Program-made: the position numbers and the translations under genes
The notes under the pieces: generated by a model
Database searches by the model: none
Told to the model about the DNA's origin: nothing
Seen by the model: only the letters and a program-made list of their open reading frames with translations
Assembly (NCBI GenBank): GCA_945903265.1
Contig: CAMDNQ010000015.1
Span: 1 to 64,000, forward strand
From: Candidatus Sulfopaludibacter sp. SbA3
Lineage (GTDB): Bacteria; Acidobacteriota; Vicinamibacteria; Vicinamibacterales; UBA2999
Length of the DNA: 64,000 nt
Reading direction: 5' to 3'
Part shown: positions 1 through 64,000 of the stretch, piece after piece
Layout: the number at the start of each line of letters is the position of its first letter
How positions within the stretch are numbered: the stretch's first letter is position 1

Positions 1-305
1 GCCGCCCCCGTGATCATGTTCTTGATGTAGTCCGCGTGGCCCGGGCAGTCCACGTGCGCGTAGTGCCGGTTCGCCGTCGCATACTCCACGTGGCTCGACG
101 CAATCGTCAGAATCTTGGTGTCGTCGCGCCGTCCCTGCGACTCGGAGGCCTTCGCCACCTGGTCATATGACACGAACTTCGCCCACCCCTTGTCCGACGC
201 GACCTTCGTCAGCGCCGCCGTCAGGGTCGTCTTGCCGTGGTCGATATGCCCAATCGTCCCGACGTTGACGTGGGGTTTCGAACGATCGAATTTCTCTTTC
301 GCCAT
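1..305 (-). CDS. tuf: Elongation factor Tu, N-terminal part (gene continues past left edge)
   Basis: GTPase that delivers aminoacyl-tRNA to the ribosome. The first 101 codons are present, starting at ATG 305. The P-loop GHIDHGKT is at residues 19-26 and the G3 motif DCPGH at 86-90. Switch I is unusual: the stretch between P-loop and G3 is about five residues longer than in E. coli EF-Tu. The canonical RGIT is replaced by K-I-L-T (residues 64-67), keeping the Mg-binding threonine at 67. The gene follows four tRNA genes in the order Thr-Tyr-Gly-Thr-tuf, the arrangement of the E. coli tufB operon. No strong ribosome binding site is visible in the 42-base gap after tRNA-Thr. Confidence 0.96.
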
Positions 306-347
306 GAATGTCGCACTCGCTCGTTAAGACGTTCGTACGCCGTGTTC

Positions 348-423
348 TGGAGCCGATGACCAGGATCGAACTGGTGACCTCGTCCTTACCAAGGACGTGC
401 TCTGCCAACTGAGCTACATCGGC
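348..423 (-). tRNA. tRNA-Thr (anticodon GGT)
   Basis: Acceptor stem GCCGATG pairs with CATCGGC, discriminator T, CCA encoded. The anticodon loop TTGGTAA sits on a CGTCC/GGACG stem. It is the last tRNA before tuf. Confidence 0.96.
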
Positions 424-436
424 TCAACTGAAAATC

Positions 437-511
437 TGGAGCGGGAGACGGGGATCGAACCCGCGACCAACAGCTTGGAAGGCTGTGACTCTACCACTGA
501 GTTACTCCCGC
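437..511 (-). tRNA. tRNA-Gly (anticodon TCC)
   Basis: Acceptor GCGGGAG pairs with CTCCCGC, discriminator T, encoded CCA. Anticodon loop CTTCCAA on an ACAGC/GCTGT stem. Third tRNA of the tuf transcript. Confidence 0.96.
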
Positions 512-539
512 CCATGCCCGTTGCAAACCGTTCAATCAC

Positions 540-556
540 TCCGTCCGTGACACCGT
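540..556. repeat. Short spacer repeat CCGTCCGT(G/C)ACACCGT, copy 1
   Basis: The spacer between tRNA-Tyr and tRNA-Gly contains CCGTCCGTGACACCGT. An almost identical 16-mer (one base different) occurs downstream of the 3' end of tRNA-Gln near 33371-33386. On the tRNA strand both read as ACGG(T)-GTSACGG-ACGG, a short-period degenerate repeat. Confidence 0.5.
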
Positions 557-574
557 TCAAACCGCAACCGAAAG

Positions 575-661
575 TGGTGGGGAGGGGAGGGTTCGAACCT
601 CCGTAGCCACTAGGACGGCAGATTTACAGTCTGCTGCGATTGACCGCTCCGCCACCTCCCC
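575..661 (-). tRNA. tRNA-Tyr (anticodon GTA)
   Basis: Class II tRNA of 87 bases with a long variable arm. Acceptor GGGGAGG pairs with CCTCCCC, discriminator A, CCA encoded. The anticodon GTA lies in the loop CTGTAAA. Second tRNA of the tuf transcript. Confidence 0.96.
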
Positions 662-693
662 GTGAATTCATTGTCGAACTGACGGACTTACGA

Positions 694-726
694 ATTGACG
701 AATTGGCAATACGTAATTTCGTCAAT
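694..726. repeat. Inverted repeat in an AT-rich tRNA spacer with GACGAATT repeats
   Basis: ATTGACGAA (694-702) and TTCGTCAAT (718-726) are perfect 9-base complements around a 15-base loop. The whole spacer 662-800 is far more AT-rich than its surroundings and repeats TTGACGAATT/CGTCAATG-like words. There is no adjacent T-run on the tRNA strand, so it does not look like an intrinsic terminator. No gene is visible in this spacer. Confidence 0.6.
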
Positions 727-800
727 GCGTAGATGCGTCAATGTCTCTTTTGGAATCCGTGTATTCGATGCTTCAGTGACAAGATGGCGCGCCCACCGAA

Positions 801-877
801 TGGAGCTGGCGGAGGGATTTGAACCCCCGACCGGCTGATTACAAATCAGCTGCTCTACCGGACTGAGCTACGCCAGC
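801..877 (-). tRNA. tRNA-Thr (anticodon TGT)
   Basis: Acceptor GCTGGCG pairs with CGCCAGC, discriminator T, encoded CCA. Anticodon loop TTTGTAA on a GCTGA/TCAGC stem. First gene of the tRNA-tuf transcript. Confidence 0.96.
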
Positions 878-891
878 CAGACAAAGAGCGA

Positions 892-921
892 ATCATAGCA
901 CTTCCCGTGCCAGCATCGCAA
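892..921 (-). promoter_or_regulatory. Sigma-70 type promoter for the tRNA-tuf transcript
   Basis: On the minus strand TTGCGA (921-916) and TATGAT (897-892) are separated by 18 bases. Transcription would begin about 8-9 bases before the mature 5' end of tRNA-Thr(TGT). Position and quality fit a strong stable-RNA promoter; this is a motif match only. Confidence 0.6.
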
Positions 922-1011
922 ACGACCGAGGCGCGTCAAGGGGAGCCCCTAACCGCCTAGCCCTGCCGTATTTGCGGCTCTTTTCAGCGGTTGGACCGTC
1001 TTCCGGGAGGG

Positions 1012-1743
1012 TCACCCTCGGCCCTGGGCGGCGGCGCGCCGCTGCCGAACCGCTTCATACAGTGTAACTCCCGCGGCCACCGACACGTTCAGGCTGGAGA
1101 CGTGGCCGAGCATCGGGATAGAGGCCAGAAAATCGCACCGTTCGCGGACAAGGCGACGCAGCCCCGTCCCCTCAGCGCCCACCACAACGGCCGTCGGAAC
1201 GGTGAAATCGATCGCGTCATAGGCGGTCGTCCCTTCCTCCGCCAGGCCGACCGTCCAGACCCCCGCTTCCTTCAGTTCCTCCAGCGCCCGGGCGATATTC
1301 ACCACTTCGGCAATGCGTATGTGGCTGACCGCGCCGGCCGAGGCCTTGGACGCCGCCCCGCCCAGCGCTGCGGAACGCCGGCTCTGAATGACGACACCGT
1401 GGACCCCGGCAGCGTCGGCAGTCCGCAGGATAGCCCCGAGGTTGTGGGGGTCTTCGATGCCATCGAGCACGACGAGCAGGGACGGGCCCGCCGCTGCCCG
1501 CACCAGATCGTCGATGGAGTACTCGGCAACGTCCTCGACGACCGCGATCACCCCCTGGTGCACGCCACGCTGGGCATCGCGATCGAGGGCATCCGCTCCG
1601 ACACGCCTGACGCGGACCCCGCGCTCCCCGGCCATCGACAACACCTCGCCAACACGCCCACCGGCACCGTCGCGAACCCGTAGCTCTTTCACCCGTCCGG
1701 CGCGCAGCGCCTCGAGTACCGGATTGATCCCGTAAATGATCAT
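1012..1743 (-). CDS. rlmB: 23S rRNA (guanosine(2251)-2'-O)-methyltransferase RlmB
   Basis: SpoU/TrmH-family SPOUT enzyme that methylates the P-loop G2251 of 23S rRNA with SAM. At 243 residues it has the usual family length. The N-terminal substrate-binding domain begins IIYGINPVLEAL, and the SPOUT knot carries VVVGAEGTGL and SLNVSVAAG (about 217-225). Its ATG overlaps the gltX stop as ATGA, so the two are probably translationally coupled. About 130 bases separate its stop from the tRNA-Thr gene, and a promoter lies in that gap. Confidence 0.94.
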   Translation of the reverse strand: MIIYGINPVLEALRAGRVKELRVRDGAGGRVGEVLSMAGERGVRVRRVGADALDRDAQRGVHQGVIAVVEDVAEYSIDDLVRAAAGPSLLVVLDGIEDPHNLGAILRTADAAGVHGVVIQSRRSAALGGAASKASAGAVSHIRIAEVVNIARALEELKEAGVWTVGLAEEGTTAYDAIDFTVPTAVVVGAEGTGLRRLVRERCDFLASIPMLGHVSSLNVSVAAGVTLYEAVRQRRAAAQGRG

Positions 1744-3233
1744 GCGGATAACGCGGCGCGGAAGGCCGTCGCACGGGCCGCCGCGCCGGGAATCGGGCGC
1801 AGTCCGGACGAGGGGCCGACGAGGGCGCCCCGTTCGATGGCCGGCACGGCCAGATCGAGCTCCAGCCCCTCTGCTTCGCCAGTCAGTACCAGCCGGATCG
1901 GATGGAGCAGCGCCTTCCCTTTCAGGCCCGTCCGCTCGCGCAGCCGGCCCACCATGGCGCGGAACGTCTCGCGATCCACCATCGGCCCGTTCGTCGACAC
2001 GTCGTCCGCCAGCGCATCGATGACGGGACGCGCGCCAAGCGCTTCAGCACGCAATCCTTCGTCTTCGAGCGTCCGTGCGGCGGAGTAGTCGAACAGGAAT
2101 CGCAGCCGTGCGCTGATCTGCTCGAGTCGATCGACCGATGCGGCCCCGAGCGGCACAACGGCCGCCAGATACGCCAGCGCTTCCGGGGACGCGCCCGTCA
2201 GCCAGCCTTCCCGCTCGAGATAGGACAGGGATAACTGCGCGAGTCTCTCCGGCGCCGCCAGCTTCAGGTAGTGGCGATTCACCCACGCCAGCTTGTCCAC
2301 GTCAAACACGCCGGCGCTGTGACCCACATTTTCGAGGCGGAAACGACGCGCCAGTTCGTCGAGCGGCAGCAGTTCCTGGTCCTCTCCCGGCGACCATCCG
2401 AGCAACGCAAGGTAATTGGCCAGCGCTTCCGGCAGATAGCCGCGTTCGCGAAACTCCTTCACGGACGTGGCGCCGTGCCGCTTCGACAACACACCGTGAT
2501 CGGGCCCCAGCACCAGCGATACGTGCGCAAAGACCGGCGGCCGCCACCCGAACGCCTCGTACAGCAGGATCTGCCGCGGTGTATTCGAGATGTGGTCCTC
2601 GCCGCGAATCACGTGCGAAATCTCCATCAGCGCGTCGTCGATGACGACTGCGTAGTTGTACGCCGGTGATCCGTCGGATCGCAGCAACACGAAATCGCCG
2701 ATGACCTCGGTGTTGAAACGCACATCGCCACGCACGAGATCCGCGAACACCACGTCCCTGTTCTCGGGGACCCGTAGCCGGATGACAGCCGTCTCCCCAC
2801 CTTCGATACGCTTCCGCGCATCCTCGCGGGAGATCTCGCGGCATCGCCCGGAGTACTTCGGCGGCAGGCCCTCCCGCAGGGCGTGGTATCGCTCCCGCTC
2901 GAGATCCTCAGGCAGGCAGAAACAGTGATACGCGTGTTTGAGCGACAGGAGCTCGACGGCGTGCGCCCGATAGATATGGGTGCGCTCCGACTGACGGTAC
3001 GGGCCGTGATCCCCTGACTTTTCGACGCCTTCGTCCCAGGTCAGGCCGAGCCACTGCAGGTCCTCGACAATCGCCTGCTCGGATTCCGGCGTCGATCGCT
3101 CGGCATCGGTGTCCTCGATGCGCAGCACGAACGTGCCGTCCCCGCCGCGCGCGAGCAGCCAGTTAAAGAGCGCGGTGCGGGCATTGCCGACGTGCAGCTG
3201 GCCGGTGGGACTCGGCGCGAACCGGACTCTCAT
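1740..3233 (-). CDS. gltX: Glutamyl-tRNA synthetase
   Basis: Charges tRNA-Glu (and possibly tRNA-Gln) with glutamate. The class I signature appears as HVGN (14-17) in the HIGH position and LSKRHG (249-254) in the KMSKS position. The length of 497 residues is normal, with a C-terminal anticodon-binding helical region. ATG 3233 overlaps the ispDF stop by four bases (ATGA) and the stop overlaps rlmB the same way, giving ispDF-gltX-rlmB as one unit. No gatCAB is in the window, so discriminating versus non-discriminating specificity cannot be judged. Confidence 0.96.
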   Translation of the reverse strand: MRVRFAPSPTGQLHVGNARTALFNWLLARGGDGTFVLRIEDTDAERSTPESEQAIVEDLQWLGLTWDEGVEKSGDHGPYRQSERTHIYRAHAVELLSLKHAYHCFCLPEDLERERYHALREGLPPKYSGRCREISREDARKRIEGGETAVIRLRVPENRDVVFADLVRGDVRFNTEVIGDFVLLRSDGSPAYNYAVVIDDALMEISHVIRGEDHISNTPRQILLYEAFGWRPPVFAHVSLVLGPDHGVLSKRHGATSVKEFRERGYLPEALANYLALLGWSPGEDQELLPLDELARRFRLENVGHSAGVFDVDKLAWVNRHYLKLAAPERLAQLSLSYLEREGWLTGASPEALAYLAAVVPLGAASVDRLEQISARLRFLFDYSAARTLEDEGLRAEALGARPVIDALADDVSTNGPMVDRETFRAMVGRLRERTGLKGKALLHPIRLVLTGEAEGLELDLAVPAIERGALVGPSSGLRPIPGAAARATAFRAALSA

Positions 3234-4387
3234 ATCCCCCGCACCAGGGCCACCGCGTGGACCGCGATCGCCTCGCCCGTGCCCGTGGCACCGACGCCTT
3301 CGTTCGTCTTGCCCTTCACGCTCACGTGGTCGACTGAAATCTGGAGTGCGCGCGCCAGGTTGGCTCGCATCGCATCGGCGTGGGGAGACATTTTGGGGCG
3401 CTCGGCAATCACGACCACGTCCACATTGCCGACCGCGAACCCCTTCGAGCGCACGATATCGGAGGCGTGGGCGAGGAGCGTGAGGCTGTCCGCGTCCTTC
3501 CAGGCGGCGTCAGTATCCGGAAAATGACGGCCGATATCGCCGGCTCCAACGGCGCCCAGAATCGCGTCCGTCACGGCATGACAGACCGCATCCGCGTCCG
3601 AATGCCCCGCAAGACCCTTGGCGAACGGAATGGTCACGCCCCCGAGCACGAGGCGGCGGCCGGGAACGAGCCGGTGCAGATCGTAGCCATTGCCGATTCT
3701 GATGACCGCCCCCGCGCCTGACGGGCGCAGCAGGCCTTCCGCAAACGCCAGGTCGTCCGGTGCCGTGATCTTCACGTTCCTCGCGTCTCCGTCGACGAGC
3801 ATCACAGGACGACCGAGACGTTCGACGATCGCCGCTTCATCGGTCGCGTCGCTGCCGGTGGCGGCTGACAGCGCTTCTCGCAGCACCGAGAGGTGAAAGG
3901 CCTGCGGCGTCTGGGCGAGAAACACTTCCGCTCGCGGAATGGTGCCGACGATCATCCGTCGCCCGTCGGCGCGCTTGACGGTATCGGTGGCCTGGAGCGC
4001 CGCAATCGCCGCACCATGCTGAACGGCGGCGTCAATGGTGCGGCTAATCAGGTCCGACGACACGAGCGGCCGCGCGGCGTCGTGCACGACCACGATGTCG
4101 GCGGACGGAGGCACACGCGCGAACGCGCGCGCGACTGAATCCTGACGACGCTCGCCGCCGTCCACAACCGTAAGGAGTTTCGCCGTCCCGCGAACGTAGG
4201 AGGGCGGCGCCGCCGCCAGATCGGCTGGCAGCGCGAGAACGATGTCGGTGATGCGCTCGTGACGCAGGAACGCGTCCACGCTCCGCTGGAGAACCGGAAT
4301 GCCGCCCAGCGCCAGGAGCTGCTTGGGCAGCGCGCCGCCGAAGCGGACTCCCCGCCCGCCGGCGGCGATGATGGCCGTTACATGCAC
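3230..4387 (-). CDS. ispDF: Bifunctional IspD/IspF (MEP pathway)
   Basis: Fused 2-C-methyl-D-erythritol 4-phosphate cytidylyltransferase and MECDP synthase, steps 3 and 5 of non-mevalonate isoprenoid synthesis. The IspD half starts VTAIIAAGGRG with the nucleotide-binding loop, followed by PKQLLALGG. The IspF half begins near residue 228 with RIGNGYDLHRL (metal-binding D-x-H) and has GHSDADAV and a late KGKTNEG. I chose GTG 4387, giving 385 residues. The frame stays open further upstream but that stretch would overlap the next gene and has no IspD similarity. The intermediate enzyme IspE is encoded at 33.5-34.5 kb. Confidence 0.94.
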   Translation of the reverse strand: MHVTAIIAAGGRGVRFGGALPKQLLALGGIPVLQRSVDAFLRHERITDIVLALPADLAAAPPSYVRGTAKLLTVVDGGERRQDSVARAFARVPPSADIVVVHDAARPLVSSDLISRTIDAAVQHGAAIAALQATDTVKRADGRRMIVGTIPRAEVFLAQTPQAFHLSVLREALSAATGSDATDEAAIVERLGRPVMLVDGDARNVKITAPDDLAFAEGLLRPSGAGAVIRIGNGYDLHRLVPGRRLVLGGVTIPFAKGLAGHSDADAVCHAVTDAILGAVGAGDIGRHFPDTDAAWKDADSLTLLAHASDIVRSKGFAVGNVDVVVIAERPKMSPHADAMRANLARALQISVDHVSVKGKTNEGVGATGTGEAIAVHAVALVRGI

Positions 4388-4415
4388 GCCAACCGATTGT
4401 AGTCCGCGGCGTGCA

Positions 4416-5390
4416 TCAGCCCGCGAGCTTGAGTCCCTCGGCGATCTTGCTCTTGATCTTCGCGATATACCGTGCGCCCCGATCCTGGGCGTAGCCGGCC
4501 GCCCGGAACACGTCGCGCCATTGGTCATCACTCAGCCGCGACATCAGGCGCGCCGTCCAGGCGACGTCCTGCGGGGTGACGTGTTCGAGGAGCGAGGGAT
4601 GAATCCCCCGGTAGTCGAACTCGACCTGGTCGCCCTCGACGCCCTCGATGAATCCCTGTGCTTCGAAGTCCTCGAGGTTATTACGCGACCCCTGCTTGAT
4701 GTACTGCGTGGGAAGCCACCCGAGCAGCCGCGGATAGGCGGTCTTGCCGAGCGAGGCGCCGAGATCCTGCACCACAAAGATCCGGCGCGCGGGGGCGCCG
4801 TCCGCCCCTCCAGTCGCGTAAATCTTGTTGTTCGACGCTTTCCAGTCCCAGTTGTTCAGCAGCACGTTCGCGACAATGAGCCCCTTGAACGGCTGCGTGT
4901 TGACGAAGTCATTCTCGTACCAGTCCCAGTCGCCTTCGAGCATCCAGTCTGGCAGCCGCGGGCGAAACCTGGCCGGCTGCTGCGCACCCGCGGGTCCGCC
5001 CGTCATTGTCCACGTCGACAGGTAATACGTCGGGGGCTGGTGGTAACCGAGCGCCCACAGGATGCGCGACGTCGCGACCTCCGTCTGCGCTTCCGGACCG
5101 AGCTTGACGCTCCACTCCATTCCGTCCGGACCCCGCACGTCGTACCCGGGGCTATAGCCCCCGGTGTCTTCCCTGACGAAGGCGAACGTGGCTCCCTCGC
5201 GGGGAGCGCGAGCCTGGCCGCCGGCGCCGTAAAACAGGTCGCGGGTGGCGATGTCGTCAGGCGCCTGCCACAGCGCCGAGGTGTCGGCCTGAGAGGGCGT
5301 TGCCGTCGGGCGAACGGTGCCGCCCACCATGCAGCCCGTGGACAAACTGGCGATGAAGATGAGGACGAAGTGAAGGCGTAGCGCGTTCAT
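4416..5390 (-). CDS. Lipoprotein with kinase-like (HipA/PI-kinase-like) motifs, function unknown
   Basis: 324 residues with a lipoprotein signal peptide: hydrophobic 6-16, lipobox STGC with Cys20. No family is recognised with certainty. Motif order resembles the protein-kinase-like fold of the HipA, PI3/4-kinase and CotH groups. It has a lysine in SVKLG (K96), an upstream glutamate in TEVATSRI (E104), NNWDWKASNN at 179-188 (N-x-D then N, like a catalytic loop) and VVQDLGASLG at 206-215 (DLG, like the metal-binding DxG). If real, it would be an exported kinase-like protein. That is inference from motif spacing. It sits 28 bases upstream of ispDF on the same strand. Confidence 0.7.
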   Translation of the reverse strand: MNALRLHFVLIFIASLSTGCMVGGTVRPTATPSQADTSALWQAPDDIATRDLFYGAGGQARAPREGATFAFVREDTGGYSPGYDVRGPDGMEWSVKLGPEAQTEVATSRILWALGYHQPPTYYLSTWTMTGGPAGAQQPARFRPRLPDWMLEGDWDWYENDFVNTQPFKGLIVANVLLNNWDWKASNNKIYATGGADGAPARRIFVVQDLGASLGKTAYPRLLGWLPTQYIKQGSRNNLEDFEAQGFIEGVEGDQVEFDYRGIHPSLLEHVTPQDVAWTARLMSRLSDDQWRDVFRAAGYAQDRGARYIAKIKSKIAEGLKLAG

Positions 5391-5438
5391 GACGGTCCGG
5401 AGTGCAAGAAGGTTTCCGGACGGGCTTCAGCTGAGCCG

Positions 5439-6065
5439 TTATGACAGCGATGGCCGCCCGCCGGTGAATTCCGTCATCCTTTGCGACGTAATCGCCAGCA
5501 CATGGGCGAGATGCCGCGGATCCGTCTCGTGAGGTGCGAACACAATCACCAGGGCCCGGACGGTCGCTGCGGTCACCATTGTCCGCGCGGAATCTGACGT
5601 CGGATTCCCAAAAGGGCCAATCCTGTCGGCAAGCGCGATCCGTCCGCCCACATGCACCTCGTCCTTCCGGATACCCGGGTACGACTCCCCGGGCAGCCCC
5701 AGCCGGAGCACGACGTCTCCGTCGATCTGCGCCGCGTCATAGAGCCCATACGGCAACTGAAACTCCAGCGAGCACCAGTTGCACACATCCACCATCGAGT
5801 TGATTCGCGGCAACGGATCGCCCTTTCGAACGCGCCGCAGCAGCGCCTCTGACGAGGGCCGCCGCTTCGTAGGGTCGATCCCGACCTTCTTGTACATGGA
5901 CCGTACTGCGGCGATCTCCTCGGGAGGATGCGCGCGGACAGCCGCCTCGGCCGCGGCGAGCGGTCCATCGAGGCGCGGCTCATGGTCTGTGACGACGGCG
6001 CCGTCGAGCCAGAGCACGCCGGGCCTGACGATCGACTCGAGCTCGGGTGCGAGCGTGAATGTCAT
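5439..6065 (-). CDS. B3/4 domain protein (PheT-like editing domain)
   Basis: 208 residues. The segment from about 60 to 200 resembles the B3/B4 domain of the phenylalanyl-tRNA synthetase beta chain, found alone in many bacteria. Recognisable pieces are SMYKKVGIDPTKRRPSSEAL and LPRINSMVDVCN. Stand-alone forms are suspected of acting on mischarged tRNA or related substrates, but the role is not established. ATG 6065 overlaps the plsC stop (ATGA), so expression follows the acyltransferase. Confidence 0.8.
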   Translation of the reverse strand: MTFTLAPELESIVRPGVLWLDGAVVTDHEPRLDGPLAAAEAAVRAHPPEEIAAVRSMYKKVGIDPTKRRPSSEALLRRVRKGDPLPRINSMVDVCNWCSLEFQLPYGLYDAAQIDGDVVLRLGLPGESYPGIRKDEVHVGGRIALADRIGPFGNPTSDSARTMVTAATVRALVIVFAPHETDPRHLAHVLAITSQRMTEFTGGRPSLS

Positions 6066-6796
6066 TCCGCGGAGATGTCCGCTTCAGCGATTGGTGCCAG
6101 CATCTCCCGCACTCGCTCACCGAACGCCCTGGGATCGGTACCGGCGAGGCCCGACGTGTCGATCGGCGGATGCACCGTCAGCGTCACATGGCCGGGATAT
6201 GTCGCCAGCCGGCCCTTGAGCATGACGTGACGGCTGCCGGTGACCGACAGCGGCACGACCGGGAGTCCCGCTTCCAGCGCCAGATAAAAACTGCCGCCCT
6301 TGAACCGTCTGACACGCCCATCGCGGCTGCGGGTTCCTTCCGGGAACACGATCAGCGAGAGACCTCTGGAGGTCAGCGACGACGCCCAGCGGAAGATGGC
6401 ACTGCGATCCGGCCTCGAGCGGTCCACGAGCATGTGCCCGGTCCTGCGCAGGTGCCATCCGAGAAACGGAAACCTGCCGAGCGATTCCTTTGCGATGATA
6501 CGGAGCTGAAACGGTATCGACCAGAACAGGATCGGAATGTCGTAAATGCTCTGGTGATTCGAGACAAACACGTATGTCCGGCCCGGCACCACGTGCTCGA
6601 GGCCCCGCACGTCAACACGCACGCCTGTCGTCTTCAAAATCAGCCACGACCACGTGCGCGCGCACCAGTGCGCGAAGTGGCCACGGCTATCGAACAGGCT
6701 CGACGTGAGCGAGAGCGTGCCGAGAACGATCGTGTACAGCGAGATGGCGGGGATGAGAAAGAAGACCGTCCGCCACCAGTGGAAAGGAGGGATTAT
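6062..6796 (-). CDS. plsC: 1-acyl-sn-glycerol-3-phosphate acyltransferase (PlsC family), start uncertain
   Basis: Membrane-associated acyltransferase making phosphatidic acid from lysophosphatidic acid. It carries NHQSIYD in the HX4D position and FPEGTRS, the two PlsC signatures. The first standard start in frame is TTG 6637, giving 191 residues. However, the frame remains open upstream and encodes a plausible hydrophobic N-terminus (FFLIPAISLYTIVLG) typical of PlsC. That part contains no ATG, GTG or TTG. A GGAGG lies just before codon ATA 6796, which overlaps the stop of the preceding gene; CTG 6739 is another candidate. The listed end at 6796 is therefore the likely, not the proven, start. 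Confidence 0.85.
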   Translation of the reverse strand: MIPPFHWWRTVFFLIPAISLYTIVLGTLSLTSSLFDSRGHFAHWCARTWSWLILKTTGVRVDVRGLEHVVPGRTYVFVSNHQSIYDIPILFWSIPFQLRIIAKESLGRFPFLGWHLRRTGHMLVDRSRPDRSAIFRWASSLTSRGLSLIVFPEGTRSRDGRVRRFKGGSFYLALEAGLPVVPLSVTGSRHVMLKGRLATYPGHVTLTVHPPIDTSGLAGTDPRAFGERVREMLAPIAEADISAE

Positions 6797-7878
6797 TTCC
6801 CTCCGGCGGCGGCGGTTGGCGGGGCGGCGGGACGCGCGCGCCCTTCGGCGACTGCGGCGGCGGGCGGCGTGACGACCTGACCGACCGCGCCATGATCGAG
6901 GAAGCGGCCGAAAATCATCTTGCCGGCAGTCGTCTGCAGGACGCTGGTGACGACGACGTCGATCGTCTTGCCGATCGATTTCCGCGCATTGTCGACCACG
7001 ACCATCGTGCCGTCGTCGAGGTACGCCACCCCCTGGTTGTATTCCTTGCCTTCCTTGAGGATGAAGACCTTCATCAGCTCGCCCGGCAGCACGACCGGTT
7101 TCAGCGCGTTGGCGAGCTCATTGATGTTCAGGACATCGACGCCGCGCAGCTGCGCCACTTTGTTCAGGTTGAAATCGTTTGTGACGATCTTTCCCTGGAG
7201 CGTCCGCGCGAGCTCGATGAGCTTGAGATCGACTTCCCTGACATCGGGAAAGTCCATGTCCGAGATCAACACGTCCAGACCGGACATCTTCTGGATCTTC
7301 TGCAGGATGTCGAGGCCGCGGCGGCCGCGATTGCGCTTCATCGAATCCGACGAATCGGCGACGAGCTGCAGCTCCTTCAGCACGAACTGCGGGATGACGA
7401 GCGTCCCGTCCATGAAGCCTGTTTCGCAGATGTCCGCGATGCGTCCATCGATGATGACGCTGGTGTCGAGGATCTTGTAGCGCCTGCGGGGGCCTGCCGC
7501 GCGAAAGATCGCGACGAGATTCTCCGGCTCGAGCCACTCGCCCTTGCGCGCGCCGATCACGAGGCCCAGATACGGCAGCGCCAGCAGGATGAGGCCATGA
7601 AGAAAGACCACTCGGCCATCGCCGAGGTTGGCCCAGTACATCGCATCGCCGAGTACCTTGGCGGCACCGAGACCGATCGCCCCGCCAATCAGGGCTCCGA
7701 TCATGTGGGTGACGGGGGCCGTCTTCAGCCGGACTTCGAGGAGCACGATCAGCGCGGCGAGGACGATGCCGAACGCCACGTTCTGCGCCACGTTGCCGGC
7801 CGCCACCGGCTCCAGCTGGTAGGCCGTGTAGCCGACGGCAGCGACGAATAACGCACGCGCGAGAATGAACCAGGCCAT
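6793..7878 (-). CDS. Membrane-anchored PIN-TRAM domain protein (YacL-like)
   Basis: 361 residues. The N-terminal ~115 residues hold several hydrophobic membrane segments. Then comes a PIN nuclease-like domain starting ILDTSVIIDGR (about 136-146) with conserved acidic residues, then a TRAM-like C-terminal domain. The C-terminal ~20 residues are Ala/Pro-rich. Homologues such as Bacillus YacL are poorly characterised; ribonuclease activity is assumed from the fold. ATG 7878 is preferred to the adjacent GTG 7881 because GGGGA lies five bases upstream of it. In many genomes such a gene lies next to radA and ispD, as here. Confidence 0.88.
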   Translation of the reverse strand: MAWFILARALFVAAVGYTAYQLEPVAAGNVAQNVAFGIVLAALIVLLEVRLKTAPVTHMIGALIGGAIGLGAAKVLGDAMYWANLGDGRVVFLHGLILLALPYLGLVIGARKGEWLEPENLVAIFRAAGPRRRYKILDTSVIIDGRIADICETGFMDGTLVIPQFVLKELQLVADSSDSMKRNRGRRGLDILQKIQKMSGLDVLISDMDFPDVREVDLKLIELARTLQGKIVTNDFNLNKVAQLRGVDVLNINELANALKPVVLPGELMKVFILKEGKEYNQGVAYLDDGTMVVVDNARKSIGKTIDVVVTSVLQTTAGKMIFGRFLDHGAVGQVVTPPAAAVAEGRARPAAPPTAAAGGK

Positions 7879-7933
7879 CACGTTCCCCAGAGGTTATGAA
7901 TGGTTGGAACCTTAGAGCTGCCCGCCGAAAAAA

Positions 7934-9316
7934 TCAAGTCAGGAGCTGGTCGAGCGCCTCACCGACAGTCCTCACCCCAACCAGCTCGCAGCCCCCCGAC
8001 ACCGATTCGCCCGGATCGATATTTGATGCCGGCATCACGACGCGGGTGAATCCCATCTGCGCGGCCTCGCGAATGCGGAGCCCCGCCTGCGGTATCCCGC
8101 GGATTTCTCCACTGAGCCCGACTTCGCCGAACATCGCCGTCGACGCCGCAAGGCTGCGATTCCGGACGCTCGAAGCGACCGCCGCGACGATGCTCAGATC
8201 CGCCGCCGGCTCCTCGATGCTCATGCCGCCTGCAATATTGACGTAAACGTCGTCGCCCGCGAGCGAGAGACCGGCGCGCTTCTCGAGCACCGCAAGGAGC
8301 AGGGACACGCGGTTCTGATCGAACCCGATCGCCATCCTCCGGGCATTGCCGTACGTGCTGACGCTGACGAGCGCCTGCACTTCGACCAGAAGCGGGCGCG
8401 ACCCCTCGACACAGCACAGGACTGCCGATCCGGGTGTTCCCGTGGCACGTTCGGACAGAAAGAGCTTGGACGGGTTCGCCACCGGCCGCAGCCCGGTCCC
8501 GGTCATCTCGAAGACGCCCAGCTCGCTGGCCGCGCCAAAGCGGTTCTTCACGGCACGGACGACACGATGCGAGTGATGACGCTCGCCTTCGAAATAGAGG
8601 ACGGTGTCGACGACGTGTTCGAGCACCTTGGGACCGGCCAGGCTGCCGTCCTTCGTGATGTGGCCCACGAGCACGGTCGGGATGTTCTGTCCCTTGGCGG
8701 CAAAGAGAAACTGTGTCGCCGCCTCGCGGACCTGGCCGATGCTGCCGGGAGCGGACTGAAACTTGATTGAGAAGACGGTCTGGACGGAGTCGACGATCAC
8801 GAGCGATGGCTTGAGGCGCGCAATCTCCTCGAGGATGCGCTCGATGCAGGTCTCCGACAGCAGGTACAGCGGAGTGTCACCGATGCCCAGACGGTCGCCC
8901 CGGCTCTTAATCTGGTGTTCCGACTCTTCGCCGGAGGCATACAGCACCGGACCGACCTCGCGCGCAAAGTGCGCGGCCGCCTGCAGCAGCAGGGTTGACT
9001 TGCCGATGCCCGGCTCGCCCCCGAGCAGTACGAGGGATCCGGGAACGACGCCGCCGCCCAGCACCCGGTCGAATTCGTCGATACCCGTGGAGAGCCGCAC
9101 CGCGTCGGCAAGATTGACTTCGGCGTACAGCTTCGCGGACCCGCTCGCCCCGAGCTGCGAATAGCGGTTCGTCGTTCCTCCGGCCGCGGCGGGCGCCGGT
9201 TCTCCCACGCGCTCTTCGACGAGTGAATTCCACGCGCCGCACTCCGTGCACCGCCCCATCCACTTTGGCGCCTGGCACCCGCACTCCTGGCAGACGAAGA
9301 CGACTTTGGGCTTCAT
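7934..9316 (-). CDS. radA: DNA repair protein RadA
   Basis: RecA-related ATPase (Sms) that helps process recombination intermediates by branch migration. Domain order is clear: four-cysteine zinc finger (C9, C12, C23, C26), Walker A GGEPGIGKST (99-108), the RadA-specific KNRFG motif, and a Lon-protease-like C-terminal domain. Length 460 is standard. ATG 9316 overlaps the alr stop as ATGA. Confidence 0.97.
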   Translation of the reverse strand: MKPKVVFVCQECGCQAPKWMGRCTECGAWNSLVEERVGEPAPAAAGGTTNRYSQLGASGSAKLYAEVNLADAVRLSTGIDEFDRVLGGGVVPGSLVLLGGEPGIGKSTLLLQAAAHFAREVGPVLYASGEESEHQIKSRGDRLGIGDTPLYLLSETCIERILEEIARLKPSLVIVDSVQTVFSIKFQSAPGSIGQVREAATQFLFAAKGQNIPTVLVGHITKDGSLAGPKVLEHVVDTVLYFEGERHHSHRVVRAVKNRFGAASELGVFEMTGTGLRPVANPSKLFLSERATGTPGSAVLCCVEGSRPLLVEVQALVSVSTYGNARRMAIGFDQNRVSLLLAVLEKRAGLSLAGDDVYVNIAGGMSIEEPAADLSIVAAVASSVRNRSLAASTAMFGEVGLSGEIRGIPQAGLRIREAAQMGFTRVVMPASNIDPGESVSGGCELVGVRTVGEALDQLLT

Positions 9317-10425
9317 GTGTATTGCCGCTCGATCCTGGAACCAATGCGGCAGACGATCTCGTACGGGATGGTCCCGATCGCCGCCGCCATCTCGCGCACG
9401 TCAATCTGCTGCCACGGTTCGCGTCCCTGCGAGCCGATGATCACGACCTCATCGCCCGGCTGCACGTCATCGAGTCCGGTGACGTCGATCGTCATCATGT
9501 CCATCGACACGGCGCCGACAATCGGCACGCGCCGGCCGCGAACGAGCACGTGCCCTCTGCCCTCGAGCCGCAGGTCGAGGCCGTCCGCATACCCGGCCGG
9601 CACGACGGCAACCGACGCGGGCGCCTCGGACGAAAACCGGCCGCCGTACCCGACCGTCTCTCCCGGGCGCAGTCCCTTCACCCCGACCACCCGGCTCGTC
9701 AGCGACATCACCGGCTTGAGCGGAATCGTCGACGCGAGCGGCGGCGGCACGATGCCGTACATCATCAGCCCCGGACGCACCACGTCGTACCAGACGCGTG
9801 AGTCCCGCAACGTGGCAGCGCTGTTGGCGGCATGGCGCAGCACGGGGCGATCGAGTGTGGCAAGCGCCGCCTCGAAACGCGTTCGCTGCGTATCGAACAG
9901 GTCGCTCTCAGGGCTGTCTGCCGTCGCGAAATGGGTGTACACGGCGTCGAGCTGCAGGTTCGGGCTGGCGAGCAATTCGGGAAGTGTCCGCCGAAGATTG
10001 TCGTGACGGAACCCCAGCCGGTTCATGCCTGTATCGATCTTCAGGTGGTAATGACACACCGTCTTGCGCGTGGCCGCCGCGGCCTGCACCGCACGCGCTG
10101 CTGACGGGGTCGAGATCGTCGGCGTCAGTGAAAACTCGAACAGGCCGTCGAGATCGCTCACGCTCAATGCGCCAAAGACCAGGATCGGCCGCGTCACCCC
10201 GGCGCGCCGGAGCACGATCCCCTCTTCGATATCGGCGCACGCCAGCATCGTCGCGCCAGCCTGTTCGAGCGCAAGGGCCACGCGCTCCGCGCCATGCCCG
10301 TACGCGTTGGCCTTGACGACCGCGATGATGGCGGGGCCGTTCGGGCCGCCGAGAAAGTCCTGAATCGCGCGGAAGTTGGACTGCAGCGCCGCGAGGTCGA
10401 CGCGGGCGACGGTGCTGCGGATCAT
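9313..10425 (-). CDS. alr: Alanine racemase
   Basis: PLP enzyme that makes D-alanine for peptidoglycan. The PLP lysine is K38 in AVVKANAYGHG. The second catalytic residue is the tyrosine of GYGGRF around residue 259. Length 370 is normal. The start codon directly abuts the dnaB stop (TAA then ATG) and the stop overlaps radA, so dnaB-alr-radA read as one unit. Confidence 0.96.
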   Translation of the reverse strand: MIRSTVARVDLAALQSNFRAIQDFLGGPNGPAIIAVVKANAYGHGAERVALALEQAGATMLACADIEEGIVLRRAGVTRPILVFGALSVSDLDGLFEFSLTPTISTPSAARAVQAAAATRKTVCHYHLKIDTGMNRLGFRHDNLRRTLPELLASPNLQLDAVYTHFATADSPESDLFDTQRTRFEAALATLDRPVLRHAANSAATLRDSRVWYDVVRPGLMMYGIVPPPLASTIPLKPVMSLTSRVVGVKGLRPGETVGYGGRFSSEAPASVAVVPAGYADGLDLRLEGRGHVLVRGRRVPIVGAVSMDMMTIDVTGLDDVQPGDEVVIIGSQGREPWQQIDVREMAAAIGTIPYEIVCRIGSRIERQYT

Positions 10426-11775
10426 TTACGCGCGGGCGGCAAGGTTCGCGAATCGCGTCTGCTCGCGCAGGAATGCCAGTCTGACCACGCCGGTCGGGCC
10501 GTTGCGCTGCTTGGCCAGGATCAATTCCGCGGTGCCCGCATCGGGATGGTTGGGGTCGCGGTTATACGCATCCTCGCGGTAGATCAGGATGACGACGTCG
10601 GCGTCCTGTTCGAGCGCTCCCGATTCGCGGAGGTCCGACAGCTGCGGCCGGTGATCCGCGCGGGCTTCCGGCGCACGACTGAGCTGCGAGAGGACGACAA
10701 TCGGCACGTTCAGTTCCTTGGCAAGCCCCTTGAGCGACCGTGAAATCGACGCCAGTTCGAGCGTGCGGTTCTCGAAGCGGCCCCTGCCCGTCATCAACTG
10801 GATGTAATCGATCACGATCAGGTTCAGGCCGTGCTCGGATTTCAGCCGGCGGGACTTCGCCCGCATCTCGAGCACACCGACACCCGCCGTGTCGTCGATA
10901 TGCATCCGCATGGCGTTGAGCGCCTCGAGGGCGTGCGAGATGCGGCCGTAGTCCTTCTGTCCGATCGCACCTGTCATCAGGCGGTGGCTGTCGATCTGCG
11001 CCTCGGATGTCAGGAGGCGCAGGAACAGCGACTCCTTCGACATTTCCAGGCTGAAGACGCCCACCGTATGGTCGGGTTGCAGCGCGACATACTGCGCGAT
11101 GTTGAGCGCAAGACTCGTCTTTCCCATCGAGGGACGCGCGGCAACGATGATCAGGTCGCCGCCCTGAAATCCCCTCGTCATTTCGTCAAGATCGGCGAAC
11201 CCGGTCGGCACACCGGTAATCAGCCGTTTCTGTTCGAACAACAGCTCGATCTTCGGGTAGCTCTCCCGGACGAGATCGGCCATCGATATGAAACCGGCCT
11301 TCAAGCGGTCCTCCGCGACCGCGAAGATGGCGGATTCCGCCGCGTCGAGAATGAGATCCGACTCCTCTTCCGCCCCGTACGCGTTGCTGAGAATCTTGTT
11401 CGCCGCGAAGATCAGGTTCCGCAGCGTCGCCTTTTCCTTGACGATGCGCGCGTAGAATTCGACGTTGGTCGCGCGCGGCACGCCGTCGGAGAGCGACGCG
11501 ACGTACGCCGGCCCGCCCACGTCGTCCAGCTCGCCGTTCCGCGCGAGCTCCTCTTTCAGCGTGACGAAGTCGATCGCCTGATTGCGCTCGTTGAGCACCA
11601 CCATCTTGTCGAAGATGCGTCGATGCGCGTCGCGATAGAAATCGGCGGCGTCAATGACCTCCGCCGCAAGGTTGAAGGCGTCGTTGTGGATGAGGATCGC
11701 GCCGAGTACCGATCGCTCGGCTTCGAGATTGTGCGGAAGCGAGCGCTCCGCAGCAGCAACAGCAGTTTCAGCCAT
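10426..11775 (-). CDS. dnaB: Replicative DNA helicase DnaB
   Basis: Hexameric helicase of the replication fork. The N-terminal DnaG-interacting domain (about 12-115) is followed by the RecA-like ATPase with Walker A ARPSMGKT (213-220) and VIDYIQLM as Walker B. Length 449 is typical and no intein is present. It is the first gene of the dnaB-alr-radA unit and is divergent from the MFS gene across a 74-base gap, in which TAAAAT at 11810-11805 is a possible -10. Confidence 0.97.
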   Translation of the reverse strand: MAETAVAAAERSLPHNLEAERSVLGAILIHNDAFNLAAEVIDAADFYRDAHRRIFDKMVVLNERNQAIDFVTLKEELARNGELDDVGGPAYVASLSDGVPRATNVEFYARIVKEKATLRNLIFAANKILSNAYGAEEESDLILDAAESAIFAVAEDRLKAGFISMADLVRESYPKIELLFEQKRLITGVPTGFADLDEMTRGFQGGDLIIVAARPSMGKTSLALNIAQYVALQPDHTVGVFSLEMSKESLFLRLLTSEAQIDSHRLMTGAIGQKDYGRISHALEALNAMRMHIDDTAGVGVLEMRAKSRRLKSEHGLNLIVIDYIQLMTGRGRFENRTLELASISRSLKGLAKELNVPIVVLSQLSRAPEARADHRPQLSDLRESGALEQDADVVILIYREDAYNRDPNHPDAGTAELILAKQRNGPTGVVRLAFLREQTRFANLAARA

Positions 11776-11807
11776 GTGTGGAAGGGGATGCGGTGAAAGG
11801 ATTGGAT

Positions 11808-11838
11808 TTTACACCCCGCGCGGCCCGCGCGATATAGT
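11808..11838 (+). promoter_or_regulatory. Possible promoter for the MFS gene, near-leaderless
   Basis: TTTACA (11808-11813) and TATAGT (11833-11838) are separated by a long 19-base GC-rich spacer containing a CGCGCGG/CCGCGCG inverted repeat. Transcription would start about five bases before ATG 11850, which has no ribosome binding site. The long, symmetric spacer is the geometry used by MerR-type regulators, but no such regulator is nearby. Confidence 0.3.
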
Positions 11839-11849
11839 CACGGCGCCCG

Positions 11850-13097
11850 ATGTTCCCCTGGTATCGCACGATTACGCCCGATCAATGGCGCGTCCTCGCC
11901 GCCGCGAAGTTAGGGTGGATGCTCGATGCGATGGATTTCATGCTCTACGCCATGGCCATCGGGCAGCTGCGTACGTATTTCGGCTTCAACGACGCCACGG
12001 CGGGGCTTCTCGGGACGGTCACGCTGGTCATGTCCGGCGTGGGCGGCGTGCTGTTCGGCTATCTGGCCGATCGTTTCGGGCGCACGCGCGCGCTCATGGG
12101 CACGATCCTCGTCTTCTCCTTCGCATCGCTCGGCGCCTCCACGTCGCAGAGCATCCTGCAGCTGCTGCTCTGGCGCGCTCTCCTCGGCATCGGGATGGGC
12201 GGCGAGTGGGCATCCGGTGCGGTGCTGATCAGCGAAACCTGGCCGGCGGCGCACCGCAACAAGGCTGTGAGCATCATGCAGTCCGGCTGGGCGATTGGCT
12301 ACATCACCGCCGCCCTGATGGCGGCGCTCATCCTGGGCGCGCCGGGCGCGGGGCCCGAGGCGTGGCGGTGGCTCTTTGTGGTGGGGGTGCTGCCGGCGTT
12401 CTTCACCCTGTGGATCCGGCGCCGGGTACCCGAGCCGGCCGCATGGAAACAGGGCGGCGCGAAAGCCACCGGGGTCAACCCATTCCGGGTCATCTTCGGG
12501 CGCCGGCTTCTCTCGCGAACGCTGCTCATCACGCTGCTCGGTGCGTCGGCGCAGTTCGCGTACTGGGGCGTCTTCTTCTGGCTGCCCGCGTTTCTCGCGC
12601 GGCCGATCGACCAGGGCGGCGCGGGCATGGGCGTCGTGGGGTCGCTCGGCTGGATTATCCCTGTCCAGATCGGCGCGTACTTCGGCTATCTCACCTTCGG
12701 CTTCATCGCCGATCGGTTCGGCAGGCGGCCGACATTCGTGTTCTTCATGGTCGCGGCCGCGGCGCTCGTCCTGATCTACGGCCAGATGGCGCGTAGCCCG
12801 ATGGTGCTGCTGGTTCTGGGGCCCGTACTCGGGTACTTCGGGCACGGCTACTTCAGCCTGTTTGGCAGCTTCGTCGCGGAGCTGTTTCCCACATCGGTCC
12901 GCGCGACAGGCCAGGGCACGAGCTACAACATCGGACGGATGGCGGGCGCGATCGCGCCGTATACGATTGGCGCCGTGGCGACGCTGCCAGGAATCGGGAT
13001 CGGCCTGGCGCTCGGCCTGACGTCAGCGTTCTTTCTGCTGGCGGCGTGCCTGATTTTCACGCTGCCTGACCGGAGCGGCCAGGAGCTCGAAGCGTGA
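11850..13097 (+). CDS. MFS transporter, aromatic-acid/sialate:H+ symporter type
   Basis: 415-residue, 12-helix major facilitator. Acidic residues D26 and D29 in the first helix (GWMLDAMDF), the loop motif GYLADRFGR after helix 2 and FIADRFGRRP after helix 8 match the AAHS/shikimate and sialic acid branch. The substrate cannot be read from sequence; an organic acid is likely. No ribosome binding site precedes the ATG. The stop is one base from the stop of the convergent methyltransferase, within GCGTGA-A-TCACGC, a small symmetric sequence. Confidence 0.88.
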   Translation: MFPWYRTITPDQWRVLAAAKLGWMLDAMDFMLYAMAIGQLRTYFGFNDATAGLLGTVTLVMSGVGGVLFGYLADRFGRTRALMGTILVFSFASLGASTSQSILQLLLWRALLGIGMGGEWASGAVLISETWPAAHRNKAVSIMQSGWAIGYITAALMAALILGAPGAGPEAWRWLFVVGVLPAFFTLWIRRRVPEPAAWKQGGAKATGVNPFRVIFGRRLLSRTLLITLLGASAQFAYWGVFFWLPAFLARPIDQGGAGMGVVGSLGWIIPVQIGAYFGYLTFGFIADRFGRRPTFVFFMVAAAALVLIYGQMARSPMVLLVLGPVLGYFGHGYFSLFGSFVAELFPTSVRATGQGTSYNIGRMAGAIAPYTIGAVATLPGIGIGLALGLTSAFFLLAACLIFTLPDRSGQELEA

Positions 13098-13098
13098 A

Positions 13099-13782
13099 TC
13101 ACGCGATGCCGCGCTGCTCCTGAAGCTGCCGCTCGATTCCTGCGCTCCAGCAGGCAATCCCGCCGGTGAAGTCGTCGGTGGTCGCAATCGCATCGAGAGG
13201 CAGCTCCTGCTCCAGGAACACCCGAACGTCCAGGTACTTCTCTTTGGGGTTGGCATCGTGCCAGCAGATGGCTCCCGATTCGCTGAGAATCTTTCCCGCG
13301 AGCACCGTGTCCTGCGCGACGCCGCTCCGCGAGTGATCTCCGTCAACGAACACCAGATCGAAGCAGCCGAATTGCTCGACCAGATCACTGGCCACGAGCT
13401 CATGCGAATTCCCGTAGAGCTGCGTATACCGGTTGCGCCGGCCGGCGTGCACGCGATACCCGATCTTCTCCCTGGCGAGGTCGGAGTTGTTGGAGCACGG
13501 ACCCGTCAGCTGCGACTCGGGATTGATATACGCGATCGACACCACGGTGCAGGCGGGCAGGAGCTCAAGGAAGAAGTCCGACGTCACTCCGAGATAGGTG
13601 CCGATCTCGAAGATTCGTCGCGGCTGCACATGTAGTGCGATGGCGGCCAGCGCCTCGTAGTCCCGCTCGTGCGTCATCCCCTTGGCTCGCTCACCGGCGG
13701 CGCCTGCTCTTCGGCGAACCAGATCGCGCGCTGGACCCTCGAGCCCGAAGAAGTCGGCAAATGACTCGATCCTCGTGAGCAC
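13099..13782 (-). CDS. Class I SAM-dependent methyltransferase (Methyltransf_24 type)
   Basis: 227 residues. Motif I is IFEIGTYLGVTS and the acidic strand is DLVFVDGDHSR, the arrangement of the Methyltransf_24 family, which often acts on sugars or small secondary metabolites. The substrate is unknown. It is 15 bases downstream of the PH-domain gene on the same strand. The start is the first in-frame ATG and matches the end of the open frame. Confidence 0.82.
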   Translation of the reverse strand: MLTRIESFADFFGLEGPARDLVRRRAGAAGERAKGMTHERDYEALAAIALHVQPRRIFEIGTYLGVTSDFFLELLPACTVVSIAYINPESQLTGPCSNNSDLAREKIGYRVHAGRRNRYTQLYGNSHELVASDLVEQFGCFDLVFVDGDHSRSGVAQDTVLAGKILSESGAICWHDANPKEKYLDVRVFLEQELPLDAIATTDDFTGGIACWSAGIERQLQEQRGIA

Positions 13783-13797
13783 GTGCGATCCTCCAGA

Positions 13798-14232
13798 TCA
13801 GGCGATCAGGCTCTGGATCTTCCGGCGGAATTCCAGCGGCGCGGCGATGTTGTGGAACACTTCGCGCACCCCGCCGGTGCCGCTCAACGTAATCGATCCG
13901 TAGTCGAAGATCCGGCCGAGGATCGACTGTTCCACCTGAATCGATTCCACCTGCCGCAGCAGCAGCTCGAGCGTTCGCCGCCGAATCAGTCCCACCTTGA
14001 TGATGACGCGCTTGCTCGTCACACCGAATTCCGACGTCGACTTCGCGATGAAGGGGGGAATCGCCAGGACCACGGCGAGGCCGAACGCGATCGCTCCCGC
14101 CAGCGGCTCGATCCACAAGAGTGCGACGCCGGCGATGCCGGCCAGGATCGCCTGCCAGTACACCAGCCAGTGCAGCGAGGCGCGGTGCACGACCGTCTCG
14201 TCGGCCAGCAGGTTCGATTCGATATAGGCCAT
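13798..14232 (-). CDS. PH-domain membrane protein (bPH_2/DUF304)
   Basis: 144 residues. Two hydrophobic segments (about 24-45 and 47-63) are followed by a bacterial pleckstrin-homology domain: SEFGVTSKRVIIKVGLIRRR and QVESIQVEQSILGRIFDYG are characteristic. Such proteins (YdbS/YdbT type) are small membrane proteins of unknown biochemical role. The 40-base gap to the next upstream gene contains a perfect palindrome. Confidence 0.85.
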   Translation of the reverse strand: MAYIESNLLADETVVHRASLHWLVYWQAILAGIAGVALLWIEPLAGAIAFGLAVVLAIPPFIAKSTSEFGVTSKRVIIKVGLIRRRTLELLLRQVESIQVEQSILGRIFDYGSITLSGTGGVREVFHNIAAPLEFRRKIQSLIA

Positions 14233-14251
14233 TTGGACGTTCTGATGTAGC

Positions 14252-14271
14252 GCGCAGGCTTAAGCCTGCGC
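14252..14271. repeat. Perfect 20-base palindrome with GTAG/CTAC flanks
   Basis: GCGCAGGCTT followed by its exact complement, embedded in GTAG...CCCTAC. The right flank supplies the stop codon of the downstream-strand SDR gene (TAG at 14275-14273). Form and flanks match the mobile-looking GC-rich palindromes found elsewhere in this window (25533-25618). Confidence 0.7.
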
Positions 14272-14272
14272 C

Positions 14273-14863
14273 CTACGTCGGGTCGTAAACCTGTCCGGTC
14301 TCGGTGCCTTCCACGCTGCGCACGTAGTACTCCGCCACCTTCGCCACAGGAATACCGCCTGGCGGCCGCCCCATTTTCTGCAGCGTCTCGGTGATCCAGG
14401 GCGGGCTGACGACATTGATACGGATGCCGCGGGGCGCTTCGATCGCGGCCGCGCGGCCGAACCCTTCGAGCGCCGAGTTGACGAGACTGACGGCCGACGA
14501 GCCGGGCGCAGGATTCCGCGAGAGGTACCCGGCCGTGATGGTGATCGATCCGCCGTCGGCGACTGACGGCAATCCGAGCCGGATCGCGTTCACTTGTCCC
14601 ATCAGTTTGTTGCGGAGGCTCAACTCGAAATCCGGATCGGCGAGTTGGTCGAGCGGCTTCCAGGCCGCCTTGCCCGCGGCGCTGACGACGGCGTCCACCT
14701 GTCCGATGCGGGCGAAAAGCTCGCGCAGCGAGGCCGGATCGGAGATATCGACCGGCTCTGCCGCCTTCGAGTGGCTCGCAAGCACAAGGTCGTGCTTGTC
14801 TTTCAGTGCCGCAGCCACCGCGGACCCGATCGTGCCGGTGGCCCCAATAATCAGAATTCGCAT
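14273..14863 (-). CDS. Atypical short-chain dehydrogenase/reductase lacking YxxxK
   Basis: 196 residues. The Rossmann motif GATGTIG (7-13) is intact and the fold reads as SDR throughout. The position normally holding YxxxK reads A-V-S-L-V-N (in SSAVSLVNSALEGF), so catalytic Tyr and Lys are absent. A similar loss is known in the Lin1944-like SDR subgroup. It may bind NAD(P) without classical dehydrogenase chemistry. Its stop codon lies inside the flank of a palindromic repeat. Confidence 0.85.
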   Translation of the reverse strand: MRILIIGATGTIGSAVAAALKDKHDLVLASHSKAAEPVDISDPASLRELFARIGQVDAVVSAAGKAAWKPLDQLADPDFELSLRNKLMGQVNAIRLGLPSVADGGSITITAGYLSRNPAPGSSAVSLVNSALEGFGRAAAIEAPRGIRINVVSPPWITETLQKMGRPPGGIPVAKVAEYYVRSVEGTETGQVYDPT

Positions 14864-14890
14864 CGTTCCCCTATATACGTGTCGTGACGA

Positions 14891-15244
14891 TCAGAGACTT
14901 ACGATGATCTTGAAGCCGCCGTACGCCATGCGCTTCATGTCGAACGGCATCGGGCCCTTTATCGAGTTCATCCGGGGATCTTTCATAACGTTCGCGTTCA
15001 CGCGATCGCGATGCGCGCGCGACTTGTACACAATCCACGAAAAGACCACGGTTTCGCCCGCCTTGGCTTTCGTCAACCGGGGGAACGGCATCCCCATCTT
15101 CGTCTTCAAGTCGTCGCCGGCACATTCCCGGTACTCGAGCGCTCCGTGCTTCATCCAGACTTTTCCGGCCGTGCGCGACATGCGCGTGTACGCCGCGAGA
15201 TTCTTCTTTGGAACCGCCAGCACGAATCCATCTACATACGCCAT
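14891..15244 (-). CDS. DUF1428 family protein
   Basis: 117 residues beginning MAYVDGFVLAVPKKN, with the family-typical KMGMPFPRL and VVFSWIVYKSRAHRD. It has the alpha/beta-barrel dimer look of YbaA-like proteins; the function is unknown. ATG 15244 is chosen because GGAGA lies seven bases upstream and because the protein then starts as the family does. The open frame further upstream belongs to the opposite frame of the SMP-30 gene. Confidence 0.88.
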   Translation of the reverse strand: MAYVDGFVLAVPKKNLAAYTRMSRTAGKVWMKHGALEYRECAGDDLKTKMGMPFPRLTKAKAGETVVFSWIVYKSRAHRDRVNANVMKDPRMNSIKGPMPFDMKRMAYGGFKIIVSL

Positions 15245-15264
15245 TGCCTGTCTCCGTGATTCCG

Positions 15265-16851
15265 TTACTTGACGCGCCCGCCAAACCCCCTGGCGAGCAT
15301 CGGCATCCGCAGCAGTGTGCCGCCGCCGGCCACGTACAACGTCTTCTTGTCCGCGCCACCGAACGTCAGGTTCTGGCAGCGGCGCGTGATGCACCAGACC
15401 GGAATGACGCCCAGATGCTGGCCGGCCGGATCGATCACTTCGATGCCGGCTTCGGTCAGCGCGTACACGCGTCCCTGGTCATCGATGACGAGGCCGTCAG
15501 GGTTCGCGACAGGCGGCGCGGTCGCGGGAATCGTGCGGTCGCGACCCACGAAGGTGGCAAAGACCCGCTTGTTTGCCAGGCGGCCGTCGGGGCTCACGTC
15601 GAATGCGTAAGCATGAATGCCGCCTGTGTCGTTGACGTACAGCGTCTTCTCGTCGCGGCTCAACATGACGCCGTTCGGGCGCGCGATATCATCCGCCACC
15701 CGAATCGGGGCTCCGCCGGGCGGCACGTAGTACACGGCCGGGTCCATGCCTCCGGCCGGAGTTGGCCTCGGCCCGAGGTCGGAGAAGTACACCCCGCCTC
15801 TCGCATCGGAGACGACATCGTTCGGCCTGCCGAACCGGCGGCCCTCGAAATCGTCGGCGACGACCTTTTCCTGGCCGGCCGGCCAGACAATCCGCGGCCC
15901 CCTGAATCCTTCCTGCGTCTGCAGGGAGACCAGCCGCCCCTGGCGATCGAGCGTCATGCCAAGCGGTCCATGAAGCTCACCAATGAACGTCGTGACCTGG
16001 CCATCGGCGCCCAGTCGAACAATCCGGTTGTTCGCCGACTCGGTGAAGATCAAACCAATCTCGGGAACCCAGAGCGGGTCATCGGCTGCGCGGAGGCCGC
16101 GGACCACGATCTCCGGGATTGTCCCGCCCGCGATGACTCCAGCGATCGCCGCCGCGGGCGTCAGGACGACGGTATTGGCGACATTGGCCGGCGTCTGCGC
16201 GGCGGCAAGGGACGCACCCAGCGCGGTGGCGAGAATGCACGCGGCGACTCTACGCATGACCCACGTGGTCATACATCGCTGATTCTGCACGATGGTTGTC
16301 TTCAACGGGTCCACCAGTTCCCCTCCGAGGTCACGAGTCAGATCGGTCAGCAGCTTCGCATCCACGAGGTACCGCTCGGATCCGTCCGGCAGCAGGTGGC
16401 GGCGTCCGGAGACGGGCGTGACCTGATGCTCCATGCCAATCGAGGAGGCGAGGCGGCAGAAGAACAGGCCGCCCCGCTTCAAGACCTTCCAGCTGCCCTG
16501 CAGCATCCCCATGAACTGCTCGTCGTCACGCGCGAAATGCAGCACCGCGCTGCTGAGCACGACATCCGCAAACCCTTCCGGGAATGAGATCTGCTCAATC
16601 GCCTCCGCTCGGAAGTTGTCGGTCGGCAGGTGCGGTGCCAGCTGCGCCGCCAGCTGCTGGACATACTGAATCGCGAGCGGATCCGCGTCTATCCCGAACA
16701 CCTCGCAGCCCGACTGAAGGAGGTACACCAGGTTGCGACCCCCTCCGCACCCAGCGTCGAGAACACGCATCCCCGGAGCGATGCGGCCTCGTAGCAGCTG
16801 ATCGAACACATAGATGTCGATCTCGCCAAAGCGATCGCGAAGATCAGACAC
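15265..16851 (-). CDS. In-frame fusion: SAM methyltransferase + signal peptide + SMP-30/gluconolactonase-like domain
   Basis: One uninterrupted 528-codon frame from GTG 16851. Residues 1-198 form a class I methyltransferase (VLDAGCGGGRN at 30-40, VVLSSAVLHFAR) that looks complete to its C-terminus. Directly in frame follows MRRVAACILATALGASLAAAQ, a textbook signal peptide, then an SMP-30/gluconolactonase-type beta-propeller (PNDVVSDARGGVYFSD, PNGVMLSRDEKTLYVND, NPDGLVIDDQGRVYALTE). A cytoplasmic enzyme joined to an exported one is unexpected. ATG 16257 (residue 199) or ATG 16272 (194) could start the lactonase as a separate protein. Neither has a strong ribosome binding site. Confidence 0.85.
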   Translation of the reverse strand: MSDLRDRFGEIDIYVFDQLLRGRIAPGMRVLDAGCGGGRNLVYLLQSGCEVFGIDADPLAIQYVQQLAAQLAPHLPTDNFRAEAIEQISFPEGFADVVLSSAVLHFARDDEQFMGMLQGSWKVLKRGGLFFCRLASSIGMEHQVTPVSGRRHLLPDGSERYLVDAKLLTDLTRDLGGELVDPLKTTIVQNQRCMTTWVMRRVAACILATALGASLAAAQTPANVANTVVLTPAAAIAGVIAGGTIPEIVVRGLRAADDPLWVPEIGLIFTESANNRIVRLGADGQVTTFIGELHGPLGMTLDRQGRLVSLQTQEGFRGPRIVWPAGQEKVVADDFEGRRFGRPNDVVSDARGGVYFSDLGPRPTPAGGMDPAVYYVPPGGAPIRVADDIARPNGVMLSRDEKTLYVNDTGGIHAYAFDVSPDGRLANKRVFATFVGRDRTIPATAPPVANPDGLVIDDQGRVYALTEAGIEVIDPAGQHLGVIPVWCITRRCQNLTFGGADKKTLYVAGGGTLLRMPMLARGFGGRVK

Positions 16852-16868
16852 GCCCGCCCGCGGACGGC

Positions 16869-17783
16869 TCAGCGCGTTGCGGCGGCTACTGCCGACAGCC
16901 GCTTCTTGTAGCCCGCCTCGGAGTCGTCAATCATCTTGACCCACTGTCCGGGCGCGAGCGCCAGCGGACTCGGACGCGTGTTCGCGACAAGCGCATCAAG
17001 CTTTCCCTTGAATGCATTCAGCGGGTGACCGCCGATGACGATGTCCGGGTTCAGCGTCCGCAGCATCTTGTAGGACGTGAAGGCGTCTTCGGGACGCGTG
17101 TCGTATCGCGGGTTCCCCGTGATCGGTCCCGGAGGGCCGCCAAAGACGATCTGATACGTCCGTCCGCCTTCCTGAGCCGGAATGACATAGCTGGCCGTGC
17201 CTGGCGTGTGGCCGCCCGTCCAGATCACCTTGATGGTGGTGCCGCCGAGCGTGACGTCGTCGCCGCTGCGCAGGATTCGCCCAACCTGCACCGGTTCGTG
17301 CCCCCACGTTTCGTTCTGCGACAGGTCCTTTCCGCTGACCAGCGATGGGACCTCGGCCTCGAGGGCCGCCACCGTCGCACCGGTGATGCGGCGGATCGTC
17401 TCGAGCGTCTCCATGTGGTCGTAATGCGCGTGGGAGATCATGATGATCTTGATGTCCGCCGGCTTGAATCCCAGCTTCACGATGTTGGGAAAGATCACCG
17501 AGGTCATCTTCTTGGTGCCCGTGTCGAGCAGGATGTGGCCCTGCGGCGTCGTGACCAGGATCGACGAAATGTTGTTCGCGCCGACGTAGTACACGTTCCC
17601 CATGATCTTGAAGGGGGCCTGCGGCTCGCTGTCGGTATCAACCCTTCCGCCCTGGCCGGCGAACCATTCGGCATCCTTCCCGCCGATCGAGAGCGGATCG
17701 GACGCCGCTGGCACCTGCGCGGAGCCGATGGCGGCTATGGAAGCGAACACGATGACGAACGTGAGCAGCAGCGGCTTATGCAT
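16869..17783 (-). CDS. Metallo-beta-lactamase-fold hydrolase, subclass B3-like, exported
   Basis: 304 residues. A signal peptide (about 1-22, ending IGSAQ) indicates a periplasmic enzyme. Zinc ligands are present: HAHYDH at 118-123, H192 in GGHTPG and H253 in GGHP. This is the B3 pattern (no Cys ligand), shared by carbapenem-hydrolysing B3 enzymes and by non-resistance hydrolases. ATG 17783 is supported by AGGA seven bases upstream. It lies 17 bases upstream of the methyltransferase/SMP-30 frame and next to a class-C-type serine hydrolase. Confidence 0.87.
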   Translation of the reverse strand: MHKPLLLTFVIVFASIAAIGSAQVPAASDPLSIGGKDAEWFAGQGGRVDTDSEPQAPFKIMGNVYYVGANNISSILVTTPQGHILLDTGTKKMTSVIFPNIVKLGFKPADIKIIMISHAHYDHMETLETIRRITGATVAALEAEVPSLVSGKDLSQNETWGHEPVQVGRILRSGDDVTLGGTTIKVIWTGGHTPGTASYVIPAQEGGRTYQIVFGGPPGPITGNPRYDTRPEDAFTSYKMLRTLNPDIVIGGHPLNAFKGKLDALVANTRPSPLALAPGQWVKMIDDSEAGYKKRLSAVAAATR

Positions 17784-17849
17784 GACAATTCCTGTCGAAT
17801 TCAATCGTTGACGACGCTTGCGTGAACTGCGTTCGATGCGAGCATACCT

Positions 17850-19037
17850 TCACTTCATGACCGCCTGCATGACGAGGGTCTCGAAGTCGGGCCTGAATCC
17901 CACCGCCGGCGCCGGCGCCATGAGGACCGCGACCAGGTGCCTTTCCGGATCGATCCAGAAATGGGTGCCCGACGCCCCACTCCAGCCGAAGCTCCCGTTC
18001 GACAGCCAGCTGGTTCGGACAGCCGCGTTGCTGATCACGCGGACGCCGAGGCCCCAGCCTTCACCCGGCTGCCTGCCCGGCAGGGTGTCCGGAATATGCA
18101 CGGCCGCCATCAATTCCACAGCTCGCGGACTCAACAGGCGCTTGCCCTCGAACTCGCCATTGTTCAGCAGCATCTGCGCAAAGCGGAAGTAATCCTGCGC
18201 GGTGCTGTGGAGTCCCCAGCCGCCTCCGAAGTACGACGGCGGGTCGGCGCGCTCGAACGGTTTGAGGCCGCCGGGCACAATGTCGTAGCGCCGGGCGAAA
18301 CGCTGCTTCTGCGCCGCATCCAGCACGTGCGCGGTGTCCTTCATGCCGAGCGGCTCGAACATCCGCTCCCGGAGAAAGCGATCGTAGGTCTTGCCCGACA
18401 CGATCTCCACGATGCGGGCGAGCGTGTCGAACGCCACGGTATTGCTGTACATCCAGCGGGTGCCGGGCTGGAACTCGAGCGGCTCCGCGCCGAAGCGAGG
18501 GATGACAGCGGCGAGCGTGGCCCTCGGCTCTGTGGGGATTCGCGGCGGCGCCACGAGCCCCGACGTGTGCGTCAGCAGGTCACGAATGGTGATTGGACGG
18601 CTGGCGGGCACGGCCTGGGACGGCGACACACCGACGTTCAGGTCCTTGAACTCGGGAATGAACTGCGACACCGGATCCGTGAGCCGGATCCGTCCTTCTT
18701 CCACGAGCATAAGCACGGCGGCGGCCGTGATCGGTTTTGTCAGCGAGGCAAGGGAGAAGATCGCGTCCCTGGGCATGGGCTTCTTTGAGTCGAGATCCAG
18801 CTGGCCGCGCGCATCGAAGTGCACGATCCGTCCGTCGATCGCGACAAGACTGACGGCTCCGGGAATCTCCCTCGCGTCGGTGCGGCGGTCGATCATCTGA
18901 CCGATTCGCAGGAGCCGCTCGCGCGACACGCCCGCATCAGTCGATTCGCCTTGCCGCGCGGCAACAGACGCGGTGAGGATGACGAGAACCAGAGAAGACA
19001 CGATCGCCGCCGCCGACCGCACGTTCATGTGTCGCAT
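17850..19037 (-). CDS. Serine hydrolase, class C beta-lactamase/esterase family
   Basis: 395 residues with a signal peptide (cleavage near SVAARQ). Catalytic motifs are S98-L-T-K101 and Y197-S-N199, as in class C beta-lactamases, DD-peptidases and EstB-type esterases. A HSGxxxW-like motif is not evident, favouring esterase or peptidase over true beta-lactamase. ATG 19037 has GGAGG five bases upstream. Upstream in-frame starts overlap the neighbouring gene. It is 20 bases downstream of the DUF1624 gene, so probably co-transcribed. Confidence 0.87.
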   Translation of the reverse strand: MRHMNVRSAAAIVSSLVLVILTASVAARQGESTDAGVSRERLLRIGQMIDRRTDAREIPGAVSLVAIDGRIVHFDARGQLDLDSKKPMPRDAIFSLASLTKPITAAAVLMLVEEGRIRLTDPVSQFIPEFKDLNVGVSPSQAVPASRPITIRDLLTHTSGLVAPPRIPTEPRATLAAVIPRFGAEPLEFQPGTRWMYSNTVAFDTLARIVEIVSGKTYDRFLRERMFEPLGMKDTAHVLDAAQKQRFARRYDIVPGGLKPFERADPPSYFGGGWGLHSTAQDYFRFAQMLLNNGEFEGKRLLSPRAVELMAAVHIPDTLPGRQPGEGWGLGVRVISNAAVRTSWLSNGSFGWSGASGTHFWIDPERHLVAVLMAPAPAVGFRPDFETLVMQAVMK

Positions 19038-19057
19038 GCCGCCCTCCATGAAAGCCA

Positions 19058-20266
19058 TCATAAGTAGCTCAGCCACCGGTCCTGACGACGACCCTTGAGC
19101 GCGGCGACCCACTTACAGAACGGATACAGCGTAGCAATAACCAGCAGCCATACCAGGTAGACACCTGGCAACCCGACACCGTATCCCTCGGGAAAAAAGA
19201 AACTGAATGTCAGGAACTGGCGTGCATCGAACCCTCGTAGGACACCGAAGCCCACAGCGAGCGCGTGTATGACGTACAAGTGGGCCACATAAAACGCGAA
19301 GGGCGCGCGGCCGAACACGATGAGCGGCTGCCTGACGATATCGGGCAGGCGGCCGGCATACGCGCAGAGGACCGCCGCCGGACCGAGCGTCATCAGCAGA
19401 AAAATCAGACTAGGCGGATATTTCGTTACGTTGAGGGAATCGATGAGCGTGGGGATCGCACCATCCTGAACCCGCCAGGGGTTCGGATCGCCGTAGACGC
19501 CAGCCGCCCTGAGCACGACACACGCGGCCATCGCTCCCAGTCCCCACGCGAGGAGCCGCGGGTCGCGCCTCTCGGCCGGTTCCTGGAACAGGCGTGCGGT
19601 TCCAAACCCCGCCAGCATCACTCCAATCCACGGCAGCAGCGGATAGACAAACGCAAGATGGAACGGGCCAAGGAGGACACCCGTCTGGGCGTGCAACGCC
19701 GTCCACGCAGGGCTTGCGGTCGCGAACAGCCCGCCCGTGGCCGGCCAGAAGGCATCAAGCAGGTTGTGGCTGACGAGGATCGCACCACCGATGACCAGGC
19801 ACGCGCGCTGTCCGAGGAACTGCGCGCCCGCGAGGACGATCATGCTCGCGCCGATGGCCCAGATCACCTGCATCGGGACCACGATCAGCCCGCCGGCCTG
19901 GGGGATGCCCCACGGCGCGAAGCTCCACGCCGTGGCCACAACGAACCACTCGACGACAATCAGCCACATGCCGCGCGTGAACAGGAACGCGCCCAACGCG
20001 GACGGACTCTTGCGCGTCGTCATCAGACCGGCGCTCGTGCCTGCGAGGAATACGAACACCGGCGCGCAGAAATGCGTGATCCACCGCGTCAAGAAGAGCG
20101 CGGCGCCGATGTCTGGATTGGCCATCGGGTCGACCTCACCACCGGCCATGAAGTAGTCCCGAACGTGATCGAGCGCCATGATCACGATCGCAAGGCCGCG
20201 AAGCATGTCGATGCTGGGAAGCCTGTATCCCCGGCCGTTCGCCGTCACAGAGTTGTCAGGCCGCAC
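19058..20266 (-). CDS. DUF1624 multi-pass membrane protein (HGSNAT/YeiB-like)
   Basis: 402 residues, about ten hydrophobic segments. The N-terminal signature SIDMLRGLAIVIMALDHVRDYF is that of the DUF1624 family, related to heparan-alpha-glucosaminide N-acetyltransferase and other acyltransferase-3-like membrane proteins. Likely role: transmembrane acyl transfer, substrate unknown. It precedes the serine hydrolase on the same strand. Confidence 0.85.
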   Translation of the reverse strand: MRPDNSVTANGRGYRLPSIDMLRGLAIVIMALDHVRDYFMAGGEVDPMANPDIGAALFLTRWITHFCAPVFVFLAGTSAGLMTTRKSPSALGAFLFTRGMWLIVVEWFVVATAWSFAPWGIPQAGGLIVVPMQVIWAIGASMIVLAGAQFLGQRACLVIGGAILVSHNLLDAFWPATGGLFATASPAWTALHAQTGVLLGPFHLAFVYPLLPWIGVMLAGFGTARLFQEPAERRDPRLLAWGLGAMAACVVLRAAGVYGDPNPWRVQDGAIPTLIDSLNVTKYPPSLIFLLMTLGPAAVLCAYAGRLPDIVRQPLIVFGRAPFAFYVAHLYVIHALAVGFGVLRGFDARQFLTFSFFFPEGYGVGLPGVYLVWLLVIATLYPFCKWVAALKGRRQDRWLSYL

Positions 20267-20291
20267 TCACGTCACCGGCTCGGAGGGGCGG

Positions 20292-21770
20292 CTAGATTCC
20301 GCCGAGGCAGACGTATTTGATCTCGAGGAACTCCTCGAGGCCGTACTTCGAGCCCTCGCGCCCCAGGCCGGACTCCTTCACGCCGCCGAACGGCGCGACT
20401 TCGGTCGAAATGATGCCCGTGTTGACGCCCACCATACCCGTTTCCAGCGCCTCGGCCACGCGCCAGACGCGGCCGATATCGCGGCCGTAAAAGTACGCCG
20501 CTAGACCGAACGGCGTGTCGTTGGCCTGCGTGATCACCTCGTCCTCGGTGTTGAACCGGAACAGCGGTGCCACGGGGCCGAAGGTCTCCTCCTGCGCGAC
20601 AAGCATCGACGAATTGACTCCCGTCATGACCGTCGGCTGAAAGAACCTCCCGCCGAGCGCATGACGCTTGCCCCCTGTCACCACCTTCGCGCCTTTGGCG
20701 AGCGCGTCGGCGATGTGCTCTTCAACCTTCGCGACGGCGCGGTCGTCGATGAGGGGTCCCTGCGTCGCGCCATCCTCAAACCCGGGGGCCGGCTTGAGCT
20801 TCCCGACCGCAGCCGACAATTTCTGCGCGAACGCGTCATAGACCGTGTCCTGCACGTAGATGCGGTTGGCACAGACGCACGTTTGACCTGTATTCCGGTA
20901 CTTCGAGGCGATCGCGCCCTCCACCGCCGCGTCGAGATCTGCGTCATCAAAGACGATGAACGGCGCGTTGCCACCCAGTTCGAGCGAGATCTTTTTCACG
21001 GTGGTGGCGCACTGGGCCATCAGCAGCTTGCCGATCGCGGTGGAGCCGGTGAACGACAGCTTGCGGACATCCGGATTCGACGTGAGCTCACCGCCAATCG
21101 CCTCCGCTGGACCGGTGACGATATTCAGCACGCCCTTCGGCAGCCCCGCGCGCTCGGCCAGCTCGGCGAGCGCCAGCGCCGAAAACGGCGTCTGTGACGC
21201 CGGCTTCAACACGACAGTGCAGCCCGCCGCAATTGCAGGGCCCGCCTTGCGCGTGATCATCGCCAGCGGAAAATTCCAGGGCGTGATGCAGGCGACAACG
21301 CCGACCGGCTGCTTGATGACGACGATCCGCTTGTCGCGCGTTGGCGAAGGAATCGTGTCGCCGTAGACGCGCTTCGCTTCCTCGCCGAACCACTCGAGGA
21401 ACGAGGCGGCATAGGCGACTTCCCCGCGCGATTCGCCGAGCGGCTTCCCCTGCTCTATGGTCATCAGTCGCGCCAGGTCCTCCTGGTTCGCCATCATCAG
21501 ATCGAACCAGCGCCGCATAAACGCGGCCCGTTCCTTCGCGGTTGTGCTGCGCCACGCGGGGAAGGCGCGAGCGGCGGCAGTGACCGCCGTCCGCGTTTCG
21601 GCCGCGCCAAGCTTCGGCACGATGCCAATCACATCGCCGGTCGCGGGATTGTCCACGTCGATGGCGGACCCGGCCCGCGCCTCCACCCACCCGCCGTCGA
21701 TGTAGGCCGCCTGGCGGAACAGCTTCATATCCGACAGCGAGACGTGTGAGTGTGCTGCAGTGGTGGCCAT
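20292..21770 (-). CDS. gabD: NAD(P)-dependent succinate-semialdehyde dehydrogenase-like aldehyde dehydrogenase
   Basis: 492 residues. Aldehyde dehydrogenase superfamily with general base E264 (ELGG) and catalytic C298 (GQTCVC). TPWNFPLAMITRK and the adjacent cysteine C300 match GabD-type enzymes, which oxidise succinate semialdehyde to succinate. Substrate specificity within the superfamily is uncertain. It is the last gene of a run with the amidase, E2, M24 and E1 genes, suggesting a shared catabolic role. Confidence 0.88.
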   Translation of the reverse strand: MATTAAHSHVSLSDMKLFRQAAYIDGGWVEARAGSAIDVDNPATGDVIGIVPKLGAAETRTAVTAAARAFPAWRSTTAKERAAFMRRWFDLMMANQEDLARLMTIEQGKPLGESRGEVAYAASFLEWFGEEAKRVYGDTIPSPTRDKRIVVIKQPVGVVACITPWNFPLAMITRKAGPAIAAGCTVVLKPASQTPFSALALAELAERAGLPKGVLNIVTGPAEAIGGELTSNPDVRKLSFTGSTAIGKLLMAQCATTVKKISLELGGNAPFIVFDDADLDAAVEGAIASKYRNTGQTCVCANRIYVQDTVYDAFAQKLSAAVGKLKPAPGFEDGATQGPLIDDRAVAKVEEHIADALAKGAKVVTGGKRHALGGRFFQPTVMTGVNSSMLVAQEETFGPVAPLFRFNTEDEVITQANDTPFGLAAYFYGRDIGRVWRVAEALETGMVGVNTGIISTEVAPFGGVKESGLGREGSKYGLEEFLEIKYVCLGGI

Positions 21771-21782
21771 GTCCGTTCCCTG

Positions 21783-23063
21783 TTATGAAAGGCTTCGCGC
21801 GACGCGTATGGCTGCGGCGAGAAGCCTGCCATCCTGACCATGGTCAGCCGTGAGCTGCAGCCCCAGCGGGAGCCCGGCTGTCGGCATCGGAACGGAGATC
21901 GCCGGTGTGCCGAGCGCCGTCCACGGCGCATTCATGCGGGGATCGCCCGTCGTCGAGAGCCCGCGAGGCGCCGCCCCCGTAGCTGCCGGCACGACGATGA
22001 TCGGGGTCGTCCGGTACAGCTCGCTCAGTCGCGTTCTGGCTTCACGAATATGCTGCTGTGCCCGCGTGTACCGCTCGACGGGCATCGCGAGTCCCTGCTC
22101 AACGAGCTCTGCGAGATCGAGCAGCTTCGCGCCGTGCTCCTTCCATCGCTCCTCGTGGATGTGGGCGCCTTCGTAGAACATGACGTCGATCGTTGCCGCA
22201 TCGAGTGTCTTCAGGAGCGCCGCAATGTCGACGGGGCGCGTCCGGATGCCTCCGCGGCGGAGCGCGGCAACCGCATTCCGCACCGCGGTGGCCATCGGTT
22301 CGTCAACGTCCGGCATTGGATCCGGCACACCCACGACCACGTCATCGTCGGCGCCTGCACTGAATCCCATCCCGCGCCAGAGCGACAGCATGTCGGACGG
22401 GGTGTGCGTGAAGAATCCCACCGTGTCGAGGCTCGTCGAGAACGGCATCACGCCTTCGGTCGACACCAGGCCATAGGTCGGCTTGAACCCCGTGATGCCA
22501 CAGTACGAGGCAGGTCTGAGTATCGATCCGCGTGTTTGCGTGCCGAGCGCGAAGGGCACCATTCCGGCGGCAACGGCCGCGGCAGAGCCGCTGGAGCTTC
22601 CGCCCGGCGTATGTTCAAGATTCCTCGGGTTGCGGGTCGGGGCGGGTGTGCGGTACGCGAACCAGGTCGTCTGAGACTTGCCGAGAAGAATCGCGCCCCG
22701 CTGCCGCAGCGACGTGACGACGGCCGCATCAGTACTGCCAAGACGGCCCTTGTAGACCGCCGAACCGTACTCGGTCGACAGCCCGCGCGTCTCCATGATG
22801 TCCTTCGCCGCGAATGGAATACCGGCAAGCGGACCGTCGGCGAGCGGCGGCTGCGGCGCCACCTGCACCCATGCCTGAATAGATGCGTCCATCGTGCGGA
22901 TGCGGTCGAGGCACGCCTGCACGGCGACCTCGCGTTCGACACGCGACGCGTTCATCCATTGGGTGAATGTCTCGAGCTGAGGGCGCTGGGCGAACGCCGA
23001 AGGCGCGCTGGCGAGGCCGGCCGAGAGCGTCGCGAGAAAACGGCGGCGATTGATACCCGGCAT
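21783..23063 (-). CDS. Amidase (amidase signature family), Tat-type signal
   Basis: 426 residues. The N-terminus RRRFLATLSAGLASAPSAFA is a twin-arginine-like signal. The Ser-cisSer-Lys triad is present: K87 in AAKD, serines 156-158 in GGSSSGSA, nucleophile S180 in TRGSILRPAS. It hydrolyses an amide of unknown identity, probably outside the cytoplasm. ATG 23063 follows GGAGG with good spacing. The aldehyde dehydrogenase gene follows 12 bases downstream. Confidence 0.9.
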   Translation of the reverse strand: MPGINRRRFLATLSAGLASAPSAFAQRPQLETFTQWMNASRVEREVAVQACLDRIRTMDASIQAWVQVAPQPPLADGPLAGIPFAAKDIMETRGLSTEYGSAVYKGRLGSTDAAVVTSLRQRGAILLGKSQTTWFAYRTPAPTRNPRNLEHTPGGSSSGSAAAVAAGMVPFALGTQTRGSILRPASYCGITGFKPTYGLVSTEGVMPFSTSLDTVGFFTHTPSDMLSLWRGMGFSAGADDDVVVGVPDPMPDVDEPMATAVRNAVAALRRGGIRTRPVDIAALLKTLDAATIDVMFYEGAHIHEERWKEHGAKLLDLAELVEQGLAMPVERYTRAQQHIREARTRLSELYRTTPIIVVPAATGAAPRGLSTTGDPRMNAPWTALGTPAISVPMPTAGLPLGLQLTADHGQDGRLLAAAIRVARSLS

Positions 23064-23101
23064 TGACCCTCCAGAGGCATGGCTCGGCTCGGTGGCCAAG
23101 T

Positions 23102-24181
23102 TTATTCCGCGAGTAAGGCGGTTAAATCGCGCATGAACTCAGCGGCACGGGCCCCGTCGACGACGCGATGATCGCACGAGAGCGTGAGCGTCAGCATCGG
23201 ACGGACTATCGGGCGGCCATCCACCGCAACAACGCGATCCGCGATGGCGCCGACAGCCAGGATCGCAACCTGGGGCGGCACGATGATCGCCGTGAACGTG
23301 TCCACGCCATACATGCCGAGATTGCTGATGGTAAACGTGCCGTCCTTGATGTCGCCGGGGTGCAGCCGTCCTGACTGTGCCCGATCCGCAAGGCCGGCGC
23401 GTATGTCCGCGATCGCCCAGATGTCGAGCGTGTCAGCATCCGGAATGACCGCCGTGACGACCGCATTCTCCACCGCCATGGCGATCGCGATGTTCACGCG
23501 ATCGTGAACGACGACCGCGCTCTCCTTCCAGCTCGCGTTCAGGCGCGGATGTTTTTTCAGCGCGCGGGCGACGGCCGACACTAGGAGATCGGTATGCGTC
23601 GCCTTCGTGCCGCCAGCGACGATGCGTGCGCGGGCCTCGTTGAGCGCACCGGCGTCCACGTGCCGCGTGACGAAGAAATGCGGGACAGTCGTCCAGCTTG
23701 CGGTCGTGCGCTCGGCCATGAGGCGGCCGATTGATGAGGGCTCTGCCGTCTGCGGGCCGACCTGAAGGTCGGTCCCTGCAGATCGAAGGATGTCCTCGGC
23801 GAGGATTTCACCTCCGGGACCCGTCCCCGTGATGCGCGAAATGTCGATGCCCTTCTCCTGCGCGAGCTTGCGCGCTTTCGGAGAGATCCGGGTCGTGCGG
23901 CCGGTCGGAGCGCTCGTGGACGCGTCGGAAGGAACCGATTCACCAGCCTTCAGCAGCCACGCGATCGTCCTGCCGACCTGGATGACATCCCCGGGCTTTG
24001 CGGTAATGCCCGCCAGCACGCCGTCGGCCGCGGCCTCGACCTCGACAACTGCTTTGTCTGTTTCCACTTCCAGCAGCATGTCGCCCTTGCGGACCTGCTC
24101 GCCCTCTTTCTTCAGCCACGAAATGAGCTTGCCGGTTTCCTGCGCCATTTCCAGCGCAGGCATGACGACGCTGACGGCCAT
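23102..24181 (-). CDS. Dihydrolipoamide acyltransferase (E2) of a 2-oxoacid dehydrogenase complex
   Basis: 359 residues, a short E2. It has a single lipoyl domain (about 1-78) with lipoyl lysine K43 in ETDKAVVEVE, then a peripheral-subunit-binding domain (97-131), then the catalytic core ending with DHRVVDG (H338, D342). Substrate could be pyruvate, acetoin or a branched-chain acid. ATG 24181 shares one base with the M24 stop (TGATG). The linker after the subunit-binding domain contains T-D-L-Q-V-G-P (137-143), encoded by a hairpin sequence like the window's palindromic repeats. No E3 gene is in the window. Confidence 0.93.
   Translation of the reverse strand: MAVSVVMPALEMAQETGKLISWLKKEGEQVRKGDMLLEVETDKAVVEVEAAADGVLAGITAKPGDVIQVGRTIAWLLKAGESVPSDASTSAPTGRTTRISPKARKLAQEKGIDISRITGTGPGGEILAEDILRSAGTDLQVGPQTAEPSSIGRLMAERTTASWTTVPHFFVTRHVDAGALNEARARIVAGGTKATHTDLLVSAVARALKKHPRLNASWKESAVVVHDRVNIAIAMAVENAVVTAVIPDADTLDIWAIADIRAGLADRAQSGRLHPGDIKDGTFTISNLGMYGVDTFTAIIVPPQVAILAVGAIADRVVAVDGRPIVRPMLTLTLSCDHRVVDGARAAEFMRDLTALLAE
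23754..23775. repeat. GC-rich hairpin inside the E2 gene
   Basis: CCGACC (23757-23762), loop TGAA, GGTCGG (23767-23772), extended to nine pairs with one G-T. The same stem-TTCA-stem design occurs at 25601-25618. Here it is read in frame as part of the interdomain linker of E2. Confidence 0.6.
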
Positions 24182-25521
24182 CAGCGGGTGACGCCGGCGC
24201 GGGCGCCAGCCTTGATCATCTCGACGACCTCGGGATTCGGCGTTGGCGCCTCGGTTTCCCGAATCGTCGGCAGCTGACCCGACACGGTCACGAACGGCGC
24301 GCCTGCGACGAGGAGCTCCTCGGCCGGGAACCGCGTGATGACTTCGTGGCCGGTCGGCGTGACCACGATTTCTTCCTCGATGCGGGCGGCGCTCCAGCCG
24401 TCGGTGGAGGGCCAGAACGTTTCGAGGGCGAAGACCATCCCGGCCTTGATCTCGTGGGGATGGTCGAGCGACACAAGCCGGCTGATCATCGGCTTCTCCC
24501 AGATCGCCAGCCCGATGCCATGTCCCATCTGCAGCGCGAACGCCGCTTCCTCGTCGGGGAATCCGAAGTCCTTCGCCTTGGGCCAGACCGCCGCCACTTC
24601 GGCCGTCGTGCGGCCGGGACGAATCAATTCGATCGACGCGTCGAGGTAGTCGCGGCACCGCTTATACGCATCCACCAGCGCGCGCGGAGCCGATCCCACC
24701 GCGAACGTCCGGTAGTAGCAGGTGCGATAGCCCATGTACGAGTGGAGGATGTCGTAGTACACCGGGTCGCCCGGACGGAGCACGCGATCCGAGAAGACAT
24801 GCGGGTGCGGGCTGCAGCGCTCCCCCGAAATCGCATTCACGCCCTCGACGTACTCGGAGCCGAGGTCGTACAGCCGCTCGGCCACAAGCGCGACGGCTTC
24901 GTTCTCGCGCATCCCGGGCCGCATCGCCTTGTACAAATCGTAGTACGCCGCGTCGACCATCATCGCGGACATGTTGAGCAGCGTAATCTCGTCCACGGTC
25001 TTGATTTCGCGCGCGTTCGACATCAGCTCCTGGCCGTCGACGACGGTGATGCCTTCCCGCTGGAGCGCGAACATCACCGGCGGTTCGACGACGTCCACGC
25101 CCACGGGCTCACCGAGGAGCCCGCGCATCTCGAGCTCGACGCGAATTTTCTTCGCGACATCCTCGGCGCGTCCCATTTCCGGGCTCATGGCGCCGCGCAT
25201 CAGTGGAATGCCGGCGCGCGAGCGATCGCCCAGCCACGGACAGTTCTGCTGGTGATGGCGTGCGGCCGATCCGAAATCCCAGAGAATCGGCTCGTCGTTC
25301 TGCGGCAGGAGCGTGAACCGGCTGATCTTGTCCTGCGCCCAGGTCCCGATGTGCGTGGAGGTGATGTAGCGGACGTTGTTCATGTCGAAGCAGAGCAACG
25401 CGCCGATCTCCGACTTCGCCAGCAGACCCTTGATACGGTCCAGCCGCTCGCGGCGCAGCCGGTCGAAATCGACCCGCTGCTCCCAGTCCACGGCCATGGT
25501 CCCGAACGTTTTCAACGCCAT
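24181..25521 (-). CDS. M24 family (Xaa-Pro peptidase-like) protein with a substituted metal ligand
   Basis: 446 residues: creatinase-like N-terminal domain and pita-bread M24 domain. Expected metal ligands D257 (VYYD), H334 (MGHGIGL), E367 (ALET) and E382 (RIEEE) are present. The second aspartate is replaced: the segment reads GYRTCYYRTF, with C268 where peptidases have Asp. The M24 fold also includes creatinase and the DMSP lyase DddP, so peptidase activity is not assured. It is embedded in the 2-oxoacid dehydrogenase cluster between E1 beta and E2, which is unusual for a housekeeping peptidase. Confidence 0.85.
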   Translation of the reverse strand: MALKTFGTMAVDWEQRVDFDRLRRERLDRIKGLLAKSEIGALLCFDMNNVRYITSTHIGTWAQDKISRFTLLPQNDEPILWDFGSAARHHQQNCPWLGDRSRAGIPLMRGAMSPEMGRAEDVAKKIRVELEMRGLLGEPVGVDVVEPPVMFALQREGITVVDGQELMSNAREIKTVDEITLLNMSAMMVDAAYYDLYKAMRPGMRENEAVALVAERLYDLGSEYVEGVNAISGERCSPHPHVFSDRVLRPGDPVYYDILHSYMGYRTCYYRTFAVGSAPRALVDAYKRCRDYLDASIELIRPGRTTAEVAAVWPKAKDFGFPDEEAAFALQMGHGIGLAIWEKPMISRLVSLDHPHEIKAGMVFALETFWPSTDGWSAARIEEEIVVTPTGHEVITRFPAEELLVAGAPFVTVSGQLPTIRETEAPTPNPEVVEMIKAGARAGVTR

Positions 25522-25532
25522 TGATTCTCCGG

Positions 25533-25618
25533 GTCCGGCTAAAGCCGGACACTACGTACTAAGCAAGCCGGACACTACGTACGAAGTAGTCCTACGTAGT
25601 GTCCGCCTTCAGGCGGAC
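25533..25618. repeat. Intergenic palindromic element, two hairpins plus direct repeats
   Basis: GTCCGGC-TAAA-GCCGGAC (25533-25550) and GTCCGCC-TTCA-GGCGGAC (25601-25618) are two perfect seven-pair hairpins. Between them GCCGGACACTACGTAC occurs twice and CTACGTAGTGTCCG once in inverse orientation. The element fills the gap between the E1 beta stop and the M24 start. It may act as a processing or attenuation point in the operon, or be a REP-like mobile element. Confidence 0.75.
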
Positions 25619-25619
25619 C

Positions 25620-26600
25620 TTACTTATTGCACATCGTGCGCGCGAGGTCGAAGACGTCCCGTTCGGTCGGGACGGTGACGTCCTCGAGCACAGGGGAAAA
25701 CGGAATCGGCACGTGGCGGGCGCCCAGCCGGCGCACCGGACCGTCCAGGTCGTAAAACGCGCCTTCCGCAATGACCGACGCGATCTCGCCGGTCACGCCG
25801 TAGCGGAAGTAGCCCTCGTCGATGACCATCGCGCGAGACGTCTTGCGGGCCGATTCGATGAGGGTCTTTTCGTCGAGCGGCCAGGTGGTGCGCGGATCGA
25901 CGATTTCGGCATCGATGCCGATTTCCTCGAGCATGGCCGCCGCGCCGAGCGCGACCTGCACCATGCTGCTCGTCGCAACGAGCGTGATATCCCGCCCCTG
26001 TCGTTTGATGTCGGCAACGCCGAGCGGAACGACGTAGTCGTCTTCCGGCACGGGTCCCTTCACTTTCGTATAGCTGATCTTGTCTTCGAAGATGATCACC
26101 GGATTGTCGTCGCGGATGGCCGCCTTGAGCAGTCCCTTCGCATCGTACGGGGTCGAAGGCATGGCCACCTTGAGTCCGGGAATATGGCTCGGCCACGCAT
26201 GCAGCGACTGCGAGTGCTGCGCCGCCGATCGACGCGACGCGCCCATCGTCGCCCGCACGACCATCGGCACTTTCCACTTGCCGCCAGACATGTAGTGGAT
26301 CTTGGCCGCCTGGTTGACGACCTGGTCCATGATGAGCGCCAGAAAGTCGCCGAACATGATGTCGACGACGGGACGCATGCCGGCCATGGCGGCGCCGACG
26401 GCGAGTCCGGTGAATCCGGGTTCCGAGATTGGCGTGTCGATGACGCGGGTGCAGCCGAACTCGTCCACCAGCCCCTTGAGAACCTTGAACGTCGTTCCTG
26501 CCTCCGCGACGTCTTCGCCCAGGAGCACGACGCGTGGATCGCGGCGCATCTCCTCGGCCAGCGCCATGCGGATGGCGTCCCCGAAGGACATGTCAGGCAT
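25620..26600 (-). CDS. 2-oxoacid dehydrogenase E1 component, beta subunit
   Basis: 326 residues. Transketolase-like pyrimidine-binding domain: LGEDVAEAGTTFKV, then GKWKVPMVVRATMG and HSQSLHAWPSHIPGLKV are characteristic of PdhB/AcoB/BkdB. It pairs with the E1 alpha product encoded directly upstream, to decarboxylate a 2-oxoacid or acetoin using TPP. ATG 26600 is chosen because GAGGA lies six bases upstream; it overlaps the E1 alpha stop by eight bases. A palindromic element separates it from M24 downstream. Confidence 0.93.
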   Translation of the reverse strand: MPDMSFGDAIRMALAEEMRRDPRVVLLGEDVAEAGTTFKVLKGLVDEFGCTRVIDTPISEPGFTGLAVGAAMAGMRPVVDIMFGDFLALIMDQVVNQAAKIHYMSGGKWKVPMVVRATMGASRRSAAQHSQSLHAWPSHIPGLKVAMPSTPYDAKGLLKAAIRDDNPVIIFEDKISYTKVKGPVPEDDYVVPLGVADIKRQGRDITLVATSSMVQVALGAAAMLEEIGIDAEIVDPRTTWPLDEKTLIESARKTSRAMVIDEGYFRYGVTGEIASVIAEGAFYDLDGPVRRLGARHVPIPFSPVLEDVTVPTERDVFDLARTMCNK

Positions 26601-27558
26601 ACACGTCCTCGTCGACACGCGAGGGATCCGGATACGGCGCTTTCATGGCGAACTCCACGGCCGCGTCCATTTCGGCAGCGACCTCGACATCGATCCGCTC
26701 GAACGCATCGCGCCCCATCAGGCCTTTGGATTCCAGCCACGCACGATGCAGCGCAATCGGATCGCGACCCGTCACCCACTCCTGCTCTTCCTGTTTGGAC
26801 CGGTAGTACTCGCGCGCGATGTCGCCGACATGGTGCCCGCGATACCGGTAGGTATCGAGCAGCAGGAAGCCGGGGCCCTCGCCGCGGCGTGCGCGCTCGA
26901 CCAACCTGACGGCCGCGGTGTTGACCGCGCGCACATCCTGGCCGTCGACGGCTTCACTGTCGATTCCGAATGCACGCGGCCGAGCGAGCATGTCGCCGGC
27001 GGTCGTTTCGGAACAGTGCGTGTACTCGTTGTACAGATTGTTCTCGCAGGCGTAAATCACCGGCAGCGTCCAGAGCTGCGCCAGGTTCATCGACTCGTAC
27101 AGCACGCCCTGCCCGAGCGCGCCCTCGCCGAAGAAACAGACGGCGACGCGCCCCTGCTCCAGAAACTTCGCGGCAAAGGCGGCACCCGTCGCAATGCCGG
27201 CGCCGCCGCCGACAATCGCGTTCGCGCCGAGGTTGCCGGTGGCGGGGTCTGCGATGTGCATCGACCCGCCCTTGCCCTTGCAGTAGCCGGCTTCCTTGCC
27301 GAGCAGCTCGGCGAACATCAGGTGCGGCGACGCGCCTTTGGCGAGGCAGTGGCCGTGGCCGCGATGCGTGCTGGTGATGTAGTCGTCGGTCCGCAACGCC
27401 TCGCAGATCCCCACGGCGATCGCCTCTTCGCCAATATAGAGGTGGGCCAGCCCCGGCATGAGCGCCCGCGTATACAGGTCGTTGACCCGCTCCTCGAAGA
27501 ACCGGATCGCCACCATCTGCCGATACATCCGCACAAATCTCTCGGCGTCGGCACTCAT
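26593..27558 (-). CDS. 2-oxoacid dehydrogenase E1 component, alpha subunit
   Basis: 321 residues. TPP-binding motif FFGEGALGQG and later ENNLYNEYTH match acetoin/pyruvate dehydrogenase E1 alpha. The phosphorylation-loop area reads YRYRGHHVGD. The early HRGHGHCLAKG is typical of the acetoin and branched-chain subgroup. Its ATG overlaps the upstream dehydrogenase stop by four bases and its stop overlaps E1 beta, so stoichiometric coupled translation is likely. Confidence 0.93.
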   Translation of the reverse strand: MSADAERFVRMYRQMVAIRFFEERVNDLYTRALMPGLAHLYIGEEAIAVGICEALRTDDYITSTHRGHGHCLAKGASPHLMFAELLGKEAGYCKGKGGSMHIADPATGNLGANAIVGGGAGIATGAAFAAKFLEQGRVAVCFFGEGALGQGVLYESMNLAQLWTLPVIYACENNLYNEYTHCSETTAGDMLARPRAFGIDSEAVDGQDVRAVNTAAVRLVERARRGEGPGFLLLDTYRYRGHHVGDIAREYYRSKQEEQEWVTGRDPIALHRAWLESKGLMGRDAFERIDVEVAAEMDAAVEFAMKAPYPDPSRVDEDVYA

Positions 27559-28436
27559 GCCTGCACCCCTGACATCTGCGCCAGCAGCCGGAACACTGCG
27601 GCAAAATCCTCGTCGCTGAGGCCGGCATCGCGGGCGGCCATCAGGAAATCACTGGTGACGGTGGTCGTGGGCAGGGGGACCTTCAACTGGCGGCCCATGT
27701 CGAGCGCCAGCGTCAGGTCCTTCTGCATCATGCGCACGTTGAACCACGCCTCGCCGGGCCGCTCGAGCACGAACGGCCCCCGGTATTGAATCATCGGCGA
27801 CGCAATGACGCTATGCGTCATGACGTCGACCGCGGTCGCGCGGGGAATGCCGCTCTTTTCCGCCAGCAGCACACCCTCCGAGAACGCCAGCATCTGTACC
27901 GCGAGGCTCAGATTGATCGCGATCTTCATCGAGAGCGCGAGACCGTTGGGGCCCACATGTGTCACTTTCGGCCCGATGTCTTCGAGAATCGGCTTCAGGC
28001 GATCGAATGTCGCGGGATCGCCGCCTACCATCATCGACAGTTTGCCCTGCTCGAGTGTCAGCGGACTGCCCGAGACCGGCGCGTCCACCATGTCGGCGCC
28101 CGCCGCGCGAACGCGCGCCGCGACGGCACGGCTGACGTCCGGGCTGATCGTGCTCATATCGATGACAAGCTTCCCGGCGGACAGGCCCGACACGACCCCG
28201 TCGGCTCCCAGCGTCACCGATTCGAGGGCGGCGGAATCGCTCACCATGATGAAGGTGGCGTCAGAACCCTGCGCGACCTCGCGAGGGGAATCGGCCCAGG
28301 CCATCCCGCGCTCGATCAGCCACTCCGCTTTTGCGCGGGTGCGGTTGTAGCCGGTGACGCGGTGACCCTTCTCGAGCAGGCGCGCGGCCATGCGCCCGCC
28401 CATGACGCCAAGTCCGATATATCCGAGATTTGCCAA
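27555..28436 (-). CDS. Beta-hydroxyacid dehydrogenase (3-hydroxyisobutyrate dehydrogenase family)
   Basis: 293 residues. N-terminal Rossmann motif GLGVMGGRMA (8-17), substrate-binding DAPVSGS and catalytic lysine in LSMKIAINLS (about K170) identify the family (HIBADH, GarR, GlxR). It oxidises a 3-hydroxyacid to a semialdehyde. It is the first gene of the dehydrogenase cluster, coupled by ATGA to E1 alpha. Together with the semialdehyde dehydrogenase this suggests catabolism of a branched-chain or hydroxyacid substrate (inference). Confidence 0.9.
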   Translation of the reverse strand: MANLGYIGLGVMGGRMAARLLEKGHRVTGYNRTRAKAEWLIERGMAWADSPREVAQGSDATFIMVSDSAALESVTLGADGVVSGLSAGKLVIDMSTISPDVSRAVAARVRAAGADMVDAPVSGSPLTLEQGKLSMMVGGDPATFDRLKPILEDIGPKVTHVGPNGLALSMKIAINLSLAVQMLAFSEGVLLAEKSGIPRATAVDVMTHSVIASPMIQYRGPFVLERPGEAWFNVRMMQKDLTLALDMGRQLKVPLPTTTVTSDFLMAARDAGLSDEDFAAVFRLLAQMSGVQA

Positions 28437-28455
28437 GAATGGAGAGTATAGGGTC

Positions 28456-29739
28456 TTACCAGGCGGCGCGAATGGGCGTGCCGACGAGGAGCGCCGGATT
28501 GACGCCGGCTCGAGGGCGGAATTTCTGCGCGCGTCCGGCGTTCACTTCGGCGAGGTAGAGGTTCCCCTCCTGATCGACGCTGATGCCGTGGACGTTCCAG
28601 AGCGCGCCCGGCCATTCGCCGCGGCTGCCCCAGGAATACTGGTACCGGCCGTTGAGGTCGAACTTCACGACCTTTGAGGTGTCGTTGTCGACGGTCCAGA
28701 GGTGCTTGTCAGCGGAGAGATACAACACCTGCGGCGTTGATGGCCCGCCCGTGCTGAACTGGTCGAGATACGTGCCGTTCTCGTCGAAGACCTGGATTCG
28801 CGCGTTTTCACGGTCGGTCACGTACACCCGGCGTGTCTCGGGATCGACGACCACGCCGTGGACGGCGTTGAAGGTTCCAGGAGTCGTGTCGTTTTCGGTG
28901 GTGCTCTTCTCGCCCCAGGCCGTCAGATACTTCCCGGTCGCATCGAACTTCACGACGCGCGTATTGGCGTAGCCGTCGGCCACGAACAGCGTGCTGTCGG
29001 GCAGCCAGTTCAGGAACGTCGGACGGTTGAAATGCGCCCCATCGGTCCCCGGCTCGCCCTTGACGCCGAGCGTCTGGACCAGCTGCTTGCCGTCATTCGT
29101 GAACTTGTAGACGGCATGCTGACGGTCGTCGACGACCCACACGTGCTTTTCCGCGTCGTACGGATTGATGAACACCGAGTGCGGGCGCCGGAACAGGTCG
29201 TCCCACTGCGTCCAGACGTCCTGTTCGATGATGTTGCCCTGTGCGTCGACGACGATCAGGCAGTGTTCCCACCGCGCATCGACGCCCATCGTCCCCTTCC
29301 ACCCATTCCAGCCGTCGCTCCCCGAGTTGCCGGGACTGCTGACCGGTCCGACCGACGCATTGCGGAAGGGCGTCTGGGAGACGGGGAAGGAAATGCTCGG
29401 CCCGATGCCCGGATACGGCGCTTCGACCGGCCGCGCGAGCGCCGGCAGCTCGCCGCGCATCAGGATGAAGACGCGGTTCGGGCTCTCCGCGAAGATGCCC
29501 TGCACCGCGCCCCACGTCCACTGCTCATGGCCGCTCAACTGCGAGAGCGGCTTCGGCCAGTTTTCGACCACCTCGTACGGTCCGGTCTGATCCTGGCCGC
29601 CCTTCTGACCCGGCACAGCCGGTCCGAGCACCCCGGCCGCCTGGCTCTCGACCGGCACTTCGCTCTGACTGAGGAAGTAGCCGGCGGCGAGACCCGCGGC
29701 GGCCGCGATGCCCGCGACGGCAGCGGTGCGGGCGTTCAC
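28456..29739 (-). CDS. NHL-repeat beta-propeller protein, membrane-anchored (peptidyl-hydroxyglycine lyase-like)
   Basis: 427 residues. An uncleaved or cleavable signal helix (about 5-22) precedes an extracytoplasmic domain with NHL-type repeats: RPHSVFINPYDAEKHVWVVDD, FNRPTFLNWLPDSTLFVADGY, GVVVDPETRRVYVTDR, GISVDQEGNLYLAEV. The arrangement resembles the lyase domain of peptidylglycine amidating enzymes, but activity is unknown. Start GTG 29739 overlaps the rplI stop as GTGA, so it is translationally coupled to ribosomal protein L9, an odd partner. Confidence 0.87.
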   Translation of the reverse strand: MNARTAAVAGIAAAAGLAAGYFLSQSEVPVESQAAGVLGPAVPGQKGGQDQTGPYEVVENWPKPLSQLSGHEQWTWGAVQGIFAESPNRVFILMRGELPALARPVEAPYPGIGPSISFPVSQTPFRNASVGPVSSPGNSGSDGWNGWKGTMGVDARWEHCLIVVDAQGNIIEQDVWTQWDDLFRRPHSVFINPYDAEKHVWVVDDRQHAVYKFTNDGKQLVQTLGVKGEPGTDGAHFNRPTFLNWLPDSTLFVADGYANTRVVKFDATGKYLTAWGEKSTTENDTTPGTFNAVHGVVVDPETRRVYVTDRENARIQVFDENGTYLDQFSTGGPSTPQVLYLSADKHLWTVDNDTSKVVKFDLNGRYQYSWGSRGEWPGALWNVHGISVDQEGNLYLAEVNAGRAQKFRPRAGVNPALLVGTPIRAAW

Positions 29740-30191
29740 TGGGCGGCGCCTTCTCTGACGACCCGCACCTTCAGCGGCACCGTGACTTCGCGATGCAGCT
29801 TGAGCGGCACATCATGGCTGCCGATCGCCTTGATCGGCTCCGGCAGGATGATCTTCCGCTTGTCGATCTCGAACCCCTTCGTCTTGAGGAAATCGGCGAT
29901 GTCGCCGCCGGTCACCGAGCCGTACAGCTGCTCGGTGTCGCCGACGCGGCGCGTGATCGCGATGTCCAGCGCGGACAGGCGCGCAGCCAGCGCTTCGGCC
30001 TGCCCTTTTTCCTCGGCTTCGCGCGACTCGGTGATCTTCCGCTCGCGCTCCACGTGCTTCTTGTTCGCCTCGGTCACCGGCAGCGCCAGCTTCCGCGGCA
30101 GCAGGTAGTTGCGGGCGTAGCCGTCCGAGACTTTCACAATCTCGCCGCGCTTGCCGACGTGCTCGACGTGTTCTCTGAGAATGATTTCCAT
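29736..30191 (-). CDS. rplI: 50S ribosomal protein L9
   Basis: 151 residues. It begins MEIILREHVEHVGKRGEIV with the long connecting helix rich in Glu/Arg/Lys (about 45-75) and the C-terminal 23S-binding domain containing GSVTGGDIADFL. Part of rpsF-rpsR-rplI. Its stop overlaps the GTG start of the NHL protein. Confidence 0.96.
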   Translation of the reverse strand: MEIILREHVEHVGKRGEIVKVSDGYARNYLLPRKLALPVTEANKKHVERERKITESREAEEKGQAEALAARLSALDIAITRRVGDTEQLYGSVTGGDIADFLKTKGFEIDKRKIILPEPIKAIGSHDVPLKLHREVTVPLKVRVVREGAAQ

Positions 30192-30203
30192 GTCTGCCTC
30201 GGC

Positions 30204-30527
30204 CTATTCCGCGGTGTACGGAATCAACGCCAGCTGCCGCGCGCGCATGATGGCCGTCCGAAGTTTCCGCTGGTGCAGCGCGCAGGTCCCCGAGATCCGG
30301 CGCGGGACGATCTTCGCCCGTTCCGGCACGAACGACATCAGGAGCTTGCTGTCCTTGTAGTTGATGTCGTCGATCTTCTCGGCGCAGAACCGGCACACCT
30401 TGCGGCGCCGGAACATGGGACGACGCTGGCCGTCCTTGCCCTTTTCGCCCGCGGCGCCCGCGCCGGCACGTCCGCCACGTCCGCCGCCGCTGCTGCTGCT
30501 GCTTGGTCCGCTGCGTCGTCCGTTCAT
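30204..30527 (-). CDS. rpsR: 30S ribosomal protein S18
   Basis: 107 residues, longer than the usual 75-80 because of a ~35-residue Ser/Gly/Ala-rich N-terminal extension. The S18 core begins near [12 protein letters not shown] and contains [13 protein letters not shown] and PRRISGTC. The start ATG 30527 overlaps the rpsF stop as ATGA, which supports this long form over an internal start. Confidence 0.95.
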
Positions 30528-30976
30528 CGCACATCCTCCACTGCGTCAAACCGATCGTCCTGGTCGTCGTCGTCGAGTTCCTTCTGACCTTCACCGGGCT
30601 GGCGGTCGGGCGGGAGCCCGCGGGCCACGCGCCGCCGGCGCGACTCCTCGGTGCGGATCGACTTGCGCCGCTCGACGATGCGCTCGTCTTCGTCGACGCG
30701 CACGACCAGATGGCGGATGACGAGATCGAATACCTTGAGACGGCGGTCGATTTCCTTCATCAGCTCACCGGAGCCGTTGATCACATGAAGGACATACGTG
30801 CCTTCCTTGTGATGGCCGATCTCATACGCCAGCTTACGCCGGCCCCAGTTGTCGGTTTTCTCGATCTGGCCCTCGAGGCGCTGCACGATCCCTTCAACCT
30901 GGGTCTGCAGCTCCGTGACCTGATCGTCGGTCGCGTCGGGTGACACGACGTAGACGAGCTCGTACTTCCTGTTCAT
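30524..30976 (-). CDS. rpsF: 30S ribosomal protein S6
   Basis: 150 residues. Core S6 fold (about 1-100) includes [28 protein letters not shown] and GTYVLHV. The C-terminal ~45 residues are a charged, acidic tail ([13 protein letters not shown]). AAGGAG lies five bases before ATG 30976. No ssb gene sits between rpsF and rpsR, unlike in many bacteria. Confidence 0.95.
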
Positions 30977-31045
30977 AAGTCTCCTTCTGGACTTGTGGCC
31001 GCTCTCTGGTTCCCGGTTCCATTCCGGGTTCCAAGCGACAAGGAG

Positions 31046-31624
31046 TTAATCGACTTCCGGGTCCGCGGGATCCGGGTTGTACCGATTCATCACCTTCTCG
31101 ATGTCCTCCGCGGCGAACATCTCAGCGGCATCGGCCGCCCGAGTGACGATATCGCTCAGCGCGGCCTGTTCGGCCGCATCGAACTTCGACAGCACGAAAT
31201 CGGCGAGATCTCTCCGGCGATCTCCCCGACCGACCCCCACCCGCAGCCGGGCGAAATCGGTCGTCCCGAGCTGCGCGACAACGGATTTCAGCCCGTTGTG
31301 GGTGCCCGCCGAGCCGCGGGCCCGAGCCCGCATGCGTCCCAGCGGCAGATCGACGTCGTCGACCACGATGAGCAGGTCGCCATGATCGACGTTGCGGTAG
31401 TTGGCGAACTCCGCAACGGCAAACCCGCTCAGATTCATGAACGTCTTCGGCTTCGCAATCAGAAACTCCGGCGAACCGAATCGTTTTGCACACGCCACCT
31501 GGCCCTCGTTGCGCCAGGCCAGGCTGTGGCGCGCGGCCAGTGCATCGGCCACCATGAAACCGACGTTGTGCCGGGTCTGGCGATACTCCTCGCCTGGATT
31601 TCCCAGACCGACAATCAGCTTCAT
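31046..31624 (-). CDS. pth: Peptidyl-tRNA hydrolase
   Basis: 192 residues. Releases tRNA from peptidyl-tRNA that drops off ribosomes. N9 and catalytic H19 (RHNVGF) and the aspartate in VVDDVDLP (about 92) are in place, as is KPKTFMNLSG. It lies between rplY and rpsF, the common rplY-pth order. Confidence 0.96.
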   Translation of the reverse strand: MKLIVGLGNPGEEYRQTRHNVGFMVADALAARHSLAWRNEGQVACAKRFGSPEFLIAKPKTFMNLSGFAVAEFANYRNVDHGDLLIVVDDVDLPLGRMRARARGSAGTHNGLKSVVAQLGTTDFARLRVGVGRGDRRRDLADFVLSKFDAAEQAALSDIVTRAADAAEMFAAEDIEKVMNRYNPDPADPEVD

Positions 31625-31636
31625 GACGACGCGAAT

Positions 31637-32335
31637 CTACTTCTTGGCCGGCTCTTTCTTGGCTGGCTCGTCGCCTTCCTTGTCGGTCTTGCCCTTCTTC
31701 ACGACCTCAGGCTCGGCCGCGGCACCTGGCGCCGCCACCGCGGCGTCGGCCGCCGGGGCTTCCTCGACCTTCGGCAGCACGACGTGGACGATCATCGTTT
31801 CCGGATCGCTCAGCGGCTTCCACTTCGGGTTTTCCGGCAGGTCGCGCAGCCTGATGGACTGGTTCAGCATCAACTCCGACGCATCGATGTCGATGTGCTC
31901 GGGGATGTCCGCCGGGAGGCACTGCACCTGGATTTCACGCGTCACGAAGTCGAGGACGCCGCCCTGCAGCTTCACGCCCTTCGGTTCACCCTTCACGAGG
32001 AACGGGACCGTCACCGTAATCGCGCGGTCCATGGCGAGCTGGTAGAAGTCCGCGTGGAGCAGCTTGTGGGTGACCGGATCCAGCTGGTACTCCTTGACCA
32101 TCACGCGCGATTCCGCCCCATCGAGCTTGAGGTTGATCAGCGTGTTGGCACCCGATTCCAGGTGCAGGATCCGCATCAACTCCTTTGGATCGACGGCGAC
32201 CGGAATGCCCTCAGGCAGCTTCGCGTCCTTCCGCGTCCCGTAGACCACGGCGGGGATGCGCCCCTGGACGCGCAGCCGGCGCGCCTCGTTCTTGCCGCGC
32301 CCATCTCTCTTTACAACGTCAAGTGTCGCTTCCAT
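31637..32335 (-). CDS. rplY: 50S ribosomal protein L25 (Ctc family)
   Basis: 232 residues. The N-terminal L25 domain (about 1-93, GRGKNEARRLRVQGRIPAVV) binds 5S rRNA, followed by the TL5/Ctc beta domain and a Lys/Glu/Ala-rich tail. The long form is typical outside enterobacteria. AGGAAAGAG precedes ATG 32335. It lies 9 bases downstream of prs and 12 bases upstream of pth. Confidence 0.95.
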   Translation of the reverse strand: MEATLDVVKRDGRGKNEARRLRVQGRIPAVVYGTRKDAKLPEGIPVAVDPKELMRILHLESGANTLINLKLDGAESRVMVKEYQLDPVTHKLLHADFYQLAMDRAITVTVPFLVKGEPKGVKLQGGVLDFVTREIQVQCLPADIPEHIDIDASELMLNQSIRLRDLPENPKWKPLSDPETMIVHVVLPKVEEAPAADAAVAAPGAAAEPEVVKKGKTDKEGDEPAKKEPAKK

Positions 32336-32344
32336 ATCTCTTTC

Positions 32345-33325
32345 CTACACAAACAGCGATGAGACAGATGTTTCTTCGTGAATGCTGCGAATCGCCTGAC
32401 CCAGCAGACGGGCCACCGACAGCACGACGATCTTCTTGCACTGCTGCGCTTCGCCGCGCAGCGGGATGGTATTGGTCACAATCAGCTGATCGATCGGCGC
32501 GTTCTGGATGCGCTCGATCGCCGGCCCTGACAGAACGGGGTGCACCGCGCACGCGAGCACCTTGCCGGCACCGGCGGCCTTCAGTGCCGTTGCGGCCTTC
32601 TGAATCGTGCCCGCCGTGTCGATGATGTCGTCCTGCAGGATACAGGTGCGGCCCGCGACGTCGCCGATGACATTCATCACTTCCGCGGTCCCGTCGTCGG
32701 TCCGGCGCTTGTCGATCACCGCGAGCTCGGCGTCCAGACGCTTCGCATAGGCGCGGGCGCGTTCCGCACCGCCGGCGTCCGGAGACACGATCGTGAGCTT
32801 CGGGCTGTCGGTGCGCCCCAGGTAGTCGATGATCACCGGCGCCGCGAACAGGTGGTCCACCGGAATGTCAAAGAACCCCTGAATCTGCGCCTTGTGGAGG
32901 TCCATCGTCAGGACCCGGTTCGTGCCGGCGGCGCTCAGCAGGTTCGCGACGAGCTTGGCTGAAATCGGGACGCGCGGCTTGTCCTTGCGGTCCTGGCGCG
33001 CGTAGCCGTAATACGGGATGACGGCGGTGATGCGCGCCGCCGACGACCGCTTGAACGCGTCGATCATGATCAGCAGCTCCATGAGGTGCTGATCGACGTT
33101 CGAGCAGGTCGGCTGGACGATGAAGACGTCGGCGCCGCGGATGTTTTCGTCGATCTGGAAGGAGACTTCAGTGTCGGGGAAGCGGCGCAGGCGCGACTGG
33201 CCGACGGGGATGCCGAGAAATTCGGCAATCTCCTTCGTCAGCGTCACGTGGGCGCTGCCCGAAAATACCTTCAGATCGCCGAAACCTGTCGGCGTCAAGC
33301 CTTCACCACTGAGCGCTCGTCTCAT
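32345..33325 (-). CDS. prs: Ribose-phosphate pyrophosphokinase
   Basis: 326 residues. Makes PRPP from ribose 5-phosphate and ATP for nucleotide, His and Trp synthesis. The PRPP-binding loop DDIIDTAGT and the ATP-site YGYARQDRK are clear. ATG 33325 is chosen; the frame stays open upstream across the tRNA-Gln gene and so cannot be coding there. A 9-base tandem duplication lies just upstream of the start. Confidence 0.96.
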   Translation of the reverse strand: MRRALSGEGLTPTGFGDLKVFSGSAHVTLTKEIAEFLGIPVGQSRLRRFPDTEVSFQIDENIRGADVFIVQPTCSNVDQHLMELLIMIDAFKRSSAARITAVIPYYGYARQDRKDKPRVPISAKLVANLLSAAGTNRVLTMDLHKAQIQGFFDIPVDHLFAAPVIIDYLGRTDSPKLTIVSPDAGGAERARAYAKRLDAELAVIDKRRTDDGTAEVMNVIGDVAGRTCILQDDIIDTAGTIQKAATALKAAGAGKVLACAVHPVLSGPAIERIQNAPIDQLIVTNTIPLRGEAQQCKKIVVLSVARLLGQAIRSIHEETSVSSLFV

Positions 33326-33333
33326 TCCCCTTT

Positions 33334-33351
33334 TTGGGTCGCTTGGGTCGC
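33334..33351. repeat. 9-base tandem duplication upstream of prs
   Basis: TTGGGTCGC occurs twice in direct succession, eight bases before the prs start codon, next to a T5/A5 run. It belongs to the class of short-period tandem repeats seen elsewhere in the window. Confidence 0.6.
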
Positions 33352-33398
33352 TGGAAACCGGGTCACTGCGCCGTCCGTCACACCGTCTGTTACGAGGC

Positions 33399-33473
33399 TG
33401 GTTGGGGCGGAAGGATTCGAACCTCCGAATACGGGAGCCAAAGTCCCGCGCCTTACCGCTTGGCCACGCCCCA
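33399..33473 (-). tRNA. tRNA-Gln (anticodon TTG)
   Basis: Acceptor TGGGGCG pairs with CGCCCCA, discriminator A, encoded CCA. Anticodon loop CTTTGGC on a CGGGA/TCCCG stem. It lies between ispE and prs on the same strand, a conserved arrangement. Downstream of its 3' end is the spacer repeat also seen at 540-556. Confidence 0.95.
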
Positions 33474-33531
33474 CCACGGTCACCGTAAGACAGTATCTGT
33501 AGGACGCTGTCAGCCAGGGTGGCGCAAACGC

Positions 33532-34473
33532 TTAGTGTAGTCGAGACAGTGGGTTGCGGGCAAGGAGACGAGGCCGGCTCAGATGCCCGTGTTCGCCTCG
33601 TCCGAGTGACTCCGTCAGCAGCACCTGCCACCCCGACGCGGCGAGGCCGTCCACCGCGGCCAGTGCCTCGGACCGCTTTTGAAACAGGCCGAATACGGTC
33701 GATCCGCTGCCGGACATCGCCGCGGCGACCGCCCCGACGCGGCGGAGCGCCGCCTTCATCTGGTCGATTTCGGGGTGATGCAGCGCAATCGGCGCCTCCA
33801 GGTCGTTGATCATCTGGGCGGCGCGCGACGGCCAGGGCCCGGGTACGAACTGCGGTTCGCGGACCGCCGGCCCCCGGGCGTTTTCGCGCTCGGCGTCGTA
33901 CCACGCGTAGGCCTCTGGCGTGGACACGCCAAACCCCGGTACCAGCAGGACCACCCAGTGGCGCGGCAGGTCGGCCAGCGGATAAATCTCGTCGCCGCGG
34001 CCAAGGCCGAGCGCCGTCCCGCCGGCCAGGAAAAACGGCACATCGGCTCCCAGCGTGGCTGCGACGTCGGTCAGCTGCGAAGGCCGGAGCTGAACGCCCC
34101 ACGCCCGCGCGAGGCCGACCAGTGTGGCCGCCGCGTCGGCGCTTCCTCCGCCAAGTCCCGCCTGGAGCGGAATCCGCTTCTCCAGTCTGACGACGACGTC
34201 GCGGGCCGGGCCCGGACGCCGAAGCGCGCGCCACAACGCTTCCCCGGCACGCCAGATCAAATTGGACTGCTCGAGCGGCACGCCCGCGGTGGCGCACTCG
34301 ATCGCGAATGGGCCCGGGCGCGTGACACAGGTGATGGTGTCGTGGAGGGAGATCGACTGAAAGACCGTGCGCAGCTCGTGAAATCCGTCCGGCCTCGGGC
34401 CCAGGACGCGCAGATCCAGGTTGATCTTCCCGTACGCGCGGACGGCGACCGCGCGCGGCGGGCTACTCGCCAC
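33532..34473 (-). CDS. ispE: 4-diphosphocytidyl-2-C-methyl-D-erythritol kinase
   Basis: GHMP kinase, step 4 of the MEP pathway. YGKINLDLRVLG at the start and PLQAGLGGGSADAAA as the ATP loop identify it; GAVAAAMSGSGSTVFG is the third motif. GTG 34473 is proposed, giving 313 residues and an 11-base overlap with the lipoprotein gene. The frame is open upstream to 34521 but that part lacks similarity. The C-terminal ~20 residues are Arg/Leu-rich and may be non-conserved. Neighbours prs and tRNA-Gln follow the usual ispE-prs-rplY-pth order. Confidence 0.92.
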   Translation of the reverse strand: MASSPPRAVAVRAYGKINLDLRVLGPRPDGFHELRTVFQSISLHDTITCVTRPGPFAIECATAGVPLEQSNLIWRAGEALWRALRRPGPARDVVVRLEKRIPLQAGLGGGSADAAATLVGLARAWGVQLRPSQLTDVAATLGADVPFFLAGGTALGLGRGDEIYPLADLPRHWVVLLVPGFGVSTPEAYAWYDAERENARGPAVREPQFVPGPWPSRAAQMINDLEAPIALHHPEIDQMKAALRRVGAVAAAMSGSGSTVFGLFQKRSEALAAVDGLAASGWQVLLTESLGRGEHGHLSRPRLLARNPLSRLH

Positions 34474-35245
34474 CGAGCGGTCCCGCGTCTCGCAGCTCGC
34501 CGAGCGTGATGGGGCGTGCATCCGGCGGCACGTCTACGGCGAATGCCGCGGGTGGGATGGCCACGTTGGTTTCGAGCTGCCCGACGGACGCCGTGAGGTC
34601 GACATCCACGGCGGGATTGACCGATCGGATGCGCACGTTCTCAGGAAAGTTGCCCTGCCCTGGCGCGTACTCGATCTGCCAGCCGGGACGCCGGCCGGCC
34701 CGCGGCTGCCAGGTCGTACCGCGGCGCTCCAGATATAAGGTCGCGTCGCCTGGCAGGTCGACGGCCAGCCAGCCGTTCTGGTGCAGGCGCCCCGCCGTGG
34801 GTTCGCCGCCCGACATCAGACAACCTGTCAGTACCGCCTGCAAGTCCGCTGGATTGAGGGAGATACCGGTGAGTGCGCCGAGGATGTCCTGCGGAGGCGT
34901 GTCGCGCAGCACGCGCTCGTCGCGCGGGAGCAGCAGCGTCCCGCTGCCGGCGCGCGCCGCCAGGATGAAAGCCGGCGGTCCGAAGGGCGCGACCCCTTCG
35001 AGGCGCAGCGACGCGGGCGGCTCGACGCCGACGATGGCGCGGCCGCGAATTCCGCGGCCGCCGGCGCGCCCCGACAGGCCGAGTTCCGCAGTCAGCGTCT
35101 TGACGCCGCTGCACGCGGCGGTCGCCGCCCGGTAGGTCTGAAGGAAATCCGGCGCGGGCGCGCCGGGATCGGTCGGGAGACGAAGAAGTCGGGGCGCGCA
35201 GCCGGCGACGCCCATGCACAGCAAGCACGCAAGAACAGACCGCAC
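34463..35245 (-). CDS. LolB-like/DUF4292 outer-membrane lipoprotein
   Basis: 260 residues. Signal peptide with lipobox GVAGC, then an extended beta-rich domain (LRLEGVAPFGPPAFILAAR, GWLAVDLPGDATLYLERRG) as in LolB/DUF4292 lipoproteins that handle lipids or lipoproteins at the outer membrane. In proteobacteria lolB also precedes ispE. Start GTG 35245 is one base after the TPR gene stop. The gene overlaps ispE. Confidence 0.82.
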   Translation of the reverse strand: MRSVLACLLCMGVAGCAPRLLRLPTDPGAPAPDFLQTYRAATAACSGVKTLTAELGLSGRAGGRGIRGRAIVGVEPPASLRLEGVAPFGPPAFILAARAGSGTLLLPRDERVLRDTPPQDILGALTGISLNPADLQAVLTGCLMSGGEPTAGRLHQNGWLAVDLPGDATLYLERRGTTWQPRAGRRPGWQIEYAPGQGNFPENVRIRSVNPAVDVDLTASVGQLETNVAIPPAAFAVDVPPDARPITLGELRDAGPLGGE

Positions 35246-35246
35246 G

Positions 35247-36644
35247 TCAGCGCTGGCGCGACTTCCCGTCGGCGATCTTTTTCTCGAGGACGGCCCGATC
35301 GATGCCGCCGTCGCCGTCCCGCGCGCGGGTCCACGCCGCCACCGCGTCCGCCCAGCGGCCGCGGCGCGCGAGGAGGTCGCCCAGGTGATCCTGCACTTCA
35401 GAATTGCGCGGCATCTGCGCGACCGCCTGCGAGAGAAACTTCTCGGCGGCATCGAGATCCCCGCGCTTGAAGTGCGCCCACCCGAGGCTGTCCAGGTACG
35501 CGCCGTTGCCGGGATCGAGCTCGAGCGCCCGCTCCAGCATCCGCACCGCCTCATCGAGCTGCCGTCCGCCCTGCGCCAGCATGTACGCCAGATGGTTCAG
35601 CACCTGCGCATTCGCCGGCTCGACCTCGAGCAGCTGCCGAAGGGTGCGCTCGGCGTCGGCCTCGCGGCCGGCATCCTTGTACAGGTCCGACAGCGCGATC
35701 TGGGTGGCGGAGTCGCGCGGAAAGGCCTTCGCCGTCGGCTCGAGCACCGCCAGCGCGCGCGCCGCGTCGCCGCCGTCGAAGAGCGCCCGGGCACGCAGCC
35801 GCGGAAATCGCAGATCGTCGCCGTGCTGGGCCTGCGCTTCAGCGGCGAGCGCCGCCGCGCGCTGGAAGTCGCGTGCGTTGAACAACGCGGCGATCCGGCG
35901 GAATTTAAGGGCGCGGTTCGTGGGTTCCACCGCGAGCGCCTTGGTGTAGCTCTCGACGGCTTCCTTCAGTTGCCCCGCCTGCTCCTGGTACTGCGCCAGC
36001 GTCGACGCCACGCGCGGTTCGTCATCGACGATGACCTCGAGCGTCTCGATCGCCTCCGCGAGATCCCCGTTGGCCGCGTACGCCTGCGACAGCGAGAGCC
36101 GCCCCTGCACCGATCCCGGGTTCTGGCTGAGGACCTTGTTGAGCGCGTCGACAGCTTTGCCCGCTTCGCCGGTGCGCAGATAGAGACGGCCGAGGGAGAA
36201 ATAGATCTCGATGCCCGCGGCCGGATCGCGCGTCACGCGCTCGAGATGCTCGATGGCCTGCCGGGCGGTGGCCTCGAACTGTGCGACGGGCGTGCGCGGC
36301 GTCATCGCGTCGACATTGGCCGCGTAGAGCAGGCCGAGCACGCGATGCGCCTCGAGGTTGTCCCGATCGAGCTTGAGGGCTCCAAGCGCGGCGTTTTCGG
36401 CTTCGGTCCGCCGGTTGCGGCGCAACTGGAACGATGCGATCTCCGCGCGAACTTCAGCTGACGCGGGGTCAGCGACGGCTGCCCGCTCGAGCGCTGCCAG
36501 CGCGCCAGGATGGTCTCCCAGGCCTTCCAGCCGGCGGGCCATCAGGAACTCGAAATAGGCGCCAGGATTCTGCGCCTCCGCGGCGAGCGGGGACATCGAC
36601 GCAATCACCACGGCGAGCATCACGAGGCGTCTGCGCACACTCAT
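35247..36644 (-). CDS. Exported TPR-repeat protein
   Basis: 465 residues. Signal peptide (about 1-24, ending AEAQ) then roughly ten to twelve tetratricopeptide repeats through to the C-terminus, for example EIYFSLGRLYLRTGEAGKAV and AYLDSLGWAHFKRGDLDAAE. Likely a periplasmic scaffold working with the LolB-like lipoprotein encoded one base downstream. ATG 36644 is chosen because the signal peptide starts there. Upstream open frame is not credible as it runs into the divergent Trm112-like gene. Confidence 0.87.
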   Translation of the reverse strand: MSVRRRLVMLAVVIASMSPLAAEAQNPGAYFEFLMARRLEGLGDHPGALAALERAAVADPASAEVRAEIASFQLRRNRRTEAENAALGALKLDRDNLEAHRVLGLLYAANVDAMTPRTPVAQFEATARQAIEHLERVTRDPAAGIEIYFSLGRLYLRTGEAGKAVDALNKVLSQNPGSVQGRLSLSQAYAANGDLAEAIETLEVIVDDEPRVASTLAQYQEQAGQLKEAVESYTKALAVEPTNRALKFRRIAALFNARDFQRAAALAAEAQAQHGDDLRFPRLRARALFDGGDAARALAVLEPTAKAFPRDSATQIALSDLYKDAGREADAERTLRQLLEVEPANAQVLNHLAYMLAQGGRQLDEAVRMLERALELDPGNGAYLDSLGWAHFKRGDLDAAEKFLSQAVAQMPRNSEVQDHLGDLLARRGRWADAVAAWTRARDGDGGIDRAVLEKKIADGKSRQR

Positions 36645-36671
36645 GGACGTAAAGGATATTATGAGGGACTC

Positions 36672-36845
36672 ATGCCCGTCGACTCCGAACTGCTCGAAAT
36701 CCTGGCGTGCCCGAACTGCAAAACGCCCGTCCGGCTGGTGAAGAACGGGGCCGCTTTGAAGTGCGACCAGTGCCACCGTGTCTATCCGATCAAGGACGAC
36801 ATCCCGGTGATGCTGATCGACGAGGCGACCATCGAACCCGAGTGA
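36672..36845 (+). CDS. Trm112 family small zinc protein
   Basis: 57 residues. LLEILACPNCKTPV and LKCDQCHRVYPIKDDIPVML give two CxxC pairs and the Trm112p core. Bacterial forms often sit in LPS or methyltransferase clusters. AGGG precedes ATG 36672 by four bases. Its stop overlaps the GTG of the heptosyltransferase gene (GTGA). First gene of the plus-strand LPS run. Confidence 0.9.
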   Translation: MPVDSELLEILACPNCKTPVRLVKNGAALKCDQCHRVYPIKDDIPVMLIDEATIEPE

Positions 36846-37924
36846 AGATCCTGCTGGTCCGGCTGCGCCTGCTGGGCGATGTCGTCTTCACGACACCGCT
36901 CCTGCGCGCGTTACGCCGGCAGTACCCCGACGCCCACCTGACCTACGTCGTCGAACCTGCCGCCGAGCCCGTCGTCCGGGACAATCCGCATCTGAATCGC
37001 GTCATCGTCGCGCCGCGCGGCCGCGGGATCGCGCGGCTCCGCAACGACGTGGTGCTCGCGCGGATGCTGCGCCACGAGCGTTTTGACGTGGCCATCGACC
37101 TGCACGGCGGGCCGCGTGGCGCGTGGCTGACGTGGGCGAGCGGGGCGCCGAGGCGAATCGGCTACACGACGGCCGGCAGGACCTGGATGTATACGCATCC
37201 GGTGCCGCGCCCGGCGGATCTGTCCGGCCGGCATTCAGTGCTCAAGCAGTGGGAACTGCTCGGACCGCTCGGCGCGGCGGCCTGCGATCCGGCGCGCGAT
37301 GCGGTAGAGATGCCGGAGGATGCCGGCGGCGCCGCGCGCGTCGCTGACAGACTGCGAGCGGCAGGCGTCCGCGACGACGATCCCCTCGTGCTCCTCCATG
37401 TCAGCGCGGGCAATCCGTTCCGGCGCTGGCCGCTCGAATCATTTGCCGCGCTCGTCTCACAGCTGGCCGCGCGCGATCCGAAGCGCCGCTTCGTGCTGAC
37501 AGCCGGTCCGTCGGACGCCGATGCGGCACAGCGGCTGGCCGATCGTATCCACGCCATCTCCGCCGCCCATGTGATACCGGGCACCTTTGATATCGCCGAA
37601 CTCCGCGCGCTGGCAGCGCGCGCGACGGTGTACATTGGCGGCGACAGCGGACCCATGCACATCGCGGCCACCACCGGAACACCCGTCGTCGGACTGTTCG
37701 GCCCTACCCTCGCCGAGCGGTCGCTGCCCTGGCGCAGTCCCCGCCTGTTCGCGGAGGCCGTCGACGCCGGGCCGCTGCCGTGCCGTCCATGCCGGCAGCG
37801 GACGTGCGAGCCCGGCGACTTCAGGTGTCTCACCGGCATCACGCCTGAGCGCGTGGCCGCGGCGGCGGAACGCGCGTTTGCGGCCGCAGGCCGATTGACG
37901 CGGCCGGAGGCGATGCACGCATGA
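36842..37924 (+). CDS. Glycosyltransferase family 9, heptosyltransferase-like
   Basis: 360 residues from GTG 36842. Two Rossmann domains of the GT-B fold: ILLVRLRLLGDVVFTTPLL at the N-terminus, then VLLHVSAGNPFRRWP and YIGGDSGPMHIAATTGTPVVGLFGP for the ADP-heptose-binding half, as in WaaC/WaaF. It transfers heptose or a similar sugar to the LPS inner core at the inner membrane. Flanked by an O-antigen ligase and a heptose kinase, consistent with this job. Confidence 0.9.
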   Translation: MKILLVRLRLLGDVVFTTPLLRALRRQYPDAHLTYVVEPAAEPVVRDNPHLNRVIVAPRGRGIARLRNDVVLARMLRHERFDVAIDLHGGPRGAWLTWASGAPRRIGYTTAGRTWMYTHPVPRPADLSGRHSVLKQWELLGPLGAAACDPARDAVEMPEDAGGAARVADRLRAAGVRDDDPLVLLHVSAGNPFRRWPLESFAALVSQLAARDPKRRFVLTAGPSDADAAQRLADRIHAISAAHVIPGTFDIAELRALAARATVYIGGDSGPMHIAATTGTPVVGLFGPTLAERSLPWRSPRLFAEAVDAGPLPCRPCRQRTCEPGDFRCLTGITPERVAAAAERAFAAAGRLTRPEAMHA

Positions 37925-39111
37925 GCACCGCTACGATGAGCGTCTCGCAGCAGAAAGCGATGCCCGCGGCCGATCGCATCGTCCTGGTTCTGCTGCTTGG
38001 CTTCGTGGCCGCGCTGCAGGTCTCGATTGCGCTGGCCAACATCCTGCTCGTCGCCACGCTGCTTGGATGGGCCGGCCTGTGCATCCGGGATCGCACGCTC
38101 CCGTCGGCTCCAGCCTGTTTCGCCGCGCTGGGCGCCTATGTGGTGTTGACGCTGGTGGCCTCGGCATTTTCTGTCGACCCCGCCGAGAGCTTCATCGACA
38201 GCCGCCAGCTTCTGCTGTTCCTTGTCGTGCCCGCGGTGTACGACCTGGCACGTGGCAGCCGCGCATCCACGGTCGCGGACGTGATTATTTCCGTCGGCGC
38301 CGTGAGCGCAGCCTTCGGCATCATCCAGTACGGGGTACTCCACTACGACAATCTCGGACAGCGTCCGCAGGGCGCGCTGACCCACTACATGACCTACTCG
38401 GGGGTGCTGATGCTCGTCATCTGCACCGCCGCGGCCCGACTGATCTTCGGATCGCGCGATCGCATCTGGCCCGCGCTCGTGATGCCGGCGCTCGTGATCG
38501 CCCTGGCGCTCACCTTCACCCGTAATGCGTGGATCGGGGCCTGCGCGGCCGTCGGCATCTTGTTCGTCCTCAAGGATTTCCGGTTGAGCGCGCTCCTGCC
38601 GGTCATTCTGGCCGCGCTGTTCGTGGCGGCGCCGCAGGGACTTCTCGACCGGCTCACCTCCACCTTTAACGCGCAGGATCCGGCAAACCAGGACCGGTTC
38701 GCGATGATCGAGATCGGCGCGCGGATCGTCCGCGATCATCCGCTGACCGGCGTCGGCCCGAACATGGTCCCCCGCGTATACGCCGACTACCGGCCCGACT
38801 ACGCGGTCAACGACGTCAACCCGCACCTGCACAACGTGCCGCTGCAGATCGCAGCGGAGCGTGGGCTGCCGGCGGTGGTCGTCTGGCTCTGGTTCCTGGG
38901 CGCGCTGGCGGTGGCGCTCTTCCGGATGTTCCGGCAGAGACGGGAACGGGTGCTCGCCGCCGCGGCGCTCGCCTCCGTCGTCGCCATGTTTGGCGCGGGG
39001 CTGTTCGAGTACAACTTCGGCGATTCCGAGTTCCTGATGCTCTTTCTGGTGCTGGTCACGCTCCCCTTCGCCGCCGGACGCGGTGACGATGCTGCCTCCG
39101 ATCGCCCGTGA
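37921..39111 (+). CDS. O-antigen ligase/polymerase family membrane protein
   Basis: 396 residues, about ten membrane helices and a large extracytoplasmic loop with HPLTGVGPNMVPRVY and HLHNVPLQIAAERGLPAV, the Wzy_C/WaaL signature. It attaches or polymerises O-antigen on the periplasmic side. ATG 37921 overlaps the glycosyltransferase stop (ATGA). The stop overlaps the heptose kinase start by about 23 bases. Confidence 0.88.
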   Translation: MSTATMSVSQQKAMPAADRIVLVLLLGFVAALQVSIALANILLVATLLGWAGLCIRDRTLPSAPACFAALGAYVVLTLVASAFSVDPAESFIDSRQLLLFLVVPAVYDLARGSRASTVADVIISVGAVSAAFGIIQYGVLHYDNLGQRPQGALTHYMTYSGVLMLVICTAAARLIFGSRDRIWPALVMPALVIALALTFTRNAWIGACAAVGILFVLKDFRLSALLPVILAALFVAAPQGLLDRLTSTFNAQDPANQDRFAMIEIGARIVRDHPLTGVGPNMVPRVYADYRPDYAVNDVNPHLHNVPLQIAAERGLPAVVVWLWFLGALAVALFRMFRQRRERVLAAAALASVVAMFGAGLFEYNFGDSEFLMLFLVLVTLPFAAGRGDDAASDRP

Positions 39112-40087
39112 TCGCGCGCTCGCGCTCGCGCGGGCGATGGCCGGCTCCCGCCTGCTCGTCATCGGCGACGCGATGCTGGACAAATTCATCGCCGGCCGGG
39201 TAACCCGGATTTCTCCAGAGGCGCCCGTTCCCGTCGTGACGTTCGGGCATGAGAGCTATCGAATCGGCGGAGCCGCCAACGTGGCCAACAACGTCGCCGC
39301 ACTCGGCGGAGGCGCCACGCTGATCGCGGTCACGGGCCAGGACGATGCGGCCGCGACGCTGGCCCAGGCGTGCCGCGAAGCAGGCGTATCCCCCGCGTTT
39401 ATCGGCGATCCGGCGCGCCCGACGACCACAAAGGTGCGCATCGTCACCGAGCGCAACCAGCAGGTCGCGCGTGTCGACTATGAGAGCGAGGTTGACGTTG
39501 CCGGCGACGTCGAGCGGCGCATCATCGCGGCGGTCCAGCAGCATGCCGCCGACGCGTCGGCCATCGTGGTGTCCGACTATCTAAAGGGAACGATTACCGA
39601 GCGCGTGATGCAAGCCGCCGTGGAAGCAGGACACGCGAAGAAGATCCCGATCCTGGTCGACCCGAAAATCCCCCATATCGACTACTACCGCGGCGCGACG
39701 ATCGTGACGCCCAACCATCACGAAGCTGAAATCGCGACCAACATGCGGGTGCGTACCGACGACGATGCGCGCCTGGCAGCACGGGCCTTCCGCGAGCGCG
39801 CCGCGTGTCACGCCGTGCTGATGACGCGCGGAGACCAGGGCATGTGGCTGCTGGGCGAAGGCGTCGAGGATTCGCTGCCTGCGGCGGCGCGGGAAGTGGC
39901 CGATGTCACGGGCGCCGGCGACACCGTGATCGCGACGATGGCGCTGGCGCTGGCGGCCGGGGCGACGCTCGTGGAAGCCGCCCGCCTGGCCAACGAAGCC
40001 GCCGGCCTGGCAGTGGCCAAGTTCGGTCCCGCCGTCGTGTCTCCCGCCGAACTGCTTCGCGCGCTCGAAGCGTCAGCGCACGCCTGA
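39089..40087 (+). CDS. rfaE1: RfaE1-type heptose-7-phosphate kinase (PfkB family)
   Basis: 332 residues. RfaE domain I: LLVIGDAMLDKFIAGRVTRISPEAPVPV, GGAANVANNVAALGG, and the PfkB signature DVTGAGDTVIA. Phosphorylates D-glycero-beta-D-manno-heptose 7-phosphate in ADP-heptose synthesis. The cytidylyltransferase-like RfaE2 domain is absent here, so it must be encoded elsewhere. GTG 39083 is an alternative start. It completes a heptose/LPS set with the upstream glycosyltransferase, and overlaps the convergent gene by 15 bases. Confidence 0.9.
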   Translation: MLPPIARDRALALARAMAGSRLLVIGDAMLDKFIAGRVTRISPEAPVPVVTFGHESYRIGGAANVANNVAALGGGATLIAVTGQDDAAATLAQACREAGVSPAFIGDPARPTTTKVRIVTERNQQVARVDYESEVDVAGDVERRIIAAVQQHAADASAIVVSDYLKGTITERVMQAAVEAGHAKKIPILVDPKIPHIDYYRGATIVTPNHHEAEIATNMRVRTDDDARLAARAFRERAACHAVLMTRGDQGMWLLGEGVEDSLPAAAREVADVTGAGDTVIATMALALAAGATLVEAARLANEAAGLAVAKFGPAVVSPAELLRALEASAHA

Positions 40088-40840
40088 CTCGTAGACCACC
40101 TCGCCGCCGACAATCGTGTAGGCGACTGACTGCTGGATCTGCTCGGCGGTCCTTCCGGCCATTTCTGCGCTCAGCACCGTAATATCGGCCAGCTTCCCCA
40201 CCGACAAGGTCCCGACGAGATCGCGATCCAGCACGTCGTCGCCTCCATCCAGCAGCACGCTGAGGCGGTGGTCGCCGTAGCCTTTCATCGCGATCCGTTC
40301 CACGTCCTCCGGAGGCATCGCGAGCGTGGCGCGCTGCAGCGTGATCCAGAGCCGCGTCTTGAGCGTGCCGGCGTCAATCAGCCGTTTCATGTCCTCGACG
40401 GCATCCGGAGTCGCGTCGAGTACACGAAAGCTGGTCACGCCCCGCGCACTCGCCGCCCGATCGGCCGCCTGGATCCTCTGACGGACGTCCACCGCGTTTC
40501 CGGATGCGGCGCCGCCAAGCGCGAGGAAGTCGCCCGGCCCCACGATGAATCCGCGCGTCGCCACGAGGCCGTCCTCGAGATCGATGACGCGAGTCCACCA
40601 GCCCTGGTGATCGTCAACGTCATCATCGAACCCGACCGCGATGATGCGCCCGCCACGGGCAGCGAGCGCCTGCGCTTCGGGCATCGACGTATCAAACGTC
40701 AGGATGCGGCCGCGGATGATGAGATCCGCGCGCGATCGCTGCGCGCGGACCCAGAAGAAGGCCAGTGCCCCGAGCGCGGCCATGATGGCGAGCGTCGCGG
40801 CAACGAGGGCGAGAGCACGGAGCAATCGCGTGCGTGTCAT
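40073..40840 (-). CDS. Shortened amidohydrolase-like protein lacking metal-binding residues
   Basis: 255 residues. An N-terminal membrane helix (about 8-32) precedes ADLIIRGRILTFD, the start of the composite domain of YtcJ-like amidohydrolases. The C-terminus (GTLSVGKLADITVLSAEMAG) is also typical. The catalytic barrel between them is mostly missing, and the usual PGxxDxHxH strand reads GFIVGPGDFLALG, with no histidines. Related full-length enzymes are over 500 residues. This is either an internally deleted relic or a pseudoenzyme kept for another purpose. No frameshift is visible. Confidence 0.8.
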   Translation of the reverse strand: MTRTRLLRALALVAATLAIMAALGALAFFWVRAQRSRADLIIRGRILTFDTSMPEAQALAARGGRIIAVGFDDDVDDHQGWWTRVIDLEDGLVATRGFIVGPGDFLALGGAASGNAVDVRQRIQAADRAASARGVTSFRVLDATPDAVEDMKRLIDAGTLKTRLWITLQRATLAMPPEDVERIAMKGYGDHRLSVLLDGGDDVLDRDLVGTLSVGKLADITVLSAEMAGRTAEQIQQSVAYTIVGGEVVYESGVR

Positions 40841-40896
40841 AACGTCAGCCCGGCAGGTCCGCCTTCGCGCAGCATCTGGTGCTCGGCGGAGCCGCC

Positions 40897-42102
40897 CTAC
40901 TTGATTGTGGCTCCCGCGAGCTGCGCCACTCCGCCCAGCGTGGTCTGGGCGGCGTTGAGCCCCAGCAGGAAGTCCTTCTCGGTAAAGGTCGCATACATGT
41001 CGGTCGGCTGGTGCCAGTGGGGGTCCCATCCGGCCCCGATATGCATCCCGCGCTCGTTCTCCCGCAGGCTGATGGCGGGCACCAGATCCATGAACGGCGT
41101 TGAATCGGTGTTCGTCATGTGATGACCGACCGCAGCCGGATAGTCGGTGGCGTACTTTTCATTCGCCTCGCGAAAGAAGAACGCCAGCTTCATGGCGTCG
41201 TCCGCGCGCTTCGCCGTCGACTGGAACTCGATGTTGACGTCGGCTTCAGGACGCTGCACGGCGCTCACGGTGCCGTCGGGGCCCGGCATCCCGTGGTCGA
41301 ACATCATCATGTCGTGCTGGATCATGCCGAGCCATCGCGGCTCCGGGAAGCGTCCGGATCCCGCGGGGTCTTCCCGGCCCTGCAGCGGCGCACGGTCGCG
41401 GACATATGACGTCGCGCCTACCAAGCCGCCCTCTTCGCTGTTCCAGAGCGCGAAACGGATCGACCGCTCGGTCTGCACGTCAGGCGCGCTGAAGATGCGA
41501 GCCAGTTCCATCACGAGCGCGGTGCCGGAACCGTTGTCGTTCGCGGCCTGCCCAAAGCCACGGCCATCCATGTGGGCACCGACGATATACATCTCGTCGG
41601 GTCGCGTCGTCCCGATCTTGGTGCAGTACACCTGCTCGCGCGGGCCGGGCACCGATACCTGGCTATTGAGGGCCCGCAGCGCCTCGTCAGGCTGGCGGCC
41701 CGCGTCGTTGTTTGCGTCCGCCCGCCGCGTCATGCCGCGAAGGCGCGATCCGCCGACAGCCCGGCGCACTTCGCCGCTCGCGATCAGGGGATTTGGCGGA
41801 GCGGCGGCTGGCGTGGCGGCCAGCGCCGGAGGCGGCTTCACATACTGGTGCCGTTGCGGCGTGCATCCATAGCTCTCGAGCTGCGCTTCAATCCAGTCGA
41901 TGGCCGCACGGTTGCGGTCCGTGCCCTCGAGGCGGTCGCCGAACTGGGTCAGCCCCTTGATGGTGGCTTTGTACCGTTCGAGATCCAGACGGCTCACCAG
42001 CACACTCGCCGGGTCGACGACGGGGGCGGTCTGAGCCGACGTCCCTACGCCGATCGCCAGATGGGCAACGCAGGCGGCCAGGACAATGCGTGGACGGGTC
42101 AT
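40897..42102 (-). CDS. M28 family zinc peptidase, exported
   Basis: 401 residues. Signal peptide (1-~22, GVGTSAQ). Zinc-site segments of M28 aminopeptidases: [19 protein letters not shown] (His, Asp), NSEEGGLVG (Glu-Glu) and later [10 protein letters not shown]; a late histidine is in [10 protein letters not shown] Pro/Ala-rich, then Arg-rich, stretch (about 95-140) separates the N-terminal part from the catalytic core. ATG 42102 lies one base after the purH stop. Confidence 0.88.
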
Positions 42103-42103
42103 G

Positions 42104-43696
42104 TCAGTGGCGGAAGTGTCGCTGTCCCGTGAACACCATTGCAAGTCCATGCTCGTCGGCGGCGGTGATGACTTCCGGGTCGCGCACCGAGCCGCCAGGC
42201 TGAATCACGGCGGTGGATCCCGCCTCCGCGACCGCGTCAAGGCCGTCGCGGAACGGAAAGAACGCATCCGACGCTGCCGCGGACCCGATGAGGAGCCCGG
42301 CGCGGACGGTGTCGGCCTTCATCCGTGCCACACGGACGGCATCAACGCGGCTCATCTGACCGGCGCCAATCGCCAGCGTGCGGTCGGCGGCGGTGAAGAT
42401 GACGGTATTGGATTTGACGTGGGCGCAGATACGCCACGCGAATCGAAGCGCCTGCCACTCGTCAGCCGTCGGCTGCCGCTTCGTGACGACTTTCAGCGTG
42501 TCGACGGGCCACGACGTGTGCGCTTCGCGGACCACGTCGCGGTCCTGCACCAGGACGCCTCCCACAATGGAGCGAAGCTCCACATCGCTGGCCGCGTCAC
42601 CGGGTGGCCCGGCAGGAACGACCACCCGCATGTTGGCCTTCGTCGCGAGGATCGCCCTCGCGTCGTCGTCGACCGACGGCGCCGTGACTGCTTCGATGAA
42701 TGTCGACACGATGGCCTTCGCCGTCGCCGCGTCGATCGGGCGATTGAGACCCACGATCCCCCCGAACGCGGCCAGGGAATCGGCGTCGCGGGCGCGCATG
42801 TACGCATCGGCCGCGTCGCGACCTGTTGCGGCTCCGCAGGGATTGGTGTGCTTGATCACAACCGCGGCTGGCTCCGAAAACTCCATCGCAATTCTCGCGG
42901 CGGCGTCGAGATCCAGCAGATTCGTGTACGAGAGCTCCTTGCCCTGCAGGACAGCGAAACCGGGATGCGTGCCGAAGCCCTCGTACAACGCGGCCCGCTG
43001 ATGGGGATTCTCACCGTATCGCAGATCGCGCACCTTCCGGAGCTCGACCGGCAACGTGGACGGCAATCCGCTGCTCGCCTGCCGCGTGAACCCGCCGCTG
43101 CCCGACACGCCGCTGGAGACGACGGTCCGCAGCGTCGAGGCAATGGCGGTGTCGTACTGGCCGGTGTGCGCGAACGCTTTTCGTGCGAGCTCGAACCGGA
43201 ACTCGCGCGACGGGCCGTCATGGCGATCGAGCTGCGCGAGGACATCGGGATAATCTCCCGGCGAGACGACCACCAGGACGCCGTCGAAATTCTTCGCCGC
43301 CGCGCGCACCATGCTGGGACCGCCGATGTCGATTTCCTCGATCAGCGCATCGAAGGGTGTGTCGGGATTCGAGGCGGCGTGCACAAATGGATACAGATTC
43401 ACGATGACGAGATCGATCAGCGTGATGCCGTGCGCCTTCGCAGACGCGAGATCGTCGGGCCGATCGCGGCGCGCGAGGATGCCGCCGTGCACCAGCGGGT
43501 GCAGCGTCTTCACGCGGCCGTCCATCATCTCTGGAAAACCGGTGACATCCGCAATCGCCGTGACGGGAAGACCCGCCTGCTGCAGCGTACGCGCGGTTCC
43601 GCCGGTCGATACGAGATCGAATCCGCGTTCGACGAGCCCCCGCGCAAATTCGACGAGGCCGGATTTGTCGGACACACTCAATAAGGCTCTCGGCAT
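42104..43696 (-). CDS. purH: Bifunctional AICAR transformylase/IMP cyclohydrolase
   Basis: 530 residues; last two steps of IMP synthesis. The N-terminal MGS-like cyclohydrolase domain begins [18 protein letters not shown] and contains STGGTART; the C-terminal transformylase domain contains [15 protein letters not shown] and [10 protein letters not shown]. Length is standard. Divergent from cspA across a 153-base gap. Confidence 0.97.
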
Positions 43697-43710
43697 TCAG
43701 CTCCAGTCGC

Positions 43711-43739
43711 TTGACACGATCTTTTGAAGCGCTTAGGAT
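43711..43739 (+). promoter_or_regulatory. Sigma-70 promoter for the cspA transcript
   Basis: TTGACA (43711-43716), exactly consensus, and TAGGAT (43734-43739) with a 17-base spacer. Transcription should begin near 43746, leaving a leader of about 100 bases before cspA. Confidence 0.75.
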
Positions 43740-43748
43740 ACGCGCTGC

Positions 43749-43809
43749 GTGAAGGGGTGTCCCCCGAACGTTGAAGTCGAGGCCGCGTAAGCACTCGCGG
43801 TCTTTTTTT
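43749..43809 (+). promoter_or_regulatory. cspA leader with intrinsic terminator/attenuator (possible short leader ORF)
   Basis: AGGCCGCG (43780-43787), loop TAAGCACT, CGCGGTCT (43796-43803) form an eight-pair stem with one G-U, followed by a run of seven T (43803-43809). This is a good rho-independent terminator placed between the promoter and cspA. A smaller GGGG/CCCC hairpin precedes it. From GTG 43749 a 13-codon frame ends with TAA at 43788-43790, inside the terminator loop. Its translation is speculative. The leader could attenuate cspA or yield a ~64-base RNA. Confidence 0.55.
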
Positions 43810-43849
43810 GTGTCTCGACGCTCAGTTTTCGAGCAAGGGAAGAAGAACG

Positions 43850-44056
43850 ATGCGTATAACAGGCAAGGTCAAGTGGTTCAATAACGCCAAGGGCTACGGG
43901 TTCATTGAGCGCGAGGGTGGCAGCGACGTGTTCGTCCACTACTCCGCGATCACCGGCAACGGCTTCCGGTCTCTGGATGAGGGTCAGGCGGTCGAATTCG
44001 AGATCGTCGACGGCCCCAAGGGTCCGCAGGCCGGAAACGTCACCAAGCCAGCGTAG
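43850..44056 (+). CDS. cspA: Cold shock protein
   Basis: 68-residue single CSD protein with both RNP motifs, GYGFIE (17-22) and VFVHYSAI (28-35), and the N-terminal KVKWFNN. It binds single-stranded RNA and melts structure. AAGGGAAGAAG precedes ATG 43850. A long structured leader is typical of temperature-controlled csp genes. Followed by a strong GC hairpin. Confidence 0.96.
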
Positions 44057-44072
44057 AGCCACTTCACGACCT

Positions 44073-44099
44073 GCCCGGCGCCGTGCGACGGCGCCGGGC
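44073..44099. terminator. GC hairpin after cspA
   Basis: GCCCGGCGCCG and its perfect 11-base complement around the loop TGCGA. No T-run follows on either strand, so it is an incomplete intrinsic terminator, more likely an RNA-stabilising or rho-assisted end. It could serve both cspA and the convergent MXAN_5187-like gene. Confidence 0.55.
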
Positions 44100-44157
44100 C
44101 TACCGCATCCGACTCCCCCATTCACACCCGCTTTCAAAGCCGTTTTCAAAGCCGCCT

Positions 44158-44760
44158 TCACTCGTCCGACTTCACGGCACCGCGCATCGCCCGCGCCGTA
44201 AACGCCACTTTTCCGTCCTTCACCGCCACCCGGAACGCCACCTCCTCGCTCCCCGCCGCCTTGAGGCTGCCCATCTGGGTGCGAATGAGGTCGACGAACT
44301 TGTGGAACGGCACCTGTGGACTGTCCTGGCCGCTTTCCTTCCGTGCTTCGGCCAGCGTTTCGTACAGGTCCTGGACCTTGGCCAGATCGCGTACCGGATC
44401 CGACAGTGTGGTCACGTAGAGGATGCGGTCCTTCGCTTTCGGCGGCGCGGGCGCGGCGGTGCGCGTCTGGACAAAGGGACCGGGACGACCCTCCTCGCGG
44501 GCCCGCAGCCCTCGGTCCCAGAGATCGATGAACGTGGAGTACCGCGTCTGGATGGTGGTGAAGCGGAATCGATCGGCGTAGTTGCCGAGATTCTGCTTGC
44601 GATCGAGCCGCTTGACGAGCGCCGCCACGCGTGTCCGTGTCTCCCACGGCGGACGCGGCAGCCGGCCCGCGAAGAACATGTTGTACTCCGCCTCCAGCCG
44701 CTTCAATTCGGCCTCGAGCACGGCGAGCTCGCGTGCGGAGTCGTCGGAGGGATCGTCCAC
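44158..44760 (-). CDS. MXAN_5187 C-terminal domain-like protein
   Basis: 200 residues from GTG 44760. An N-terminal coiled coil (ELAVLEAELKRLEAEYNMFF) is followed by PPWETRTRV, NYADRFRFTTIQTRYSTF and DLWDRGLRAREEGRPGPF, a pattern I recognise from proteins with the MXAN_5187 C-terminal domain; the function is unknown. The C-terminal part (VPFHKFVDLIRTQMGSLK) is also typical. It starts 23 bases after the nuoN stop, so it probably belongs to the nuo transcript. Confidence 0.8.
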   Translation of the reverse strand: MDDPSDDSARELAVLEAELKRLEAEYNMFFAGRLPRPPWETRTRVAALVKRLDRKQNLGNYADRFRFTTIQTRYSTFIDLWDRGLRAREEGRPGPFVQTRTAAPAPPKAKDRILYVTTLSDPVRDLAKVQDLYETLAEARKESGQDSPQVPFHKFVDLIRTQMGSLKAAGSEEVAFRVAVKDGKVAFTARAMRGAVKSDE

Positions 44761-44783
44761 GCGGGTTCATTCTCCCACGCGCG

Positions 44784-46223
44784 CTAGAAGATTGTGGCGA
44801 TCGATTCGGCAGCTAAGTTGAGGACCGGCGTCGGCAGGATGCCGAGAGCAAGGATCACGACGATAGATGCCACAAGCGCCGCCATGCCGACGGTGGAGAC
44901 CGGGGGGAAGACCACCGTGGCCGGCTGATCGGACATGTACATCATGACCACGACACGCAGGTAGAAGAAGACCGAGATGACACTGGTCAACACGCCGATG
45001 ATCGCCAGCCCGTAGTAGCCGGCACCCACGGCCGCGCTGAAGATGTACCACTTGCCGATGAAGCCGACCGTCGGTGGCAGCCCGCCGAGCGAGAGCAGGC
45101 AGACGGTCATCAGGCCGGCCAGCGCCGGCCGTGAATGCCACAGGCCGGCATAATCGCGCAGCTCGTCGTTCGCGGCATTCTTCGTTCCGAGCAGCGCAAT
45201 CACGCCGAACGCGGCGAGATTGGTGACCGCGTAGGCCAGCAGATAGAAGAGGATGGCCGCCTTCCCCACCTGATTCGCGGCCACGAGGCCGACGAGCAGG
45301 TATCCCCCGTGCGCGATGCTGGAATACGCGAGCATCCGCTTCAGGTTGCTCTGCGCCACGCCGACAACGGTGCCCAGGATCATCGTCGCGACGGCGATCC
45401 ACCAGACGATCGGCGCCCACTCACCACTGAACGGCTCGAAGGCCGAGAGGAACACGCGCGCGAATGCGGCAAAGGCAGCCGCCTTGACGCCGGTCGACAT
45501 GAAGCCGGTGACAATCGCCGGCGCCCCCTCGTACGCGTCGGGCGTCCACATGTGGAAGGGCACCGCCGAGATCTTGAAGGCGAACCCGACGAGGAGCAGG
45601 CCGAGCGCCACCAGGATCAGGCGGTTGTCGCTCATCGACTGGGCGGCGAGAAAGGCGCCGATGCGATCGAGGCGCGTGGTGCCGGCCAGGCCGTATGTGA
45701 ACGCGATTCCGTACAGGAAGAACGCGCTCGAGAACGCGCCGAGCAGAAAGTACTTGAACGCCGCTTCGGTCGCGCGCGGATCGTCGCGCCGGATGCCCGT
45801 CAGCACGTACACCGCAATCGACATGATCTCGAGGCCGATGAAGATCACCAGCAGATCGTTGGCGGATGCCATCATCATCATGCCGACGATCGAGAAGAGG
45901 ATCAGCGCGTAGAAGTCCCCCTTCGGCAGACCGTCGCGCTTCACCACCGGCGACGAGAACATGATCGTCAGAATGCCGACGATGACGAGGGTGATGGTCA
46001 CGAAGAGCGCAAAGTTGTCGGCGACAATCACGCCAAAGCTGATCGCGTTCCGGTTCCACAGCAGCGCCGACGACACAGCCGCACCGATCAGGCCCACAAT
46101 CCCGAGTCCGCCGACCGGCATCGTTTCACCGCGCGAGCGGAACGCCTCCGCGCCCATCACGGCCAGTGCGGCCAGGGCGACGCAGAGCATCGGCACGACG
46201 GCGTCGAATGAGGAATGGAACAT
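44784..46223 (-). CDS. nuoN: NADH-quinone oxidoreductase subunit N
   Basis: 479 residues, about 14 helices; antiporter-like proton-pumping subunit of complex I. Conserved acidic and lysine residues sit in membrane segments (IFIGLEIMSIAVYVL, and FAFKISAVPFHMWTPDAYEGAP). ATG 46223 shares one base with the nuoM stop. Last nuo gene of the operon. Confidence 0.95.
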   Translation of the reverse strand: MFHSSFDAVVPMLCVALAALAVMGAEAFRSRGETMPVGGLGIVGLIGAAVSSALLWNRNAISFGVIVADNFALFVTITLVIVGILTIMFSSPVVKRDGLPKGDFYALILFSIVGMMMMASANDLLVIFIGLEIMSIAVYVLTGIRRDDPRATEAAFKYFLLGAFSSAFFLYGIAFTYGLAGTTRLDRIGAFLAAQSMSDNRLILVALGLLLVGFAFKISAVPFHMWTPDAYEGAPAIVTGFMSTGVKAAAFAAFARVFLSAFEPFSGEWAPIVWWIAVATMILGTVVGVAQSNLKRMLAYSSIAHGGYLLVGLVAANQVGKAAILFYLLAYAVTNLAAFGVIALLGTKNAANDELRDYAGLWHSRPALAGLMTVCLLSLGGLPPTVGFIGKWYIFSAAVGAGYYGLAIIGVLTSVISVFFYLRVVVMMYMSDQPATVVFPPVSTVGMAALVASIVVILALGILPTPVLNLAAESIATIF

Positions 46224-47734
46224 TACGGTTCGGTTCTCTGAACTCGCAGGGTCTGTGCGGTTTGCACCCGCTGAACCAGCGCCTCAACCGACGCTTCCAT
46301 CGGCCGCAGGAACAGCGACGGGAGGATGCCCATCACGAGCGCGATGCCACAGAGCGCGACGACACTGACCCATTCGCGCGGCACCAGGTCCCGCATCGTG
46401 GCGTTCTCGGCATGCGTGACCGGGCCGTAGAACACCCGCTGGAACATCCACAGCATGTAGACCGCCGACAGAATCACTCCCAGGCCGGCGACGACGGCGA
46501 AACGCGGATCCCACCGGAAGGCGCCCAGCAGGATGAGGAACTCGCCGATGAAGCCGTTCAGGCCGGGGAGGCCGATGGACGCGAGCGTGATGATCAGGAA
46601 CGCGGCGGTCAGCTTCGGCGCCACCGCCTTCAGGCCGCCAAATTCACTGATCAGACGCGTGTGGCGGCGGTCCGAGAGCATCCCGACAATCAGGAAGAGC
46701 CCGCCGGTGCTGACGCCGTGCGCCAGCATCTGGTACACCGCACCCTGCACCCCCTGCACGTTCATCGCGCAGATCCCGAGCACGACGAAGCCAAGGTGGC
46801 TGACCGAGGAATAGGCCACCAGCTTCTTCATGTCGGGCTGCACCATGGCGACGAGGGCGCCGTACACGATGCCGACGACCGCCAGCACCGCCAGCCACGG
46901 CGCGAAATACGTCGCCGCCTCCGGAAACAGCGGGAACGAGAACCGGAGCAGGCCGTAGGTGCCCATCTTCAGCAGCACGCCAGCCAGGATGACCGAGCCG
47001 GCCGTCGGCGCCTGCACGTGCGCGTCGGGCAGCCACGTATGGAACGGGAACAGCGGCACCTTGATGGCAAACGCCAGCGTGAACGCCAGGAAGAACCACA
47101 TCTGCGTCTGCGGGGCGATGTCGAGCGCGTACAGCTTCAGGAGGTCGAACGAATAGGCGCCCGTCGCGCTGCTGTGGAGATACGCGAGACCCAGGATGGC
47201 GATGAGCATCAGGACGCTGCCCGCCATCGTGTAGAGCATGAACTTGATGGCCGCGTACACCCGCTGGTCGTAGCCCCAGATGCCGATCAGGAAGTACATC
47301 GGGATCAGCATCGCGTCCCAGAAGACGTAGAAGAGAAACAGATCGAGCGAGAGGAAGACGCCGATCATCGCCGCCTCGAGGGCCAGCATGAAGATCGAGA
47401 ATTCCTTGACCTTGCGGTTGATCGATCCCCAGGACGACAGGAGCGCGATCGGCGTCAGAAACCCCGTCAGCACGACGAGCAGCAGGCTGATGCCGTCCAC
47501 CCCGATGAAATAGTCGATGCCGAACGCCGGGATCCAGGGCACACGCTCGACGAACTGAAAGGACGCCGACTCGCTGTCGAACCCGAACCAGATCGCCATC
47601 GTGACGCCGAACGTGGCGACGGCAGCGGCAAGCGACAGCCACCGGATGACGCCGTCGCGGCGCCCATCCGCGTTGGGGACGAGCATCACGAGCAGGGCGC
47701 CCGCCAGCGGCAGCAGCCAGGAGAGCGTCAGCAC
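46223..47734 (-). CDS. nuoM: NADH-quinone oxidoreductase subunit M
   Basis: 503 residues, 14 helices, Mrp-antiporter-like. DAMLIPMYFLIGIWG and FAIKVPLFPFHTWLPDAHVQAP are diagnostic, and SVSHLGFVVLG follows. GTG 47734 begins four bases after the nuoL stop. Confidence 0.96.
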   Translation of the reverse strand: MLTLSWLLPLAGALLVMLVPNADGRRDGVIRWLSLAAAVATFGVTMAIWFGFDSESASFQFVERVPWIPAFGIDYFIGVDGISLLLVVLTGFLTPIALLSSWGSINRKVKEFSIFMLALEAAMIGVFLSLDLFLFYVFWDAMLIPMYFLIGIWGYDQRVYAAIKFMLYTMAGSVLMLIAILGLAYLHSSATGAYSFDLLKLYALDIAPQTQMWFFLAFTLAFAIKVPLFPFHTWLPDAHVQAPTAGSVILAGVLLKMGTYGLLRFSFPLFPEAATYFAPWLAVLAVVGIVYGALVAMVQPDMKKLVAYSSVSHLGFVVLGICAMNVQGVQGAVYQMLAHGVSTGGLFLIVGMLSDRRHTRLISEFGGLKAVAPKLTAAFLIITLASIGLPGLNGFIGEFLILLGAFRWDPRFAVVAGLGVILSAVYMLWMFQRVFYGPVTHAENATMRDLVPREWVSVVALCGIALVMGILPSLFLRPMEASVEALVQRVQTAQTLRVQRTEP

Positions 47735-47738
47735 GCGG

Positions 47739-49790
47739 TTACCGCCATAAGTAGTAGCCCAGGATCACGACGACGCCCACGAACATGGAGCTCGCGTAGG
47801 CCCGCACCGATCCGGTCTGCAGCCGCCGCAGCAGGTTCGACCCCGCCGCGACGATCGCCGCCGTCCCGTTGACCGCGCCGTCGACGACCCGCACGTCGAA
47901 GCCGCGCCACAGCGCGTCCCGTGAGACCACATGGATCGGGTTGACGACCGTCGCGTCGTACATCTCGTCCACGTAGTACTTGTTGAGCAGGAGCCGATGC
48001 AGGCCGCCGAAACGGTGCGCCATCCCGTCGGCAATCGAGCGGCGCTTCAGCCAGATGAAGGCGGCCAGCAGAATGCCGCCAATCGCAATCGCGCTCGACA
48101 CGCCCATGAGCGTCAATTCGAGCGCGGCTTCCTCTTCGCTGATGACTTCCGCTTCTTCCGCAGCCTCGGCTTGTGGAAACAGCTCCGCGCCGCCGCCGAC
48201 CCCCGGCGCCGCGGCGCTCGCCTGGAACGACGGCGCGAGCCACGCCGCCAGCTGGTTGTGGCCCCCGAGCGCGTGCGGCACACCGATGTACCCCGCGAGC
48301 ACCGAACCGATGGCGAGCACGATCAGCGCCAGAGCCATCGCGGGAGGGGCGTCGTGAAGGTGAGAGCCGTGGGCATGGCCGGGATCAGGGATCAGGGATC
48401 CGGGATCCGCGTGCCCATGATCGTGTCCGGATCCCTGATCCCCGATCCCCGATCCCTTCCGCTCGCCGTGGAACGTCAGGAACACGAGACGGAACATGTA
48501 CGTCGCCGTCAGGAACGACGTGATCGCGCCGACGAGCCACAGCATCGTGTGGCCCTCATGGAACGTCTCGTAGAGGATCTCGTCCTTGCTGAAAAAGCCG
48601 GAGAGGAACGGCACGCCGGCAATCGCGAGGGAGCCGATCAGGAACGTCCAGTACGTGACGGGCAGGAACTTCTTCAGCCCGCCCATATTCCGGATGTCCT
48701 GCTCGCCGTGCAGCGCGTGAATGACAGCGCCCGATCCCAGGAAGAGCAGCGCCTTGAAGAAGGCGTGCGTATAGAGATGAAAGATGCCGGCGCCGAATGC
48801 GCCGACGCCCATCGCCAGGAACATCAGCCCCAGCTGAGAGACGGTCGAATACGCCAGCACGCGCTTGATGTCGTTCTGGACGAGGCCGATCGTCCCGGCC
48901 ATCAACGCCGTCGCCGCGCCGATGACCGCCACGATGAAGAGCGTCTCCGGCGCATGGCTGAACAGGACGGCGTTGCGGCCGATCATGTAGACGCCCGCCG
49001 TCACCATCGTCGCCGCATGGATCAGCGCGGAGACCGGCGTGGGGCCCTCCATCGCGTCGGGGAGCCATGTATACAGGGGAATCTGCGCCGACTTCCCCGT
49101 CGCGCCGATGAAGAGCAGGAGCGTCGCGATCGAGATCGCGCCGAACACGCCCTCCTCGACCGGCATCGCGCTCGCGATTGTGGCGAGCCGCGCGAAGTCG
49201 AGCGTCCCGAACTGCGTGAACAGGAACAGCATCCCGAGCACGAAGGCGTAGTCGCCGATCCGGTTGACGACGAACGCCTTCTTGCCGGCATCCGACGCCG
49301 ACTGCTTCTTGAACCAGAAGCCGATCAGCAAATACGAGCAGAGACCGACACCCTCCCAGCCGACGAACATCACGACGAAGTTCGCACCCAGGACCAGCAC
49401 GAGCATGAACGCCGCAAAGAGATTCAGGTACGAGAAGTACCGCGCAAACTCGCTGTCGATCTCGTCGTGCATGTACGCGGTCGAGTAGATGTGAATCAGC
49501 GAACCGATGCCGGTGATGACGAGAATCATCACCGCCCCGAGCGGATCGAGCCGGAACGTCATGTCGAGCGACAGGTCGCCCGACGCAATCCACGTATAGA
49601 CGACCTGCTCGAGCACGCGGGCATCGGCCGGCATCCCGGCGATCTGCAGGACGCTCATCACGGCGACCGCGAACGAAGCGATGATCGCCGCGCAGGCGAC
49701 CGCGCCCGACAGCCCCTTGGACAGGCGGCGCCCCATCGTGGCGTTGATGAGGAACCCGATGAACGGGAAGAGGGGAATTAACGCGAGCAC
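47739..49790 (-). CDS. nuoL: NADH-quinone oxidoreductase subunit L with a repeat-encoded His-rich insertion
   Basis: 683 residues. Antiporter-like proton channel (GWEGVGLCSYLLIGFW, KSAQIPLYTWLPDAMEGPTP) with the long lateral helix at the C-terminus. Residues about 445-482 form an extra Gly/Asp/Pro/His-rich loop (HDHGHAD, GHAHGSHLHD) encoded by an inverted array of GGGATC repeats. It lies after the first block of core helices, in a loop of variable length. Start GTG 49790 lies just after the nuoK stop. Confidence 0.95.
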   Translation of the reverse strand: MLALIPLFPFIGFLINATMGRRLSKGLSGAVACAAIIASFAVAVMSVLQIAGMPADARVLEQVVYTWIASGDLSLDMTFRLDPLGAVMILVITGIGSLIHIYSTAYMHDEIDSEFARYFSYLNLFAAFMLVLVLGANFVVMFVGWEGVGLCSYLLIGFWFKKQSASDAGKKAFVVNRIGDYAFVLGMLFLFTQFGTLDFARLATIASAMPVEEGVFGAISIATLLLFIGATGKSAQIPLYTWLPDAMEGPTPVSALIHAATMVTAGVYMIGRNAVLFSHAPETLFIVAVIGAATALMAGTIGLVQNDIKRVLAYSTVSQLGLMFLAMGVGAFGAGIFHLYTHAFFKALLFLGSGAVIHALHGEQDIRNMGGLKKFLPVTYWTFLIGSLAIAGVPFLSGFFSKDEILYETFHEGHTMLWLVGAITSFLTATYMFRLVFLTFHGERKGSGIGDQGSGHDHGHADPGSLIPDPGHAHGSHLHDAPPAMALALIVLAIGSVLAGYIGVPHALGGHNQLAAWLAPSFQASAAAPGVGGGAELFPQAEAAEEAEVISEEEAALELTLMGVSSAIAIGGILLAAFIWLKRRSIADGMAHRFGGLHRLLLNKYYVDEMYDATVVNPIHVVSRDALWRGFDVRVVDGAVNGTAAIVAAGSNLLRRLQTGSVRAYASSMFVGVVVILGYYLWR
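48381..48456. repeat. GGGATC tandem/inverted repeat inside nuoL
   Basis: GGGATCA, GGGATCA, GGGATCC, GGGATCC at 48381-48408 are mirrored by the complementary array (ATCCCTG, ATCCCCG, ATCCCCG) at 48428-48456 across a 19-base centre. The arms can form a long imperfect hairpin. The frame of nuoL is maintained through it. Confidence 0.8.
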
Positions 49791-49794
49791 GCCA

Positions 49795-50097
49795 TCACCA
49801 TTTCAGTAACGTGAACGCATCCGGGTTGAGCGACTCGCGGTGACGGAACAGCCCGATCACAATGGCGAGCCCGACTGCCGCTTCCGCAGCCGCGACGGTC
49901 ATGACGAAGAACACGATGATCTGCCCGTCGACGCTGCCGTGCTGCCTGGCAAACGCGATGAACGTCAGATTCACGGCGTTCAGCATGATCTCGATCGAGA
50001 GCAGGATCGTGATCAGATTGCGGCGCAGGAAGACGCCGCAGGTGCCGATGGCGAACAGGATCGCCGAGACGATCAGGTAGTGACCAAGAGGAATCAC
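49795..50097 (-). CDS. nuoK: NADH-quinone oxidoreductase subunit K
   Basis: 100 residues, three helices. The conserved membrane glutamate is in [11 protein letters not shown] and a second in [13 protein letters not shown], both part of the proton path. GTG 50097 overlaps the nuoJ stop as GTGA. Confidence 0.96.
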
Positions 50098-50630
50098 CCC
50101 CGGTCTCCTTCACGGTGCGCCAGCACGACCGCGCCCACCATCGCGACGAGAATCAGAATGGAGGTCGCCTCGAACGCGAAGACGTAGTCGGTAAACAGTG
50201 TGCGGCCGACGAGGCGCACGGAGCTGATCGTCTCGGCATCCACCGCGCCCGTCACGGGCACGTCGACGCTGCCGGTCCGCAGGAGCGCCCACGCGAGCTG
50301 CACGACAAGAAGCAGCGCGAGCAGGGCGCCGAATCGCCCGACGCCGGGCTGCCGCAACGGATGGGCGCGGTCCCATTCGGCCCCATCCTCGTGCGGGGCG
50401 TTCAGCAGCATGACGACGAACAGGAAGAGCACCATGATGGCGCCCGCGTAAATGATGATCTGCGCGACCGCGACGAACGGCGCGTCGAGGGTCACGTACA
50501 GCCCGGCCAGGGCGCCGAACGACGCGATGAGCAGCATCACGCTGTACATCGGGTTGCGCTGGCCGATGACCAGCGCCGACGTGAGAATCGCCAGGCCCGA
50601 GAGCAGATAGAAGATCAGCGTCTCAGGCAT
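50094..50630 (-). CDS. nuoJ: NADH-quinone oxidoreductase subunit J
   Basis: 178 residues, five helices. [23 protein letters not shown] is the conserved helix with the pi-bulge seen in complex I structures. ATG 50630 overlaps the nuoH stop by eight bases, leaving no room for nuoI, which normally lies between H and J. Confidence 0.96.
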
Positions 50631-51648
50631 TGAAGTACAGCACTCCCGCCGCGGTGAGCACGAGATTGATGACGGCCGCAGGGAACAGCCACTTCCAGCC
50701 GAACTGCATCAGCTGGTCGTACCGGTAGCGCGGGATCGTCCACCGCACCCAGATATAGGCGAACAGGATGATGCCGACCTTGACGAGGAACCAGATCCAC
50801 TCGAGTTCCGGCGGCAGAAACGGGCCATGCCACCCGCCGAGATACAGGTCCGTGGCCACCGCCGCGGTAGTGGCCATGTTGATGTATTCCGCCTGCGGAA
50901 ACATGGCGAACCGCACCGAGCTGTACTCCGTGTTGTAGCCGGCCACGAGCTCCTGCTCCGCCTCCGGAAAATCAAACGGCGCGCGGTTGGTCTCGGCGAT
51001 GCCGGCAATCATGTAAATGATGAAGCCGAGCGGCTGCAGGAATACGTACCACTGCGGGATGAAGCCGTACCAGAATCCGGCCTGCGCATCGACCGTCTCG
51101 CGCAGCGACATGGACCCGGAGAGCAGGATGACCGCGGCCAGCGCCGTCGCGTACGACAGCTCATAGCTGATCATCTGCGCCGAAGCGCGCAGCCCGCCGA
51201 ACAGCGAGTACTTGCTGTTCGAGGACCAGCCCGCGAGGACGATCCCGTAGACGCCCATCGACGTGATGGCAAACACGACGAGCACGCCAACGTTCACGTC
51301 GGCGACGCCAAGCTTGATCGGGTCGTCGAGCAGGCCGAAGAGCGTCGTCTCGCCCCCCCAGGGGACGGTGGCGAATGCGGCGAATGCCGCGGTCACCGAG
51401 AGAATCGGCGCCAGCGTGAACAGCCACTTATCGGCGCCCTTGGGGCGCAGCTCCTCCTTGAAGAGGAGCTTGAGGATGTCGGCAAACGGCTGGAGCAGCC
51501 CGTGCGGACCCACTCGATAGGGGCCGTACCGCTGCTGCATGAAGCCCATGACCTTCCGCTCGGCATACACCAGCAGCGCCGAGGCGTTGATCAGCATGAA
51601 GAACGTCAGGCCGATGACCGCGAGCTGAACCGCGAACCTTAAGTCCAT
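50623..51648 (-). CDS. nuoH: NADH-quinone oxidoreductase subunit H
   Basis: 341 residues, eight helices; forms the quinone chamber. LLVYAERKVMGFMQQRYGPYRVG and AGIAETNRAPFDFPEAEQELVAGYNTEYS are diagnostic, with the acidic loop intact. The 34 bases before its start consist almost wholly of ACCAAC repeats and abut the nuoF stop; nuoG is missing from its usual place. Confidence 0.96.
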   Translation of the reverse strand: MDLRFAVQLAVIGLTFFMLINASALLVYAERKVMGFMQQRYGPYRVGPHGLLQPFADILKLLFKEELRPKGADKWLFTLAPILSVTAAFAAFATVPWGGETTLFGLLDDPIKLGVADVNVGVLVVFAITSMGVYGIVLAGWSSNSKYSLFGGLRASAQMISYELSYATALAAVILLSGSMSLRETVDAQAGFWYGFIPQWYVFLQPLGFIIYMIAGIAETNRAPFDFPEAEQELVAGYNTEYSSVRFAMFPQAEYINMATTAAVATDLYLGGWHGPFLPPELEWIWFLVKVGIILFAYIWVRWTIPRYRYDQLMQFGWKWLFPAAVINLVLTAAGVLYFNA

Positions 51649-51682
51649 CTACCGACTACCAACCACCAACTACCAACCATCC
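51649..51682. repeat. ACCAACTACCAACC repeat at the nuoF/nuoH junction
   Basis: On the plus strand the gap reads as repeats of CTACC, CTACCAACC, ACCAACTACC, AACC. The same word family forms an inverted repeat at 56641-56703 upstream of the operon. It occupies the exact position where nuoG is usually found. Confidence 0.7.
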
Positions 51683-52990
51683 TCAGTGAGCCGCGAAGAT
51701 CGGGTGCTCGGCGCGCCAGGAGGCGGGCAGCGTGCACCGCCCCTCGCGCACGTGCGCCTCATACTCATGCCGGAACAGCTTCATCGTCGTCAGCACCGGC
51801 GTCGCCGCCGCGTCGCCGAACGCGCAGAGCGTCTTGCCGACGATGTTGTTGGAGACGCCGAAGAGCAGATCGAGATCCTTCGGCTGCCCCTCGCCCGCCT
51901 CGACGCGCCGAAGCAGCTTGAACAGCCAGTCCGAGCCTTCACGGCAGGGCGTGCACTTGCCGCACGACTCGTGGCGGTAGAAGTGCAGCAGGTTCATCGC
52001 CAGCCAGACCATGCAGACGCTGTCGTTCATCACGATCAGCCCGGCGGATCCGAGCAGGGACCCGGCCTTCTGAATGTGATCGAAGCTGGCGGGCGTATCG
52101 AGCTGCTCGGGCAGCAGGATGGGCACCGACGATCCGCCCGGAATCACGGCCTTCAGCGGGCGCTCGTCGATCATGCCGCCGGCCTGCTCGTAGATCAGCT
52201 CACGGAGCGTCGTGTGCATCGATGCTTCGTAGACACCTGGCCGCTTGACGTGCCCGCTGATGCAGAACAGTTTCGGTCCGCCGTTCTTTTCCGGACCGAT
52301 CGAGGAAAACCACTCGGCCCCGTTCATGACGATCAGCGGCACGTTGCAGAGCGTCTCCACGTTGTTCACGGCCGTCGGGCACTGATAGAGGCCCGCGACA
52401 GCGGGAAACGGCGGCTTGATGCGGGGCTGGGCGCGCTTCCCTTCAAGCGACTCGATGAGCGCTGTCTCCTCACCCGCCTCGTACGCGCCGGCGCCGCGAT
52501 GGACGTAGACGTCGCAGTCGAACCCGCTGCCCAGAATGTTCTTGCCGAGGTATCCCGCCTTGTAGGCCTTGTCGATCTCGGCCTCCAGGATCTCCTGCAC
52601 GTGGAAGAACTCGCCGCGGATGTAGATGTAGGCGACCTTGGCGCCGATCGCGTAGCAGGAAATGGCGCACCCTTCGATCAGCAGGTGCGGATTGCGCTCC
52701 ATCAGCACGTGATCCTTGAACGTGCCCGGCTCGCTTTCGTCGGCGTTGCAGCAGATGTACTTCGGCTTGGGCGTGTCCTTGAGGACGAACTGCCACTTCA
52801 TGCCGGTCGGGAAGCCGGCGCCGCCGCGGCCGCGGAGACCTGATGCCTTCACCTGCTCGATCAGATCGTTCGGCTGGAGCGTGAGCGCCTTGCGCAACCC
52901 CTCGTAGCCGCGCTGATGCTTCAGGTAGAAGTCGAGCGTGTACGAATTGGGTTCGTTGACGAACTTGGTGAGCACAGGCTCGTACGCCAC
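51683..52990 (-). CDS. nuoF: NADH-quinone oxidoreductase subunit F
   Basis: 435 residues from GTG 52990. Carries the NADH site GLRGRGGAGFPTG, the FMN-binding region (CNADESEPGTFKD) and the N3 [4Fe-4S] cluster motif CGKCTPCREG plus a later Cys. Entry point for NADH electrons. The GTG overlaps the nuoE stop by one base. Confidence 0.96.
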   Translation of the reverse strand: MAYEPVLTKFVNEPNSYTLDFYLKHQRGYEGLRKALTLQPNDLIEQVKASGLRGRGGAGFPTGMKWQFVLKDTPKPKYICCNADESEPGTFKDHVLMERNPHLLIEGCAISCYAIGAKVAYIYIRGEFFHVQEILEAEIDKAYKAGYLGKNILGSGFDCDVYVHRGAGAYEAGEETALIESLEGKRAQPRIKPPFPAVAGLYQCPTAVNNVETLCNVPLIVMNGAEWFSSIGPEKNGGPKLFCISGHVKRPGVYEASMHTTLRELIYEQAGGMIDERPLKAVIPGGSSVPILLPEQLDTPASFDHIQKAGSLLGSAGLIVMNDSVCMVWLAMNLLHFYRHESCGKCTPCREGSDWLFKLLRRVEAGEGQPKDLDLLFGVSNNIVGKTLCAFGDAAATPVLTTMKLFRHEYEAHVREGRCTLPASWRAEHPIFAAH

Positions 52991-53604
52991 TACGTCTTGC
53001 CCCCTTCCTTGTGAAGGTGGCATCCGGTCAGCGCGCCCACGCCGCGCGTGCGCAGATCGTCGACGAACGTCCGGACGTTCTCCGGCGCGAGCCGCTCGTG
53101 CCAGTCGGTGTCGTTAATCATCAGCACCGGACCGCGATCGCAGGCGCCGAGGCACTCGACCTCGAGCAGCGTGAACGTCCCGGTCGGATCGGTTTCTCCC
53201 GGTGCAATCCCGAGCACCTCGCTCAACTGCTCCGTCACCCGCTCGGCCCCGAGGAGCGCGCATGAGAGCGTCCGGCAGACGTTGATCACGTACTTGCCCA
53301 CCGGCTTCGTGAAGAACATCGTGTAGTACGAGACGACGTCCTCGACTTCCGCGGCGGTGCAGCGAATATGGTGGGCGACGTGGGACATGGCCGCGGGGCT
53401 CAGATAACCCTGCTGGCCCTGCGCGAGATAGAGGGCGTAGAGAATCGCCGACTTCCGCTGGTCCGCCGGATACCGCTGGACGACCGCGTCGAACTTCGCC
53501 TGGTTCTCCGGCGTATAGGCGAAGTCGCCCCCCTGCTCCGCCAGCTTGCGCGCCGACGCGTGGAAGCGCGCAGGCGCGTAGTCCATTCGAGGATGGAAAC
53601 TCAC
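52990..53604 (-). CDS. nuoE: NADH-quinone oxidoreductase subunit E
   Basis: 204 residues. Thioredoxin-like [2Fe-2S] subunit with cluster cysteines in VCRTLSC and CLGACDRGP. The N-terminal helical part (about 20-75) is normal; the first ~18 residues and the C-terminal His/Lys tail are extra. GTG 53604 overlaps nuoD by four bases. Confidence 0.95.
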   Translation of the reverse strand: MSFHPRMDYAPARFHASARKLAEQGGDFAYTPENQAKFDAVVQRYPADQRKSAILYALYLAQGQQGYLSPAAMSHVAHHIRCTAAEVEDVVSYYTMFFTKPVGKYVINVCRTLSCALLGAERVTEQLSEVLGIAPGETDPTGTFTLLEVECLGACDRGPVLMINDTDWHERLAPENVRTFVDDLRTRGVGALTGCHLHKEGGKT

Positions 53605-54782
53605 CGGTCGCAGTCTCCCATCACGACGTCGGTCGACCCGATGACCGCCACGACGTCCGCAATCAGCCCGCCCTTCACGATCGACGGCAGCGCCTGAATC
53701 GCCATGAACGAGGGCGCGCGCATCTTGACGCGCCAGGGACGGTTGGTGCCGTCGCTGACGATGTAGGTGCCGTGCTCACCGCGAGGCCCCTCGATGGGTA
53801 CGTACACCTCGCCGGCCGGCACGGTAAATCCCTGTGAATAAATCAGGAAGTGCTGAATGAGCGCTTCCATCTCCGTATAGACCTTGTCCTTGGGCGGCGG
53901 CACGACGCGGGTGTCGTCGCAGGCCCACGCGCCGTTCGGCGCGATGCGCTGGATCGCCTGCTTGGTGATCTTCACGCTCTCGCGCATCTCCTGCACCCGC
54001 ACGCGGTACCGCGCGTACACATCGCCCTCGGTCGCGGTCGGAACATCGAAGTCGTACGTCTCGTAGCCGCAGTACGGGAAGTACTTCCGGACGTCGTAGT
54101 CGGACCCGGCCGCACGCGCAATCGGACCGAGCAGGCCCCACGCGAGCGCGTCCTCCTGCGTGACGACGCCAACGCCCTGGCTGCGCCGCATGAAGACGTC
54201 GTTCTTGCTGAGGAGCCCTTCGAATTCGTCGATCTTGGCGGGGAACCGCTCGAGGAACGCGTTGACCGCTTCGTGAAAACCGCGCGGGATGTCCTCGCGT
54301 AGGCCGCCGACGCGGAAGTAGCTCGGGAAGAAGCGGAAGCCGGCGACGAGCTCATTGATATTCATGATGAGCTCGCGCTCGCGCACCGCGTAGAAGAGCA
54401 TCGACACGGCGCCGATTTCCATGGCGTGCGTGCCGATCCAGAGCAGGTGGCTCGCCAGCCGCTGCAGTTCCACGAGGCAGACGCGGATGTCCTTGACGCG
54501 CTGCGGCATGTCGAGGCCGAGCAGCTTCTCGACGGCCAGGACATACGCGAGGCTGTTCGATTGCGCGCCGAGGTAATCCATCCGCTCGACGAGCGGGACG
54601 ACCTGCTGCCACTTCTTCTGCTCGGCGGTCTTCTCGATTCCGGTGTGCAGGTAGCCGATGGTCGGGGTCACCGACTGAATGACTTCTCCGTCGAGCTCGA
54701 GGATGAGACGCAGGACGCCGTGCGTACTGGGGTGCTGCGGCCCCATGTTCACGGTCATCGTCTCGGAGCGCAGTTCAGCCAT
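53601..54782 (-). CDS. nuoD: NADH-quinone oxidoreductase subunit D
   Basis: 393 residues; 49-kDa subunit lining the quinone site. MGPQHPSTHGVLR contains the conserved quinone-loop histidines and ERMDYLGAQSNSLAYVLAVEKL follows. C-terminal DVVMGDCDR matches the family. It is a separate protein from nuoC, unlike the E. coli nuoCD fusion. Confidence 0.96.
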   Translation of the reverse strand: MAELRSETMTVNMGPQHPSTHGVLRLILELDGEVIQSVTPTIGYLHTGIEKTAEQKKWQQVVPLVERMDYLGAQSNSLAYVLAVEKLLGLDMPQRVKDIRVCLVELQRLASHLLWIGTHAMEIGAVSMLFYAVRERELIMNINELVAGFRFFPSYFRVGGLREDIPRGFHEAVNAFLERFPAKIDEFEGLLSKNDVFMRRSQGVGVVTQEDALAWGLLGPIARAAGSDYDVRKYFPYCGYETYDFDVPTATEGDVYARYRVRVQEMRESVKITKQAIQRIAPNGAWACDDTRVVPPPKDKVYTEMEALIQHFLIYSQGFTVPAGEVYVPIEGPRGEHGTYIVSDGTNRPWRVKMRAPSFMAIQALPSIVKGGLIADVVAVIGSTDVVMGDCDR

Positions 54783-54784
54783 TG

Positions 54785-55330
54785 TCAGTGCGCCGTCCGC
54801 TTCACGCGGTCGCGTTCCATGTTGGCTTTGAATTCGGCTTCGCTGATCTCGAGCGGCTCGTACGTCTGCGCCGCCTTGCGGATCTGCACCGGATAGTCCT
54901 TACGCTGCGGATGCCCTTCCCAGTCCTCGGGCATCAACAGACGCCGGAGGTCGGGGTGCCCGTCGAAAATCACGCCGAACATGTCCCAGACCTCGCGCTC
55001 GAGCCAGCCGGCCGCCGGCCAGAGCTGCTGGATCGTGGGCACCGGCGTCTGCTCCGTGGCGCGGACCTTCAATCGGACGCGATGTTTATGGGGGATCGAC
55101 AGGAAGTGATAGACGAGCTCGAAACGGGGATCGCGGGGGAAATAATCGGCGCACGTGACTTCGACGAGCACGTTGAAGCGCAGCGCCGGCGTATCGCGGA
55201 GCGCCGCGCACGTCTGCAGCAGCTGGTCGGCGCGTACGTAAATCGTCGCAAAGTCGACGCTGGCGGCCGCCTCATAGGCGGCGCCCGGAACGACCGGCGT
55301 CAAGGCGTCGATGATCGTCTGCGAATCCAT
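54785..55330 (-). CDS. nuoC: NADH-quinone oxidoreductase subunit C
   Basis: 181 residues; 30-kDa subunit. The signature is EREVWDMFGVIFDGHPDLRRLLMPEDWEGHPQRKDYP. It lies two bases before nuoD and nine bases after nuoB. Confidence 0.96.
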   Translation of the reverse strand: MDSQTIIDALTPVVPGAAYEAAASVDFATIYVRADQLLQTCAALRDTPALRFNVLVEVTCADYFPRDPRFELVYHFLSIPHKHRVRLKVRATEQTPVPTIQQLWPAAGWLEREVWDMFGVIFDGHPDLRRLLMPEDWEGHPQRKDYPVQIRKAAQTYEPLEISEAEFKANMERDRVKRTAH

Positions 55331-55339
55331 CCGAGGGTG

Positions 55340-55825
55340 TCAGGCCCGTGTACGCGAGATCTTCTGCTGCAGCTGCACGATGCCGTAGATGAGCGACTCG
55401 GGGCGAGGCGGACATCCGGGCACGTAGACGTCAACCGGAACGACCTGATCCACACCCTGGACGATCGCGTAGTTGTCGAAGACGCCGCCAACCGACGCGC
55501 AGGCGCCCATCGAGATGACCCACTTGGGCTCCGGCATCTGGTCGTACACGCGCCGCATCGCGGGCGCCATTTTTCGCGACAGCCGTCCGGCCACGATCAT
55601 CAAATCCGACTGGCGGGGCGATCCGCGGAAGACTTCGGCGCCAAACCGCGCGATGTCATAACGGCTGGCGGCCATCGCCATCATCTCGATGGCGCAGCAG
55701 GCCAGTCCGAACTGCGCCGGCCAGATCGCGGACCGGCGCGCCCACTGCACGACCTTCTCGACGGTCGTCGTGAGAAGGGGCAGGTCGGGATCGAGTCCGT
55801 GCGTGTGGTCGGCCGGCGTCGTCAT
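55340..55825 (-). CDS. nuoB: NADH-quinone oxidoreductase subunit B
   Basis: 161 residues from ATG 55825. Holds the terminal N2 [4Fe-4S] cluster: C43-C44 (ACCAIEMM), C109 (GACA) and C138 (GCPPRPE). GRLSRKMAP is also conserved. The start lies two bases after the nuoA stop. Confidence 0.96.
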
Positions 55826-55827
55826 GG

Positions 55828-56235
55828 TCAGGCAGCCTTCGGCGCAGTCGTTCCCTCGGTGGGACGCCTGGCGCGGATCGCCGGGCCCCAGTCCAGCACG
55901 CCCTTCCGCCAGACGTAGACGTAGCCGACGGTCAGGATCAGGAAGAACGTCACGAGCTGCACGAAGCCGGGCCAGCCCAGATCGCGCAGCGCGACGGCCC
56001 ACGGATACAGGAAGGCGATTTCGATGTCGAACAGCAGAAAGATCATCGCCACCAGGTAGAACTTCACCGAGTGGCGCTCCCGCGCGTTGCCCACGGCGGG
56101 CATGCCGCACTCATACGGCGCGAGCTTTTCGGGCGTGGGGTTTTTGGGACCCAGCAGGAGGGAAAGGCCAATCATGACCCCGGCGAAACCCACGCCGAGC
56201 GCGATCATGATGACGATGCCTAGCCAGCCGTCCAT
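55828..56235 (-). CDS. nuoA: NADH-quinone oxidoreductase subunit A
   Basis: 135 residues, three helices. [39 protein letters not shown] is the complete signature, with the conserved Cys loop and acidic helix. First gene of the nuo operon. AAGGA lies about eight bases before ATG 56235. Confidence 0.96.
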
Positions 56236-56259
56236 TGGGGAATTCCTTGTTAGGAACGA

Positions 56260-56275
56260 CCCAACGGAAGTTGGG
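56260..56275 (-). promoter_or_regulatory. Hairpin in the nuo operon leader
   Basis: CCCAAC-TTCC-GTTGGG (minus strand), a six-pair stem with tetraloop 25 bases before the nuoA start and inside the predicted ~70-base leader. It could influence translation or RNA stability; nothing more specific can be said. Confidence 0.4.
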
Positions 56276-56314
56276 GGTCCCTATGCGCTTGTGAAGACTT
56301 TCTCAAACCGATTG

Positions 56315-56343
56315 ATGCTATCGAACCGACGTGCAAACGTCAA
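56315..56343 (-). promoter_or_regulatory. Sigma-70 promoter of the nuo operon
   Basis: TTGACG (56343-56338) and TAGCAT (56320-56315) with 17-base spacing on the minus strand. It would start transcription near 56308, about 70 bases before nuoA. Confidence 0.7.
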
Positions 56344-56356
56344 TTGATCGAGAGAG

Positions 56357-56620
56357 TTACGGGCGCGACAACTGCGTGATGCGCCGGTCCAGCTCCGCGA
56401 TCGCCTGCCCCAGCTGCTTCTTCCGCACCTCGTGCGTCGTCAATTCGAGCTGACGCTGCATCTCGGTGCGCGCAAGGCGGCACGATTCGACCTGGCGGGC
56501 ACGCTCGGGATCGCCGGTCTTGGCGGTCTGGCGGGCCTTCTTCTTTTCTTCCTCGCGTTCATCCATCCGCTCGGCGAGACGGGATTCCGCGTCGACGAGT
56601 CCTTCTCCGGCATCACCCAT
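56357..56620 (-). CDS. Small charged coiled-coil protein, unknown
   Basis: 87 residues, no family recognised. Almost all helical and highly charged (REEEKKKARQTAK, EMQRQLELTTHEVRKKQLGQ), with no membrane segment or signal. ATG 56620 is chosen because a perfect TATAAT ends six bases upstream (56632-56627), which predicts a leaderless message starting at the ATG itself. No ribosome binding site is seen. It lies between the lhr upstream repeat and the nuo promoter. Confidence 0.65.
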   Translation of the reverse strand: MGDAGEGLVDAESRLAERMDEREEEKKKARQTAKTGDPERARQVESCRLARTEMQRQLELTTHEVRKKQLGQAIAELDRRITQLSRP

Positions 56621-56626
56621 GTGTTG

Positions 56627-56632
56627 ATTATA
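56627..56632 (-). promoter_or_regulatory. -10 element TATAAT placed for leaderless transcription
   Basis: Consensus TATAAT on the minus strand, six bases before ATG 56620. The -35 region falls within the TTGGTGG-type repeat and shows no good TTGACA match. Confidence 0.5.
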
Positions 56633-56640
56633 CGAAGGAA

Positions 56641-56703
56641 GGTTGGTGGTTGGTAGTTGGTGGTCACGCCTCGCACATAACCACCAACCACCATCCACCA
56701 ACT
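56641..56703. repeat. Inverted repeat of GGTTGGTGGTTGG arms between lhr and the small gene
   Basis: Arm 56641-56664 and the complement of arm 56680-56703 match at 21 of 24 positions around a 15-base centre. Each arm is itself made of TTGGTGG/TTGGTAG units. Shares its word family with 51649-51682. Confidence 0.75.
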
Positions 56704-56714
56704 AAGATCGCAGA

Positions 56715-59700
56715 GTGGCTGCCAGGCCGCTCGACCTCTTCCACCCGGCCGTGCGCACGTGGTTCACGGGCGTATTTCCAGCGCCCACCAGGCCGCAGCA
56801 GCTCGGGTGGCCGGCGATCGCCCGCGGCGAGTCGACGCTGATCCTGGCGCCGACCGGAAGCGGCAAGACGCTGACGGCGTTCCTGTGGTGCCTCAATCGC
56901 CTGCTGTTCGAGCCGGTTCCTCCCCGACCCGAGCGGTGCCGCGTGCTCTACGTCTCGCCGCTCAAGGCGCTGGCGGTCGACATCGAACGCAACCTGCGCA
57001 TGCCGCTCGCAGGCATTGCCGACGTAGCCGTCAGGGCGGGCCTTAACGTGGCCGTGCCACAGGTCGCCATCCGCACCGGCGACACGCCCGCGGGCGAACG
57101 GGCGCGCTTTCTTCGCAGTCCGGCCGACATTCTCATCACGACGCCCGAATCGCTCTTCCTGCTCCTCACGTCGAACGCGAGGGAACGTCTCGCGTCGGTC
57201 GACACCGTCATCGTGGACGAGATTCATGCCCTCGTCCCGAGCAAGCGCGGCGCCCACCTGGCGCTGTCGCTGGAGCGGCTGGAAGCGTTGCGCTCCCCGA
57301 TCGCAGGGGCCCGGCCCCTACAGCGAATCGGCCTCTCCGCCACCCAGCGCCCTCTCGACGAAGTCGCCCGCTTCCTTGGCGGCGCCCAGGCGCGGCGCGC
57401 GACCGGCCGGCGTCGCGAGCCCGCGAAGGATGCGGCGGCCCGCGACGTCCACAACGAGTTCGCTGTCGATGATTCCCCCGCGTTCCGCCCCGTCACCATC
57501 GTCAATGCGTCAGGCAAGAAGGGCCTCGAGCTCACGATCGAAGTCCCGGTCGAAGAACGGCGCCTGGAGGATTCAGCGGTTTCAGCGGGTTCAAAGGGTT
57601 CAGAAGGCGGCGCGGCGCGGTCCATCTGGTCTTCGATCTATCCACGGCTCCTCGAACTGATTCAGAGCCACAGGTCCACGCTCATCTTCGTCAACAGCCG
57701 CCGCCTGGCGGAGCGGCTCGCGGGCGCGCTGAACGAGCTGGCGGCAGAGCCGCTGGTGCGCGCACACCACGGCTCATTGGCGCGCGAATCGCGCGCCGAG
57801 GTCGAGGATCTGCTCAAAGCCGGCGCCATCCGTGCGCTGGTGGCGACCTCGTCCCTGGAGCTTGGTATCGACATGGGCGCGATCGATCTCGTGGTCCAGA
57901 TCGAGGCGCCGCCCTCGGTTGCCGCCGGCCTCCAGCGGATCGGCCGCGCGGGTCATCAGGCGGGCGCCGTCAGCGAGGGGATCGTGTTCCCGAAGTTCCG
58001 GGGCGACCTCGTGGCGTGCGCGGCCGTTGCGCAGGCGATGCACGAAGGCACGGTCGAGGCCACACGCTACCCGCGCAATCCGCTCGATGTGCTCGCACAG
58101 CAGCTCGTGGCGATGACGGCTACCGACACCTGGAACGTCGACGACCTGTTCGCGACCGTGCGGCGGGCCGCCCCGTTCGCCTCGCTGAACCGCCGGATGT
58201 TCGACGGCGTGCTCGACATGCTCTCAGGCCGCTACCCCTCTGATGAATTCGCCGAGTTGCGGCCGAGGATCACGTGGGACCGCGCGAGAGGGATGGTGGT
58301 CGCCCGGGAAGGCGCCAAACGCGTCGCTATCGCGAACGCCGGGACCATTCCGGATCGCGGTTTGTACGGCGTGTTCCTCGCGGGCGCCAGCAAACCTACC
58401 CGCGTCGGCGAACTCGACGAGGAGATGGTGTTCGAAACCCATCTCGGCGAAACCTTCACGCTGGGCGCGTCGACATGGCGAGTGGAAGAAATCACGCACG
58501 ACCGGGTCCTCGTCTCCCCTGCTCCCGGGGAGCCGGGCAAGATGCCGTTCTGGCACGGCGACCAGGCGGGCCGGCCCATCGAGCTCGGCTACGCGATCGG
58601 CCGGCTCGTGCGCGACCTGCGCACGATGCCCCGGCCGGCCGCGGTCGACCGCCTGATCCGCGAACACGACCTCGACGTGCATGCGGCCGAAGTGCTGCTG
58701 CGCTACCTCGATGATCAGGCGGCAGCCGGCGCCGTGCCCGACGACCGCCACATTGTCATCGAGCGAGGTGTCGATGACGTCGGCGACTGGCGAATCTGCC
58801 TGCTCTCCCCGCTCGGCAGCCGGGTGCACGCGCCATGGGCCATGGCGGTGACCGCCGACATCCGGCGGCGGACTGGCCTCGACGTGCAGGTGATGTGGGG
58901 CGACGAAGGTTTCGTCGTCCGTTTTCCGGAGATCTCCTCGCCGCCGGATCCGACGTTGCTGCTGCCCGCAAGCGATCAGGTCGAAGCGCTGGTGGTGGGG
59001 CAGCTGGGATCGACCTCGTTGTTTGCGGCCCGCTTCCGGGAAACCGCCGCGCGCGCGCTGCTGCTGCCGCGACGCCGCCCGGGACAGCGGACGCCCCTCT
59101 GGCAGCAGCGCAAACGCGCGTCGGATCTGCTGGCCGTGGCGGCACGCTACGGATCCTTCCCCATCCTGCTCGAAACCTATCGCGAAGTGCTCCGCGATCA
59201 CTTCGACATGCCGGCGCTCGTCGATACGCTGGGCCGCATCTCCACGCGTGCCCTCCGCGTCACGACCATCGACACGCAGAAGCCCTCTCCATTCGCGGCG
59301 TCGCTGCTCTTCAGTTACGTCGCCAACTACATCTATGACGGCGACGCCCCTCTGGCGGAGCGGCGTGCGCAGGCGCTGTCGGTCGATCAGAGCCAGCTGC
59401 GCGACCTGCTCGGCGATGCGGAGCTGCGGGATCTGATCGATCCGGGTGCGATTGTGGCCGTGGAGCGCCTGCTGCAGCAGCTCGAGGAATCGCGGCGGAT
59501 CCGCACGGCCGACCAGCTGCACGATCTGCTGATCCGCATCGGCGACCTGACCGCCGATGAAATCTCCGCGCGGAGCGCGTCTGTCGCCGCACCGCTCATC
59601 CAGGACCTGCTCGCCGTCCAGCGGATCGTCCCCCTACCGATTGCCGGAGACACCCGGTACGTCGCGATCGAGGATGTCGCGCGATACCGCGACGCCCTGA

Positions 59701-61502
59701 CAGTCGCGCTGCCGGACCACCTGCCTCCCACCCTGCTCGAACCGGTCGCTGATGCCAGCGCCGATCTGCTTGCGCGGTATGCCCGATCGCACGGCCCATT
59801 CACCTCCCGCGAGGTGGCGGCACGCTACGGATTGCCGTCTCCTGACGTCGAGCCGCATCTTCGCCGGCTTGCGGCCGCGGGGAGGATTGTCGAAGGCGAG
59901 TTCCGGCCAGGCGGCACGGGACGCGAGTGGGTCGACGCCAATGTCCTGCGCATGCTGCGCCAGCGATCCCTGGCGAAGCTGCGCCAGGAAATCGAGCCCG
60001 TTGACGCCGACGCGCTCGGCCGATTTCTCGTTTCCTGGCATGGCATCGGGAGCCGGCGGCTCGGGCCGGAAGCGCTACTTGACGCGATCGAGCAGCTGCA
60101 GGGCGCGGCGGTGCCTGCCTCCGTGCTCGAAACCGACGTCCTGGCCGCCCGTGTCGACCAATATCATCCGGGACTGCTCGACATGGTGGTCGCGGCCGGC
60201 GAAGTGGTCTGGGTCGGCGTCGAACCGCTGGGCGAGCGTGACGGACGCGTCGCGCTGTATCTCACCGATCAGCTCGAGCGGCTGCGCTCACCTGCCGGCG
60301 CCGCACGTCCTGAGGGCGCAGGCGACCGTCCGTTGAAGGGACGCGCCAACGACATCCTCGAGTACCTGCGCGCTCACGGCGCCTCGTTTTTTCACGCGGT
60401 GCACGAAGGCACGGGCGGCGGATTTCCTCAGGAAACCGTTGACGCGCTCTGGGAACTGGTCTGGCGGGGCGCCGTCACGAACGACACCCTCCATCCTCTC
60501 CGGGCATTCCTGCGGCCGCCCGAGGCGCGCGCGCGGCGTCCACTCGCACGCGCCGGCCAGGCCTTTCGATCACGTCGGCTCGTGCCCCCAACCGCCGAAG
60601 GGCGCTGGTCGGCGGTGCCCGCGGCGGCTCCCACGGCATCGGTCACGTCATGGAGTACGGCGATGGCGCAGCAACTCCTCTCCCGCCACGGCGTCGTCAC
60701 GCGCGAAACGGCGGCGGCTGAGATGGTGCCCGGCGGCTTTACGCCGATCTATCAGGTGTTAAAGGCGATGGAGGAGGCGGGGCGCATTCGCCGAGGATAT
60801 TTCGTCGCGGGTCTGGGCGCCGCGCAGTTTGCGCTGCCGCCGGCCGTGGATCTCCTCAGGACGATGCGCGAGGTCCCCGATGTGGCGCGGACGGTGGTGC
60901 TCGCCGCCACCGACCCCGCCAATCCCTACGGAGCGTCGGTGAAATGGCCGGCCGCCGACGCTCCTGACGCCGAACGCGCAGAGGGACGCGGACCGACGCG
61001 CTCCGCCGGTGCGCGCGTCATTCTCGTGGACGGTTTTCTCGCCGGGTACCTGCGGCGCGGCGAGCGTGACGTGCTGGTATTTCCGCCGGAGGCTGAACCG
61101 CGGCGCTCACAGGTCGTTCGCAGCGTCGCCCGGGCGCTGCGCCACGCGGCCCTGGCGCGCGATGAAGGACGCCGCGGCATGCTGCTCGAAACCATGAACG
61201 GTCTGCCGGCCGGCGATCATCCCATGGCGCACCTGTTTACATCGGCCGGTTTCGTTCGTGCGGCGAATGGCCTTCAGCTCCGACCGCTCCGCGCGGAAAG
61301 CGCCGCTGGCATCAGCATTGCGGGGTTGGCGCCTGGAGGATCACCAATGGCAGACGAACCGCGCGACCAGGACGAGCTCATCGAGGACGCTGACACCGAA
61401 TTTGATCGCAACCGTGACGACGCCATTCGCGGGCGCGAAGGCGTAGAAGACGTCGACCCCGACAGCGCGGAGTCGGATGTCGAACGGGACGACAGCGCCT
61501 AG
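56715..61502 (+). CDS. lhr: Lhr-family ATP-dependent helicase, long form with acidic tail
   Basis: 1595 residues from GTG 56715. Superfamily 2 helicase: Walker A APTGSGKT, DEIH box in VDEIHALVP, and the C-terminal RecA domain motif QRIGRAGHQ. The Lhr-core is followed by the large winged-helix C-terminal region (VAARYGLPSPDVEPHLRRL) of full-length Lhr, ending at FVRAANGLQL. Two oddities: residues 286-299 (D-S-A-V-S-A-G-S-K-G-S-E-G-G) are encoded by GGTTCA-type tandem repeats, and the last ~51 residues form a strongly acidic tail with its own possible start. Lhr acts in DNA repair. The gene is divergent from the nuo operon. Confidence 0.94.
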   Translation: MAARPLDLFHPAVRTWFTGVFPAPTRPQQLGWPAIARGESTLILAPTGSGKTLTAFLWCLNRLLFEPVPPRPERCRVLYVSPLKALAVDIERNLRMPLAGIADVAVRAGLNVAVPQVAIRTGDTPAGERARFLRSPADILITTPESLFLLLTSNARERLASVDTVIVDEIHALVPSKRGAHLALSLERLEALRSPIAGARPLQRIGLSATQRPLDEVARFLGGAQARRATGRRREPAKDAAARDVHNEFAVDDSPAFRPVTIVNASGKKGLELTIEVPVEERRLEDSAVSAGSKGSEGGAARSIWSSIYPRLLELIQSHRSTLIFVNSRRLAERLAGALNELAAEPLVRAHHGSLARESRAEVEDLLKAGAIRALVATSSLELGIDMGAIDLVVQIEAPPSVAAGLQRIGRAGHQAGAVSEGIVFPKFRGDLVACAAVAQAMHEGTVEATRYPRNPLDVLAQQLVAMTATDTWNVDDLFATVRRAAPFASLNRRMFDGVLDMLSGRYPSDEFAELRPRITWDRARGMVVAREGAKRVAIANAGTIPDRGLYGVFLAGASKPTRVGELDEEMVFETHLGETFTLGASTWRVEEITHDRVLVSPAPGEPGKMPFWHGDQAGRPIELGYAIGRLVRDLRTMPRPAAVDRLIREHDLDVHAAEVLLRYLDDQAAAGAVPDDRHIVIERGVDDVGDWRICLLSPLGSRVHAPWAMAVTADIRRRTGLDVQVMWGDEGFVVRFPEISSPPDPTLLLPASDQVEALVVGQLGSTSLFAARFRETAARALLLPRRRPGQRTPLWQQRKRASDLLAVAARYGSFPILLETYREVLRDHFDMPALVDTLGRISTRALRVTTIDTQKPSPFAASLLFSYVANYIYDGDAPLAERRAQALSVDQSQLRDLLGDAELRDLIDPGAIVAVERLLQQLEESRRIRTADQLHDLLIRIGDLTADEISARSASVAAPLIQDLLAVQRIVPLPIAGDTRYVAIEDVARYRDALTVALPDHLPPTLLEPVADASADLLARYARSHGPFTSREVAARYGLPSPDVEPHLRRLAAAGRIVEGEFRPGGTGREWVDANVLRMLRQRSLAKLRQEIEPVDADALGRFLVSWHGIGSRRLGPEALLDAIEQLQGAAVPASVLETDVLAARVDQYHPGLLDMVVAAGEVVWVGVEPLGERDGRVALYLTDQLERLRSPAGAARPEGAGDRPLKGRANDILEYLRAHGASFFHAVHEGTGGGFPQETVDALWELVWRGAVTNDTLHPLRAFLRPPEARARRPLARAGQAFRSRRLVPPTAEGRWSAVPAAAPTASVTSWSTAMAQQLLSRHGVVTRETAAAEMVPGGFTPIYQVLKAMEEAGRIRRGYFVAGLGAAQFALPPAVDLLRTMREVPDVARTVVLAATDPANPYGASVKWPAADAPDAERAEGRGPTRSAGARVILVDGFLAGYLRRGERDVLVFPPEAEPRRSQVVRSVARALRHAALARDEGRRGMLLETMNGLPAGDHPMAHLFTSAGFVRAANGLQLRPLRAESAAGISIAGLAPGGSPMADEPRDQDELIEDADTEFDRNRDDAIRGREGVEDVDPDSAESDVERDDSA
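57571..57609. repeat. GGTTCA-type tandem repeat inside lhr
   Basis: ATTCAGCGG, TTTCAGCGGG, TTCAAAGGG, TTCAGAAGG: four degenerate copies with a 9-10 base period, read in frame as a Ser/Gly/Ala linker between helicase motifs. Confidence 0.7.
61347..61502 (+). other. Possible internal gene: 51-residue acidic protein in frame with lhr
   Basis: ATG 61347 is preceded by GGAGGA (61335-61340) at ideal spacing. From here the frame encodes MADEPRDQDELIEDAD and a tail of Asp/Glu/Arg, unlike any Lhr C-terminus. It may be made as a separate small protein as well as, or instead of, an extension of the helicase. The rest of lhr lacks such an internal ribosome binding site. Confidence 0.5.
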
Positions 61503-61504
61503 CG

Positions 61505-61942
61505 TTACATCAACTTTCCCACCGGCCCGAGGTCCAGATTCAGGTCCTCGGCCGGTACCCCGAACTTTGCCGCAATATCCTGCACCGTTTCCTCTAACTG
61601 CATCAGCGCCCGGCCGACATTTTCCACCTGCTCGTCGTTGAGCGTGCCCTTTTCCATGCGCCGGATCGCCTGGCGCTCCAGCAGCCTGCGGATGAACTCG
61701 ACGAGTGTGAGCACGAGCTTGGCCACCGACCGCTGGACCTCATCAGGATCCGCATTCCAGCGCATCGGCGACTGCGATGACGCGGTGCGTTCGAGCTGCC
61801 GCCGAAGGTCGTCCAGCTCGGCCACTTCGCTCACGGTGAGACTCCCCGCCTTCGCGACCAGGCGTCCCTTCCGCGGTTTCGCCGGAACCTTTTTCTGCTT
61901 CGGGGGATTCGTTTTCTTTCGTGCAACCGCTTTTTTTGCCAT
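61505..61942 (-). CDS. gvpK: Gas vesicle protein GvpK
   Basis: 145 residues. A ~28-residue Lys/Ala/Pro-rich N-terminus precedes the conserved GvpK core: DEVQRSVAKLVLTLVEFIRRLLERQAIRRME and GRALMQLEETVQDIAAKFGV, ending LNLDLGPVGKLM. GvpK is needed for vesicle growth but is not a main shell protein. ATG 61942 shares one base with the upstream gvpF/L stop (TGATG). Convergent with lhr, two bases apart. Confidence 0.93.
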   Translation of the reverse strand: MAKKAVARKKTNPPKQKKVPAKPRKGRLVAKAGSLTVSEVAELDDLRRQLERTASSQSPMRWNADPDEVQRSVAKLVLTLVEFIRRLLERQAIRRMEKGTLNDEQVENVGRALMQLEETVQDIAAKFGVPAEDLNLDLGPVGKLM

Positions 61943-62628
61943 CACCAGTCCCCAAATGCGTACGCCGGCCACGGTCCTGATACGAGCACGCGTACGTCTT
62001 CGGCCGCGGCAGCCGCTTCGATCGCCGCTGCATATCGGCCCGCGGCGGCTCTGGGAACCAGGTGATACACCGTGGCAACGGTCCCGCGCCGCTCCACACG
62101 CGAGTCCCTGACCCACCTCGCGACCGCACGATCGACAGGCGCGAAGCCCGGGATGCTCGACGCGCTGTGCTCGCGCGCGCGGCTCGAAAGATACTGCGTG
62201 CCTGAACCCGTCCCCGTGGGGCGGACCTTGTCAGGTCCGCCACGCGATCCTGACCCGCCTTCGCCGAGGCTACGGCGGGCTTGCGCCACGAGAACTCTCA
62301 CGGTCATCTGCACGCGGCCGCGAACACGAGCCAGCTGCGATTTCAGGGGCTTCTGCCGCAGACGAAGAATCGTTTCGAGCTCTTCGTCGTCCTGCATCGT
62401 GGTACCGAACCGGACCGGCAGCACCGACTGATGTGTCGTCGCGAGCGCGGCGAGAAGTGTGGTGTAGGCGCGCAGTTTCGCTTCGGTCGGCGCAGGGAGG
62501 CGGGCGACATCGCCAACGACAGCGGACACCGCACCGACACGCACGACCCGAAGCCGCTCGCCCGACAGGCCGCGGCCGGCAGCGCGCGGACCCGCGTGGC
62601 TGGTCAGGGCGTAGACGGCCACTTTCAT
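61942..62628 (-). CDS. Gas vesicle protein GvpF/GvpL (copy 2) with repeat-encoded insertion
   Basis: 228 residues from ATG 62628. GvpF/L features: KVAVYALTS at the N-terminus, ATTHQSVLPVRFGT and the C-terminal VSGPWPAYAFGDW. Residues about 117-137 (A-R-R-S-L-G-E-G-G then G-P-D-K-V-R-P) are encoded by two GC-rich hairpins and do not fit the family. GvpF/L are accessory proteins that bind the shell protein during vesicle nucleation. Which of F or L this is cannot be decided from sequence alone. Confidence 0.88.
   Translation of the reverse strand: MKVAVYALTSHAGPRAAGRGLSGERLRVVRVGAVSAVVGDVARLPAPTEAKLRAYTTLLAALATTHQSVLPVRFGTTMQDDEELETILRLRQKPLKSQLARVRGRVQMTVRVLVAQARRSLGEGGSGSRGGPDKVRPTGTGSGTQYLSSRAREHSASSIPGFAPVDRAVARWVRDSRVERRGTVATVYHLVPRAAAGRYAAAIEAAAAAEDVRVLVSGPWPAYAFGDW
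62220..62279. repeat. Two GC-rich hairpins inside gvpF/L copy 2
   Basis: GGCGGACC-TTGTCA-GGTCCGCC (62220-62241) and CCCGCC...GGCGGG (62254-62279, with TTCGCCGAGGCTAC inside). Both resemble mobile palindromic repeats and are read in frame. The first shares GGCGGACC with the element at 25601-25618. Confidence 0.75.
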
Positions 62629-62638
62629 CGCCCGCGTT

Positions 62639-62893
62639 TCATCGACGACGGGCGCGGCGATCCGAGTGGCGGGCGATGATGTCGTCGTCCTCATTGGGCA
62701 TCACGCGATCGGCGGCGCACAGGAGGAGCGACAACCGCGCGTAGACCAGATCGACCTGCGCCAGCGCGAGTGTCAGGTCGCCGTTGAGGACGATGCCCTT
62801 GTTGAGGGCGTTGTCGATCACGTCGAGGAGCGACGTCTCGCCTTCGTCATCGAGAACCTGCGAGGCTGGCGTTCGGGAGGGCGTGCGCGCCAT
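62639..62893 (-). CDS. GvpA/GvpJ/GvpM-family gas vesicle protein
   Basis: 84 residues from ATG 62893. TSLLDVIDNALNKGIVLNGD and LALAQVDLVYARLSLLLCAADR give the GvpA-family amphipathic shell fold. The sequence is closer to minor proteins GvpJ/GvpS than to the major GvpA. The C-terminus is basic (RHSDRRARRR). ATG shares one base with the stop of gvpF/L copy 1. Confidence 0.87.
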   Translation of the reverse strand: MARTPSRTPASQVLDDEGETSLLDVIDNALNKGIVLNGDLTLALAQVDLVYARLSLLLCAADRVMPNEDDDIIARHSDRRARRR

Positions 62894-63696
62894 CAGATGA
62901 AGTTGTACGGCGGCCAGGGGCCGGTCAGCGCCGCGGCGACTCCCGCTCGCGTCAGCGGCCCGGTCTGGCGGCGGACGACGGCGCGGAATGCGGCGGCGCG
63001 GCCGGCGGGCACCAGAAACGCGGCATCCAGCACAACGCGGGAGCCCGGTACGGTCCGGTCGATATCGGTGCGGCGCTCGGCCGCGGTCGCCTCCGCGGCG
63101 ATCGTGCGGTAAATTCGGGTCGCGTCGAGGCGTGCCTTCTTCATGCGGTCCCGCACGGCATCGCGCACGTCGCGTTTCCGGGCGAGGTAATCGGCGCCCG
63201 ACGCCACCCGCGCGCGTCTGGCGGGCGCCGCCTGCGCCTCGGCGCCCAGCGTCAGGCGAAGCCCCCACTCCACCTGCCCCGCGATCTTCGACAGGATGCG
63301 ATCGATCCGGCGGCGATCACGGGTGACATGGGCTGCGGCACGCTCGTCGGTCATGAACAGGGTGAAGAGCTGCATCGGCAGGACGGCGTCGGCGCGCAGA
63401 AAGTGCTCGACGACGGCTTCGTGCGCCAGCGCGCGCTCGCCGATCCATTCCAGGCGCTGCATCTCCTGCTCGAGCACCTCTTCCGCGTACGCAGCCTGGG
63501 GAACCGTACTCACGACGAGCCACGTCCTGGCGGCGGGCGTTTTCGCCTTCGGCGCCGTTCGCCTCGCCGGCGCTGCATCGGGTACCTCGACGAGCCGGAC
63601 CGGCTCGCTCAGCGGCAGGCCGGGCGGAACGCCAGCGATCGACGGACGCCTGGCCGACCGGACCAGGCAATAGACATAGGTCAGCGTGGCGCTCAC
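62893..63696 (-). CDS. Gas vesicle protein GvpF/GvpL (copy 1)
   Basis: 267 residues from GTG 63696. TYVYCLVRSA at the N-terminus, VLPMQLFTLF in the centre and the C-terminal LTGPWPPYNFI are typical of GvpF/L. A coiled-coil segment (about 175-205) lies between. Overlaps gvpG by four bases (GTGA). The two copies differ widely and probably have distinct roles. Confidence 0.92.
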   Translation of the reverse strand: MSATLTYVYCLVRSARRPSIAGVPPGLPLSEPVRLVEVPDAAPARRTAPKAKTPAARTWLVVSTVPQAAYAEEVLEQEMQRLEWIGERALAHEAVVEHFLRADAVLPMQLFTLFMTDERAAAHVTRDRRRIDRILSKIAGQVEWGLRLTLGAEAQAAPARRARVASGADYLARKRDVRDAVRDRMKKARLDATRIYRTIAAEATAAERRTDIDRTVPGSRVVLDAAFLVPAGRAAAFRAVVRRQTGPLTRAGVAAALTGPWPPYNFI

Positions 63697-64000
63697 GACT
63701 TCCGGAGTTTACGACGAGTCCCTTTGCGAGGGGCAGGCGTGCCGACTTCGATGGTCTCCTCGTAGTCCGGCTCGCGCTCGATGATGGTGGTGTGCGGCGC
63801 GTCGGCCGGCTCGTAAAAGTCGCCGGTCACGCTGGCTTCAATCTGGAAGGTGCTGCCGGGGGTCGTCTCGATCGGCTGCGCGCCCATCGTCAGCGCGCCA
63901 GTTCCTTCGCGGCGCTGCCTGATGTCGCGGATCCGGGCGAGCAGGTCGGCTTCGATGTCGCTGAACTCCTCGTCGGAGATCTCCCCCATTTCGCGCTGCA
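63693..64000 (-). CDS. gvpG: Gas vesicle protein GvpG, C-terminal part (continues past right edge)
   Basis: About 102 codons visible; the frame is open at the edge, so the N-terminus lies outside. EMGEISDEEFSDIEADLLARIRD is the characteristic GvpG helix, after which comes an extended acidic/Thr-rich tail (about 65 residues) ending KGTRRKLRKS. ATG 63989 is in frame but lies within the conserved helix and is not taken as the start. First gene of the visible gvp run; the shell gene gvpA and gvpN would be expected to the right. Confidence 0.85.
   Translation of the reverse strand, partial: QREMGEISDEEFSDIEADLLARIRDIRQRREGTGALTMGAQPIETTPGSTFQIEASVTGDFYEPADAPHTTIIEREPDYEETIEVGTPAPRKGTRRKLRKS

Follow-up and report, generated by a model that had tools for sequence, protein, structure and literature searches.

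Serratia requires each of its three GvpA forms, together with F1-3, G and K, for gas vesicle formation, and loss of its gvpN leaves small bicones (PMC4982088). In Bacillus megaterium, the wall protein GvpB is needed along with F, G, L, S, K and J, with N serving elongation (PMC11223475), and in haloarchaea the accessory complex is centred on GvpL (PMC9501494). From these requirements, a cell devoid of both A and J would not be expected to form vesicles. The operon described here shares its F-G-L-S-K order with B. megaterium (gvpAPQBRNFGLSKJTU) and Streptomyces coelicolor (gvpOAFG-JLSK), the latter also being soil-living and devoid of gvpN (PMC9501494, PMC4982088); it differs from both by the absence of a wall protein, by a third F/L gene between S and K and by a histidine kinase (HK) and a response regulator (RR) within the operon. 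Serratia sp. ATCC 39006 resembles it in having three F genes, three GvpA-family genes and in-cluster regulators, yet it carries gvpN, gvpC and gvpV, and its regulator GvrA is NtrC-like (sigma-54), in contrast to the soluble HK and stand-alone receiver domain found here.

An acidobacterial gvp cluster with an ArsA-like ATPase has been known since 2010 from Acidobacteria bacterium Ellin345 (Castillo and Saier, PMC2963123). The excerpt of that paper dealing with the cluster lists F/L, J and K genes, as in the present operon type, and no gvpN; it mentions neither a kinase nor a regulator, and the Ellin345 cluster has the ArsA gene, as do most operons of the type described below, whereas the family studied here lacks it and has, in this genome, lost J and A. 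Thus gvp genes in Acidobacteria and their link to ArsA are already known, and the view of the preliminary description that gas vesicles would be unexpected in this group does not hold, the more so as PF00741 proteins occur in 37 of the 193 genomes of the class that we surveyed.

Gene content of the operon

The window, meaning the whole analysed stretch of 64,000 nucleotides, ends within an operon that continues on contig C15, whose numbering is that of the window and which ends at 77,268.

61505..61942, minus strand: gvpK, 145 aa, with a Lys-rich N-terminal extension (PF05121, 110.6 bits)
61942..62628, minus strand: gvpF/L-3, 228 aa (PF06386, 118.9 bits)
62639..62893, minus strand: gvpS-type, 84 aa (PF00741, 49.8 bits)
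62893..63696, minus strand: gvpF/L-2, 267 aa, GTG start (PF06386, 135.9 bits)
63693..64000 inside the window, start at 64106, minus strand: gvpG, 137 aa (PF05120, 60.4 bits)
64112-65167, right of the window, minus strand: gvpF/L-1 (PF06386, 247.7 bits)
65191-65592, right of the window, minus strand: single-domain RR (PF00072, 83.0 bits)
65589-67751, right of the window, minus strand: GAF-PAS-PAS HK (PF02518, 103.8 bits; PF00512, 67.2 bits)

On the minus strand, read 5' to 3', the eight genes run HK, RR, F/L-1, G, F/L-2, S, F/L-3, K. The gvp genes overlap or abut (junctions of -4 to +10 bases) and contain no internal stops, and the five in-window genes all match Pfam families above the curated cut-offs; the five accessory genes first proposed are therefore real. 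Starts were corrected to an ATG at 61942 for gvpK and to 62628 for F/L-3, while gvpG starts at 64106 (MLTSFLGW...) and is thus truncated by the window edge. The features read from the in-window proteins were largely borne out: the F/L pair is very divergent, with a BLASTP match of just 10 residues, GvpK has 10 K among its first 40 residues and the S/J-type protein ends in RRARRR. The tail of GvpG is long, as had been stated, but mixed rather than wholly acidic, with acidic stretches followed by a basic tip. The Pfam scan found no membrane domain in the HK, and the RR is a receiver domain without an output domain.

Downstream of gvpK lies a gene that presumably encodes an Lhr-type helicase; upstream of the HK and divergent from it is presumably yajQ, followed by putative YciE-like and DUF4956-like genes and a putative treY. 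The HK-yajQ gap spans about 0.2 kb, in the place where relatives have gvpJ and gvpA. It holds an 11-base inverted repeat, AAGTCACAAGG, at contig positions 67773-67803, which occurs once in the contig. No sigma-70-type promoter above chance was found in the operon region; the group may use other promoters.

Search for the missing genes in the host genome

The preliminary description had placed gvpA and gvpN just right of the window, yet neither lies in the 13 kb between the window and the contig end. The host genome (3.52 Mb, 98.86% complete) is in draft form, in 45 contigs that were probably assembled from a metagenome, and includes a single PF00741 protein, the in-window S-type one, together with three F/L proteins and one GvpK. 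It lacks gvpA throughout and has no TIGR02640 match for GvpN, an absence that the preliminary description itself had held to be incompatible with its proposal. Searching with an alignment of the relatives' gvpA and gvpJ proteins, to which the window S protein was added, returned the S-type gene alone at E values up to 10, and no remnant of gvpA or gvpJ was found in the HK-yajQ gap. The S-type protein scores 117.6 bits against the S gene model, as opposed to 37.7 for J and 22.0 for A, clusters with the relatives' S genes rather than with A or J, and does not carry the 26-residue wall sequence that is letter-identical across six aligned GvpA. The accessory set (F/L, G, K and a J/S/M-type gene) is present, and HK and RR lie directly upstream of F/L-1 and G in the same order as in relatives, while the gvpJ and gvpA expected upstream of the HK are absent.

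The ArsA-like ATPase gene is also absent between G and F/L-2, as it is in the family members G132 and G141. Its relocation elsewhere in the host genome was considered and rejected, two other loci giving weak partial matches.

All eight remaining genes are open. Compared with G132, G141 and G125, their pN/pS and outgroup identity resemble those among the relatives themselves, and neither relaxed selection nor faster evolution was seen relative to these genomes, which are distant enough (synonymous differences of about 0.35-0.65 per site) for a recent change to be invisible to such a comparison. With eight intact genes and no measurable relaxation, a recent loss of J and A is the simplest reading.

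Distribution of the operon type and its losses

An F/L-1 scan across 84,980 species genomes led to 105 confirmed places, of which 80 were kept, in Acidobacteriota, Myxococcota, Rokuibacteriota (Rokubacteria), Planctomycetota, Gemmatimonadota and Chloroflexota; by record title, the sources are mostly soil and groundwater MAGs. The order conserved among relatives is J-A-HK-RR-F/L-G-(ArsA)-F/L-S-F/L-K, without gvpN. It is rotated in Gemmatimonadota and Chloroflexota, where F/L comes first and J-A-HK follow K, and the operon kinase of Terriglobia is more distant. Across 96 F/L-1 loci, drawn from two partly overlapping collections, no GvpN was seen nearby and gvpA was found in 81. Of the remaining 15, 14 end, by contig or locus, before the place of gvpA, leaving the window's genome as the sole locus that lacks gvpA and is not cut off. 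In three rokubacterial loci (L090, L094, L099), a second kinase-like and receiver-like pair lies between F/L-1 and G, and G189 encodes S and K as a single fusion protein (L058:6036-6719), G127 looking alike.

Within the class survey, GvpK was detected in 30 and F/L in 36 of the genomes, and GvpN in only 6 (E of 1e-20 or better, the best 12 candidates per genome being scored). Two kinds of cluster exist in the class, one with gvpN and the present kind without it. At L066, L064, L065 and L055, in other genomes of the class, a different cluster was observed, with canonical GvpN and regulator-like proteins of 500 aa, and G141 has both kinds. By F/L-1, the nearest relative is a groundwater MAG of Acidobacteria from the same family, in agreement with the acidobacterial host first suggested, and the tree places F/L-1 of the window's genome with that of G132 with full support. 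As to the lateral transfer for which a phylogeny of F/L and K had been proposed, the single conserved site within the family fits vertical descent, whereas the tree is mixed between phyla, which suggests that older transfers may have occurred. Open-access full texts yielded nothing relevant on a kinase-bearing soil gvp operon or on loss of shell genes, and we found in them no description of an operon with its own two-component system, without gvpN and mostly with an ArsA-like ATPase.

At the yajQ..lhr site, members of the same family are found in different states. The operon is complete in G132, G125 and G141, each time split over two contigs, and in the window's genome only J and A are missing. 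In G139, fragments of A (27 residues) and J (14 residues) lie in different frames, followed by an internally deleted HK and by the RR, F/L to K being absent (L187:6685-8837); in G123, J is fused in frame to the ATPase end of the kinase, with the RR next to it (L068:4809-5854). G128 has the RR alone (L191:5915-6343), and nothing of the operon is left in G142, G110 and G144. A second loss is found in another genus: the cluster is complete in G189, and the corresponding position in G187 (100% complete) is occupied by no more than the RR (L049:8481-8882; 81% identical) and one F/L (48%), the flanks being mostly 85-91% identical. Loss of the operon is thus repeated and piecemeal in the class. The series shows J and A going first, in the window's genome, and the RR being kept longest, then the HK. 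A divergent gvpA fragment adjoins yajQ at a contig end in G138. The F/L-1 gene of G125 lies in two frames and lacks its middle (L042:4275-5035) in an otherwise complete cluster; either decay is setting in or the sequence is in error.

Interpretation of the shell-less operon

We favor, with a probability of roughly 0.7, the reading that what remains here are the accessory and regulatory genes of a gas vesicle system whose wall genes gvpJ and gvpA were deleted in this lineage, at an early stage of a recurrent loss. Support comes from the single PF00741 protein at 98.9% completeness, the missing GvpN, the series of losses at one site and the second case of loss in G187 as compared with G189. The single-gene requirements in Serratia, moreover, indicate that accessory genes do not work alone. 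On the other side, no sign of decay is seen beyond the missing genes, which would require a recent loss, and local misassembly in the 45-contig draft may have dropped J-A.

In the complete relatives, the HK/RR pair would respond to a signal by regulating the operon or vesicle assembly; a kinase lacking a membrane domain suggests a cytoplasmic signal, and a receiver lacking an output domain would need direct protein contact or a further regulator to take effect. F/L, G, S and K are predicted to make up an assembly complex feeding GvpA into the growing wall. In the window's organism this complex would have no wall protein to work on, and most likely no normal gas vesicle can form. These molecular roles are predicted from those of described systems. 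Most likely, then, the cluster shows the beginnings of a loss that has happened repeatedly in the class.

Perhaps the shell-less set was instead kept for another job, with F/L-G-S-K and the two-component pair serving without GvpA, perhaps as a scaffold or by using S as the sole structural subunit. The eight genes are intact and constrained as in complete relatives, and the HK-RR pair, or the RR by itself, persists after the gvp genes have gone in G139, G123, G128 and G187, which suggests a role of its own for the RR, at times with the HK, and some independent value of the signalling part. Nevertheless, no other locus among the 96 is shell-less and otherwise complete, S shows no special change after the loss and the family neighbours display plain gene decay, for which reasons we hold this explanation to be unlikely. 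That the assembly complex is under selection without a wall protein, under its own two-component control and for a purpose other than buoyancy, is quite unlikely.

An assembly artefact, in which the organism has gvpJ-gvpA and the assembly dropped them, is very unlikely in our judgment. The completeness and fragmentation of the draft leave room for it, no second genome of the genus is among the 193 surveyed, and yajQ-HK lacks more than J-A (about 0.2 kb against about 1.85 kb in G141). Yet synteny matches to either side of the join, which falls within a contig; repeat collapse is improbable, J and A being no more than about 40% identical; and comparable losses exist in other genomes. As for a working vesicle walled by the S-type protein, membership of S in the same Pfam family as GvpA is outweighed by its lack of the identical wall sequence and by the need for all three GvpA forms in Serratia and for a wall protein besides S and J in B. 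megaterium, so that it is extremely improbable.

Returning to the proposed deletion of gvpJ and gvpA, the cluster is a shell-less, GvpN-less gvp operon with a two-component system, probably in decay, and it looks like a snapshot of a system being lost. It belongs to a widespread gas vesicle operon of mostly soil and groundwater bacteria, with its own two-component system and without gvpN. The losses at one site offer a natural series of which parts go first and which stay longest, and this series makes testable both the role of the operon in soil and the job of the HK/RR pair apart from vesicles.
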